Below, piece by piece: positions 1-36,978 of a stretch of 36,978 bases of DNA. Positions within the stretch are counted from its first letter, which is position 1; each line of letters starts with the position of its first letter. Source of the DNA: a virus. The position numbers were made by a program, and so were the translations under genes. The notes under the pieces were generated by a model, which worked only from the letters and a program-made list of their open reading frames with translations, was not told the DNA's origin and made no database searches. Location: IMG/VR virus record IMGVR_UViG_3300025154_000254, positions 1 to 36,978 of that record, one strand, 5' to 3'.

Positions 1-31
1 CTAGTTCATTTATTTGTTCAGATCTATGTTC
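1..31. repeat. Fold-back inverted copy at the left end (probable artefact)
   Basis: Bases 1-32 are the exact reverse complement of 64-95, giving 32-bp arms separated by 31 bases. The other copy of this locus, at the right end (from 36853), does not have the fold-back: there the sequence upstream of the shared repeat is a terminator hairpin. The simplest reading is a chimeric hairpin end from strand-displacement amplification or assembly. A true covalently closed hairpin end is less likely because the right end lacks it. Confidence 0.85.
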
Positions 32-157
32 CAAAAATGCCCCCTATTATTAGAGGAATTTATGGAACATAGATCTGAACAAATAAATGAACTAGTTGCC
101 GCGCTCATCTCTGCTAAAAGTGAGATGGGATCTGCTATAAAAGATAAAAAAGGATTT
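32..157. repeat. Left copy of 126-bp terminal direct repeat
   Basis: Bases 32-157 are identical to 36853-36978. The repeat covers the ERF ribosome-binding site and the first 32 codons. It means the contig closes on itself, from a circular map, a circularly permuted genome or short terminal redundancy. The unique length is 36,821 bp. Sequence alone cannot separate an assembly overlap from true terminal redundancy. Confidence 0.95.
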
Positions 158-694
158 AATTATAAATACGCGGACCTAACCGCGATCATGGAAGTATGTG
201 AAGATGCACTTCTAAAAAACGGGATATTTTTGGGGCAACCTGTAATCACTGAGGGAGATGAGGACTATCTACATACCCAATTACTACATGTTTCAGGCCA
301 GTGGATGGAGTCTTATGTAAAGTTGTTTGTGTCTGAAGGCGCCGGTAAACTCAGCGATCATCAAGAATGGGGTAAAGCCGTTACGTATATGAGACGCTAC
401 TGCTTACAATCGTTAATAGGCATAGCAACTGAAGATAATGATGGCGCTACAGCTCCCACTAAACAACATATAGCACCTAAACCTAAACCCATAACTACTA
501 TAGATGAAGGCAATGAATCCATAACCAAAGAACAACTATATCAACTAACTACAGAGCTCGAAGGAAGACCTGATATCACTAAAGACTTGCTTGCAGTACG
601 TAAAATCAACTCGCTTAGTGAACTAAAACGCAGGTTCTTCTACGCTGATATTAAAAAAATCCAAGAACTAAAATCTGCTACTACAGTTAAGTAA
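62..694 (+). CDS. erf: ERF-family single-strand annealing recombinase
   Basis: This 210-aa protein resembles ERF-type annealing proteins, which pair complementary single strands during phage recombination, replication or genome circularisation. The N-terminal half has the family pattern: an early helix (INELVAALISAKSEMG), then KDKKGFNYKYADLTAIMEV at about residues 28-46, and a conserved core ending in WGKAVTYMRRYCLQSLIGI (about 104-122) followed by an acidic DNDG. The C-terminal 70 residues are a Lys/Glu-rich tail. I chose the ATG at 62 because AGAGGA lies 6 bases upstream; an ATG at 14 lies in the fold-back artefact. The gene ends the rightward operon and faces a convergent gene across a terminator. 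It probably works with the SSB encoded on the other strand. Confidence 0.85.
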   Translation: MEHRSEQINELVAALISAKSEMGSAIKDKKGFNYKYADLTAIMEVCEDALLKNGIFLGQPVITEGDEDYLHTQLLHVSGQWMESYVKLFVSEGAGKLSDHQEWGKAVTYMRRYCLQSLIGIATEDNDGATAPTKQHIAPKPKPITTIDEGNESITKEQLYQLTTELEGRPDITKDLLAVRKINSLSELKRRFFYADIKKIQELKSATTVK

Positions 695-754
695 GCTAAT
701 AACCTGATAACCATAATGAATTAGTACTCCATTCATAGTTATCCCGTTATGCAA

Positions 755-792
755 CACTAAAGGCCACAGATATTACGCTGTGGCCTTTAGTG
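755..792. terminator. Bidirectional intrinsic terminator between convergent units
   Basis: A perfect 15-bp stem (755-769 with 778-792) closes an 8-base loop. Short T/A runs lie in the arms and T-rich sequence follows on the plus side. It sits between the plus-strand ERF gene and the end of the whole minus-strand transcription block, as expected for a shared terminator. The rest of 695-857 shows no gene. Confidence 0.85.
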
Positions 793-857
793 TACTATTT
801 ATTTAATCTTTAGCTCTGATATAAAGCTACATGAACCCATAATGGGTCTATGCCGTT

Positions 858-1118
858 CTATCCACGCCCTTGTGGTGGATAATACCGCTGTGTACGTGGA
901 TCATCTTGCTTATCATTTATGTACTGCTGTACCAATAATCTGACATAAAAGTCTTCCTTATCGGTAGCGTTCATCACCCAGAGGTTTTGGGTGTAATAGT
1001 TCCACTTAGATATAACCGCCTCTGTAGGGTTAACATCTAAGTAATAGTCCACTGTATGTCGAGCCTGTGCCATAACACAGGTTAAACACACTAGTGGAAC
1101 TAGCGAGCGTAGCTTCAT
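858..1118 (-). CDS. Small secreted protein with signal peptide
   Basis: This 86-aa protein begins with a typical Sec signal peptide: MKLR, a hydrophobic core (LVPLVCLTCVM) and a likely cleavage after AQA at about residue 20. The mature part is about 66 residues, rich in Tyr, Asp and Gln, with no cysteine. AAAGGA lies 6 bases before the ATG. It is the last gene of the leftward unit, next to the tail-fibre genes and facing ERF. Three similar-sized secreted proteins lie across the circular junction at 36114-36753. The function is unknown; superinfection exclusion at the envelope or a lysis accessory role are guesses. Confidence 0.7.
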   Translation of the reverse strand: MKLRSLVPLVCLTCVMAQARHTVDYYLDVNPTEAVISKWNYYTQNLWVMNATDKEDFYVRLLVQQYINDKQDDPRTQRYYPPQGRG

Positions 1119-1233
1119 CGCATATCCTTTAGGTTATAGTAATATACCGCTGATATCTCAGCTTATTTAGTGTAGCAGATTACTAAAGAACAAAAAATAA
1201 GATAAATGGCGTCAGATCCAAAAAATTGGATAG

Positions 1234-2454
1234 CTAACCAATAAGATGGCCCGAAATATGTGATCTATAGCTCCCTGAATTTAATCCTTCTATATCCGAT
1301 CCACCATATTGAATCATAAGATAATCTCCAGCATTCATAGCCACTGAAAAAGATCCACTAACTATAGCTGCCCCAGGATAGGAAGTGCTAGCACCATAAT
1401 ATACACTTCCAGTAGAAAGTTCCCAAAAGAAACCGCTCCCAGGTGTTCCTAGGCCTCTAACCGTAGCTTGGAAAAAATATTTGCCTGTAACTTGAGCTGT
1501 AAAAGACAAAGGCGCCCCTGCTCCATCTCCTGGATCAAATCCTCCTGTTGTATCCCATGACGTTGCCCATAAAGCTAGTTTACCTAAATAATAAGGGCTC
1601 CCAACTGGCTGTTCTAAAGCTGCACTTAAATATGCGCTAAAAGATGATCCACCTACTCCTGTAGCTCCTATCTTAATTTTCCCAGCTGTAGCAGTATCAA
1701 TCGTTATACTAGCATCAGAAGGCTCTATAGTTCCCCAAACCGCAGGAGCGCTAGCGCCAGACATCATTACGGTGCCTTGGGCTCCTACAGAACTGCTTAC
1801 TATACCTGTACCATCTGTTTGCATAACACCTGGAGTAGGGCCTAGATGTTTAAGTTGAGTAGGGCCAAAATCTGATATTAATCCATTACCGGCATATACA
1901 TGGCCTCCAGCATCTATATGTGCGCCAGATGTTATATTATTCCCAGCATTTATATCATTATTAGCATTTATATTACCATTGGGTAAAGCGCCAGGTGCTA
2001 ATATATCACCATTAGTAGTAGTAAAATCACCTGATATCTGTACAGTTTCGTTTAGGATCACGTCTAAGTTATTAGGAGCATCTACAGATGCATTTACTGT
2101 GATGTTATTATTAACGGTTGGAGATGGAGCTCTGCGTTGCCCTTTTATGTTGATCACACCACCAACAGGGTTAGCGGTAAGACCGTTATCTCCTAAGAAC
2201 GTATTAGCTCCTCCACCGCCTGCAGGATAAAGTTGTTCCCACTGGGCTGCAGCGCCCGCTTTTAAAAGTAATATCCATACTTCTTCAGCAGGGGTGTTCA
2301 TGATCCATAGAGTGCCAAGGTTATATAATATATCGTTAGTAGTAGGCCTACGTTCCATTACAACGAGTAAAGGAGGGCGGTTAGGCTCATCCCCCATATA
2401 GGCTAAGGGATCTATCCCTGTGCGACGGCCTAACCAGGTTTGACCTTTTGCCAT
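1234..2454 (-). CDS. Tail fibre protein with C1q-like C-terminal domain
   Basis: This 406-aa protein reads as a modular fibre. The N-terminus (about 1-75) has a short motif common in tail fibres, with LYNLGTLWIMNTPAEEVW resembling the GTxWxNT signature of the genes at 5976 and 6491. The middle (about 95-260) is Asn/Gly/Ala-rich beta-repeat sequence typical of fibre shafts. The last 130 residues resemble a C1q/TNF-like jelly-roll: FTAQVTGKYFFQATV, then GDYLMIQYGG, ending in SHISGHLIG. The N-terminus probably attaches it to the virion and the C-terminus binds receptor. It is the most distal gene of a fibre cluster. Confidence 0.75.
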   Translation of the reverse strand: MAKGQTWLGRRTGIDPLAYMGDEPNRPPLLVVMERRPTTNDILYNLGTLWIMNTPAEEVWILLLKAGAAAQWEQLYPAGGGGANTFLGDNGLTANPVGGVINIKGQRRAPSPTVNNNITVNASVDAPNNLDVILNETVQISGDFTTTNGDILAPGALPNGNINANNDINAGNNITSGAHIDAGGHVYAGNGLISDFGPTQLKHLGPTPGVMQTDGTGIVSSSVGAQGTVMMSGASAPAVWGTIEPSDASITIDTATAGKIKIGATGVGGSSFSAYLSAALEQPVGSPYYLGKLALWATSWDTTGGFDPGDGAGAPLSFTAQVTGKYFFQATVRGLGTPGSGFFWELSTGSVYYGASTSYPGAAIVSGSFSVAMNAGDYLMIQYGGSDIEGLNSGSYRSHISGHLIG

Positions 2455-2462
2455 AGTATCTC

Positions 2463-2651
2463 CTAAGCGTGATCGATAGCTACTCTATTAAGCCTAAAGA
2501 ATTTCTTAGACTTAAAGTCATAGGTATCTCCAACATTTACACTATCATCTTGTATAACATAGTGATCTCTAGGTGGTAAAAATTCAGCGCCATCCCAGAT
2601 AATTACATTTACCACTTTGCCTGTTTTATCACATATCGCATGACGTGCCAT
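2463..2651 (-). CDS. Small fibre-associated protein
   Basis: This 62-aa protein has the pattern of short proteins that accompany phage tail-fibre genes: an N-terminal K-x-G-K-V-V-N-V-I-I-W-D-G strand, a central PP-containing turn, then VGDTYDFKSKKFF. GGAG lies 7 bases before the ATG. It sits 8 bases upstream of the C1q-like fibre gene and downstream of the glycine-rich fibre gene. It may be a fibre chaperone or a small fibre component; the sequence gives no catalytic clue. Confidence 0.65.
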   Translation of the reverse strand: MARHAICDKTGKVVNVIIWDGAEFLPPRDHYVIQDDSVNVGDTYDFKSKKFFRLNRVAIDHA

Positions 2652-2670
2652 AACAGCTCCTTAAAACGTT

Positions 2671-3597
2671 TTAGATGTATTCGATTATGATTACTGCGCC
2701 AGCCGCGCCGTCACCACCCTTCCCGCTTCCAGCATCATTGTTTCTTGCACCACCACCTCCTCCACCAGATCCTCCTGGGACCGCCCCATTCGCCCCAGCA
2801 CCACCTATTCCTGGTCCATAACCTTGGGTAGCACCCCATCCACCACCACCACCGGTACCACCATAAATACGGCCATGAGAGGCGCCACTAGTTACCAACC
2901 CTGCAGTTCCAGCAACTGCTGCGTTGCTACCAGGGTTATATCCGCCCGCAGATCCTGCGACTAAAGGAGTTGAGTTATCTGCTGCAAGAATAGCAGCAGA
3001 GGTGCCACCTGTATAATACGTCCCCGATAACGAAGATCCACCCCCACCGCCTCCACAAGTTGGAGCAAATGCAGAACCTGATACTGCATTAGCCCCATTA
3101 GTTAAGGTACCGTTTCCACCGCTCCCTGTAAAATTTGTAACTCCTGATCCAACACTAGACATACCATAATATGAAGATCCAGAAGAAGACCCACCCAGCC
3201 CCGTAGTAATAGTTCCTCCTTTTCCACTAAGAGCTGCTCCAAGATTAGCATAGAAACTGCCTCCTATACTCGTCGCGCCAGGAGCTGCCCCATCATTTCC
3301 ATTGGTGTCATTAGCTAGAACAGCAGCACCACCTGCGCCTCCCGCTCCAATCGTGATAGTTTCTGAAGTACCAAAAAATTCTGCTGGTATCAAATATTCA
3401 GCAAAAGCTACTGAGGCTCCGCCTCCTCCACCTGAGGCAATTTCTACGGTTCCAACCCTACCACTTCCTCCACCTGAACCTCCACACCATGCATAAAAAG
3501 ATACTACTTTAGTGCGAGGATCCTTGGTCCAAGTGCCACTTGTTAAAAACGTAGTTACCTTCGTAGTATTATTAACACTGTTTTGCAATGCCGACAT
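2671..3597 (-). CDS. Glycine-rich tail fibre/adhesin
   Basis: This 308-aa protein starts with an anchor-like N-terminus (ALQNSVNNTTKVTTFLTSGTW) whose QNSVNN also occurs in the next upstream fibre gene. From about residue 35 it is dominated by glycine blocks (GGSGGGSG, GGGGG, GGGGGG, GGTGGGGGWG, GGSGGGGGGA) between short beta strands, ending in GAVIIIEYI. This is the architecture of phage glycine-rich receptor-binding domains, in which polyglycine helices form a sandwich. A role in host recognition is inferred. Confidence 0.75.
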   Translation of the reverse strand: MSALQNSVNNTTKVTTFLTSGTWTKDPRTKVVSFYAWCGGSGGGSGRVGTVEIASGGGGGASVAFAEYLIPAEFFGTSETITIGAGGAGGAAVLANDTNGNDGAAPGATSIGGSFYANLGAALSGKGGTITTGLGGSSSGSSYYGMSSVGSGVTNFTGSGGNGTLTNGANAVSGSAFAPTCGGGGGGSSLSGTYYTGGTSAAILAADNSTPLVAGSAGGYNPGSNAAVAGTAGLVTSGASHGRIYGGTGGGGGWGATQGYGPGIGGAGANGAVPGGSGGGGGGARNNDAGSGKGGDGAAGAVIIIEYI

Positions 3598-3631
3598 GTA
3601 AACTCCTTTAAAGTACGTCTATCACAATTTA

Positions 3632-3675
3632 TACAACAGGGATAAACAATAAATTTATTGTTTATCCCTGTTGTA
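3632..3675. terminator. 44-bp perfect palindrome between fibre genes
   Basis: Two 22-base arms (3632-3653 and 3654-3675) are exactly complementary with no spacer. In RNA this folds into a long hairpin with stem GGGATAAACAATAAA closed through the AAATTT centre. It fills most of the gap between the fibre genes ending at 3691 and starting at 3597. It could terminate or stabilise transcripts on either strand. No long U tract follows, so RNA stabilisation or processing is as likely as termination. Confidence 0.7.
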
Positions 3676-3690
3676 AGGCTAATTTAGAGT

Positions 3691-4473
3691 CTAAACAACA
3701 ACATTAAAGTTGCCTAATGAATCCATAACTGTGAATTCAAGATCTGCTACTGTGCAGAGCAAATCTATACAATCATATTGACCTGTTGATGTAACTGAAC
3801 CACCTACGCCTGTAGCACTAGTTAGATTGCCAAAATGTATCATCTGATTAGCGTTTTGTGCTATAGAAAATAAACCTGCTCCTTTGCCTACAAATCTGAT
3901 TATAGAAAACGCTGCTGCTGTAGCTGGCAAAGTTGCTGTTATCAAAGTACCACGATTACATACATAACCATGATTAACGGCAGCTGCTATAGTAGCTCCT
4001 GTTTCTTCCGACCAGGCAAGACCATTAGCTGAAGCAATAGATATAGAACCAGCCCCTGGAGTAATTGTAACATTAGATCCTGCAGTAATAGATCCTACTA
4101 CATAACCTACACCAGTCGAACCAATTAGGATTTGACCATCTGTAGGGGCCGTTGATACTCCCGTACCACCATCTGCTACTGCTACATCCGTTCCCCCAAC
4201 ACGATAAATATAAGAAGTTCCTATAGTTACCGCAGCATTAAGATCACAGGTAGCTGTAGTATTAGAGGTAATAGTCATAAAGTCAGTAGAAGTAGATCCA
4301 GTAGTATTCCATCCCGACAAGGTTAACGTAGGATTAGCTCCTGAAGTAGCAGTAATAAATGTATCTTGCGCAGTAGCGGTACTATCATAAGCTTTAATTA
4401 CGGTAGTTCCTGCAACTGCAGTAGTTAATACACCATTGGTGAGCGAGTTGTTCACACTATTTTGTGTAGCCAT
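3691..4473 (-). CDS. Tail fibre/structural protein with beta-rich C-terminal domain
   Basis: This 260-aa protein is rich in Thr, Ala, Gly and Ser and predicted to be nearly all beta. The N-terminus MATQNSVNN matches that of the glycine-rich fibre downstream. The segment VADGGTGVSTAPTDGQILIG (about 115-134) is a motif often seen in phage fibres. The C-terminal 100 residues (from NHGYVCNRGTLITATLP) parallel the C-terminus of the next gene upstream (GYICSTAPVIGTLPAIA), and both end in a strand containing GNF. The two genes thus share a terminal module. It is probably a virion surface or receptor-binding protein. Confidence 0.65.
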   Translation of the reverse strand: MATQNSVNNSLTNGVLTTAVAGTTVIKAYDSTATAQDTFITATSGANPTLTLSGWNTTGSTSTDFMTITSNTTATCDLNAAVTIGTSYIYRVGGTDVAVADGGTGVSTAPTDGQILIGSTGVGYVVGSITAGSNVTITPGAGSISIASANGLAWSEETGATIAAAVNHGYVCNRGTLITATLPATAAAFSIIRFVGKGAGLFSIAQNANQMIHFGNLTSATGVGGSVTSTGQYDCIDLLCTVADLEFTVMDSLGNFNVVV

Positions 4474-4532
4474 AAAAGTATGCCCCTATTAAATATAAGT
4501 ATGTGTTGATAGACGTGCTTCGTTTTAAGTAA

Positions 4533-5024
4533 CTACGTAACCGTAAAGTTACCCTGCTGCGAAACAATGAAAAATTTTGTGTTAGCCACTACACAGAGAA
4601 TCTCTAATGAATCACCAAGCGCTGTTGATGTTATTGTTCCTGTAGTAACGGTAGTTGTATAATCGCTAATAATAATACTTTGGCCTGCGTTAACTGCTAT
4701 TTGGAAAGGGTTGGCATCTATACCAATAACACTGTAAACATCTCCTACCGCAGCTATAGCTGGCAATGTACCTATAACCGGCGCAGTACTACATATATAT
4801 CCCGTGCCATTAGACATAGTAAAGTTAGTAGTCTTAGGTATCCAACTGCCACCCATACCTGTATAAGTAATGGTTAATGTATTGGTTAGAGGTGTTCCTG
4901 TTACGGTAATATCACCTGCTCCTACCAAAGTTAAGTTGCCCGCTGCTGGAGCCACTGCACCACCGGCATTACCCGTTACGGTCTGCAGGACATCCAGCAC
5001 CAGATATGTTCCTGATGCACTCAT
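4533..5024 (-). CDS. Tail fibre/structural protein, paralogous C-terminus
   Basis: This 163-aa beta-rich protein has an N-terminal part (LVGAGDITVTGTPLTNTLTI) like fibre shaft repeats. Its C-terminal module resembles that of the 260-aa protein just downstream: GYIC...GTLP, a central NPFQIAVNAGQSI strand, GTITSTALGDSLEILCVVA, and a terminal GNFTV. Its ATG overlaps the endolysin stop codon (TAATG), so the two are translationally coupled. The function is inferred from composition and position only. Confidence 0.65.
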   Translation of the reverse strand: MSASGTYLVLDVLQTVTGNAGGAVAPAAGNLTLVGAGDITVTGTPLTNTLTITYTGMGGSWIPKTTNFTMSNGTGYICSTAPVIGTLPAIAAVGDVYSVIGIDANPFQIAVNAGQSIIISDYTTTVTTGTITSTALGDSLEILCVVANTKFFIVSQQGNFTVT

Positions 5025-5590
5025 TAGTTTTCCTGACGGTTATGTTCGTAATAAATCTTGCGATCTCTAAATACTTTCTTTACCTCTGCCATACTCTTGG
5101 TAGGTTGACCATAAGGCGATGTAGGAAGAGATGCCCATAGATGCGCAGCCTTTTTTATGGCTATGGTTAACCTATTGTGCTCTATGTCTTCTAATGCCCC
5201 CACCCGATCCAGTAACGAAATTGCCGCCAGATCTTGTGACATAGGTCCAAAATCTCCAAACCCATATTTTTCAACCAATTCATCCCATGTCTCCCTTAAA
5301 AATTGATATTTACCTGCAGCCGTAGAACACAACTTATGCCCTCTAGATATACGGCATATATCTCTACCAGGATGAACACTAAGATCCTTTATAAGAGTTC
5401 TAGAACCATAGACCCTACGGTATCCATCTTCTCCTGTTGTACCTTCACAGTGCGATATAGTGTCAAGGAACGCATGTACAGCAGGTAAATTTCTTAGACG
5501 ATAAAAGTATGCAACCTTAGCATAAGCTGCAGCGTGGTGGATCTTGATGTGTTCCTGGATGGTATAGGGTGCAACAATAGCATGTATCAT
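5024..5590 (-). CDS. Endolysin, lambda R-type lytic transglycosylase
   Basis: This 188-aa protein matches the phage lambda R family (GH104), which cleaves the MurNAc-GlcNAc bond of peptidoglycan without water. Landmarks in order are AFLDTISHCEGT with the expected catalytic Glu at about residue 49, DLSVHPGRD (lambda DYSDHPR), STAAGKYQFL (lambda STGAGRYQLL), FGPMSQDLAAI (lambda FSPKSQDAVAL), and HLWASLPTSPYGQ near the end. It is somewhat longer than lambda R because of about 38 extra N-terminal residues with no clear signal peptide, so export would need a holin. I prefer ATG 5590 over a TTG two codons upstream. No holin or spanin gene is recognised beside it. Confidence 0.9.
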   Translation of the reverse strand: MIHAIVAPYTIQEHIKIHHAAAYAKVAYFYRLRNLPAVHAFLDTISHCEGTTGEDGYRRVYGSRTLIKDLSVHPGRDICRISRGHKLCSTAAGKYQFLRETWDELVEKYGFGDFGPMSQDLAAISLLDRVGALEDIEHNRLTIAIKKAAHLWASLPTSPYGQPTKSMAEVKKVFRDRKIYYEHNRQEN

Positions 5591-5597
5591 AGCCAAC

Positions 5598-5966
5598 CTA
5601 TTTCATGCCGTTGAAAGTGGAAAAATAAATAGTACCTGAAGTAGGAGCTGCGCCTGGATATCTTACATGCAACATCCTACCCATGCCCATAAAAAAACCA
5701 CCTGCTTGAGGGTCTTGGTTAGTGGTGATGTCGCTTACATAAAATGCTAATGCGGGTAGAAAGAAGTTGTCATTTATCCCATCTAACGAAAACATCATGC
5801 CAGAGTTAGTGAGGTTTTGGATCCAAAACTGGCGTGCCGTTGCGGTTAAGGCAGCTCCCGTAATTAATCCATCTCCTGTAGTACCTATAGGTTTATATGT
5901 AGCAGCTGTATGGTCATAAGTTATATACCGTATAGTCTCTGACCGTAATAATTGGCCTTCTGCCAT
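5598..5966 (-). CDS. Putative virion structural protein
   Basis: This 122-aa protein is not recognised by family. It is a compact beta-rich domain (TIRYITYDHTAATYKPIG, then FWIQNLTNSGMMFSLDG, then LHVRYPGAAPTSGTIYFSTF). The pattern of a strand describing a value followed by N-N-F-F-L-P and a final S-G-T-I-Y-F-S-T-F resembles small phage decoration or fibre-tip domains, but no catalytic motif is visible. It lies between the endolysin and a pair of paralogous fibre genes and has GGAG upstream of its ATG. A structural role is inferred from position. Confidence 0.6.
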   Translation of the reverse strand: MAEGQLLRSETIRYITYDHTAATYKPIGTTGDGLITGAALTATARQFWIQNLTNSGMMFSLDGINDNFFLPALAFYVSDITTNQDPQAGGFFMGMGRMLHVRYPGAAPTSGTIYFSTFNGMK

Positions 5967-5975
5967 GGTAACTCC

Positions 5976-6482
5976 TTAACTTAATATCCAGAAATTGAGA
6001 TGAACATCACCGTTTAAACCTGCAGCACCACGATTACGGCATACTACGTTAAATACTTTATTTCCTGGGATAACTTGTGTGACTTGCATACGAGCTGCAG
6101 CTGCACCAAACGTCTCAGAAGTGATTAAGATAGCGGAAGTGGGATTGCATGCGACATCTTCTATGATAAAAATCTCTTCTGCCCCTGATGCCGTAGTGAA
6201 CCCATTGAAAATAGCTATGCCACGATAAGCTGATATAGCTACAGTGGCATCTGCTGCGGTTGATGTAACGGTAGGAGCAGTTCCCCACTGCCTGCCAGAT
6301 TGGCCCCAGGAAGCTTCTGAAGAACCCATAACCCATAACCCCCCTGTTGCTGTATTTATCCATGGGGTACCTAAAGTATAATTAGTATCACTAGCTATAG
6401 GGTCTCGTTCAGAAATAGCGATATTAGGGGGTAGATTAGTGCGTACATCATTCATGTTGTATATCTGAGTAGTTTTAGCCAT
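5976..6482 (-). CDS. Tail fibre-like protein, paralogue of the next gene upstream
   Basis: This 168-aa protein and its upstream neighbour share one design. The N-terminus has MAK-x-x-Q-x-Y-x-x-N followed by LPP, then RDPIASDTNYTLGTPWINT at about 25-43, a tail-fibre N-terminal motif. A Thr/Ala-rich beta middle follows. The C-terminal strand pattern is MQVTQVIPGNKVFNVV, then RNRGAAGLNGDVHLNFWIL. The copies probably arose by duplication and form trimeric virion appendages. GGAG precedes the ATG at good spacing. Confidence 0.65.
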   Translation of the reverse strand: MAKTTQIYNMNDVRTNLPPNIAISERDPIASDTNYTLGTPWINTATGGLWVMGSSEASWGQSGRQWGTAPTVTSTAADATVAISAYRGIAIFNGFTTASGAEEIFIIEDVACNPTSAILITSETFGAAAARMQVTQVIPGNKVFNVVCRNRGAAGLNGDVHLNFWILS

Positions 6483-6490
6483 GGTAACTC

Positions 6491-7009
6491 CTAATTTAAC
6501 ACCCAGAAGTTAACATATACTGTGCTACCGGCATCTAATGCATCTGCCCCATCATTTACCATAACTACGGTGAACGATCCTGCAGTAGGTTTAACTTGTA
6601 TGATAGTCATACGAGATGCTTCTGCTGCTGCATTAGTATTAGCTGCGGTAGCAAGTATATAGGATGTAGCTGTAGAAAAACTATTAGTTATAACCGTAGT
6701 TAAAGTGCCTGCTGCTGCTGTCGTATTGCCCGTCATAACTAACTGGCCCATGCGACTGTTGATAGTTCCATTTACTGTAGGATTAACTACGGTAGATGTA
6801 GCTATACTAGCGGAAACTGCATTCCATGTAGCTGCTGATTGTGTAAGTTTTGATAAACAAAATGTTGATGCAGTAGATGTATTAACCCATAAAGTACCGA
6901 TTACATAATTACGATCTGCGGTTGTAGGATTACGTGTTTCTGTTATCGGTGTAGGTGGCAGTGTTATAATCTGCTCATTTACATCATATGCTTGGATAAT
7001 TTTAGCCAT
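6491..7009 (-). CDS. Tail fibre-like protein, paralogue of the downstream gene
   Basis: This 172-aa protein aligns along its length with the downstream gene: MAKIIQAYDVNEQIITLPP at the start, RNPTTADRNYVIGTLWVNT in the fibre motif, and MTIIQVKPTAGSFTVVMVN and VYVNFWVLN at the end. I chose ATG 7009 rather than an upstream start at 7048 because AAGGGA lies about 7 bases before it and the paralogue starts at the same point. It is a virion surface component by inference. Confidence 0.65.
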   Translation of the reverse strand: MAKIIQAYDVNEQIITLPPTPITETRNPTTADRNYVIGTLWVNTSTASTFCLSKLTQSAATWNAVSASIATSTVVNPTVNGTINSRMGQLVMTGNTTAAAGTLTTVITNSFSTATSYILATAANTNAAAEASRMTIIQVKPTAGSFTVVMVNDGADALDAGSTVYVNFWVLN

Positions 7010-7103
7010 CTGCTCATCCCTTATAAAAGATATATATGCTCGTGCCATATATCTAGTATCCCAACAGATGGCTAATCGATCTATGTTTAGACCCGAGTAG
7101 GTT

Positions 7104-8384
7104 TTACATCATCATAAATGCCTCTCTAGCACCTAAGGGTGTAGGAGTTTCTTCTGTTCCTACCGTAGTATCTATTCCTAATTGCTTAGCACCATTTAAA
7201 ATCGTATTTACTACTTGTTGGCTGTTGGCTGCTTTTTTTTCTTCTACGCGTTCATAGATTTTAGAACTGAAGCCCAGAGGAGGAACGCCTTTGTTTTCTT
7301 CTAAAATTTCTTTGACAGCTTGTGCTCTTAGTATCTTAACGTCAGGTGACTTAGACATAGCATCTAATAGCACATCTCTACCGGCTTGAGAATTTGATAA
7401 TGTAGGAACTGTTTTTTGAACTGACATTAACTCATAATTGGAGACTTTACCCTTAAATACACCTAGACGTTCTAGTGCCGCAGATGCTTCTAATTTTTGC
7501 CACTCTTGTACGCCTTTAGATTTTAAGAAGTCTAAGTTTTTACCTGTAAGTTTTTCTAAAAAATGGACGCCCGCTAAATAAGGTCTCCCTATTATACCCG
7601 CTCCAACGCCTTGGTTATTAAGTTCTCGCATACGATTAATAATAACTAATTGATCTTGAGCAGATTCAGCATTTTTAATCGCATCATCCATGACCTTAGT
7701 ACCATATTTTATTTGCGTAAGTTGATTAGCGTGTTCAAACCGTTTTTCTTGCATTTTATCCTGGTGTTCTAAAGTTGCTTGTTGTCTTTTTTCTGCTGCA
7801 GAACGATTTAATGCTCCTTCTGTTTGCTTAGCAGATAATTGTTGTTGGAATCTGTTTTCTCCTAACGCTAAACCCATAAGTTCTTTTTGCATCTTTACAG
7901 GCATATTAGCTAATGTTTTAGCATCTAAAGCAGGAAGCTTAGGAGCTGCAATTACACCAGAAGTTGGAGTTGGGGATGGAGGTGGTGTGATACCAGGTAC
8001 TTCTTGAGTAGACTGAGGTAATGGTATATTAGGTTGCGCTGTAGCAGGTGTAGCACCCATAAGTTGCTGCATAGGAGTTAATGGCATTTGCATCCCGCTA
8101 GGTTGGCCCTGGTTCAGCATCTGAGATAGATATTGAGCATAGGCTTGTCTAGCAGGAGTCTCTAATTTTTGCTGATACGCTAGTTGTTGAATTTTAGGAT
8201 CCATCTTAGATAAATATCTAGATTCTTCAGGACTATAGCCTATACTTTCAAAACCTTTGGCTGTTTCGTTTTGGTGGAACCGCTGTAGCTTCATTTGGGC
8301 TAAAGCTTCTAACCCACTGCCTAGACCTTTGCCTAAAGCATAACCTAGATTGCCGCCTGGAGATGTTTCTTGTATTACTTGCAT
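7104..8384 (-). CDS. Putative internal virion/ejection protein
   Basis: This 426-aa protein opens with a Gly-rich helix (GGNLGYALGKGLGSGLEALAQMKLQRF), followed by a Gln/Pro/Met-rich linker (about 85-150) and a long charged helical region (about 185-235, AEKRQQATLEHQDKMQEKRF), then a mixed C-terminal domain. Alpha-helical, Gln-rich proteins with Gly/Ala N-termini between tail and lysis genes are typical of podovirus ejection proteins that leave the capsid ahead of DNA. There is no transglycosylase motif. This role is inferred from composition and position, not recognised homology. Confidence 0.5.
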   Translation of the reverse strand: MQVIQETSPGGNLGYALGKGLGSGLEALAQMKLQRFHQNETAKGFESIGYSPEESRYLSKMDPKIQQLAYQQKLETPARQAYAQYLSQMLNQGQPSGMQMPLTPMQQLMGATPATAQPNIPLPQSTQEVPGITPPPSPTPTSGVIAAPKLPALDAKTLANMPVKMQKELMGLALGENRFQQQLSAKQTEGALNRSAAEKRQQATLEHQDKMQEKRFEHANQLTQIKYGTKVMDDAIKNAESAQDQLVIINRMRELNNQGVGAGIIGRPYLAGVHFLEKLTGKNLDFLKSKGVQEWQKLEASAALERLGVFKGKVSNYELMSVQKTVPTLSNSQAGRDVLLDAMSKSPDVKILRAQAVKEILEENKGVPPLGFSSKIYERVEEKKAANSQQVVNTILNGAKQLGIDTTVGTEETPTPLGAREAFMMM

Positions 8385-8398
8385 GATTTATCCTTGTT

Positions 8399-8962
8399 TT
8401 ATATAAGACCTAATAACATGGGCAATACTTTAACAAGCGCTTGAACCATGTCTGGAGTAGCTGCTGTAGTAGTCCCCTCTAAAAATCCTGGTTGACGTTG
8501 ATGATATATGTTTTCAAAACTAGGCTGCATCATCATACCTAACATATTCATCAAATTACCTTGTTGTTGTAATCCATATTGAGACCTTAAAGCACCTAAT
8601 CCTGTTTCAAAATCTTTGCCCGCAGAACCTAACATCTGAGGCAATGCACTAGAAGCAGCTGTATTATTAGAAGACCCTGCGAATCTCTCCATAATAGAGG
8701 GGATAGTATCCTCTCTAAATCCTTGCCGCATCTGTTGCGCTATAGGTTCAAAACTAAGATCATGACCACCTAATCTACCGCCTAACATCTGCAACAACTG
8801 CGACTTTAGATCACTCTGTTGAGGGGTGAGATTAGAATACTGTTGAACTGATGCAGGAGTTCCAGAAAAAAAACCACCTTGTTGTTGTGTAGGTTGAAGT
8901 TGCTCCTGCGATCCTCGCATAGCATAAGCTGCAGGCCCCATTAAAAATTCAGAAAATGCCAT
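8399..8962 (-). CDS. Putative internal virion protein, paralogue of the next gene upstream
   Basis: This 187-aa Gln/Met/Leu-rich protein begins MAFSEFLMG, parallel to MPFADFALG of its upstream neighbour. Both then carry an amphipathic segment of the form S/TP-Q-x-x-L-x-x-Q-I/L-L-x-L/M-L near residue 45 or 25, and later a D-F-x-x-G-L-x-A-L-R-x-x-Y-G motif (here DFETGLGALRSQYG). The C-terminus is hydrophobic (ALVKVLPMLLGLI). It may be a virion protein that interacts with membrane during ejection. Three in-line genes (7104-9521) of similar composition look like one functional group. Confidence 0.5.
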   Translation of the reverse strand: MAFSEFLMGPAAYAMRGSQEQLQPTQQQGGFFSGTPASVQQYSNLTPQQSDLKSQLLQMLGGRLGGHDLSFEPIAQQMRQGFREDTIPSIMERFAGSSNNTAASSALPQMLGSAGKDFETGLGALRSQYGLQQQGNLMNMLGMMMQPSFENIYHQRQPGFLEGTTTAATPDMVQALVKVLPMLLGLI

Positions 8963-8972
8963 ATTAAACTCC

Positions 8973-9521
8973 TTAAATTATTGGCCTTTTTTTATTAAAC
9001 ATATTTATACCATGCATAGTATCAAACTGGTTCCAGTAATATCTTTCAGCATAAGGATTATCACAATACTTATCATAAATATCCCTAAAATCATTAAACC
9101 TATCTGTCCATGGAGCTTGCCAGTTACCTTGTTGTATCACACCAGAACTTGCGCCACCAGTTCCTGCTACATTTAACGATGGGCCTAAAATATTTAATAG
9201 ATTAGGTATAGTTGCCCCCGCCATTTGAAGTATTTTTTCTTGCGGTATGTTGTAAGGGTTTGCTCCATATGCAATACGCAAAGCTTGTAACCCTGAAGAA
9301 AAATCACGCTTATGATCATTAATAATCGCAGAAAGAACAGGGCTATTTTCATGGAAAGTAGGAGCACCACTAGATTCTTGAGATATAGGGTTATCATAAA
9401 CCCCAGATTTACCTTGAAGAAGCGCCAGGATTTGATCTTCTAGCTGTTTTTGAGATGGAGATACAGTCGGCACATGTTCAATGCGCATGGGTGAACCTAA
9501 AGCAAAATCTGCGAAAGGCAT
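8973..9521 (-). CDS. Putative internal virion protein, tandem paralogue
   Basis: This 182-aa protein shares the N-terminal FADFALG motif, the SQKQLEDQILALLQG helix and the DFSSGLQALRIAYG motif with the downstream gene, so the two are diverged tandem copies. It differs at the C-terminus, which is rich in Tyr, Asn and Asp (DRFNDFRDIYDKY) rather than hydrophobic. It is the first minus-strand gene after the plus-strand insertion at 9620 and is preceded by its own spacer with a possible promoter. The function is unknown. Confidence 0.5.
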   Translation of the reverse strand: MPFADFALGSPMRIEHVPTVSPSQKQLEDQILALLQGKSGVYDNPISQESSGAPTFHENSPVLSAIINDHKRDFSSGLQALRIAYGANPYNIPQEKILQMAGATIPNLLNILGPSLNVAGTGGASSGVIQQGNWQAPWTDRFNDFRDIYDKYCDNPYAERYYWNQFDTMHGINMFNKKRPII

Positions 9522-9619
9522 TAACTACTCCTTAAGTGGTGGTCTTCTGGATGGTCTTTTATACTATAAGAAGAGATTATTCAGAGAGCTATTTATAGAA
9601 CCACCTAGGGAGCAAAACT
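9522..9619. promoter_or_regulatory. Divergent intergenic region with candidate promoter elements
   Basis: This 98-bp spacer separates a minus-strand gene from the only ordinary plus-strand gene in the late block, so that gene must have its own promoter here. TATACT-like sequence at about 9560-9566 could be a -10 element. The plus gene has a good AGGGAG ribosome-binding site. The spacer also carries GCTATTTATAG (about 9588), a motif that recurs in the gaps before the capsid gene and at 19716. No convincing -35 box is visible. Confidence 0.4.
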
Positions 9620-10180
9620 ATGCCAGATGAACAAATACTGTCTACGCAAGATATAGGAGCTTATCTACCTACGACTAATGTGTGGGATGTGTCTGCTATC
9701 TATAATATGGATATCAATAGCGAACAGTTTAAAGAGCTGTTCGTTCGGTTATATCAAAACGTTAACTTGATCGCAGTAAATACAAACCTTAAAGACACAG
9801 GATATTATTTAAACCAAGAGTTTTTATGTGGGCAGCAGTATTTTCCTGATTCTAATTTGACTGAGATAAATGCTAACCCTAACCCACCTAATAGGTCTGT
9901 ATATCGCCAAGTATATGACTTTGGAGCTCTACCTAACGCAGCAACTGTATCTATACTTCATGGGATTACTTATATACCAGGATTGAGTTTTACTCGCATT
10001 TATGGGTGCGCCACTTATAACAATGGAGCTGGAGCTTTACAAAGCTTTCCTATACCACGCGTTCACCCTACTGACCCTGTTGAAATCTTAGTCGATCAAA
10101 CTAAGATTTACATCAGTACTATAACAGATATGACTATATATACGCAGTGTTATATAGTTCTTGAGTATATAAAGTCATAA
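9620..10180 (+). CDS. Conserved-looking phage protein on the opposite strand
   Basis: This 186-aa protein is unnamed. Its second half has a regular beta pattern: VYRQVYDFGALPNAATVS, HGI, a FTRIYGCATYNNG turn, SFPIPRVHPTDPVEI, and a final TIYTQCYIVLEYIKS. That fold pattern (fGaLp / HGI / iyG / PiP / leYi) resembles small virion proteins found beside tail genes in other phages, but I cannot attach a function. AGGGAG precedes the ATG. It is convergent with the beta-propeller tail gene, the two stop codons abutting at 10180/10181 with no room for a terminator. It is the only plus-strand structural-region gene apart from the intron endonuclease. Confidence 0.6.
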   Translation: MPDEQILSTQDIGAYLPTTNVWDVSAIYNMDINSEQFKELFVRLYQNVNLIAVNTNLKDTGYYLNQEFLCGQQYFPDSNLTEINANPNPPNRSVYRQVYDFGALPNAATVSILHGITYIPGLSFTRIYGCATYNNGAGALQSFPIPRVHPTDPVEILVDQTKIYISTITDMTIYTQCYIVLEYIKS

Positions 10181-12394
10181 CTAAAACTGATACTGTGATG
10201 TAGGCTGAGCATAAAACATTATGGCATGCATTTGGAAGTCCACAAATGCAACATTAGGATTTACCATCATTTCATCATTAAGATAGAGATGTAATTGAAT
10301 AGTAGCGCCTTCAGATGCTAGATATAACATATGCCATGCTCGTTCTTCTGAAGCTTCTAGGCTGCCCATTCCTGGAGTAATTACAGCAGATGTTGGCAAT
10401 ATACCACCCTCTATAAAGTCTGATGATGTAGAAGGGGTAAAATCTACTGCTATAGTACTATCTGTATCTTGTAGATCCACGAGAAAATTAACTTTATTGA
10501 TCTGAGCATTACGATCTTTTGAAGAATAAAAGTTATAATCCTTAGTCAAAATGTCTATTCTACTGACCAAAGAAAAAGATACGCCTCCAGGATAAATTCC
10601 TGATAAATACTGATCGCCAACTACTTGGTTCACGGTTATATGATGTGCATCTACTACAGTCTGTACTTCAAATATAATTGTTGTGCCTGCGCTTATAGCA
10701 AATTCAGTAAGTGCTGTAGCTATATAATCACCTGCAGCAAGGTTATGGTTAATAATCGTCATAGTATTATCAACCCAGTCTGTTAATTGCAGAGATATAG
10801 AGTTTTTAGGGAGATCTGTATCTACCAAAAACACATAACCTTGTTGGTTGCCTGCTAAGATCTGTAGCGCATTAGCATTATAATCTCCTGATCCCCACGG
10901 TTCAGTCCATTGAGACCACGGTATGGTTAAGCTTGCCCATGTAACTCCCGCCTGTTTTTTAAAGAAACCAAAACAGGTAATACTATCATCATTAAACGAC
11001 CATGATCCATTACGATAGTTATAGACTAGAACACGAGTAGGATATAGATTGTCTGGTTTATCTACGCTAGGGAAAGACCAATAAACCATCTCATTATGAT
11101 AATCACGTATGCCATAAACACGCATAGGACCATCATTATCGTTATGGATCTGGAATACCTTTTCTGGAATCTTTTGGTCTATACGCTCTACTTGTGCGCC
11201 ATTACAAGCATGGACGCCTACATTACCTACGCTAAATACGATCTTATCAAAAGGAACTGTAGCAAATGTAGCATCGCAGCCAAGTGCAGTATCTATCTTT
11301 TGCCATAAGAAAGGCTGAGCTTGGTTTCCCGTATAGACTATTTCCCAAGTACTAGACTCGAAGAAAACTATAAGACGATCTTTTAAGAACTCTGCAGACG
11401 TAATAGCTTCTGCAGTAGCAGCATCTATAGTGCCACCTTTATTTTTTAAATCAGTGCGGAATGCAGTATCAGATGTAAAATCTCCCACTTGAGAAAATCT
11501 ACAACGTTGGGGGAATGAAGTCTGTGTAGAGGCTACTTTTTCTATAGTATTAAGAAATAATAAGCGACCATGGAACTGTACAATAATAAGACAAGTCTCT
11601 ACCGTATAATCACCGCTACTATCCGCTGTTTTAGGGTTTATAGTATGCCATGAAGGTGTAGGAGTTTCATTACCATACCAGTATTTAATCTGATCAGCAT
11701 AGTTAAAATTAGTAACAAAGAAGAGTACTTGTAATGTAGCTAAGTGTGAAATAGGATCAACCGCTAAATTACGTACAGTGGCATCCCAAAAAAACTGTAT
11801 ATCTGTACCTTGCCAATATGCAGTGCCTAATCTATCCCATCCTGTGGCTGCAGTATATTGATAGGCATAACGTGTATCAAACGCATACGTAGGTTCACTG
11901 TTTAAATCTGCATTTTCATAAGTTAATAAACCCATAACAGGCAATGCAGGATAAAAATAAACATCTGTTAGCGCCGCAGCACCAACAAATACAAAAGCAC
12001 CAGTCGTAGTATTAAAAGTATGAGTAGTAGATGCTCCTGTAGTTAACATAACTGCAGGTATCCCTAATGCGTTTACGGTAAAAATCTCTGCGCCGATAGA
12101 AAACAATTGCCCTATAGCAGGAGTAACATTAGTAACACTACCACTTAGATGACCTAATCCTCCTCCGTCATCATTAGTAGTCCCTACTTTAACACGTAAT
12201 CGTGTATACAATGGCTGTAGATCTATAGACTTACTAGTATTCATAGGCTTAGAGCCAAACCGTTTTCTTACGCGTTCGCGCCAAACATAAGCATTATTAA
12301 GCTGAGCAAAAGCATCATCAGGAATTAGAAATGGTTTAATATTATCTTGAAGTCCTGTGTTTATGTGAGAAATAAGAAAGCGATCGGCAGCCAT
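10181..12394 (-). CDS. Beta-propeller tail/head-completion protein
   Basis: This 737-aa protein starts with a pattern typical of podovirus tail hub or stabilisation proteins (P22 gp10-like group): INTGLQDNIKPFLIPDDAFAQLNNAY, then RKRFGSKP. The body is made of repeated Trp/Tyr-rich beta strands (for example DRLIVFFESSTWEIVYTG, IVFSVGNVGVHACNGAQV, VLVYNYRNGSWSF) as in a beta-propeller. It probably closes the portal channel and seats the tail fibres. It sits between a gp53-like fibre protein and the connector genes. The family assignment rests on the overall pattern; the exact role is inferred. Confidence 0.65.
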   Translation of the reverse strand: MAADRFLISHINTGLQDNIKPFLIPDDAFAQLNNAYVWRERVRKRFGSKPMNTSKSIDLQPLYTRLRVKVGTTNDDGGGLGHLSGSVTNVTPAIGQLFSIGAEIFTVNALGIPAVMLTTGASTTHTFNTTTGAFVFVGAAALTDVYFYPALPVMGLLTYENADLNSEPTYAFDTRYAYQYTAATGWDRLGTAYWQGTDIQFFWDATVRNLAVDPISHLATLQVLFFVTNFNYADQIKYWYGNETPTPSWHTINPKTADSSGDYTVETCLIIVQFHGRLLFLNTIEKVASTQTSFPQRCRFSQVGDFTSDTAFRTDLKNKGGTIDAATAEAITSAEFLKDRLIVFFESSTWEIVYTGNQAQPFLWQKIDTALGCDATFATVPFDKIVFSVGNVGVHACNGAQVERIDQKIPEKVFQIHNDNDGPMRVYGIRDYHNEMVYWSFPSVDKPDNLYPTRVLVYNYRNGSWSFNDDSITCFGFFKKQAGVTWASLTIPWSQWTEPWGSGDYNANALQILAGNQQGYVFLVDTDLPKNSISLQLTDWVDNTMTIINHNLAAGDYIATALTEFAISAGTTIIFEVQTVVDAHHITVNQVVGDQYLSGIYPGGVSFSLVSRIDILTKDYNFYSSKDRNAQINKVNFLVDLQDTDSTIAVDFTPSTSSDFIEGGILPTSAVITPGMGSLEASEERAWHMLYLASEGATIQLHLYLNDEMMVNPNVAFVDFQMHAIMFYAQPTSQYQF

Positions 12395-12395
12395 A

Positions 12396-12977
12396 TTAAT
12401 GTCCTATAGCTAGATATTGCGCTACGGTTGCGCCTGTTGTAGATGCAGCTATAGCATTAAATCCTGTAATAGTTGGAGCTACGCTTGAATCAAGTGTTAC
12501 CGTATCTGTTGGGGTACTAGATGCTATGGTTAAAAATATTGCGAATGGAGCGGCAGCAAAAACTGGTATAGTTGCTCCTGCAGGGAAATTAGTCAATGTA
12601 GAAGTGTTATGAGGAAGATTAGCAGTTTGACCCCATTTTAGCAAAAGACCTCCAGGAAGCCTCGCCCATCCAGGATAAGCAAAGCTACTCGATGGAGTCA
12701 TAGGTATAACCGTACCATTGCTCTCTTGCCGTAGAAATAAACCTGATAGCCCTGTCCCTATATTTTTAGTATAAAGAGACATCTCAGCTATAGCTGAGGC
12801 TACATCTGCCCCTTGGTTAGGCATTTGTAAGAACTTATGCTTACCTTCTCCTGTTAAATTCATCTGAACATGATTAACTGCAAAGTCAGTATCTATAGTA
12901 GCAAAATTAGTTAATATCTGAGGCTGAGAATTATTGGGTTGGTCTGTTGCTTTGGGTATATTGTTATTGTAAGCCAT
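12396..12977 (-). CDS. Tail fibre protein with gp53-like C-terminal domain
   Basis: This 193-aa protein begins NNNIPKATDQPNNSQPQILTN, a frequent N-terminus of phage fibre or baseplate-associated proteins, followed by FAVNHVQMNLTGEGKHKF. The C-terminal half matches the gp53-like fibre domain: a LPGGLLLKWGQ strand at about 107-117, a TNFPAGATIPVFAAAPFAIFLT stretch, an ITGFNA segment, and the terminal YLAIGH. In related phages this domain binds host surface structures or neighbouring tail proteins. It overlaps nothing and ends 1 bp from the start of the beta-propeller gene, so it is co-translated. Confidence 0.75.
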   Translation of the reverse strand: MAYNNNIPKATDQPNNSQPQILTNFATIDTDFAVNHVQMNLTGEGKHKFLQMPNQGADVASAIAEMSLYTKNIGTGLSGLFLRQESNGTVIPMTPSSSFAYPGWARLPGGLLLKWGQTANLPHNTSTLTNFPAGATIPVFAAAPFAIFLTIASSTPTDTVTLDSSVAPTITGFNAIAASTTGATVAQYLAIGH

Positions 12978-12992
12978 ATAAGTTCCTTAAAA

Positions 12993-13991
12993 TTAAAATG
13001 GTCCGCCCATAGGGTTCCACCCAAAGCCGCCAGCTCCTATACCTGTTTGTTCTGTATATATCGTACTAGCGCGTTCTTTAGTCATATCTACTATAGTACG
13101 ACGTAATACTAAGCGTTCTTGTACTTTATACTCAGGCATAATTAAATTAACGCTGTCTAAATCAGAGCGATCTTCAAATATCTTTTTAGAAGCCCCATAA
13201 GCAATATATTGCCACCATTGTTCAAGCTCAGGGATATCACCATTAACAAGAAGACTAGTAGGTCGGTTATAAACTTCAAAGTTAACCTGGTACACCTGGT
13301 CTGGAATAGGTCTTAGATTAATAGCATCATTAAAATATAATAGTGCATTAGGTCGCGAAGCAGTATAAGGAACAGTCTCACTATTTATAGCAGCGCCAGC
13401 GGCAGGAGGAGTAGAAAAAGTAAGAGAAAAAACACCAGTAAGATAATCGATAGTTCCAGTACCAGTACCATATAAAAGTCCATCGCCTGGGGTAGGGTTA
13501 GTAGTCCCAAACCCATCTGTAAGATATAAAGGATTATTGCTAGCATCCTTAGATACGAAAGTTACCTTAGTTCTTAATAAAGGAACGGCATTAACTGTAC
13601 CTGTAAAATTAACACCAGTACCATCACCTACAGTACCTATGCTTAAGATCGTATTAATCTCAGGATAGATGTTATAAAACTGTTCACGTGATTGCGACCA
13701 AAACATCGGATATCCAGCACAATAAGCAGGTTGCTCTGCACTGATATAGAGATTTTTGAAATCATAAAAGGGATCACCAACTATGGTGTTACTCTGATAC
13801 CATCCTATATTAGGCTTGGTGTAAAAAGTGAACGTCTTCCGCAAGTTAAATAACCGCAGTTGATTGGGGATATCATAAAGGATAAAGGTATTAATATAAT
13901 CATTGATATCAGCATCACTAAGTTGAGAGATAGAAGGGCTTCTTGTTAGTCGACGTACTTTGTCACGTATAGTCAATAATGTAGCGGCCAT
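12993..13991 (-). CDS. Head-tail connector/adaptor-like protein
   Basis: This 332-aa protein starts with helices (TLLTIRDKVRRLTRSPSISQLSDADINDYINTF), a pattern typical of phage adaptor proteins that sit below the portal. A long beta-rich insert follows (about 110-210, with VGDGTGVNFTGTVNAVPLL and GDGLLYGTGTGTIDYLTGVF). The C-terminal helical part holds YNRPTSLL, PELEQWWQYIAYGASKKIFED and VQERLVLRRTIV, as in connector or gp4-like proteins. It has AAGGAG upstream of the ATG. The position between capsid-side and tail-side genes supports the call. Confidence 0.6.
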   Translation of the reverse strand: MAATLLTIRDKVRRLTRSPSISQLSDADINDYINTFILYDIPNQLRLFNLRKTFTFYTKPNIGWYQSNTIVGDPFYDFKNLYISAEQPAYCAGYPMFWSQSREQFYNIYPEINTILSIGTVGDGTGVNFTGTVNAVPLLRTKVTFVSKDASNNPLYLTDGFGTTNPTPGDGLLYGTGTGTIDYLTGVFSLTFSTPPAAGAAINSETVPYTASRPNALLYFNDAINLRPIPDQVYQVNFEVYNRPTSLLVNGDIPELEQWWQYIAYGASKKIFEDRSDLDSVNLIMPEYKVQERLVLRRTIVDMTKERASTIYTEQTGIGAGGFGWNPMGGPF

Positions 13992-14012
13992 AAAGCTCCT
14001 TACTTATATAAT

Positions 14013-14048
14013 AACTTGTACTTGTATCATCCTAACAAGAAGCAAGTT
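14013..14048 (-). terminator. Imperfect hairpin, candidate terminator
   Basis: On the minus strand AACTTGCTTCTTGT can pair with ACAAGTACAAGTT, leaving a small internal bulge and a short loop, followed by TATTATAT. It lies between the 119-aa gene and the connector gene. The stem is interrupted and the U tract is weak, so it may only attenuate transcription. Confidence 0.4.
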
Positions 14049-14070
14049 CTATCTCTATCTTAATACCCGC

Positions 14071-14430
14071 CTAGCCATATATATTATGCTCTGCTTGATC
14101 TAGTTGTGAGTTAATCTCAGCCATAGGAATACACTGTGGAACTGATCTATATTCTATAGCACTAGTAGGTACCGTTAAAGGAGCAAATCCTATGCTATTT
14201 ATAGGCATCGTAAACTCAGTAGGCGATATCACTGTAATAGGAGCATAGAGATTGTTTATCTCTGGCATCCCAAAGTAACGTGGTATAACTATCCTTACTA
14301 TTAGCCCCGTCTTATAAAGATGAGCAAATGAAGTTGTAATCGTAGTAATCTCTCCTTGGCCTATAGTATTTATTATGCGCATTGCAGGTTGAATAATAGG
14401 ATTAGGATAAGCATAAAATGGATCAGCCAC
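14071..14430 (-). CDS. Small head/tail structural protein with FCCH-like fold
   Basis: This 119-aa protein contains a beta pattern (ITTSFAHLYKTGLIVRIVIP, FGMPEIN, PITVISPTEFTMPI) that also occurs in the larger protein at 14898-15908 (SVTHGFTVGQVLRMSIP, FGMTQLSEL, VLAVNTTTNTITI). The two share one domain, of the kind sometimes annotated as ubiquitin-activating E1 FCCH-like in phage structural proteins. It starts with GTG and overlaps the upstream gene by 8 bases, so translation is probably coupled. It is a minor head or connector component by inference. Confidence 0.6.
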   Translation of the reverse strand: MADPFYAYPNPIIQPAMRIINTIGQGEITTITTSFAHLYKTGLIVRIVIPRYFGMPEINNLYAPITVISPTEFTMPINSIGFAPLTVPTSAIEYRSVPQCIPMAEINSQLDQAEHNIYG

Positions 14431-14824
14431 GTGGATCCACTATGATACTAGGAGACTCTACGACAATATCCAATTCAGGCAAGAACTCTAAGCTTTGAAA
14501 CCCAAATCGTTGCACACGTTCACCAATAGAAGGGATTAAAGCGCCACTTTCGTCTTTAGTATGTTTATATACAGGATAATTACAGTTACGGTTAAGATGT
14601 TTAGCTATCATCATAGGTATGGTATAAATTTGACCATCTACATAAGTAACTGTAACGGTCTCATCTTCTTTATGCTTTCTAAAAGAAAAAGTTAGTGCTT
14701 CTCCGGGAGTTTCATAACTACGGAAAATACCTTTTACCATCTGATGATCTTGCTCAAACTCTAACTTTTCACGTGCTATAGTTGCATCATCTTTAACGAT
14801 ACGTTTTTGCTTTACAAATACCAT
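14423..14824 (-). CDS. Conserved head-module protein
   Basis: This 133-aa protein is charged and compact. It contains ETPGEALTFSFRKHK (a PG turn and Lys/Arg-rich strand), DGQIYTIPMMIAKHLNRNC (about 83-101) and a C-terminal FGFQSLEFLPELDI. Proteins with a short pattern of a strand, IP-x-x-x-A-x-H-L-N and a Cys occur next to N4-gp56 capsid genes in other phages, where they count as minor virion or head-assembly proteins. No enzyme motif is visible. It is separated from the upstream structural gene by a perfect palindrome. Confidence 0.55.
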   Translation of the reverse strand: MVFVKQKRIVKDDATIAREKLEFEQDHQMVKGIFRSYETPGEALTFSFRKHKEDETVTVTYVDGQIYTIPMMIAKHLNRNCNYPVYKHTKDESGALIPSIGERVQRFGFQSLEFLPELDIVVESPSIIVDPRG

Positions 14825-14840
14825 GGTTTCCTTTCTTGGC

Positions 14841-14866
14841 GGAGAGAAGCTGCGCAGCTTCTCTCC
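14841..14866. terminator. 26-bp perfect palindrome in the head module
   Basis: GGAGAGAAGCTGC is followed directly by its exact reverse complement. In RNA it forms a strong G+C-containing stem with a tight TGCGCA centre. It lies 17 bases before the 133-aa gene on the minus strand, so it may attenuate transcription between the abundant head proteins and the minor ones, or protect upstream mRNA from decay. There is no U tract, so it is not a classical terminator. Confidence 0.6.
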
Positions 14867-14897
14867 TATAATATGAACTCGAGATCATACGCTTTAG

Positions 14898-15908
14898 TTA
14901 TACGTTAAATGACTTACCTGCCATCCAATATAGAACGTCATTAGCCTGACCTGCAGGGGCTAAAGCACCAATTGGTAGATACATATTGATAGCACCAATA
15001 TTAACCGTTGCATCTAATAAATCATGAGGCATATAAGTTGTAGTAGCTACAGGATTAATACCTTGCGAGATATTTTCACCTATAGGAGCAGCTATAGCAG
15101 GAGTAAATGGCTGAGATATAGTTGTAGGTAATGTAAATGCAGTAAATGCACTTGTATCAACATCAATAGTAATGGTGTTGGTTGTGGTATTGACTGCAAG
15201 TACTGTAACTGCAAGCTCACTTAGCTGAGTCATCCCAAATGAATCAGGAATACTCATCCGTAGAACTTGTCCTACTGTAAATCCATGTGTTACTGAGAAA
15301 TTAACTACAGCATTAGTAGCTTGAGAAACACCGGTAACATAACGCCACCGTGGATAATAAATAGGATCCCAGTTAACTAACTGGTAATTACCACCTGTTA
15401 TAGTTTCTGCTATGCCACCAGGAAGATGATTAGCATCAACTGTAAAGCTAACACCTGGGTTAACAGCAGATACTGAGAAATCATATCCGCTAAGTGATGT
15501 TCCACCAGTTAAACTTGTTAACCTAACTACACTTGTATTAGCCGTTGCAGATATACCCGTAGTAGTAGCTGTTAAAAATACACCAGGGCTTGCTATAGCG
15601 CCTGTAATAGCGTAAAGAGTACCAAAAGGCGTAGTAGATGTATCTTGATAAAAGAACCCACTACCCGATGCTATAACAGCAGTTTTTACCGTAGGAGTTG
15701 CAGCTACAACGCATTCATATACTATACCACCACCTTGTGGCATGCCGGCTTGCCAGTAAAACTCATAACCTGTGTCATTTGCAATAGTAGCTGCTCTAGT
15801 GTAGTTAATAACACGCATCCAATCTATACCAGATCTCAAAGGTATAGTTTGAGGTACTGCAGTTGCTGGCTGTGTGATTTTACCTTGTTGAATAATAGTT
15901 CCGTCCAT
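14898..15908 (-). CDS. Structural protein next to the capsid gene
   Basis: This 336-aa protein is beta-rich with many Thr, Ala and Gly. The N-terminus (TIIQQGKITQPATAVPQTIP, then SGIDWMRVINYT) and mid-protein YEFYWQAGMPQGGGI look like a phage head decoration or tail-associated protein. The segment at about 195-260 matches the domain of the 119-aa protein at 14071. The C-terminus VLYWMAGKSFNV is typical of secreted or capsid-bound proteins without membrane segments. It lies 9 bases downstream of the capsid gene and should be expressed at high level. Decoration or head completion is inferred. Confidence 0.55.
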   Translation of the reverse strand: MDGTIIQQGKITQPATAVPQTIPLRSGIDWMRVINYTRAATIANDTGYEFYWQAGMPQGGGIVYECVVAATPTVKTAVIASGSGFFYQDTSTTPFGTLYAITGAIASPGVFLTATTTGISATANTSVVRLTSLTGGTSLSGYDFSVSAVNPGVSFTVDANHLPGGIAETITGGNYQLVNWDPIYYPRWRYVTGVSQATNAVVNFSVTHGFTVGQVLRMSIPDSFGMTQLSELAVTVLAVNTTTNTITIDVDTSAFTAFTLPTTISQPFTPAIAAPIGENISQGINPVATTTYMPHDLLDATVNIGAINMYLPIGALAPAGQANDVLYWMAGKSFNV

Positions 15909-15917
15909 GTTACCTCC

Positions 15918-16578
15918 TTAAACTGATCGAGTTGCACGTAGATTCATGATCCACGCATCATTGGTTATACGAGGGCATTCGGCAAATTTATAGCCTACGC
16001 TAGCATTTAATGCGAGTGGATCAGAATATATAGGTGGCCTATAAATAAAGGATGCACTATAACCATCTTGTTCAATACATGCAAATGCTTCCATACCACA
16101 ACAGGAAATGTTGTAGATATTAGCATTGTTTGCTGAAGCGCCAGGAATAACAGAACCAATAGATGAAACAAGGAATCTGATGTTACCAATAGCTCCCCAT
16201 TCAGCGTCTAGAGCGTTCATAGGAGATGGGTACTGGTTTTTATGTATAAACCCAGGAACTGCATCAAGATCTCCTGTAAGATTAGTATTACACATACCAA
16301 AGTATGCACTTCTTACAGGGGCTGTACCGAACTTGTTCTGCCCTTCGATATTATCTAAGATGGTATAGGCGTTATTGTTAAGTAATGTACGTACTACCTC
16401 ATCAACATCATACCGAGATATCTCAGTAGGAGTATCAGCACTAGTACCGCCTGTACAGTTAATAAATGATGCTGTTGATGCAAGCATATCACGAGTTAAC
16501 TGATCTTCTGTCTGCCGCAACGAAACCGCCAAACGAGCTGCTGCCTCGTTTAAAACCGGATCTTGGCTCTGCAATGTG
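15918..16578 (-). CDS. Major capsid protein, exon 2 (C-terminal two thirds)
   Basis: The reading frame begins in-frame with TLQSQDPVLNEAAARLAV and continues SLRQTEDQLTRDMLA, a signature of N4-gp56-like capsid proteins. It then runs through CNTNLTGDLDAVPGFI, NIRFLVSSIGSVIPG and ends at MNLRATRSV. No normal start codon or ribosome-binding site lies in front of it, and a stop precedes the homology, so it is not an independent gene. The missing N-terminus is encoded at 17354-17640 beyond a group I intron. Joining the two gives about 315 aa. The exact 3' splice site is approximate: I place it after the G at 16579 because a group I intron ends in G and this keeps the frame. The ordered blocks forming the HK97-like fold cannot be mapped by eye. 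Confidence 0.8.
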
Positions 16579-16721
16579 CATTACTATTACTTTTTAGTGA
16601 CCTAATAATTTTCTATTAGGCGGGATATGCCTCTTCGGGTTCTCCTCTTATAGTCTCCTATAAGATTAGACTGTCGCTTCATCTAAAGATGTCCACTCGC
16701 CTCAGTCGTTCACGCTAGACA

Positions 16722-17209
16722 TTTAAATAATTTTATGTTACGCCATACCCATAAAGAAAGGTATGCGATGTTTGATCATGATACAATAGTTTATATGGCT
16801 GGTATTATAGATGGAGAAGGCAGCCTCCAGGTAGAAATCCAAGGAGTATGCGCTTCCAGAAAAACAGATTATTATTCAGTACGTCTTATTATTATCAACA
16901 CAGATAAAAATCTTATGGATTGGTTAGTTAAAAACTTCGGAGGCAAAATACATTTAAGAAAACTAATGCCAAAACGTAAGCAATGTTATCATTGGGCAAT
17001 CTTTTCATCTGATGCTGAAGCCATACTAAAAGCATGTCTTCCTTATATGATAGTTAAAAAACCACAAGCTAAGTTACTTATTGAATTCATGCATAGCAAG
17101 CCAGAAGGTAAATATTATATCACTGCAGAAATTCAAGAACATCGACGGTTTTTGTATAAAAAGATGAAAGAATTAAATCATACTTATGGTCGTCATAAAA
17201 TTATTTAAA
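16722..17209. repeat. 16-bp inverted repeat framing the endonuclease gene
   Basis: TTTAAATAATTTTATG at 16722-16737 and CATAAAATTATTTAAA at 17194-17209 are exact reverse complements. The right arm contains the stop codon of the endonuclease gene (17206-17208). In intron RNA the arms would pair and lift the whole gene out of the catalytic core as one long stem-loop, which would let the ribozyme fold despite the insert. The pattern could also be the scar of the insertion event. Confidence 0.85.
16768..17208 (+). CDS. LAGLIDADG homing endonuclease, antisense in capsid intron
   Basis: This 146-aa protein has one LAGLIDADG-type motif, YMAGIIDGEGSL, at about residues 9-20, so it should act as a homodimer. 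Later parts fit the family: DKNLMDWLVKNFGGKIHLRK, and HWAIFSSDAEAILKACLPYMIVKKPQAKLL, the common pattern of intron-encoded DNA endonucleases. I chose ATG 16768, which has AAAGG about 6 bases upstream; an in-frame ATG at 16735 lies inside the inverted-repeat arm. The enzyme probably cuts intron-less capsid alleles to drive intron homing. It lies on the strand opposite to the intron and capsid gene, so it needs its own plus-strand promoter, which I cannot identify. Confidence 0.85.
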   Translation: MFDHDTIVYMAGIIDGEGSLQVEIQGVCASRKTDYYSVRLIIINTDKNLMDWLVKNFGGKIHLRKLMPKRKQCYHWAIFSSDAEAILKACLPYMIVKKPQAKLLIEFMHSKPEGKYYITAEIQEHRRFLYKKMKELNHTYGRHKII

Positions 17210-17353
17210 CCCTTGCGCCTTGTTGCCCTCGTCTTTACGTTAGGGGATCCAAGTCAATCAGAGCGGATTTAAAGCAGGCCGTAGCCTTGCAAAACCGAGA
17301 ATTTCAAAGAACTTTTAGTTAACCTGCTCATTCAATACAATATACGTCTTTGT

Positions 17354-17640
17354 TATTGAACTGTTACGGCACGTCTACCGTAGAATGAAATTTTTGCATC
17401 TATATCAAGTGCACTTAATGTTTGCGGAGGAGGAGTTACGCCTGTATTGCCCAGCGGAACCATAGCCGTAGCTAATGGATTATACCGCCGCATACGAAGC
17501 GTGGTACCACCATTACGCGGCATATTTTTCATCATCGCAGGAATTTTGTGAATCATATTAGGGACAGGGACGCTCAAAAGTTTATAACTAAAACTTTGTT
17601 GCACCGGAGCTGACATCACACTAGTTGTAGTAATTGCCAT
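17354..17640 (-). CDS. Major capsid protein, exon 1 (N-terminal part)
   Basis: These 95 codons encode the N-terminal arm of an N4-gp56-like capsid protein: SYKLLSVPVPNMIHKIPA (about 18-35), RNGGTTLRMRRYNPLATAMVP (about 42-62), GNTGVTPPPQTLSALDID, and KISFYGRRAVTV just before a TAA. In family members the text continues through a short strand into LxSQDPVLNE, which is the start of exon 2, so the TAA is intronic. AAGG precedes the ATG about 8 bases upstream. A long structured leader and a promoter-like sequence lie upstream. The last few codons are uncertain because the splice site is. Confidence 0.8.
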
Positions 17641-17670
17641 AAAAAGCCTTAAGTAAAAAAAAGCTGCGAA

Positions 17671-17808
17671 CAGAACTGTAGTTCTGCATCACAACGATAT
17701 GTATACTTAAGAATGACGAGTTCTAACGTACGTCATGAGCTGGTGATCGCTCAATACACCATAAGATAGAGCCGTAGCTCTTTATCAATCGATGGAAGCG
17801 AGCCCATC
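17671..17808 (-). other. Capsid mRNA leader with five consecutive hairpins
   Basis: Read from the predicted start of transcription, the untranslated leader contains five stem-loops: GATGG/CCATC (17791-17808), AGAGC/GCTCT with a TACG loop (17768-17781), TGAGC/GCTCA (17736-17753), TGACG/CGTCA (17714-17735) and CAGAACT/AGTTCTG (17671-17686). After the last comes TTTTTTTT about 9 bases on, then the ribosome-binding site. The stems are short but regularly placed and all exact. They may stabilise the abundant capsid mRNA or control readthrough into it. Chance cannot be excluded for single 5-bp stems. Confidence 0.5.
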
Positions 17809-17821
17809 TAACGCTATAAAT

Positions 17822-17851
17822 AGTATAGAACGTGTATTAATGATAAGGCAA
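17822..17851 (-). promoter_or_regulatory. Candidate sigma-70 promoter for the capsid gene
   Basis: On the minus strand TTGCCT (17846-17851) and TATACT (17822-17827) are separated by 18 bases, matching 4 of 6 and 5 of 6 consensus positions. Transcription would begin near 17815, just before the five-hairpin leader of the capsid gene. A strong terminator-like hairpin lies directly upstream (17871-17906), which would isolate capsid expression from the scaffold transcript. Confidence 0.5.
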
Positions 17852-17870
17852 CCAGAAGATTATTAACTAA

Positions 17871-17906
17871 ACATGGAGCTATAGGTATTATCCTATAGCT
17901 CCATGT
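17871..17906. terminator. 15-bp stem hairpin between scaffold and capsid
   Basis: ACATGGAGCTATAGG pairs exactly with CCTATAGCTCCATGT around a 6-base loop. In the minus direction TTAGTTAATAATC follows, a loose U-rich tail. It is the strongest structure in the 611-bp gene-free gap 17641-18252 and probably ends the scaffold transcript just upstream of the capsid promoter. Confidence 0.6.
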
Positions 17907-18252
17907 GTTTGTGGTTCACGTATCTGAATCTCTGCTATCGTAGCTGTAGCAGGCTCACAACAACGTAAGTATATGTACTATACAAGATTAAATGGATCTA
18001 GTGAAGGGTTACTCTCCACTAGATCCACAGTTAGCTAGATCAAGGAATCACCAAGGGCTAGCAGATATTTTAATTTACCAACCTAGCAAGATACATACGC
18101 AAGGTAATAACGTAGCAATAGGAGGTATAAACTCTTTACTCGCTAGGCTGGCATAAGATAGGGGCCAGATGTACGACTAGCCCCTATCCAAAAGGAGAGT
18201 ATGATGAAGCACCAGACTCATTACGTAGTATATAGCAGCTAGGGAAGCCAGG
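17907..18252. other. Remainder of the scaffold-capsid gap with two more hairpins
   Basis: No reading frame of supported coding character lies here. TGGATCTAGTG (17993-18003) pairs with CACTAGATCCA (18017-18027), and GATAGGGGC (18157-18165) pairs with GCCCCTATC (18180-18188). On the plus strand there are Shine-Dalgarno-like runs (AGGAGG at about 18120 and AAGGAGAG at 18191), the latter before a 13-codon frame (18201-18242). The purpose of such a long spacer in a compact genome is unclear; it may be a remnant of a lost gene or a transcript-processing zone. Confidence 0.5.
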
Positions 18253-19119
18253 CTACGCTCTTTTTTTAATTTCTTGCATTTCTTTCCAGATACTTTTCTT
18301 TAATTCATCCGTTAATCCATTGGCAAACGCATTAGCATTAGATAACGGAGTATCACCTTGTTGAGGAGATAAGCTAGCCATAGGACGTGGCTTAGCCATG
18401 TTTTTCTTAACCAATGCTTTATCTTGATCATAATTAGATGTAGCTCCTGTAGACTCATTAAGATTAAGAGTCTTAATATAGTCATAAACCAAAATCGCTG
18501 CTGAATAAGCATCCGTTTGATTATTAAGAACATAAGTTAAATCTGGACGTTCCATTTTTAAAAGCTCGATATTGTCCTTAGTTACTACACGATCGAAATC
18601 TGGATACTGAGCTTTGACACGAGATTCAACCAATATATCTGCAGATTGTTTTTTGTAAGACGCTAATTCTTGTTGTTGTTGGCGTAGTGCTTTGCTTAAC
18701 CTTTTTACGGCTTTATTTACCACCTTGCCTTCAACTAATGCATCATCTGCTACACCCGCATCTTCATCTTCTTCTAATATAGGCTGAGATACTGGTACAG
18801 ATGGTTTGTGCAATGCTTGTTGAGCTAACATTTCTCTAAAAACGCGTTGGTATTCGGCGTTGTCCCGTTCGAGGCGTTCAGATTTCTCGCGTAATGCACG
18901 AAAATTCCTAGCGGTTGAGGTTTCTTTAATCTCTTGGATAGGTTGCGTCTCAATTGATCCTTGTTCTTTTTCTGTTATTATCTGCTCTGCAGGGTCTTGA
19001 ACAGGTGCAAATTGTGGGGCGAGTTGTGGGGCATCGGTGTTAGGTGAAGTTGTCTCTTGTTGAGCTAGTAATTGTTGTTGTTGTCTTAGTTCTGGGGGCA
19101 TTTGATTAGTTATATCCAT
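18253..19119 (-). CDS. Scaffolding protein
   Basis: This 288-aa protein is highly charged and helical, Gln/Glu-rich, with no hydrophobic core at the N-terminus (QQQQLLAQQETTSPN). A coiled-coil region follows (about 65-105, ALREKSERLERDNAEYQRVF), then an acidic block (EEDEDAGVADD) and a second helical stretch (KAVKRLSKALRQQQQELASY). The C-terminus is a short helix (LTDELKKSIWKEMQEIKKRA), as in internal scaffolds that bind capsid through a basic C-terminal helix. It lies between portal-side genes and the capsid gene. The call fits position and composition; no clear sequence family can be named. Confidence 0.7.
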   Translation of the reverse strand: MDITNQMPPELRQQQQLLAQQETTSPNTDAPQLAPQFAPVQDPAEQIITEKEQGSIETQPIQEIKETSTARNFRALREKSERLERDNAEYQRVFREMLAQQALHKPSVPVSQPILEEDEDAGVADDALVEGKVVNKAVKRLSKALRQQQQELASYKKQSADILVESRVKAQYPDFDRVVTKDNIELLKMERPDLTYVLNNQTDAYSAAILVYDYIKTLNLNESTGATSNYDQDKALVKKNMAKPRPMASLSPQQGDTPLSNANAFANGLTDELKKSIWKEMQEIKKRA

Positions 19120-19125
19120 GAGATC

Positions 19126-19656
19126 CTAGGAAATAAGAAGGGGTGAGTGTTCTTGTTCATTGTTTAATTTTTTAGCTAGTTTGATTAAGTCGCCATTATA
19201 AAATCTAAATATGTAAGCGAGCAGATTTTGTTCTTCTTTAACGACTTCATTGGCATGTTCTATGAGATATTTGCAGGCATCTCTGCAAGGAATGACCCAT
19301 AAAAGAGAAAGTGTTTCTTTGGGCCGATCGTAATAATAAATTGTTTGGTCCCAGTCTGGGCTTGGGCATGCAACTACAAGAACAAAATAATTACGGATAA
19401 CATTGGTTAATAGGCGTTCGCGCTTAGTTATAACCTTTATGTAAAAACTATTAGGGAAAATCGAACGACCTTTTTGGATGCTTTCATAGATATTCTGTTC
19501 ATAATCTTTATGCATCTCGCGTTCAAGTTCTATAGGATTTCGAGACGGAGATGTTTGTTCTGCTGCTTTTATAGCTGATTCGCCTACAGTAGGGCGTAAT
19601 TTTTCTCTGGTAGATGATGATGATACATGGGGCTTCTGTCCATTAAGGTCGCTCAC
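19126..19656 (-). CDS. Conserved head-module protein of unknown role
   Basis: This 176-aa protein has a disordered Ser/Pro-rich N-terminus (about 1-40) and a globular remainder: LEREMHKDYEQNIYESIQKG, then SFYIKVITKRERLLTNVIRNYF, ACPSPDWDQTIYYYDRP, WVIPCRDACKYLIEHA. The central pattern of FYVxVxTK with SPxYDQTVWYYD and PxxxxxxYLxxNA is familiar from phage head-module proteins, without assigned function. GTG 19656 with AGGAG five bases upstream is the best start, replacing a longer frame from 19689. It ends 6 bases from the scaffold start. Confidence 0.6.
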   Translation of the reverse strand: MSDLNGQKPHVSSSSTREKLRPTVGESAIKAAEQTSPSRNPIELEREMHKDYEQNIYESIQKGRSIFPNSFYIKVITKRERLLTNVIRNYFVLVVACPSPDWDQTIYYYDRPKETLSLLWVIPCRDACKYLIEHANEVVKEEQNLLAYIFRFYNGDLIKLAKKLNNEQEHSPLLIS

Positions 19657-19715
19657 ATTACTCCTCTCATGGGTAGCGATAAGGTACATTAGTTGGAGCT
19701 ACCATATGTGATAAT

Positions 19716-19793
19716 ACTATAAATAGCTATTTATAGTACCAGGTCCCTCAGGAGGAGAACAGTATCAAAATAGGATACAAGAGAGACCTGGTA
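19716..19793. terminator. Palindrome and hairpin between minor head genes
   Basis: A perfect 22-bp palindrome ACTATAAATAG/CTATTTATAGT (19716-19737) is followed by a larger hairpin with 9-bp arms TACCAGGTC (19737-19745) and GACCTGGTA (19785-19793). Both occupy the gap between two minus-strand genes. The palindrome may be an operator or promoter component because CTATAAATAG-like sequence recurs in the gaps before the genes starting at 17640 and 9521. The larger hairpin may act as an attenuator. Confidence 0.45.
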
Positions 19794-19797
19794 TAAT

Positions 19798-20076
19798 TTA
19801 TTTAGGTTTAGCAGCACGTCTTGCTTCAGACAGAGCTATAGCTATTCCTTGTTTTTTGTTAGTGACTGGTTTATTTGTAGAACCTGATTTTAGTTTACCT
19901 GTCTTAAATTCGTGCATAACTTTAGCTACTTTAGCGCTTGTTTGAGCAGTTTTTGTTTTAGGTAGTTTAGGTCTTACTTTACCATTTATAGCAGATTTAC
20001 TCATCGTGACTTTGATTTTGTCCCGTTTAGTTTTAGTTTGCTTACTAGATACAGGGGAACGTTTTAGTTGTTTCAT
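19798..20076 (-). CDS. Small basic protein of the DUF6496 type
   Basis: This 92-aa protein is strongly basic. Its second half matches the small conserved proteins carrying K-V-M-H-E-F-K-x-G-K-L-K-S-G followed by K-x-x-x-N-K-K-Q-x-I-A-I-A-L-S-E-A, which phages and bacteria encode and which are grouped as DUF6496. Its role is unknown; basic residues suggest nucleic-acid or capsid interior binding. The first 45 residues are a Lys-rich linker. It is placed between portal and scaffold genes. Confidence 0.7.
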   Translation of the reverse strand: MKQLKRSPVSSKQTKTKRDKIKVTMSKSAINGKVRPKLPKTKTAQTSAKVAKVMHEFKTGKLKSGSTNKPVTNKKQGIAIALSEARRAAKPK

Positions 20077-20091
20077 AAGATCCTTTTTATG

Positions 20092-20143
20092 ATATAGAGA
20101 GGAGGCATGGAGGATGCTTTTTCATATATCCTCCTCTCTATAT
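20092..20143. terminator. Strong hairpin between two small genes
   Basis: ATATAGAGAGGAGG (20092-20105) pairs perfectly over 14 bp with CCTCCTCTCTATAT (20130-20143), enclosing a 24-base loop. The gap between the flanking minus-strand genes is about 100 bp. In the minus direction the left arm ends close to the ribosome-binding site of the DUF6496-like gene, so the structure may regulate its translation as well as transcription. Confidence 0.55.
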
Positions 20144-20177
20144 AAGTAGTCTTTATAGAGAGCTACTGTTATTTAGA

Positions 20178-20321
20178 TTAGCGCATCTGCACTGTCTCTT
20201 CAAACGTTAAGCGTTTATCCTTTGAAGTTTTTTTATGTTTTTTCATCTTACCAAATGGCTTACCTAAGATTTTTTCTGCGATCTTTTTGGTTTTGCCTGG
20301 TATGCGTAACATGGTAGGCAT
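20178..20321 (-). CDS. Short basic protein, coupled to upstream gene
   Basis: This 47-aa protein is Lys-rich (PGKTKKIAEKILGKPFGKMKKHKKTSKDK) and not recognised. The longer frame from 20384 would overlap the upstream gene out of frame by 62 bases. The ATG at 20321 lies right after the upstream stop (TAATATG), so coupling explains its weak ribosome-binding site. It could bind nucleic acid or the capsid interior; nothing more can be said. Confidence 0.45.
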   Translation of the reverse strand: MPTMLRIPGKTKKIAEKILGKPFGKMKKHKKTSKDKRLTFEETVQMR

Positions 20322-20322
20322 A

Positions 20323-20658
20323 TTAATACTTTGAAGGATAGCGTTCGTGTTTGATCTTACGACCATCGCGTTTATTTTGCTCATCTACGCCTTTTATAGT
20401 GTCATCTAGTTCATAACTAGCCCCTGAAGTAGTAGGATATGCCTTAAAAATAACATTTTGTGGCATGTTGGCAAACGATGTCCGATCATCAGGGATCATA
20501 TGCCCTGCTTCACGTTCATCTTCTCTGCGGTTATCATACCCATCATAATAAGATGATCCTAGTTTTTTCATACTTTCTCCATGCTCCATTTCTTCATGAC
20601 GCTCTAAGCGATTAATACGTGTGCTCATCTTATTAGCATAAAACTTCTTTTTTGGCAT
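20323..20658 (-). CDS. Hypothetical small protein next to portal
   Basis: This 111-aa charged protein has MPKKKFYANKMSTRINRLERHEEMEHGES at its start and a mid-protein DDRTSFANMPQNVIFKAYPTT. The second half often appears as a short conserved strand in small proteins beside podovirus portal genes. A GGAGG-like site sits before the ATG. It is likely a minor virion or assembly factor. No motif gives a function. Confidence 0.55.
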   Translation of the reverse strand: MPKKKFYANKMSTRINRLERHEEMEHGESMKKLGSSYYDGYDNRREDEREAGHMIPDDRTSFANMPQNVIFKAYPTTSGASYELDDTIKGVDEQNKRDGRKIKHERYPSKY

Positions 20659-20706
20659 AATGCCTCCTAGTAGTAACGCCCTTATAGGGCAGGTGTATAC
20701 CTCTAA

Positions 20707-22737
20707 CTACCTCATCTGTGACGTCACAGGGGCAGGAGATGTTGGTGTAACTTCAGGAGTTGTTCCTGTAGCTTGCAAAGACTGGGTTAATTTCACGATC
20801 TCTGTGAGATGTTTTAAGTCTATGCCTTCAATTTCTTTAAGTGCTTTAACAAGATCTAAGAATCCTTGTTCTTTATTACGAGCTGCATTAGCATCGCGTT
20901 CACGAGCTTGTGCTTGGTTATCCATAACGCGTGATGTACGTTCCATACCAAGGCCTTCATTAGCTGCAGCAGTAGACATAGCCACTTTAGTCTGAGCTTC
21001 TTGTAATTTGAGCATAGTTTCATCCTGTTTAGCTTGAGCATCAGCAGCTTGTTTTTGCCGTTCTTGGACTTCCTTAACCAAACGAGATTTGTTTTGGATG
21101 GTAGCTGCTTCAAGCAATGCCGCAGGGTCTATATCAACGCCTGCTTCTTTAAGTTGTAGTAGTTGTGCAAAGTTCATCTGTTTTTGAGTAGTGGTGTTGA
21201 ATCCTTCTTCGATCATCACATCATAGTTACCAAAAGCTTTAGAATAAAACTGTTGAGATGGTTCTTCGCCAAGAATGCGTTTCATCTTACCAGGGGTAAA
21301 ATTTGCTTGAATAAGTTTTAGTAACACACGCCCTAATAAGCGTTGAGAGTGATCAAGTTGGTCAAAGAGACGCTGAAGCGTTGTAAGCCCAGCTCCTTGA
21401 CGTAACATAGCTAGAACACCAGCTTTATCATCTATGGCAGACCCAAGTAATTCTTCATTAACACCAGAAATCTGATTAATTTCTTTGGATAATGACTCGG
21501 ATAGAGCCAACATCCCTGGTGGTATATCTGGGGCCCTAATCTGCTCTACATCAGTCATCTGAGCTTCTTCTTTAAGAGCAAGTCCGCGACCTTGGCCTGA
21601 TAAGAACACATCTTTAGGGTTAACTAATGCATTTTCTTTATATTTAAACCCAGAATTGATCTGAGATTCTAGAATATCAAGTTCTATACACCGGCGACGA
21701 TTATAAAGATATTGAGCATCACGTAGTCCGCGTACTACACCTTGTATCCGTTGTGGGAAATAAGGCATTTGTGGTTCATAGTAACCTAAAACAGGTATAA
21801 AGGGATAGATATCTATGCCCATAGGATTAAGACCGTCATACATCACTTTACCTTGAACTACTATAGCCATTTTCACCGTAGAAACATCTTGATCTATTTC
21901 TATAATTTGTGGATATCGGCTTAAAAATGCTACTAACGCAGGTTCGTCTGTAGATTTCCATTCAAGACATTCTCCTGTTTGTGTATCTATTAACATCTTC
22001 TGGGGACGAGATGATTTGTACCAAAACTCATCATAAGTAAGTAAGTTCTTCATACCGTAGTTATAGTTTTCAGTCATAAACTGAAACTTACCATCACGAT
22101 TATCATGGCCCTGCAACCCCATAATCTCTTCACTATAACCAGACAATAGAGACAAGCACTCTCGCTTAGTTAAATACGATCGCTTCCATAAAGCATTACA
22201 ATCAGATAGATCTGCTTTTCTGAAAAATGGATCTATTAAAAATGAATTATAGGAGCAATTATCTACCTTAATATCTCCAGAAATAGGATCGCTACGATGA
22301 TCAACCCATACTTGCAATAGATTCATACCAGTAACTAAAGCACCATGGAAAGCATCTGAAATAGTCTCAGATATGCCCTCTCGTTGGTTTAACCACATAA
22401 ATGTTTTAGTAAACTGGTCTGCAGTAGGAGCATCAGCATTTTCTACAGGTGTAGCAATAGTAGACTTGCGATTTCGTCGTTGGTACCCACCTATCATTTC
22501 AATAGTAGGGCGTATACGATTAAAATTAAATTGCTTACGACGATTTAACGGGAGGTTGCCATAGAGATCATTCCACATGGTCTGATCGCCTGCTTCGAAC
22601 CTAGTATCTGTATCTGCTTCACCCCAAAACGACTGGTTAATGGTTATAGATTCAGCATAAAATGCTTCCATCCTTGCTAATACATCTCTATGACTTTCGC
22701 TAGCATAGGCGCTACCAAACTGAGGAAATAATGGCAT
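20707..22737 (-). CDS. Portal protein (P22-like family)
   Basis: This 676-aa protein has the hallmarks of the large P22-type portal: NRIRPTIEMIGGYQRRNRKS (about 72-91), VGYY-like stretches such as MGIDIYPFIPVLGYYEPQ, and QGVVRGLRDAQYLYNRRRC (about 325-343), then a long helical barrel part (QISGVNEELLGSAIDDKAG, RQGAGLTTLQRLFDQLD). A Gln/Ala-rich helical C-terminus (about 570-676) fits the barrel. The dodecameric portal forms the entry ring for DNA and docks TerL. GGGAG precedes the ATG. Residues 570 onward have strong coiled-coil character. Confidence 0.85.
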   Translation of the reverse strand: MPLFPQFGSAYASESHRDVLARMEAFYAESITINQSFWGEADTDTRFEAGDQTMWNDLYGNLPLNRRKQFNFNRIRPTIEMIGGYQRRNRKSTIATPVENADAPTADQFTKTFMWLNQREGISETISDAFHGALVTGMNLLQVWVDHRSDPISGDIKVDNCSYNSFLIDPFFRKADLSDCNALWKRSYLTKRECLSLLSGYSEEIMGLQGHDNRDGKFQFMTENYNYGMKNLLTYDEFWYKSSRPQKMLIDTQTGECLEWKSTDEPALVAFLSRYPQIIEIDQDVSTVKMAIVVQGKVMYDGLNPMGIDIYPFIPVLGYYEPQMPYFPQRIQGVVRGLRDAQYLYNRRRCIELDILESQINSGFKYKENALVNPKDVFLSGQGRGLALKEEAQMTDVEQIRAPDIPPGMLALSESLSKEINQISGVNEELLGSAIDDKAGVLAMLRQGAGLTTLQRLFDQLDHSQRLLGRVLLKLIQANFTPGKMKRILGEEPSQQFYSKAFGNYDVMIEEGFNTTTQKQMNFAQLLQLKEAGVDIDPAALLEAATIQNKSRLVKEVQERQKQAADAQAKQDETMLKLQEAQTKVAMSTAAANEGLGMERTSRVMDNQAQARERDANAARNKEQGFLDLVKALKEIEGIDLKHLTEIVKLTQSLQATGTTPEVTPTSPAPVTSQMR

Positions 22738-22758
22738 AGAGATCTCCCAAAGATTACC

Positions 22759-22784
22759 ACTATGAAGTTTTACTGTTTCATAGT
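22759..22784 (-). other. Hairpin in the portal mRNA leader
   Basis: ACTATGAA pairs with TTCATAGT over 8 bp with a 10-base loop, ending about 20 bases before the portal start codon. It may modulate ribosome access or stabilise the transcript. Confidence 0.4.
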
Positions 22785-22818
22785 AATAGTCTAGAAAGAG
22801 TTTCTATAAGAGTGCAAC

Positions 22819-22893
22819 CTTAAGACCTTACCTCAGCGCAATACTTCTTCACCTTAAGATCCTACCTTAGAGTAATACTTCTCTATCTTAAGA
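22819..22893. repeat. Three CTTAAGA elements at exact 34-bp spacing
   Basis: CTTAAGA occurs at 22819, 22853 and 22887, each exactly 34 bases apart. The spacers also match: CCTTACCTCAGCGCAATACTTCT and CCTACCTTAGAGTAATACTTCT are alike. About three helical turns separate the sites, so a protein could bind them on one face. They lie in the gap upstream of the portal operon (minus strand), a position for an operator or activator site. The duplication could instead be passive. Confidence 0.6.
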
Positions 22894-22904
22894 TAAGATC
22901 TTAA

Positions 22905-23162
22905 CTAGGTATTAAATCTTTTTAATAAAGAAATCAACACACGTGTTAACCACCAATGTTTTTTAATCTTCCTCTTACTATAATGCCTACATGGTTTATT
23001 AGCCGTAAGCTTTATATTTTGTAAATTACTTTCCATCTCTACTCCGCATGGGTTATTATCCCAGCCAGAACATTTAACATGATAAATAGCTGATTTATTA
23101 CGATCTTGTAGGCGTTTTATAACAACCCATTTACCTATTTTATTTCTTGGCTTCAACTTCAT
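22905..23162 (-). CDS. Small putative zinc-binding protein
   Basis: This 85-aa protein begins KLKPRNKIGKWVVIKRLQ, then has Cys at VKCSGWDNNPCGVE and a final C-x-H (KPCRHYSKR), which could form a zinc site of the C..C..CxH kind. Similar folds (a short strand, a W/YxVKCxxCG, and a C-x-x) occur in phage small Zn-ribbon or HNH-associated DNA-binding proteins. No nuclease motif follows. Its ATG is preceded by AAAAAGGATTAGATA, just downstream of an ssb fragment. In an ancestral arrangement it directly followed ssb. Confidence 0.5.
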   Translation of the reverse strand: MKLKPRNKIGKWVVIKRLQDRNKSAIYHVKCSGWDNNPCGVEMESNLQNIKLTANKPCRHYSKRKIKKHWWLTRVLISLLKRFNT

Positions 23163-23178
23163 TATCTAATCCTTTTTA

Positions 23179-23271
23179 TTAGGTGTTAAAAGAGCGCTTA
23201 GAGTGTTTATTTTCTTCTTTATCTAACCAATTATCTTGTTTTAGACATCCCTCTACCAAAACAAGATGCCC
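23179..23271 (-). pseudogene. ssb fragment (short)
   Basis: Translation of the minus strand gives about 30 residues: GHLVLVEGCLKQDNWLDKE then a divergent EENKHSKRSFNT and a stop. This matches the ssb segment GDPILVEGRLKQDNWLDKE (full-length gene at 24551). A stop lies directly upstream in frame, so it cannot be made alone. Neighbouring DNA also matches ssb (TCTTTATCTAACCAATTATC is shared). It is a relic, located right after the last cassette gene. Confidence 0.8.
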
Positions 23272-23291
23272 TTAAAATACAAGTAGAAGAG

Positions 23292-24005
23292 CTAAGCTTG
23301 AGATTTCATAGCATCCATCTGGTTTTCGATCATCCTAATAATTGATTGGATATGATACCCAACTCTTTTTTTATGTTTCAGGATTAAATTCGCTTCTAAC
23401 TTACAACAGCCAATAATAAAATCTACCAAGCCTTCATCTCCATATAAAGTTCTTAAGACATGGATAGCCTGTAAATCTTCTGATAGGTAACGAAATTCCA
23501 CCAAGAACTCATCGTATTTTTTAGACTTAGCAAGCGCGCTGTCGTTATTGAATATTTCAGTATTAACATTGAAGGCTTCTATCATTAATCTTCTGGCGGC
23601 AGTTTCTCCTGTTTTTTTAGAATCCATTTTTCTTAAGTCCCACAAAATCTCATGGAGCTTCTCCATCCATATCTTTTTTGCATTTTCCATATTTGTCCTC
23701 ATTCCGCTAACTAACTCATCATTGGCTATGGAAACAGTAAAGCCTTGTAACGAAGCTGCTATTAGATGTTCAATTTGAGTGCATGCGTCTATATGAGATT
23801 GGATTTCTTTAGTGCCCATACCAAATGTAATAGCAGATACTAGCTTTTTTAAGTTCGCATCTAGCATGTCTATAAGTTCATTTTTTCTTGCTCGGTCAGA
23901 AGAATCCGATTTGGGAAAGATCTCAATATAGTTATTAAGGTTAGCTTGTATTTTATCTGCTATATCGCGGGGATTTTTTTTAACATAAAGCATCAGTATT
24001 CCCAT
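23292..24005 (-). CDS. Unknown cassette protein B
   Basis: This 237-aa protein is helical, with no recognisable family. It has VKKNPRDIADKIQANLNNYI near the start, a long helix (KNELIDMLDANLKKLVSAI), and a Cys pair in IIGCCKLEANLILKHKKRVG (about 200-219). There is no membrane segment, signal peptide or known catalytic motif. It overlaps the upstream gene by 26 bases (ATG at 24005; an ATG at 23993 is also possible), so the two are coupled. Its location in a cassette flanked by ssb remnants marks it as acquired accessory DNA. Defence, anti-defence or regulatory roles are all open. Confidence 0.6.
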   Translation of the reverse strand: MGILMLYVKKNPRDIADKIQANLNNYIEIFPKSDSSDRARKNELIDMLDANLKKLVSAITFGMGTKEIQSHIDACTQIEHLIAASLQGFTVSIANDELVSGMRTNMENAKKIWMEKLHEILWDLRKMDSKKTGETAARRLMIEAFNVNTEIFNNDSALAKSKKYDEFLVEFRYLSEDLQAIHVLRTLYGDEGLVDFIIGCCKLEANLILKHKKRVGYHIQSIIRMIENQMDAMKSQA

Positions 24006-24300
24006 TAAGAAATTCGAGTTTCTTTATTAAAGCTGCATAATCAAATAAAAACACTTGCGCGCTAAGATTAACTCTTTTTATATCCGCCCCATCTTCTCTA
24101 GGGTAAAAATGGCATTGTATTAATTGGAATAAACGATTTTGCATAATCTTAAAAAGAACCTCAAAATCCTTATCGCTAAAGAACCCTTTTTGGCTCGCTA
24201 TTATATGTATCTCTCTACGATCTTCCAACGCGTCGCCAATAAACCTAGTAGCCTGGTCATGGTTCATGTAAATATTATCTAACCCTATGAGCTTTAGCAT
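23980..24300 (-). CDS. Unknown cassette protein A
   Basis: This 106-aa protein is not recognised. It has GDALEDRREIHIIASQKGFF and KDFEVLFKIMQNRLFQLIQCHFYP, then LSAQVFLFDYAALIKKLEFL, consistent with a small mixed alpha/beta or all-helical fold. Its ATG overlaps the stop of the truncated ssb (ATGCTAA), so translation is coupled to that frame. It is followed by gene B with another overlap. Together the two look like one acquired unit that needs both products. Confidence 0.6.
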   Translation of the reverse strand: MLKLIGLDNIYMNHDQATRFIGDALEDRREIHIIASQKGFFSDKDFEVLFKIMQNRLFQLIQCHFYPREDGADIKRVNLSAQVFLFDYAALIKKLEFLNGNTDALC

Positions 24301-24536
24301 GGTAAACTATCACTAAACATCGCTTGTACTTCAGCTGCAGCCTTGGCCATAGCGTCAGAGGATTTAACTAATTCAGGGTCTACATCTTTGGGCCAGCTTT
24401 CTCCGGCTCCGGAATCTTTAGGCTTGAGGGAAATTATATGCTCACCTAGGATACAGTGCTTGCTGCGCTTAGCCCCGCTTTCTTTATCTAACCAGGTATC
24501 CTGCTTTAGAGAGCCTTCTACCAAAATAGGATCACC
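24294..24536 (-). pseudogene. Truncated second ssb copy (C-terminal part)
   Basis: In frame, this region encodes KGDPILVEGSLKQDTWLDKE, then SGAKRSKHCILGEHIISL, equivalent to the middle of the full-length SSB, then a divergent acidic tail ending MFSDSLPC (compare AAFVDDLPF of the intact SSB). The N-terminal half of the OB fold (about 60 residues) is missing. The repeat after the intact ssb stop is fused directly in front. No ribosome-binding site is present, so expression would need readthrough or coupling. It could be a relic, or a partial SSB with an altered tail. Confidence 0.75.
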
Positions 24537-24550
24537 CTTTTTATTAGGTG

Positions 24551-25015
24551 TTAAAAAGGTAAATCATCTACAAATGCGGCAACAGCTTTAATCGTAGGAG
24601 AAGGATTAACTTTATTTAACTCAGCTTCTATATCATCACCTAAAAAGGCTGTGTTAGAATCACCAATTCCCTGATCTGTAGAAGAGCTTTTAGTTCCTAA
24701 AAACACTACAGAATCAGCAATGATAGAGTGTTTAGAACGTTTATTACCTTCTTTATCTAACCAATTATCTTGCTTCAGCCGTCCCTCTACCAAGATAGGA
24801 TCACCCTTAGAGACATATTGCTTTACAAGTTGGGCCTGTTTATTCCAGACGTTTACTTCAATAAAACAGGTCTCGTCTATAACAGCTCCTGTTTTGCTCT
24901 TGCTCTTACGGTTAACCGCTAAGCTAAAATTACAAACACTGTTCTCTCCAACCGCTTTTAATACAGGGTCAGATGTTACATTGCCCATCATGATGACTTT
25001 ATTAAATGATGCCAT
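24551..25015 (-). CDS. ssb: Single-stranded DNA-binding protein
   Basis: This 154-aa protein matches bacterial and phage SSB: MASFNKVIMMGNVTSDPVLK at the start (the family NKVILIGNLGxDPE), VCNFSLAVNRKSK (about 28-40), CFIEVNVWNKQAQLVKQYVSKG (about 51-72), and DPILVEGRLKQDNWLDKEG. A linker and an acidic C-terminal tail ending AAFVDDLPF follow; the DDLPF end matches the SSB tip that recruits partners. I selected ATG 25015, with GAGGGAT upstream, instead of a longer frame from 25030. It is the intact copy among three ssb-related segments in 2 kb. It may serve replication and ERF annealing. Confidence 0.9.
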   Translation of the reverse strand: MASFNKVIMMGNVTSDPVLKAVGENSVCNFSLAVNRKSKSKTGAVIDETCFIEVNVWNKQAQLVKQYVSKGDPILVEGRLKQDNWLDKEGNKRSKHSIIADSVVFLGTKSSSTDQGIGDSNTAFLGDDIEAELNKVNPSPTIKAVAAFVDDLPF

Positions 25016-25063
25016 ACTTATATCCCTCACTTACAACCTAAATGCAATGCCTCGCCCATGGTA

Positions 25064-25216
25064 TTACATGGAGTTCCATAAAACAGGCTGCACCTTCTCT
25101 CTCCATGCAGTCGCCTGGTAGTCTATTAAATTCTTTTTGTTGCGTATATTGAAATACGCCACTCCACAAATCAAAACTAAAAACAAAACTGCTATAAAAA
25201 AATCTTCTATATCCAT
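25064..25216 (-). CDS. Small single-pass membrane protein
   Basis: Fifty codons on the minus strand, with AAGGGATAT before the ATG. The protein starts MDIEDFFIAVLFLVLICGVAYF, a single transmembrane helix with a short acidic N-terminus, then a basic segment (NIRNKKNL) and a C-terminal Trp-containing tail. By the positive-inside rule the C-terminus would be cytoplasmic. It lies between ssb and ruvC. It might be a small holin or spanin component or an inhibitor at the membrane; with no family evidence the role stays open. Confidence 0.6.
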   Translation of the reverse strand: MDIEDFFIAVLFLVLICGVAYFNIRNKKNLIDYQATAWREKVQPVLWNSM

Positions 25217-25223
25217 ATATCCC

Positions 25224-25691
25224 TTATACATTTGCAGCGCAGAGCGCTACTGCTAATGCATCTGTTGCATCATAGGTTATAGGTTCTCCTTGTAAACAAG
25301 GGAACTTCCGCTTAATCTTATCAGCTACCTGCTCTTTTTCAGCATTACCTGCACCTACTATCATCCGCTTTACCTCACGTGGAGCATATTCATGTAGCTT
25401 TAAGCCATGTTTTACATGAAGCATAAGTAATATACCACGCAAATAACCTAACTTAACAAACGTATTCATGTTTTTACCAAAAAAGGGCGTTTCTATCGCT
25501 AGATCTGTTACCTTATAGTCAATAATTAGCTTTTTTATCCCATCATGGAATACGGATAAACGATCAGGCAATGGATATTTGGACTTTTGGGTTATAACAC
25601 CATAGTGTAATAGTAGTATATGGTCATCTATTACCTCTATGATCCCATAACCTGCTGCAACAAAAGAAGGATCTACCCCTAATATAATCAT
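25224..25691 (-). CDS. ruvC: RuvC-like Holliday junction resolvase
   Basis: This 155-aa protein shows the RuvC active site: GVDPS with Asp7, AIETPFF with Glu67, and YDATDALAVALCAA with Asp141 and Asp144, the four acidic residues that bind two metal ions. RuvC cuts four-way junctions symmetrically; phage versions resolve recombination or branched replication intermediates before packaging. It overlaps the end of terL by 4 bases, so debranching is linked to packaging. Length equals bacterial RuvC (about 170) minus a short C-terminus. Confidence 0.9.
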   Translation of the reverse strand: MIILGVDPSFVAAGYGIIEVIDDHILLLHYGVITQKSKYPLPDRLSVFHDGIKKLIIDYKVTDLAIETPFFGKNMNTFVKLGYLRGILLMLHVKHGLKLHEYAPREVKRMIVGAGNAEKEQVADKIKRKFPCLQGEPITYDATDALAVALCAANV

Positions 25692-28600
25692 GGTTCATCC
25701 CTAAAAAATGATGGTAAATATCCTTGAGGATGCATAGTTTCTTGATAACGTTTTTCTAGTTCTTCTGGAGTAGTGCCTTGTTTGATCTTAGGTAAGGATA
25801 TAGCCATATACCTAAAGCTATCTGCAAAATGGCTTGAATAGTCATGAGCAGGGTGATCTTTATAGATCTTATTTTTTGTATCAAACTCTTGGTGGTAATT
25901 CTCTAAAGCTGTTATAAGCGGCCTAGACGTTGTTTCATTAAACCAACAACGTGGCAATAAAGACCGTACAGCTTCTATGCCATCTATTACAGGCATCTTA
26001 GGAGCTATAAAAAAACTTATACCTAATTGCCTAGCTTTATCAATACGCGCAACACCCGTAGAAAATTCCCTAATAGCAAGATCCCAAGGCCCCACATGCC
26101 TCCCATAGACATAAGGTTTATCAAACACCACCTTAACATAATGCTCTAACCCTTCCTTGGTGTTCTCGTACGTGTCTATAATATGGACATTGCTACCTAT
26201 CATCTGAAAAAATATAATCGTCGTACTATCTCTTATCCCAAGATCCCATGCCGTATGAACTCTATGTCCAGGATTCCATGGCACTTCACCTATCTGACCC
26301 TTAACCTTTAACCCATCTATATACTTAGCATAATACGCTCCCTCCACTCCCAACGTAAAATCCGTATAGTACTCCTGCTGGATCAAGTCTTCGCTCATTA
26401 TACCTTCTTGACGCTCTCGCTCTATATCCTCCTTAGTAATGTGCTTAGTGTCCTCTATCGTAAGCTTGGAACAGTACCATAACGGCGATTCCTTCGCTAC
26501 TTGGTAGAGGTCCCATAAATGATTTTTCCCCCTGGGGGTGTTATGAGATAGAAATAAATTTGAAAAAAAGCTATTTGTCCGCGGTATTACGAAATCGAAG
26601 ACTTGTGACAGGCTGTAATGAATCGAGGCAACGGGAGAATAATACAACTTCTCTGATAATAACTCTTGAAGATAGGGATGAGGGTGGCGATTGTTTAGCC
26701 AAGATATTAACCGACGCGTCATACGCTTGGGGTTGGTTACTAGGTTTTTGGGTAGACTGTAGCCCATTAATCGTGCGGTATCTATAGGATAAACATTTCC
26801 TGATTCTTCTCGTAGTTTATCACATATATTTGACCAGTTTTTTTGCTTACGCTCTAACCTAAAGCCTATATCTCTATAAAATACGTGGGCAAAATGCCCT
26901 GTTATTTCAAGGTTATAGATTATAGAAGAGACTTTAACTATTTTAGTGGGGCGCTTAAACTCTTTTCTGATATTACCCATTATTCCAAAATTAGATAAAA
27001 CAACTTGCAGTGTTTTAAGAAAACTTAAAGATGTAGAAGTTAACTTAACTACACCCTTTTTATTTGGGTTAGAAGCACTACATCCATCTCCATCAAATAC
27101 ACCTTGCAAGAACGATGTCATCTGCCGCTTAGTACAGGATAATAGACTGTCAGGGAAGGATTTGTTTACAGCTTTATGCTTGAACCCTAAATACTCTAAA
27201 GCTCTACATAAAGCTCTTGAACAACAGATATGATGTATCCCATCAGGCGCCGTCTTAAATCCCATAGAATGCAAGAAATCTATAATCTCTGCATCTTTTT
27301 TCTTGGTTATCGTTGCCGAAAAAGAACTATAACAACCATCCGCGTGGAATAACCCTAAAAGATAAAAGAAGTCATCGTTACTATGCGACGGACCTTCTAA
27401 TATAGACAATAAAGCAGGCTTTTTACTTGCCGAATCCATAAGATCTTGCCTTATCACCTCCGTTATCTTTACACCATCACCCCATACATCTTGCCCATAT
27501 TGCAATGGTAACAAGTCTCCCACTTTTAAATCAGATGACTCTACCCACTTAGATCCATCCCATAACCTATGAACAGACGTACATTCTATCTCTGCTCCAT
27601 TTTCTAACACAATCTTTAATGTAGGAACTTCTTTATCCCCACCATAATAAAACTGCTCTGCTTCATGAAAACCTCCTATACCCCATATATTCTTATGAAG
27701 ATCAGAATACTCCTCCCTACTCCTAGAAACATCCTTTATCCTAACTAATCCCTTATCCCCTATAACCAACGTCTCAGGCCCCACACAAGATAAAAAAAGA
27801 GCCCACCCATCATTAGCCGTCAATATAGGCCTCAAATACTTGTACGCTCTAGGATCTTGTAACGCATACTCAGAAAAAACACATGCTATAGGGTTAGTTC
27901 CCATCAAACTATCAAAGTTATCACTACCCACCAACTGCAATAAAGACCCATTAACAAACCGTATCTTCATCTCCTGAGCATTTAACCCATTCTTCGCTAT
28001 CAACTCCTTAGGAATAAAATCTAGTACCCTCAACCCCTCCGTAGTAATACTATCCCATATAACCTTCTTCGCCTGCGCATACGTCGGGAATATATAAAAA
28101 ACTACACACGGCTTCCTAAGACACTGACGTATACATAAATTCCACCCCATAATATCTTTGCCACTATTATGCACCAACCAGCCATTAGCAAAAAAATTAC
28201 CGTTAACCTCCGTCTCCAAATCATACAACTTAGACTCTGCTGATGGCTGGTTATTCACCTCAGCCGGATATAGACCTTGCACTTTCCCGTGACAATTAGA
28301 AATAGTGCCATTTTGGGCTTCTGTAAAACCGGAGGGGAAGCTTCCGACTTCCAAATCTCCATATAGAGGCATACCCCCCTGTACAGAATCACAAGTAGTG
28401 TTAATTTTTTGAGTCGCACTTATATTAATTTTTCTTAGAACATTGCAACGTTGGATATCCGGGCTTTTCTGCGTGTTTTGCGCGCTTTTTAAAACCATGG
28501 ATTTACGCAACAGATCGGCGTAGACAGACGCTTTTAGAACCGATTGTACGTCTAATAGCTTGTTTTGGTTTTTTAGTGCGTTGTTTTTTGCGCACAATTT

Positions 28601-29983
28601 ATTTCGTTTTATGGCGTAGAAAAAGGATTTTTTTATCTCTATTTTTTTTCTCTCGTCTGTTATCGCTTCCGACAGTGTGCCATTTTTAGCTTCCAGTGTA
28701 GATAAATCCTGCATATCTAAGCGGGTTTTAGGGGTTCTTAGATTTATCCTGCTTAATACAGCGTGCACCATTCGGTTTCTATGAGGTTGGCTAGGTGTGT
28801 CTTTGGCTATTAGCTCGTCGTGGTGGTTAAGTAATAGGTAGAGATCATTATCATGGTGCAAGATCATGCTATAAGAAGTTGTAGCACGTACATTAGAAGA
28901 GTTTTCTACAGAGTCAGGAACTGTCGGTCTAAGGCCTAATTTACGTAATAGCCAGTACCAACTCCACGGTACATATCGTATGTGATTAAATATAATCGCG
29001 CTATCGTTTAAATTAACGTTATTCTCTACATCGGTAGCTAAGTTAATTAAGTTACTATCATAGAGAACCACAGTTCCATCTACGGTAATAATAGATTTTA
29101 TGGCCAGTAACAACGCCTCATAAGACAGTTCCCATAATAAGTTGGGTAATTTATGAGATAGATGATAATAATGCAAACGTAAGCGATGTATCCAATTAAA
29201 CAATGGACGATTTTCGCCTGTAATTACTCTATAACCTAAGATATAGGTAGAACCCGTTTGCTTCCATGTCCCCTGTATATTAAATAGCTGCGATATGATG
29301 TCTTCGATGCGTTCTAAAATTATACGACATGACGTAGTAAAGTTAATGTCTTTGCAGGATAAATACGCAATGCTAGATAAACAATATCCCACTAACTCAG
29401 CTTCAAGCGGCTTAATCTCCGTAACACTAATTGCTAACGATGGGCCTGAGTATTGCAAGCAGTGAACACCATGGTTTTCATGCTTTATTTGGTCTGTATG
29501 TACATGCCCTATAGTAGACCAGGTAACAGGTGAATATACGTACTTATTAACATCGGTGTTATTATACGAACGACGTTGCGTTATGGCGAATTTATGATCG
29601 AAGCTTGAGGTAAGTGTTGGGTAGCCATAAGAACTTGTCTCTACGGTAGCCCTAGTTGCGGTTTGCCATATGTTACGCACTTTGTCTGGCACTGTTTTGT
29701 TGCCGTCCCAAGAAAGTATCTCGTCACCTGGTTGTATGTCTTTAAGTAATTTATAGTCTCCGTTGGCCATCAATATGTGAGTATCACCTGATATGCAGCG
29801 ACGTGGCCATATACAAAGACAGCGTCTATAGTTACGTTCCTCTATCGCTACTATCGGAGGAATCTGCCAAGCTCGTGCTTGGAACTTCAACTCTATCTGG
29901 GGCGTTTTGCGTGATCTTTCCTGCGACGTTCCATTTACTGAACTGCTCGTCGCTCCTGTTGACGTTATGACTGTATCGCTCAT
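25688..29983 (-). CDS. terL: Terminase large subunit carrying two inteins
   Basis: The 1,431-codon frame encodes a 471-residue TerL after removal of two inteins (residues 63-606 and 733-1148). Joined text reads IWPRR|SGKD (Walker A, GxxxxGK type), NPIACVFSEYAL (Walker B with acidic E), and ALFLS|TPRGKNHLWDLY (motif III). Nuclease parts follow: HTAWDLGIRDSTTIIFFQ, VGPWDLAIREFSTGVARID and DYSSHFADSFRYMAI with Asp residues for metal binding. TerL translocates DNA into the prohead by ATP hydrolysis and cuts concatemers. The inteins must splice out for activity because both break ATPase motifs. I chose ATG 29983, with AGGAG 6 bases upstream (a GTG lies one codon earlier). It overlaps terS by about 150 bases. 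Confidence 0.95.
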   Translation of the reverse strand: MSDTVITSTGATSSSVNGTSQERSRKTPQIELKFQARAWQIPPIVAIEERNYRRCLCIWPRRCISGDTHILMANGDYKLLKDIQPGDEILSWDGNKTVPDKVRNIWQTATRATVETSSYGYPTLTSSFDHKFAITQRRSYNNTDVNKYVYSPVTWSTIGHVHTDQIKHENHGVHCLQYSGPSLAISVTEIKPLEAELVGYCLSSIAYLSCKDINFTTSCRIILERIEDIISQLFNIQGTWKQTGSTYILGYRVITGENRPLFNWIHRLRLHYYHLSHKLPNLLWELSYEALLLAIKSIITVDGTVVLYDSNLINLATDVENNVNLNDSAIIFNHIRYVPWSWYWLLRKLGLRPTVPDSVENSSNVRATTSYSMILHHDNDLYLLLNHHDELIAKDTPSQPHRNRMVHAVLSRINLRTPKTRLDMQDLSTLEAKNGTLSEAITDERKKIEIKKSFFYAIKRNKLCAKNNALKNQNKLLDVQSVLKASVYADLLRKSMVLKSAQNTQKSPDIQRCNVLRKINISATQKINTTCDSVQGGMPLYGDLEVGSFPSGFTEAQNGTISNCHGKVQGLYPAEVNNQPSAESKLYDLETEVNGNFFANGWLVHNSGKDIMGWNLCIRQCLRKPCVVFYIFPTYAQAKKVIWDSITTEGLRVLDFIPKELIAKNGLNAQEMKIRFVNGSLLQLVGSDNFDSLMGTNPIACVFSEYALQDPRAYKYLRPILTANDGWALFLSCVGPETLVIGDKGLVRIKDVSRSREEYSDLHKNIWGIGGFHEAEQFYYGGDKEVPTLKIVLENGAEIECTSVHRLWDGSKWVESSDLKVGDLLPLQYGQDVWGDGVKITEVIRQDLMDSASKKPALLSILEGPSHSNDDFFYLLGLFHADGCYSSFSATITKKKDAEIIDFLHSMGFKTAPDGIHHICCSRALCRALEYLGFKHKAVNKSFPDSLLSCTKRQMTSFLQGVFDGDGCSASNPNKKGVVKLTSTSLSFLKTLQVVLSNFGIMGNIRKEFKRPTKIVKVSSIIYNLEITGHFAHVFYRDIGFRLERKQKNWSNICDKLREESGNVYPIDTARLMGYSLPKNLVTNPKRMTRRLISWLNNRHPHPYLQELLSEKLYYSPVASIHYSLSQVFDFVIPRTNSFFSNLFLSHNTPRGKNHLWDLYQVAKESPLWYCSKLTIEDTKHITKEDIERERQEGIMSEDLIQQEYYTDFTLGVEGAYYAKYIDGLKVKGQIGEVPWNPGHRVHTAWDLGIRDSTTIIFFQMIGSNVHIIDTYENTKEGLEHYVKVVFDKPYVYGRHVGPWDLAIREFSTGVARIDKARQLGISFFIAPKMPVIDGIEAVRSLLPRCWFNETTSRPLITALENYHQEFDTKNKIYKDHPAHDYSSHFADSFRYMAISLPKIKQGTTPEELEKRYQETMHPQGYLPSFFRDEP
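26540..27787 (-). mobile_element. TerL intein 2 with LAGLIDADG endonuclease (S|TPRG site)
   Basis: This 416-residue intein begins with Cys after ...ALFLS and ends His-Asn before Thr of TPRGKN, so nucleophile, terminal Asn and +1 Thr are all present. Block A is CVGPETLVIGDKGLVRIKDV; the B-block TSVH lies near residue 70; FSNLFLSHN is the C-terminal block. Between them are two LAGLIDADG motifs, LLGLFHADG (about 143-151) and FLQGVFDGDG (about 226-235), each with the catalytic Asp, so the homing enzyme appears intact. It would cut intein-free terL alleles at the conserved motif III DNA. Confidence 0.92.
28166..29797 (-). mobile_element. TerL intein 1 in the Walker A motif, large insert
   Basis: This 544-residue intein begins CISGDTHILMANGDYKLLKD (block A) directly after IWPRR and ends YDLETEVNGNFFANGWLVHN before SGKD, with the expected Cys1, His-Asn end and Ser+1. 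Block B carries SSFDHKF with His68, Ser in place of the usual Thr. Two LAGLIDADG-like segments are weak: LVGYCLSSIAYLS (135-147), with the catalytic acid replaced by Ser, and LLLAIKSIITVDGTVV (229-244), which keeps Asp240. A Lys-rich stretch follows (about 365-440). Splicing elements seem intact; the endonuclease looks decayed. Confidence 0.9.
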
Positions 29984-30464
29984 CACTGTCTCCTAAAAGC
30001 CTTGAAGGTGCCATCGGTATAGCATCGGTAGCTGCGTAACGCTCCATGATAATTACAGGCGTGTTACTCGATCCTCCAATTGCCAACTCCTGCTTCCTTA
30101 ACCCAGACTCCCATTTCATCTGCTCTTTTACTTCATTACTGTAATAAGCGTGAGTTTTAAGCACCAACAACGGGTTAAGACGGTTATATAACGCTTCAGT
30201 CTCCCTACGAACCCCTAACTTAGACACCGCTAACTCATACGCAGTTCTTAACTTTTCATGCTTATCCATCCATCGATGAAACGTCTTAGGGTCTATCCCC
30301 TCTCGGTTAGCAAAATCCGCTATGCATAACGAGGTAGACTCATCCGACCAACTATCCAGCCGTTCACACATCTCTTCCAAATCTATAATCGTTACATCAT
30401 CATCTTTAAGTATACACCTGCGCTTCTTCACCGGCTTTACAGACTCATCCCCTCGCACGTCCAT
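29832..30464 (-). CDS. terS: Terminase small subunit
   Basis: This 210-aa protein has a central helix-turn-helix type segment, CIADFANREGIDPKTFHRWMDKH (cut here to note FANREGIDPKTFHRW), followed by LRTAYELAVSKLGVRRETEALYN and a coil EQMKWESGLRKQELAI. Its order upstream of terL fits. TerS recognises the packaging site and forms a ring that regulates TerL. I selected ATG 30464, with AAGGAG five bases upstream; a GTG two codons earlier is possible. The C-terminal Ser/Asp-rich 50 codons overlap the start of terL. Confidence 0.8.
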   Translation of the reverse strand: MDVRGDESVKPVKKRRCILKDDDVTIIDLEEMCERLDSWSDESTSLCIADFANREGIDPKTFHRWMDKHEKLRTAYELAVSKLGVRRETEALYNRLNPLLVLKTHAYYSNEVKEQMKWESGLRKQELAIGGSSNTPVIIMERYAATDAIPMAPSRLLGDSDERYSHNVNRSDEQFSKWNVAGKITQNAPDRVEVPSTSLADSSDSSDRGT

Positions 30465-30530
30465 ATACACTCCTTACACTTGCCTCCACTCGCAGGTATA
30501 CTACTGTAAACCTTTTTACCACCTGCTACA

Positions 30531-31001
30531 CCTGCCGTAGCATCCTTCGTGTTCATACCCCCTGATGTAGCTTTAGATTAATGAAGATCGAAAACTACAT
30601 CAACTTCCTGGCTAATAACATCTTGGCTAACTCAGCATTAAGAGCTTTAGACTTACGCAGATATACCTCTGCTAAACTACCCAACTTCTCATCACCACTC
30701 TCACGAAACAACTTCATATGCTTATTATAATCCGCATATGCCATGTTAGCTTGCTGCTCCATCTGGCATATCTCATACCATGTAGGACACTTTACTGTTT
30801 CCATCTTCTTGCCTTCCCTATCAACCATTTCTTCCAGCGATATCTCCATATATCACCATATCTAACTAACTATTATTATTTTACATCATAGATTATAAAT
30901 AAGCAACATATTTATTTATAAAGTTACATAGAAATAGGGTATTATTTACTCTCTGCTCCGCTACCTGCTTTACCTCAACGCATCCCTCGTGCCCGTACCC
31001 C
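30531..31001. repeat. Dispersed intergenic repeat, two diverged copies
   Basis: Copies at 30531-30561 and 30963-31000 share ACCTGCT, ACCT, GCATCC(C/T)TCGTG and TACCCC in the same order, about 75 percent alike over 39 bases. One lies just before terS, the other before the 84-aa gene. They may be regulatory or binding sites for TerS (for example part of a packaging site), or vestiges of duplication. Confidence 0.45.
30595..30849 (-). CDS. Small helical protein upstream of terS
   Basis: This 84-aa protein is helical and charged: EEMVDREGKKMETVKCPTWY, then QMEQQANMAYADYNKHMKL and SLAEVYLRKSKALNAELAKMLLARKLM. It is not recognised. Genes in this place are often an accessory packaging factor or transcription antitermination protein. 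The ORF has no clear strong ribosome-binding site (weak GATATGG), but length and codon pattern support it. Confidence 0.5.
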   Translation of the reverse strand: MEISLEEMVDREGKKMETVKCPTWYEICQMEQQANMAYADYNKHMKLFRESGDEKLGSLAEVYLRKSKALNAELAKMLLARKLM

Positions 31002-31119
31002 ACTAATACGCAGTAATGTATAGCTAGTCTAGCTAAACGGAGATATTTATTAGTCGCCTCATCGCCGGCGGGCTAGCTTCACCCTACTCTGCCGATGGGG
31101 CACTTTTTACATACATGCT
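30850..31119. other. Gene-free gap between initiator and terS module
   Basis: Apart from one copy of the dispersed repeat (30963-31000), this 270-bp gap shows a GC-richer segment (31060-31100) where CATCG and CGATG arms enclose about 30 bases including CCGGCG, which may fold as a terminator after the initiator gene on the minus strand. No reading frame is supported. Confidence 0.4.
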
Positions 31120-32415
31120 TTATTTACTCGTTAGACTCTCTTTATACTCTTCGATACGCGCTAACATACAGCTCTGTATAAACCTAGGTCTCAACTTAAA
31201 TGACGGATCTTCTACCTTTTTAATTAACTCTGATAACTCATAACTCAGGTTATTAAAAAACTCTCGATCATGCTCAGATACTTCTTTAGCCGCTTTATCT
31301 TCTACCATCCTCTGCTTCTTAGTACCTTCTGACAACTTAGACCCATTACTTATATCTCCGATCTTCTTCGTGTAACTCTTCGTAGCATCCTGCTTGCTCG
31401 CTCCCACCCTACTACCTATAACCAAGGGAGCTTGCTGATACTCAGGATGCTCCTTGCAACACTTAAAATAAGTAGACCATGCCGGCTTAATACCCTGCTG
31501 CTCACAGCACCGTACACATAACTTATCAAACAACCCATAAGCGTTGTAGATAGGCGCTCCAACCTTCTTGTACTCCACCAACGCATCTTGTAAAACCTCG
31601 GACGGATACACACTCAACTTCATCCTACCATGCTCCGTCAACCCAAGCTCTTTAGCCACAACATCGATCAGAGACTTAACTTCATCTTCCACCCTCTGGG
31701 CCTCCTTGGTAGCTTTGCTATCCCGTAGCGCGGAGCTCCTGCTCCGCACCCCAGTAGGCATGGTAGACCTAGGACTGTCTTCGTAGCTCCAGACTTGCTT
31801 CATCTCCCTTCGAAGGATCTCTCCGAAGTAAGTGTCATCTCTACCTACGTCTCCAGACATCACCGCATCAACTAGGATCTTCGAAGGATCTCTTCGAAGG
31901 ACTAAGGCTCTTCGGGGACTAACTTCGGAGGACTGGGGTAGGATGTAAACATCACTCGAAATCACTCCCGTTTTTGCCCCACCATTTACAACACTCTCTT
32001 TTATACTTTTCTCTACTCTATTTATATACTTATTCTTCCTTATATATTCTCTTGAGTGCACGGCCGCTCCTAGAGCCCCATATGGAAGGTACCCAAAACG
32101 GGGGTCAAAATCACCCAAAAACATGGTGAAATAGGGAGCCAATTTCTTGTACACTCCAGGGGTAGTTTTAAACCAGGGCGACACTCGATAAAGACACGTT
32201 CTCCTTACACCTCTCCATAAACTCTGTATCACCCCCATCTCTCTTAACTCATTCAAGATGTACTTCATCTTCCTTAACCCAATACCCACCCGGTCCGCTA
32301 ACCATTGCTGACTAGGGTACATCTCGCGTACATTAGCGGTTAAGTACCAAAAAAGATTAAGGGTTTTACGCGCATAATCAGATAAACCATCTGCCCAACT
32401 TTCAATGTCAGACAT
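31120..32415 (-). CDS. Replication initiator-like protein with winged helix
   Basis: This 431-aa protein (from ATG 32415) starts MSDIESWADGLSDYARKTLN. Residues about 30-95 form a winged-helix pattern: REMYPSQQWLADRVGIGLRK, then MKYILNELREMGVI and RRTCLYRVS. Such domains bind origin repeats in phage and plasmid initiators. A long linker of charged residues and a C-terminal helical domain follow. An iteron array lies directly upstream, so the protein is probably the initiator that binds it. Start choice is uncertain: a frame from 32502 adds a hydrophobic N-terminus unusual for an initiator. No polymerase or helicase gene is present, so host replication enzymes are presumably recruited. Confidence 0.65.
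   Translation of the reverse strand: MSDIESWADGLSDYARKTLNLFWYLTANVREMYPSQQWLADRVGIGLRKMKYILNELREMGVIQSLWRGVRRTCLYRVSPWFKTTPGVYKKLAPYFTMFLGDFDPRFGYLPYGALGAAVHSREYIRKNKYINRVEKSIKESVVNGGAKTGVISSDVYILPQSSEVSPRRALVLRRDPSKILVDAVMSGDVGRDDTYFGEILRREMKQVWSYEDSPRSTMPTGVRSRSSALRDSKATKEAQRVEDEVKSLIDVVAKELGLTEHGRMKLSVYPSEVLQDALVEYKKVGAPIYNAYGLFDKLCVRCCEQQGIKPAWSTYFKCCKEHPEYQQAPLVIGSRVGASKQDATKSYTKKIGDISNGSKLSEGTKKQRMVEDKAAKEVSEHDREFFNNLSYELSELIKKVEDPSFKLRPRFIQSCMLARIEEYKESLTSK
31808..31899. repeat. CTTCGAAG palindromic repeats inside the initiator gene
   Basis: Two near-identical 21-bp units start at 31808 and 31879, both built on CTTCGAAGGATCTC with inverted CTTCGAAG ends; smaller CTTCGG/CTTCGAAG pieces continue to about 31930. 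Each can form a hairpin. They lie in frame within the charged linker, encoding segments around RREMK and RRDPSKI, so the protein tolerates them. Confidence 0.5.
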
Positions 32416-32494
32416 GATTTTCTTGTCAGGGCAAAATAAAATTAAATAAAATAGCTTTACAAAAGCATTTTGCTTGGTTACTATGAGACTACAA

Positions 32495-32693
32495 TTTGAC
32501 ATTTTAAGCGTAGATCCTTTGGCTCATTTGGCTCCTTGTTAGCTGACACAGATGGCTCATTTGACATTTTAAGCGATGACATTTAACTTTTGATATCGAG
32601 TTAATTGGCACCGTTAAAGATCCTTTTGACATTTTAAGCGTATTAAGCGTAGACCCTTTGGTTTCTTTGGTTTCTTTGGTTTGATGACATTTT
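32495..32693. repeat. Iteron array, probable replication origin
   Basis: The 16-bp element TTTGACATTTTAAGCG occurs exactly at 32495, 32560 and 32625, with starts 65 bp apart (about six helical turns). Further TGACATTT half-sites lie at 32577 and 32685, and TTAAGCGTAGA(T/C)CCTTTGG follows the first and third copies. An AT-rich gap to 32810 with GTTTCTTTGG repeats flanks it. Regularly spaced iterons directly upstream of a winged-helix protein are the layout of an initiator-controlled origin; sites next to the initiator promoter would also allow autoregulation. Confidence 0.65.
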
Positions 32694-32710
32694 GTTTTTA
32701 CTTGGACCAT

Positions 32711-33092
32711 TTTGTTGGCCTCCGGGGGGAGTTAATCAATATATTTTGGTTCATTGTATATAAAAATTAAGCTTTGGTCTCGTGAAATTTTTCCCGGGAC
32801 CAATTCTTATTAGTTCTCTAATAGATCAGTTGGCTGAATAGCACGAGCTTTATACTGAGGTAAAGCTATTCTTAAGTCTTTCTTGAAGTTGCACTGTTCT
32901 TGCTCCAAACTTTCAGTTAGCGCTTCAATCATAAACTCTTCTAGATCTTTATCACTATTTACCAACTCTCGTTTTTTTTCTTTTTTTTAATAAGGACGCG
33001 ATTTTTTGGGCTGGAATACGCCGTTTTTTTGAATTGATTTCGTACCATTTAGCCATTTCGGGGTGCGCTTCACAATTTAGCCATATAAAGCT
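32711..33092. other. Gap with a probable frameshifted relic gene
   Basis: Beyond the origin, the minus strand has a frame starting MAKWYEINSKKRRIPAQKIASLL (from about 33056) that hits a stop at 32955-32957. A second frame, one base shifted, runs EEFMIEALTESLEQEQ to ALPQYKARAIQPTDLLEN and stops at 32810. The shift lies at a run of 8 A, G, 8 A (T8CT8 on the plus strand, 32972-32988). The combined protein reads sensibly, so this is a frameshifted gene or a sequencing error. GGTC...GGACC arms near 32776-32801 may be a weak hairpin. Confidence 0.5.
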
Positions 33093-33317
33093 TTAATTAC
33101 CGGCCCTAATGCACTTCTGCTTGTAATGCAACCTAATCTCACTTATTTGATTTTTCATGAGCCATACCCTTTTCTGGGTTCTCTTTCTTTTCTCACTCCG
33201 CAAGCACCATAAAGAAATCGATAAGTAATTTTTTTCATCGGAGGGCAAGCGTTGCGTTTCCCCGGATAGGGTATAAGCGGAGACGGAGATGGTTTTTGTG
33301 TTTTTCATAAATACCAT
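33093..33317 (-). CDS. Unknown small protein, possibly N-terminal part of a relic
   Basis: This 74-codon frame has AAGGAG closely upstream of ATG 33317. The product is basic, with TISVSAYTLSGETQRLPS, RSEKRKRTQKRVW and QISEIRLHYKQKCIRAGN. Its TAA is in the same frame as the downstream segment SFIWLNCEAHPEMAKWYEIN, so removal of one stop codon would extend it. It may therefore be the intact start of a longer protein now interrupted by a stop and, further on, a frameshift. No function can be given. Confidence 0.45.
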   Translation of the reverse strand: MVFMKNTKTISVSAYTLSGETQRLPSDEKNYLSISLWCLRSEKRKRTQKRVWLMKNQISEIRLHYKQKCIRAGN

Positions 33318-33328
33318 CATACTCCTTC

Positions 33329-33901
33329 TTACTTATTAACACCTAATTGCCGAGCAATCAATTCTATCAAACTTAATGGAGCTGCTGCTTGCCCTAACTT
33401 ATCGTTTATTTTAGCGCTTGTATCTATAACCTGGTCCATCCGATCAATAATAGGCGGTATAAGATCTGCAACATGTTGTACATCATCATGAGTTGCTACT
33501 GAGTTAATATGGTCAGATGCTATGTGATTAAGTTCTGCCGCAGTTTTAGTTGAATTGCTGATCTTTGTGTCTATCACATCAAAACGTTGCTCTACATTGA
33601 TCCTGGTGCGTGTTATATGGTCTTGTATTGCAGTAGCCTGGCTCTCTAGATGTAGCACTGTTTTTTTTATGTCATTTAGTTTTGGTAGAGTGAGATACCA
33701 CGCTAAAACAGTAGCGCTACTTCCTAATATCGTAGCTATGCTTTTATTATAGCGCCATGACTTATGCCTACCTAAAGCGTAAGATGCGACAGTAGTTCCT
33801 GAACCAATCAACCAGGGGTTCCCGTAGGAGATACTAGCTTTAGCTGGTAGAAATAAGGCTAGAGCTAGTACGTATACGGAGGATCGTAATAAGTTTTTCA
33901 A
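33329..33901 (-). CDS. Membrane protein with coiled coil
   Basis: This 190-aa protein has an N-terminal hydrophobic segment (SSVYVLALALFLPAKASIS) like a signal peptide with a cleavage after AKA, and a second hydrophobic span at about 52-72 (KSIATILGSSATVLAWYLTL). Then comes a long heptad-rich region (about 73-170, LHLESQATAIQDHITRTRIN, FDVIDTKISNSTKTAAELNH). The layout resembles phage membrane-anchored coiled-coil proteins, such as spanins or superinfection blockers, but no family is recognised. Position next to small membrane proteins supports an envelope role. Confidence 0.55.
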   Translation of the reverse strand: MKNLLRSSVYVLALALFLPAKASISYGNPWLIGSGTTVASYALGRHKSWRYNKSIATILGSSATVLAWYLTLPKLNDIKKTVLHLESQATAIQDHITRTRINVEQRFDVIDTKISNSTKTAAELNHIASDHINSVATHDDVQHVADLIPPIIDRMDQVIDTSAKINDKLGQAAAPLSLIELIARQLGVNK

Positions 33902-33911
33902 CGATATAGAC

Positions 33912-34040
33912 CTAAATAAGTGTTGGAGGATAGTTGTTCGTCTTATCTAATCGATATGCACGCGGAGAACTCCATGCGTATACTATAAATACTATAATTG
34001 CCAACAGCACTGCATAGAGTATCATTTTTTCGGTACTCAT
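33912..34040 (-). CDS. Tiny single-pass membrane protein
   Basis: Forty-two codons on the minus strand, with AAAGAAAG upstream of the ATG. The protein begins MSTEKMILYAVLLAIIVFIVYA, one transmembrane helix, then WSSPRAYRLDKTNNYPPTLI. It lies 10 bases before the 190-aa membrane protein gene and 10 bases after the acidic 74-aa protein gene. Along with the 190-aa protein it may form a membrane pair; a holin or spanin-like function is possible but unproved. Confidence 0.55.
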   Translation of the reverse strand: MSTEKMILYAVLLAIIVFIVYAWSSPRAYRLDKTNNYPPTLI

Positions 34041-34050
34041 ATTACTTTCT

Positions 34051-34275
34051 TTATGCTTCATAATCATCATCTCTTATGTCATCATATAATTCTATCATTA
34101 GCTCTTCGTTATCATCTAAGTAATCTGGGTGCAATAAATCCCATCCTTGTACTATAGAACCTGTCACATGAGCTTCATGTAATAACATGCGTGCTTGTAT
34201 TTGTTCATTATAATTGCCTTCAGGATCACCAAGGATATCGATAGCACGGTTGATTTCATCTACGGTATATTTCAT
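34051..34275 (-). CDS. Small acidic early protein
   Basis: This 74-aa protein begins KYTVDEINRAIDILGDPEG and ends in an acidic run (DDNEELMIELYDDIRDDDYEA). Acidic early proteins of this size often mimic DNA or inhibit host or defence proteins, but no specific family is recognised. GGGAG precedes the ATG. It is the second gene of the leftward unit after the divergent control region. Confidence 0.55.
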   Translation of the reverse strand: MKYTVDEINRAIDILGDPEGNYNEQIQARMLLHEAHVTGSIVQGWDLLHPDYLDDNEELMIELYDDIRDDDYEA

Positions 34276-34286
34276 AGATGGCTCCC

Positions 34287-34523
34287 TTATCGATTAGTCT
34301 TATATACGTAACGCGAAGCATCATCTAATTCGCGTACTTCACGCTTTAGTTCTTCTGCAATCGCTTCTAATTTAGATACGCACGACGTTGCTCCATATTG
34401 ATCTTTTTTGAGCACATTGAGCTTATCTATAGCCGCGACTAATATATCAAGCTGTAACTCAACGTTGTTCGCCATCGCATCGTAATGGCATCCTAACAGA
34501 TCTAATCTTTCTCTGTAATACAT
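34287..34523 (-). CDS. Small early leftward protein, helical
   Basis: This 78-aa protein is helical: ELQLDILVAAIDKLNVLKK, then LEAIAEELKREVRELDD, with a heptad-like pattern in its second half. It begins MYYRERLDLL; AGGAATC precedes the ATG. It is the first leftward gene, immediately next to the divergent promoter region, so it is expressed early. The function is unknown. Confidence 0.55.
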   Translation of the reverse strand: MYYRERLDLLGCHYDAMANNVELQLDILVAAIDKLNVLKKDQYGATSCVSKLEAIAEELKREVRELDDASRYVYKTNR

Positions 34524-34564
34524 AAGATTCCTTGAGTATTAACCTATCTAACTAACTAAGGACT

Positions 34565-34593
34565 ATGATACACCAAGCTTTACAAAAAAACAA
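34565..34593 (-). promoter_or_regulatory. Candidate promoter for the leftward early operon
   Basis: On the minus strand TTGTTT and TATCAT lie 17 bases apart, with 3 of 6 and 5 of 6 matches. Transcription would begin near 34558, about 35 bases before the start codon at 34523. Confidence 0.45.
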
Positions 34594-34607
34594 CCTATTT
34601 ATATATA

Positions 34608-34636
34608 TTGACATCATGGCTTATATATAACATAAT
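34608..34636 (+). promoter_or_regulatory. Sigma-70 promoter for the rightward early operon
   Basis: TTGACA, a perfect -35, is followed 17 bases later by CATAAT, matching 5 of 6 positions of TATAAT. The start would be near 34643, about 38 bases before the first ATG, leaving a short leader with AGGAG. Confidence 0.7.
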
Positions 34637-34680
34637 ATATATATGGATAAGCATATATGATTATATATAGGAGAAGATAA

Positions 34681-34911
34681 ATGATGTTCAACATTGATGC
34701 GAACGAGTTACGTGATCGATTAATAACGTTGATTAAGGATAATGAGTGGAGATTAACTTATATAGTTGACGAGACGGGTATCTGCAGGCAGACGTTATGG
34801 AGATTTTTCCGTCAGGAGCCGGTAATGGATTTGACACTTATTAAGTTAGAGAACTTTACTAAGCGGCATGAGCATATTAAGGAGTTAAGGAAGCAAAATG
34901 CTACTATTTAA
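34681..34911 (+). CDS. Small helix-turn-helix regulator
   Basis: This 76-aa protein has a Cro-type helix-turn-helix: LTYIVDETGICRQTLWRFFR at about 25-44, with helix 2 (YIVDETG) and recognition helix (RQTLWRFF). A long N-terminal helix (ELRDRLITLIKDNEW) and a C-terminal helix (LIKLENFTKRHEHIKEL) complete a lambda-repressor-like fold. AGGAG lies 9 bases before ATG 34681 (two ATGs in tandem). It lies first in the rightward unit, next to its own promoter, so it likely represses one or both divergent promoters and sets early timing. Confidence 0.7.
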   Translation: MMFNIDANELRDRLITLIKDNEWRLTYIVDETGICRQTLWRFFRQEPVMDLTLIKLENFTKRHEHIKELRKQNATI

Positions 34912-35056
34912 TAGTACTTTTTGAGTAATACCTTTAGCTCTTTTAGTGTGACTAAAGAACCCTACGATCTGGTGATTAGTTACAGATCTACGTAACCGTG
35001 TAAGATCATTGGTGAGTCACTTAAAGTCCTTCACTCTTAAACATAAGAGGCATTAT
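34912..35056. other. Short leader gap, nothing certain
   Basis: No gene is seen in this 145-bp gap after the regulator. GATCTG/CAGATC arms (about 34967-34989) and CTTTAG/CTAAAG arms (about 34939-34964) might form weak hairpins. AAGAGG before 35057 is the ribosome-binding site of the next gene. Confidence 0.4.
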
Positions 35057-35488
35057 ATGTTTACGTTAATTATAAGAAGACCAGATGGCACTATAGAAGA
35101 AGTAAAAGGCGCTAGCAATATATTCACTAAACAGTCTCAAATTATACGCACAAGTTTAAGTCTCATGCGGAAACTGAACAAAGCTCGGATTAAGTATAAA
35201 GGACTTAAAGACTATGAGATGGACGATAAGATGAAGGCTAAGCGCCATGAGATATACGAAGAAAGCCTAAAAGTAGCTCTAGAAGCTATGGTTATAATAA
35301 ATTCTACGCGCATCAATTTATTGTCTGAGCTTAATGAACCAGGTTTATTGGAATGGCTACAAGAGTATCATAGCGATATAGCTGATTCTGCTATAGCTAT
35401 GTTAAAACAGGAGCAAGAATTCTACGCGAATAAATATACACAAGATAAAGTTGCCATTCACACTCCTAAGGAATCAGATAATGGATGA
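35057..35488 (+). CDS. Unknown early protein
   Basis: This 143-aa protein begins MFTLIIRRPDGTIEEVKGAS. Basic helices follow (RTSLSLMRKLNKARIKYKGL, MKAKRHEIYEESLKVALEA), then an acidic region. I chose ATG 35057 (AAGAGG with 7-base spacing) instead of a frame from 35009 that has no site. The C-terminus overlaps the next gene by 8 bases, suggesting coupling. No motif identifies it. Confidence 0.55.
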   Translation: MFTLIIRRPDGTIEEVKGASNIFTKQSQIIRTSLSLMRKLNKARIKYKGLKDYEMDDKMKAKRHEIYEESLKVALEAMVIINSTRINLLSELNEPGLLEWLQEYHSDIADSAIAMLKQEQEFYANKYTQDKVAIHTPKESDNG

Positions 35489-35669
35489 TCACAGGATCAA
35501 GTTGTTGCAACTTATAGTGTCTGCTTTACAGCAGTGTGAAATGGATGCTAAAGATAAGGCTAAATTAGCTAAGGCCATATTGAAGCAAGCATGTCATGAA
35601 GCAAAATACTGTAGTTTTATACCTGAGTTAATAGAGCTAGTATCTAAAGCTATTAAAGATGAGGAGTAG
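35481..35669 (+). CDS. Small early protein, helical
   Basis: This 62-aa protein starts MDDHRIKLLQLIVSALQQCE and has KDKAKLAKAILKQACHEAKY followed by FIPELIELVSKAIKDEE, two amphipathic helices. AAGGAATCAG lies before ATG 35481, which overlaps the previous stop; I reject the upstream in-frame ATG at 35451 because it has no ribosome site. Unknown function, probably an early regulatory or anti-host protein. Confidence 0.5.
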   Translation: MDDHRIKLLQLIVSALQQCEMDAKDKAKLAKAILKQACHEAKYCSFIPELIELVSKAIKDEE

Positions 35670-35672
35670 TTC

Positions 35673-36089
35673 ATGGATATAAATTTACTTATTACATCTG
35701 CCACGCAGCTATTAAAACACTGCCATGACGCGCTAGATGAACTAGAACCGGTCAAGATCGAATCAGACATAAACGGTATAGCTAAGTCTATCCATAGCCT
35801 GGCTCTATCTGTTAATGATCACCCTTCTGTCTTACCTACTATTGAAGAGCTTAAGAACGCTATACATGACAAGATAGAAGCCGCTCTATCTATGTTTAGC
35901 AATTTAGGGAAAATAGCAGCATCTCTACTGGCTAAAGGTGAATCAGTACTAGAAGAACTTAAAGCTATCTATAACATGATGATCGGTATAATAAAATCGC
36001 TTCAACCTATTGAAGCCATAGTAGTGGGACTATATCCCATGTTAATTCCACTGTTTGCAGTGCTTAATGCACTCCCAGCGATACCATAA
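35673..36089 (+). CDS. Unknown protein with hydrophobic C-terminus
   Basis: This 138-aa protein is helical, with SLALSVNDHPSVLPTIEELK and a long helix to EELKAIYNMMIGIIKSL. The final 30 residues are hydrophobic (IEAIVVGLYPMLIPLFAVLNALPAIP), which could insert in the membrane as a tail anchor or a hairpin. GGAG lies 6 bases before the ATG. Because no other holin is recognised, a membrane-acting role is possible, though placing a holin in the early unit would be unusual. Confidence 0.5.
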   Translation: MDINLLITSATQLLKHCHDALDELEPVKIESDINGIAKSIHSLALSVNDHPSVLPTIEELKNAIHDKIEAALSMFSNLGKIAASLLAKGESVLEELKAIYNMMIGIIKSLQPIEAIVVGLYPMLIPLFAVLNALPAIP

Positions 36090-36113
36090 CTGAGCGCAAG
36101 CTCCAAGGTAATT

Positions 36114-36338
36114 ATGATGAAGTACCTATACACTATATTATTACTAGTAGTTGTAACTACTATACAGGCTTACAGAATCTCTGAAGATGATCCTAGACGG
36201 AATGAAACACCACAAGAAACAGAGAATAGAGAACGCGCTGAAGGCCTAGAACAATGCCAACGTGATCTAGACAACTATAGACAGGAATTTAAAGAAGATT
36301 ATGGGGTAGATCTTGGTGGAGGGAAAGATGGAAATTAA
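36114..36338 (+). CDS. Small secreted protein 1
   Basis: This 74-aa protein has a signal peptide (MMKYLYTILLLVVVTTIQA, cleavage after QA before YR at about residue 19) and a very charged mature part of about 55 residues (SEDDPRRNETPQETENRERA, then LDNYRQEFKEDYGVDLGGG). AAGGTAATT precedes the two tandem ATGs. The last 11 bases overlap the next gene's start. It is one of three consecutive secreted proteins, likely periplasmic. Confidence 0.6.
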   Translation: MMKYLYTILLLVVVTTIQAYRISEDDPRRNETPQETENRERAEGLEQCQRDLDNYRQEFKEDYGVDLGGGKDGN

Positions 36339-36549
36339 ATATCTATTATTTTGCTTAGCTTTAACCATTAATGCTTATCCTCGCAACCATAGTACACTAG
36401 GATTTGAATGGATTAATCGCTATGAAAACATGACTGAAGAACAGGAAAATGCTGATCGCAAAGCTCGTTTGAAATCGATTATAGACCAACAAAACAAAGA
36501 GTTTGAAGACCTCGAAAAAGATATCAAACGTGAAATGGAGAAATCCTAG
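36328..36549 (+). CDS. Small secreted protein 2
   Basis: This 73-aa protein starts at ATG 36328, with GGAGGG upstream, and has a signal peptide MEIKYLLFCLALTINA with likely cleavage before YP. The mature part is acidic and helical (NMTEEQENADRKARLKSIID, then KEFEDLEKDIKREMEKS), with heptad character. It overlaps the previous gene out of frame and is one base from the next gene. A periplasmic coiled-coil is suggested. Confidence 0.6.
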   Translation: MEIKYLLFCLALTINAYPRNHSTLGFEWINRYENMTEEQENADRKARLKSIIDQQNKEFEDLEKDIKREMEKS

Positions 36550-36753
36550 ATGAAGTATTGCGTATTAGTTTTACTCGCTTTGAGCACCTATAGTTATAGT
36601 ACGGATGGTGAAGATTTAATTACACTTATCGCAAACGCTACTCCTGCTCAAATAGAAGCATGGGTAGATGATGATTTACACTGCGATGAAGATATATTCA
36701 CCTCAGTAGAATTTTATGACTTGGAAACAGATCTTTATAACTTATCTACATAA
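36550..36753 (+). CDS. Small secreted protein 3
   Basis: This 67-aa protein has a signal peptide (MKYCVLVLLALSTYSYS) and an acidic mature domain of about 50 residues with LITLIANATPAQIEAWVDDD and Cys in LHCDEDIF. The start follows the previous stop directly (TAGATG), with GGAG nine bases before. It closes the set; a terminator hairpin follows at 36812. Confidence 0.6.
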   Translation: MKYCVLVLLALSTYSYSTDGEDLITLIANATPAQIEAWVDDDLHCDEDIFTSVEFYDLETDLYNLST

Positions 36754-36811
36754 AGACTTATGGGACTGGTTTAAGGCTATTACCAGCACTATAAGAACGG
36801 TCGTTACCATC

Positions 36812-36848
36812 AGACTAGGTATAGTATATGCGCTATACCTAGTCTTTT
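36812..36848 (+). terminator. Intrinsic terminator after the secreted-protein cluster
   Basis: AGACTAGGTATAG (36812-36824) pairs exactly with CTATACCTAGTCT (36833-36845) over 13 bp with an 8-base loop, followed by TTT. It lies just upstream of the ERF gene on the circular map, so transcription into ERF must read through or start in the remaining 35 bases. It may reduce ERF relative to early genes. Confidence 0.75.
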
Positions 36849-36852
36849 AAGA

Positions 36853-36978
36853 CAAAAATGCCCCCTATTATTAGAGGAATTTATGGAACATAGATCTGAA
36901 CAAATAAATGAACTAGTTGCCGCGCTCATCTCTGCTAAAAGTGAGATGGGATCTGCTATAAAAGATAAAAAAGGATTT
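36853..36978. repeat. Right copy of 126-bp terminal direct repeat
   Basis: Identical to 32-157. Here the upstream neighbour is the terminator hairpin and not the fold-back, so this copy shows the native junction between the secreted-protein cluster and the ERF gene. Confidence 0.95.
36883..36978 (+). CDS. erf: Repeated 5' end of ERF gene (partial)
   Basis: The first 32 codons of the ERF gene appear again before the contig stops. It is the same locus as 62-694 after circularisation, not a second gene; AGAGGA precedes the ATG in both copies. Confidence 0.9.
   Translation, partial: MEHRSEQINELVAALISAKSEMGSAIKDKKGF

Follow-up and report, generated by a model that had tools for sequence, protein, structure and literature searches.

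INTRODUCTION

Phage capsid genes are already known to harbor group I introns with endonuclease ORFs antisense to the interrupted gene. In mycobacteriophage LittleE, splicing of the capsid intron was demonstrated by RT-PCR and N-terminal sequencing, and a LAGLIDADG ORF lies on its bottom strand (PMC3706429); the same source cites lactococcal phage Tuc2009 as a capsid-intron case. The locus described here belongs to a virus record of 36,978 bases (the window, meaning the whole stretch that was analyzed). It resembles LittleE in having an intron in the major capsid gene, U/...G/ boundaries (a slash marks a splice site) and a candidate LAGLIDADG-type ORF on the opposite strand. In contrast to the window, LittleE has one ordinary intron, with no coreless companion or micro-exon reported (PMC3706429). 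The original prediction had called a capsid gene rare as an intron host; such a host is not new, as LittleE shows. The unusual part of the locus is a 29-nt element that we call mini-intron A.

Like the window, orf142 of phage Twort is cited for several group I introns in one gene and for cross-intron use of splice sites, whereas all of its introns are described there as full introns and exon skipping as a side product (cited in PMC11878797). The small introns of Phialophora and lichens (63-75 and 56-81 nt, respectively) share with A the P1 and P10 pairings, a helix that connects the middle of the intron to the 3' exon, and the loss of most core helices; unlike A, they reside in rRNA, keep a putative P7, end in U, are reported to self-splice and have no neighboring core (PMC3160393). 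Group I ribozymes have been engineered to cut segments as long as 28 nt out of other RNAs via P1, P9.0 and P10 (PMC4094466), which supports the feasibility of a group I core removing A. In these trans-excision-splicing ribozymes and spliceozymes, as proposed here for A, a core removes an internal segment and joins its flanks with the help of P1 and P10 (PMC4094466). These ribozymes carry the guide themselves and make use of P9.0 (PMC4094466 and work of the Testa laboratory as cited there), whereas A has its guide within the segment to be removed and is connected to the P1 of the core by a tether helix. Our search, which covered open-access papers, turned up no description of a coreless group I intron that occurs naturally and is linked to the core of a neighbor. 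A natural intron of this kind, tethered to the ribozyme of its neighbor, appears to be undescribed, the arrangement having been known before only as an engineered reaction.

RESULTS

Exon structure of the major capsid gene

Two minus-strand frames of the window had been proposed to encode consecutive parts of one N4-gp56-like capsid protein, and profile searches confirmed this. Frames 17640..17353 and 16574..15918 matched PHROG 1357, a phage major head protein, over positions 22-115 and 127-342 of the profile, respectively, and an uninterrupted relative (L001) matched TIGR04387 of NCBIfam, the N4-gp56 family, with an E value of 1.3e-42. Pfam did not recognize the capsid pieces of the window, and the AlphaFold model of the capsid protein had a mean pLDDT of 29. 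We have retrieved 80 related capsid loci, all of them from uncultivated metagenome assemblies. With the exon-3 query, identity to the nearest isolated phages did not exceed 25%, apart from one partial match at 37%; hence, the phage group is uncultivated.

The gene boundaries were obtained by spliced protein-to-DNA alignment to uninterrupted relatives, the only intron-specific term being a small bonus for edges with U and G. The alignment returned two introns, A at 17376..17348 (29 nt) and B at 17321..16579 (743 nt), with 26 bases between A and the downstream B (features are on the minus strand unless stated otherwise). Exon 1 (17377..17640), which is also supported by PHROG 1357, comprises codons 1-88 and ends in TTC TAC GGT/. 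The 26-nt micro-exon (17322..17347), whose synonymous variation in relatives agrees with a coding role, encodes TYIVLNEQ plus two bases of V97, and exon 3 (15918..16578) supplies the third base of codon 97 and the rest of the gene through the stop. The predicted spliced product has 316 aa. The junctions are thus located after Gly88 and within codon 97 (GT/C, Val), and not at the single position proposed originally. Exon 1 had also been drawn seven codons too long, the terminal "RRAVTVQ" being a read-through of A into an in-frame stop. The intron that had been predicted to split the gene is real, but it is one of two, with the micro-exon between them.

The uninterrupted relatives read FYG-TYVQLNEQV-TLQNQDP, and these empty alleles agree with the predicted junctions. 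The nine-residue stretch TYVQLNEQV is retained between the two insertions in the window and in over a dozen relatives. We infer that the capsid gene is interrupted by two introns that are spliced at the RNA level. If true, these uncultivated phages must complete two linked splicing events to make their coat protein; since a group I intron divides the capsid gene, virion production should depend on splicing. The provenance of the sequences, all uncultivated metagenome assemblies, could also suggest broken capsid genes or assembly errors at the A/B site. Such errors are contradicted by covariation, as more than 60 distinct sequences have common compensatory pairing and exact boundaries, and their chance of explaining the locus is negligible.

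Intron B and its group I core

Intron B (16579..17321) is, judged by its edges, P1 and P3-P8 core, a standard group I intron. Its edges read GAGCAGGU/UAAC...GUAAUG/CAC, with U before the 5' site and a terminal G. The exon strand GAGCAGGU (17322..17329) forms an 8-bp P1 with the guide strand GCCUGCUU (17272..17279), placing a U.G pair at the splice site, and a P1 of this type was found at essentially every site among more than 100 introns of the capsid gene. P10 of B has one base pair in the window and two or three in most 96.2 relatives.

The 5' strand of P3, UCCGCUC (17261..17267), pairs with GAGUGGA (16698..16692), with 7/7 pairs covarying in relatives, and that of P7, GACUG (16703..16707), pairs with CAGUC (16673..16669); all four strands also lie in the core model match, and P7 is likewise supported by covariation. 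They are accompanied by the P8 hairpin (about 16691..16680) and, from direct reading, by P9 (CUUAUAG...CUAUAAG, 16647..16664) and the further hairpin P9.2 (16620..16601). The predicted P3, P7, P8 and P9 were thus present, but P2, looked for by inspection only, was not seen in these introns. Across 22 small relatives, P3, P4, P5, P6, P7 and P8 were 98.7% paired with 102 two-sided cells, which none of 500 shuffles equaled, and the pairing was destroyed when the partners were slid.

The Rfam model RF00028 (Intron_gpI) gave no match in the window even at E <= 10, and it also missed every one of 13 related intron loci tested, which is a limit of the model and not a defining property of group I introns. 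Since RF00028 was blind to the window and to these loci, we have built a covariance model of the core from the 22 relatives. This model found the window core in two pieces (E values of 7e-6 and 2e-4) with the ORF between them, and this was the sole strong core match in the window. A covariance-model search of the minus strand, the check put forward with the original prediction, hence came out negative with Rfam and positive with the dedicated model.

The ORF, of 157 aa, is antisense to the capsid gene and lies in the P6 loop of B (16735..17208, plus strand). It matched PHROG 5046 (E 6.6e-25), which is labelled HNH; it also carries an AGIIDGEG motif and matched Pfam LAGLIDADG_1 below the cut-off (E 0.006). 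We consider it a candidate homing endonuclease of the LAGLIDADG type. Antisense ORFs were present in nearly all 96.2 introns, and the orientation of the LAGLIDADG-type ORF, nearly always antisense there, was sense in the site-12 introns; some ORFs scored as sense resemble mirror frames of similarly long antisense ORFs. The 96.2 introns mostly have a conserved leader of 35-60 nt (TTCTTTGAAATTTCTTGGTTTTG) between splice site and guide, missing in a few relatives (L144, L132 and L043), all of which still have A.

Mini-intron A and its P1 and P10 pairings

Mini-intron A (17348..17376, AGACGTGCCGTAACAGTTCAATAACAAAG) follows a U and ends in G, like group I introns, and contains an in-frame stop. Its guide strand GCCGUA (17365..17370) forms P1 with the end of exon 1, UACGGU (17377..17382), in which the splice-site U pairs with G, and the adjoining ACGU (17371..17374) forms P10 with the start of the micro-exon, ACGU (17347..17344). 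A pattern scan yielded 72 contigs with 60 distinct A elements, whose lengths were between 28 and 41 nt and covered all classes modulo three. As the scan patterns fix some bases of A, we have taken boundary and co-occurrence counts from the similarity-sampled set and wobble counts from all elements. One further A element was located at 650-686 of L259, a contig of 4.4 kb that had been binned with the genome of an uncultured Methylococcaceae; this binning gives a weak hint of the host.

Both helices covary. In the scan of 2.9 million viral contigs, P1 of A occurred as TACGGT with GCCGTA (60 cases) or as TATGGT with GCCATA (4 cases), and the mixed pairs, TAC with GCCATA or TAT with GCCGTA, were absent. 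The third base of the Thr89 codon was complementary to the guide in 64/64 elements (C-G 44, U-A 9, A-U 6, G-C 5), and this wobble base changed at least 15 times on the tree of the flanking exon DNA. Sixteen two-sided changes were counted in P10, a number that 0 of 500 shuffles produced. TAC GGT was used by 14/14 genes with A and by 6/55 genes lacking it (similarity-sampled set). The covarying changes in P1 and P10 are synonymous, which argues that selection acts on RNA pairing.

The in-frame stop was found in 60/62 elements, compared with about 37 expected after shuffling. This stop, the length of A and the hairpin at its upstream edge recall the 50-nt gap of T4 gene 60, over which ribosomes hop, so that A might stay in the mRNA and be bypassed during translation. 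Hopping, as established for T4 gene 60, requires matching take-off and landing codons. At A, the take-off codon would be GGU, whereas the last triplet of A is variable (AAG, ATG, TTG, TAG and others) and offers no matching landing codon; hopping would also fail to account for P10, for the conservation of U and G at the edges and for the link to a downstream core. We have rejected it on the landing codons and regard it as very improbable.

The core model detected no P3-P8 core in A and no P7 was seen by inspection; with 28-41 nt in all relatives, A is without room for a core.

A tether helix beside the P1 of the downstream intron

The tail of A, starting three bases past the guide, is complementary to the exon stretch that directly precedes the next intron's 8-bp P1. 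In the window, GUUCAAUA in the tail (17354..17361) pairs with UAUUGAAU in the micro-exon (17330..17337), which directly abuts P1 of B. A pairing within the micro-exon, GUUCAAU/AUUGAAU, had at first seemed a plausible P1 of B and turned out to be the tether.

The same pairing was seen at four core sites, the tail in each case matching the site in use. In the 96.2 class, tails like GUUUAAUUG face the exon sequence CAAUUAAAC, followed directly by GAGCAGGU. The corresponding tail and exon are CUGAUUUUG and CAAAAUCAG, followed by GAUCCCGU, in the 104.2 class; AUCAAGGCGUG and CGCGUCUUGGU, followed by GUGUCGCU, in the 116.2 class; and GUUUUGGAG and CUCCAAAAC in the 104.0 class. The mean length of a tail's own duplex was 9.0 bp, against 5.4 bp when tails and exons were permuted (0/1000), a test that is powerless for the 116.2 class alone, where the exons hardly differ. 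For the 96.2 class, 91.8% of the tether cells were paired versus 71.2% after shuffling, with 63 two-sided changes. When the best complement of each tail was sought in 150 nt of downstream exon with no prior position, it was the flush position in 49/58 cases, for which chance would give about 1 in 141. The tether was bulged or shorter in about ten relatives. A scan of 2.04 Mb with a generic motif gave matches at site 88.0 and none elsewhere.

The predicted folds of L144 and L150 comprised P1 of A, a short linker, the tether hairpin and, flush with it, P1 of the next intron (z of -3.7 and -5.0, respectively). The window's own stretch had a different minimum-energy structure (z -2.1). Two relatives, L105 and L127, have near-identical exons and the same 5' half of A, but their tails and core sites differ, and each tail is similar to those of the core class to which it belongs.

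A tail that pairs with the downstream exon could instead be the counterpart of the mid-intron helix (PM) of the Phialophora SSU rRNA introns, and A an autonomous minimal group I intron that self-splices as they do. Those introns likewise have P1, P10 and a helix of mid-intron with 3' exon, and one 67-nt member of this type is reported to splice in vitro (PMC3160393). But A has half of their length (63-75 nt), shows no P7 and ends in G instead of U, and the target of its tail shifts so as to abut whichever core site is used. We consider self-splicing of A unlikely.

Co-occurrence of mini-intron A with a downstream core

In the similarity-sampled set, a proximal downstream core (within about 30 codons) was present in 14/14 genes with A and in 3/55 genes lacking it; in every case, A preceded a full intron located at one of the four sites. 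An A lacking a downstream core was found neither in this set nor in a scan for A elements with no intron before residue 116, whereas an autonomous intron should sometimes stand alone. The search for A with uninterrupted coding to residue ~116 gave seven contigs only; the five distinct readable ones among them belonged to the 116.2 class and had the tail of A paired beside the 116.2 site. Conversely, across all loci, every intron seen at 96.2 (49 cases), 104.2 (11 cases) and 116.2 (6 cases) was accompanied by A, many of these cases coming from the A-pattern scan, and introns at 104.0 occurred equally often with and without it.

Co-occurrence alone is no proof of catalysis, since homing could carry A along with its neighbor by co-conversion. 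A might then be a neutral relic hitch-hiking with the mobile intron, which lies 26-86 nt away, and be removed by a host factor or by a second phage core; the 96.2, 104.2 and 116.2 counts fit this. A relic, though, would not be expected to have a tether joining it to the exon beside the P1 of the core at four different sites. In addition, strong core matches occurred solely in the intron following A both in the window and in the A-bearing relative L150. Taken with the tether, this makes a passive relic decidedly improbable. In the two uninterrupted near-full records tested, the 22-relative covariance model gave no strong core match.

At exactly the site of A, the divergent locus L248 has a full group I intron of 330 nt (2343-2672). 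Given this intron, A could be the core-deleted descendant of a similar one.

Proposed splicing mechanism

The sequence data support the boundaries of both introns, the P1, P10 and tether pairings, the core structure and the co-occurrence of A with a core. Based on the co-occurrence and the tether, we propose that the downstream core excises both A and B, a reading to which we assign a probability of roughly 0.84. The capsid pre-mRNA would contain a coreless group I mini-intron and, downstream of it, a full group I intron, which in the window is B. A would provide only substrate parts, namely a guide of 10 nt that is complementary to the junction of the joined exons (P1 with its U.G pair, plus P10), the terminal G and the tail, whose pairing partner in the exon lies just before the P1 of the next intron. 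The tether would stack A on the neighboring P1 and so bring it to that core, which would dock the P1 helices of A and of its own intron one after the other. One core would thereby carry out guanosine-initiated splicing twice, at the sites of A and at its own, and exon 1, the micro-exon and exon 3 would be joined to encode the 316-aa capsid protein. That A is spliced from the RNA, that the neighboring core is its catalyst, the chemistry and the order of the two reactions are parts of this model, in which A may leave either in cis or by the action of the released intron.

Spliceosomal introns are presumed to have arisen from self-splicing ones that lost their own catalyst and came to rely on a shared one, a route known on the group II side. 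We consider it quite likely that A is a group I parallel to spliceosomal dependence, that is, a coreless, guide-only intron with a retargetable tether that is excised by the neighbor's ribozyme, with one ribozyme serving two introns. If true, this phage case, in which the helices between substrate and catalyst can be read from covariation at synonymous codons, would make the shared-catalyst step testable in vitro. It would also provide a natural design rule for removing short RNA segments and a warning that gene callers and Rfam miss such split genes.

Other insertions and adjacent sequences

Within this phage group, the capsid gene is a hot spot for introns, with about 30 distinct insertion sites and up to six introns per gene (L132). 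No other mini-intron was found in the capsid gene besides a lone 4-nt insertion at codon 118 of L093 (CGT/TATG/CAA), where L111 and L112 carry 200-nt introns; the insertion may be an error, a remnant or an even smaller excised segment. A coarse comparison of the other genes in four genomes showed that the capsid and terminase genes alone were clearly split. The window encodes an ORF of 1432 aa (25688-29986, minus strand), probably the terminase large subunit, for which uninterrupted relatives have a 453-aa version. This ORF contains two intein-like segments, one of the Hint type (residues ~64-166) and an intein with LAGLIDADG_3 (~734-1149). Upstream of the capsid gene, about 600 bases (17641-18252) are devoid of long ORFs and contain an inverted repeat around AGCTATAGG/CCTATAGCT.

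Follow-up and report, generated by a model that had tools for sequence, protein, structure and literature searches.

The locus between ssb and an 85-aa gene in the window (36,978 bases, an IMG/VR virus record) is, on balance, probably a recombination scar, in which a segment from related phages would have been captured into an ancestral ssb/85-aa junction. On the minus strand the gene order is terL, ruvC, a 55-aa ORF, ssb, the cassette, the 85-aa gene and portal. The features of the locus are listed below.

24551-25015, minus strand: intact ssb, 154 aa (Pfam SSB, E 5e-32), with the C-terminal tip DDLPF and its own SD, GAGGG.
24536-24556, minus strand: copy A of a 21-bp direct repeat, comprising the ssb stop and AAAAAGG.
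24294-24539, minus strand: ssb fragment 1, a diverged allele from codon 70 to the end, with an open frame and a stop that overlaps the start of the next gene.
23980-24300, minus strand: 106-aa orphan gene without an SD, its ATG overlapping the fragment 1 stop.
23292-24005, minus strand: 237-aa orphan gene, helical, overlapping the 106-aa gene; likely start at 23993 (233 aa).
23191-23274, minus strand: ssb fragment 2, a third allele covering codons 70-97, with a 1-nt deletion near its start.
23171-23191, minus strand: copy B of the 21-bp direct repeat, reduced to serving as ribosome site for the 85-aa gene.
23192-24535, minus strand: presumed insert, 1,344 bp flanked by the two copies of the repeat.
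22905-23162, minus strand: 85-aa gene, its product akin to the N-terminal module of HNH homing endonucleases from phages and without the nuclease part.

The window genome is probably complete, as judged by its perfect 126-bp terminal repeat (window 1-157 and 36853-36978), and it encodes a P22-like portal gene and an intein-bearing terL. The first bases of the window fold back on themselves (1-41 versus 55-95), which is likely an assembly artefact. TerL (25688-29986, minus strand) carries two inteins, the first inside the Walker A motif (PRRC...VHN/SGKD) and the second, with a LAGLIDADG domain, at LS/TPRGKN; the TerL proteins of the relatives have no sequence at either position. A 190-aa ORF at 33329-33901 (minus strand) gave a weak match (E 0.003) to SLATT_fungal, a two-transmembrane effector domain. 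A perfect 22-bp palindrome without a spacer at 3632-3675 is perhaps a bidirectional terminator, and two tandem 34-bp copies (79%) lie at 22817-22884, between the 85-aa gene and portal.

The first-pass annotation had set an intact ssb and two further ssb pieces around two overlapping ORFs, and all of them lie where it had put them. Its perfect 21-bp direct repeat with a spacing of 1,365 bp was also borne out, as 23171-23191 and 24536-24556 are identical at 21/21 bp and run in the same direction. With the terminal redundancy and the ssb fragments set aside, this is the sole exact direct 21-mer repeat in the window. As had been proposed, it takes in the ssb stop together with the downstream gene's ribosome site, the SD of the 85-aa gene (AAAAAGG) lying inside the repeat, 8 nt before the ATG. 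Read on the minus strand, the ssb end is ...GATTTACCTTTTTAA, followed by CACCTAATAAAAAGG and then by codon 70 of the second ssb allele (AAGGGTGATCC...), and after copy B comes ATTAGATAATG, with which the 85-aa gene starts. Such a combination of stop codon and SD is explicable only if the 21-bp repeat represents the ancestral ssb/85-aa junction. At the left joint, AAGG is common to the fragment start and the recipient ribosome site. The joins share only ~2-5 nt, and matches of 2-5 nt in A+T-rich sequence are weak evidence.

Fragment 1 matches the intact ssb at 24369-24542 (60% aa identity to codons 69-133) and continues in frame through to the ssb C-terminus. Fragment 2 matches at 23188-23283 (66% aa identity to codons 67-98, with one internal stop); its onset is ~18 nt downstream of the stop codon of the 237-aa gene, and it ends at about codon 97, where copy B of the repeat follows. 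The two fragments share one starting point in ssb, AAGGG at nt 208 (codon 70), and within ssb AAGGG occurs once and AAGG twice. Compared with the intact gene, fragment 1 gave a pS of 0.63 and a pN of 0.34 (76 codons), and fragment 2 a pS of 0.44 and a pN of 0.10 (24 codons), the figures for fragment 2 being rough because only 24-28 codons are available. By eye, fragment 2 had given the impression of a neutrally decaying pseudogene, which was rejected when the codon count pointed to mostly constrained divergence.

Both fragments thus appear to have diverged mostly as functional genes, which would make them alleles of other lineages (or old paralogues) and not fresh copies, and the three ssb alleles look too diverged to have been copied recently from one another. 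Because the 21 bp are identical while the ssb alleles have diverged, the ends are younger than the alleles, and the two observations together make a donor likelier than an in-place duplication. The donor with an ssb homologue that the first-pass annotation had envisaged therefore gains from the foreign alleles that bound the insert and from the identical ends. Recombination at the 3' end of ssb is not supported in the form it had proposed, since a simple homologous exchange there would replace sequence and not add it. Two different alleles in the fragments, together with such tiny joints, point to at least two joining steps.

Translation of the 106-aa gene is probably coupled to the ssb frame of fragment 1, for which a candidate TTG at 24524, ~10 nt after AAAAAGGG, could serve as the start. 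The 237-aa gene has a weak SD at its fifth codon (ATG 23993) and none at its first ATG, and translation may begin at the fifth codon. No promoter scored above chance in the cassette region. Homologues of the 237-aa protein were found in none of the 44 relatives' records, INPHARED, PLSDB, viral contigs or genome contigs, and homologues of the 106-aa protein in none of the relatives' loci, INPHARED or viral contigs. Weak Pfam matches of the 237-aa protein (Med14, 0.04; SLATT_3, 0.15) were not trusted. A PDB sequence search returned chance-level matches only, and AlphaFold single-sequence models were unusable (pLDDT 53 for the 237-aa and 50 for the 106-aa protein). PADLOC, which holds described defence proteins, gave no match for the 85-, 106- or 237-aa protein. 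Our guess is that the 106- and 237-aa products are small accessory proteins directed against the host or rival phages.

We infer the donor's identity, the order of the joins and template switching, and the following course would account for the locus. The ancestral junction would have held ssb, a ribosome site and the 85-aa endonuclease remnant. Into it a 1.34-kb segment would have been gained from related phages with their own ssb alleles, and this segment would have brought the 3' half of the donor ssb, two genes translated in a chain with the donor ssb, and, as the residue of a previous join, a shorter piece of a third ssb allele. The likeliest step would be illegitimate joining on the scale of microhomology, or template switching, in a co-infected cell. 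Copying would exit the recipient at the AAGG of the ribosome site, enter the donor ssb at its sole AAGGG and return to the recipient 21 bp upstream, so that the ribosome site would be duplicated. Selection would then act as a filter, keeping the core gene ssb whole and a ribosome site in front of the 85-aa gene. The donor ssb end would have been retained because the 106-aa gene, lacking a ribosome site, would rely on ribosomes that have read the ssb frame to its end, and this need of translation would account for the longer stub in fragment 1. With neighbouring genes that touch or overlap, any join in front of the next ribosome site would have to lie within the end of the preceding gene to be viable, and a stub of variable length would result.

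Neither an empty site (an ssb/85-aa junction without the cassette) nor a donor was found in the collections searched. The exact 21-mer occurred in no viral contig, and a megablast of the 9.3-kb region against INPHARED gave no match. Scans of viral contigs with the ssb, ruvC, 237-, 106- and 85-aa proteins, and of genome contigs with the 237-aa protein and ssb, found no close relative. Portal relatives were found at 80 loci (56-70% aa identity), and these do not have the ssb and ruvC of the window near terL and portal; a distant ssb (41%) is present elsewhere in one relative, and a distant ruvC (42%) in another.

The interval between terL and portal is a hypervariable accessory region in the relatives, and scars of a similar form recur there. 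At 7 of 64 loci, representing 6 independent cases, a second copy of the terL 3' end (21-111 bp) lies downstream of terL, beyond added genes that are known from mechanical ORF calls. The six cases are as follows.

L006: terL 3' copy, 111 bp at 94%.
L056: terL 3' copy, 32 bp.
L074: terL 3' copy, 27 bp.
L075: terL 3' copy, 27 bp.
L060, the same as L061: terL 3' copy, 24 bp.
L041: terL 3' copy, 21 bp.

The copy in L060 forms the C-terminus of an added 51-aa protein. L075 and L063 have the next gene in common, and the occupants between terL and that gene differ; the stretch shared by the two begins at a ribosome site. Copies of the terL start are found in L057, L030 and L007, and in L007 an HNH gene lies between the terL-start copy and terL. 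In L008 (949-1683) the first dozen portal codons are duplicated and fused before an HNH-like gene that directly precedes portal. The portal-start 'copies' in L024 and L036 were contig-start artefacts and were dropped, and several direct repeats in L025, L028, L045 and L056, considered as gene-end stubs, were intron-like instead. The repeated stretches GCGATAGTC... and CCGCCTAGAAATAGGTCAYAAAAGTAACAGAAT, present in L025, L028, L034, L036, L043, L045, L056, L061 and L079, look like multiple group I introns per phage; an Rfam RF00028 match in L045 (E 6e-4) was below its gathering score. In L054 (1841-4021), ~210 nt interrupt portal after codon 41, possibly as an intron.

A decayed tandem array is the alternative that fares best, and we consider it unlikely. 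Three ssb genes would have stood in a row, with two genes between the second and the third; deletions at short AAGG repeats would have trimmed the second and third, and the 21 bp would be 3' flanking sequence that the first and third ssb had in common. Such an array could decay to a similar map of three ssb-like pieces in one orientation, deletions between ribosome sites and AAGGG would give both truncations their common AAGGG start, and the purifying selection seen in the divergence of both copies is as expected for once-functional paralogues. However, the intact ssb and fragment 2 differ at a pS of 0.44 and yet have identical 21-bp flanks, for which a separate recent event would be needed. 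The stubs in the relatives are only 21-111 bp long, and no intact tandem core gene was found in their terL-portal interval.

A homing event is less probable still, and we regard it as quite unlikely. According to this explanation, an HNH endonuclease made a break at or beside ssb that was faultily repaired with DNA of a co-infecting phage, and the 85-aa gene is what remains of the enzyme. A profile of the N-terminal module of the relatives' HNH proteins (phrog_374) gave the 85-aa protein 24.6 bits (E 5e-6), and none of 5,000 shuffles scored above 9.9. By this match a degraded homing endonuclease would already have been present at the ancestral ssb junction, so that an origin driven by an endonuclease stays among the rivals. 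The HNH-like genes of L007 and L008, each placed precisely between a core gene and its stub, fit the same explanation. The cassette itself, however, has no nuclease domain, and the HNH catalytic domain gave no Pfam, PHROG or NCBIfam match in the 85-, 106- or 237-aa proteins. Most of the stub cases in the relatives have no HNH gene between the copies, and a cleavage site is not readable from sequence.

Short-range self-matches in the phage family were 88 direct versus 1 inverted, a count that takes in intron-like repeats and paralogous genes, and in eight unrelated phages (361 kb) they were 18 direct and 3 inverted. Some of the repeats in the unrelated phages lie at gene junctions, for example in RHph_Y1_10 (20418-20481 and 21109-21171) when compared with its gene table, so the process is not private to the family of the window phage. 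It is doubtful that the stub-and-repeat scars come from a dedicated process (for instance the HNH endonucleases of the family or a habit of template switching in replication) that adds genes at junctions and always re-creates the ribosome site, as opposed to random illegitimate joining followed by selection. A transposon-like insertion with a 21-bp target-site duplication would account for a perfect direct repeat around the insert but is very improbable, as there is no transposase or integrase among the cassette genes, no tyrosine or serine recombinase among the cassette ORFs and no clean terminal inverted repeat at the insert ends, these ends lie inside ssb pieces, and the repeat length ranges from 21 to 111 bp in comparable relatives.

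If the locus is read as a captured segment, it bears on how compact phage genomes can take up new genes while overlapping neighbours stay intact, which is usually visible only after the joints have faded. In the window and at about ten other places in the family, the joints still bear stubs of the neighbouring genes. From these retained stubs one can read where genes came in, in which direction growth went and that a ribosome site was required. Random joining and endonuclease-driven insertion become testable against each other through stub counts in phages with and without HNH genes.

Among known systems, the free-standing HNH homing endonucleases of phages (phrog_374) resemble the locus in that the 85-aa gene is kin to their N-terminal module, and they adjoin core genes in the family of the window phage, whereas an HNH nuclease domain is missing from the window locus. 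The mobile regulatory cassettes of T4-type phages (PeSL) resemble the window in their short repeated intergenic signals, which allow gene shuffling. PeSL repeats are promoter stem-loops scattered over the genome, whereas the window repeat occurs twice and consists of a gene end and a ribosome site.

The closest likenesses are in mycobacteriophages. Genes 43-46 of LRRHood (subcluster C1) occupy 1.35 kb between 29-bp direct repeats at a gene 3' end; its sister phages have a single repeat copy, and the insert carries a recognisable repressor (PMC3029335). The window likewise has ~1.35 kb of added genes between the copies of a short, perfect direct repeat that lies where a gene ends, but its genes are orphans, the ends of its insert are pieces of the neighbouring gene from other alleles, and no sister phage was found in the collections. 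In Island3 (cluster I), gene 68 is an orphan accompanied by a second copy of the 3' end of the upstream gene, about 50-60 bp long (PMC3029335). There too an orphan was added after a gene whose 3' end is repeated, although in Island3, as in L060, the repeat supplies the C-terminus of the orphan through an in-frame fusion, whereas the ssb pieces of the window are not fused to the orphans. Pope and colleagues favoured gain for LRRHood and left gain versus loss undecided for Island3 (PMC3029335). Of the features typical of these two cases, the window has the repeat of a gene 3' end and added genes that are absent from relatives. The window is a further, well-preserved case of known phage mosaicism of the LRRHood and Island3 kind, and what it adds to these precedents is the allele mismatch of the stubs, the argument from translational coupling and the recurrence within one phage family.
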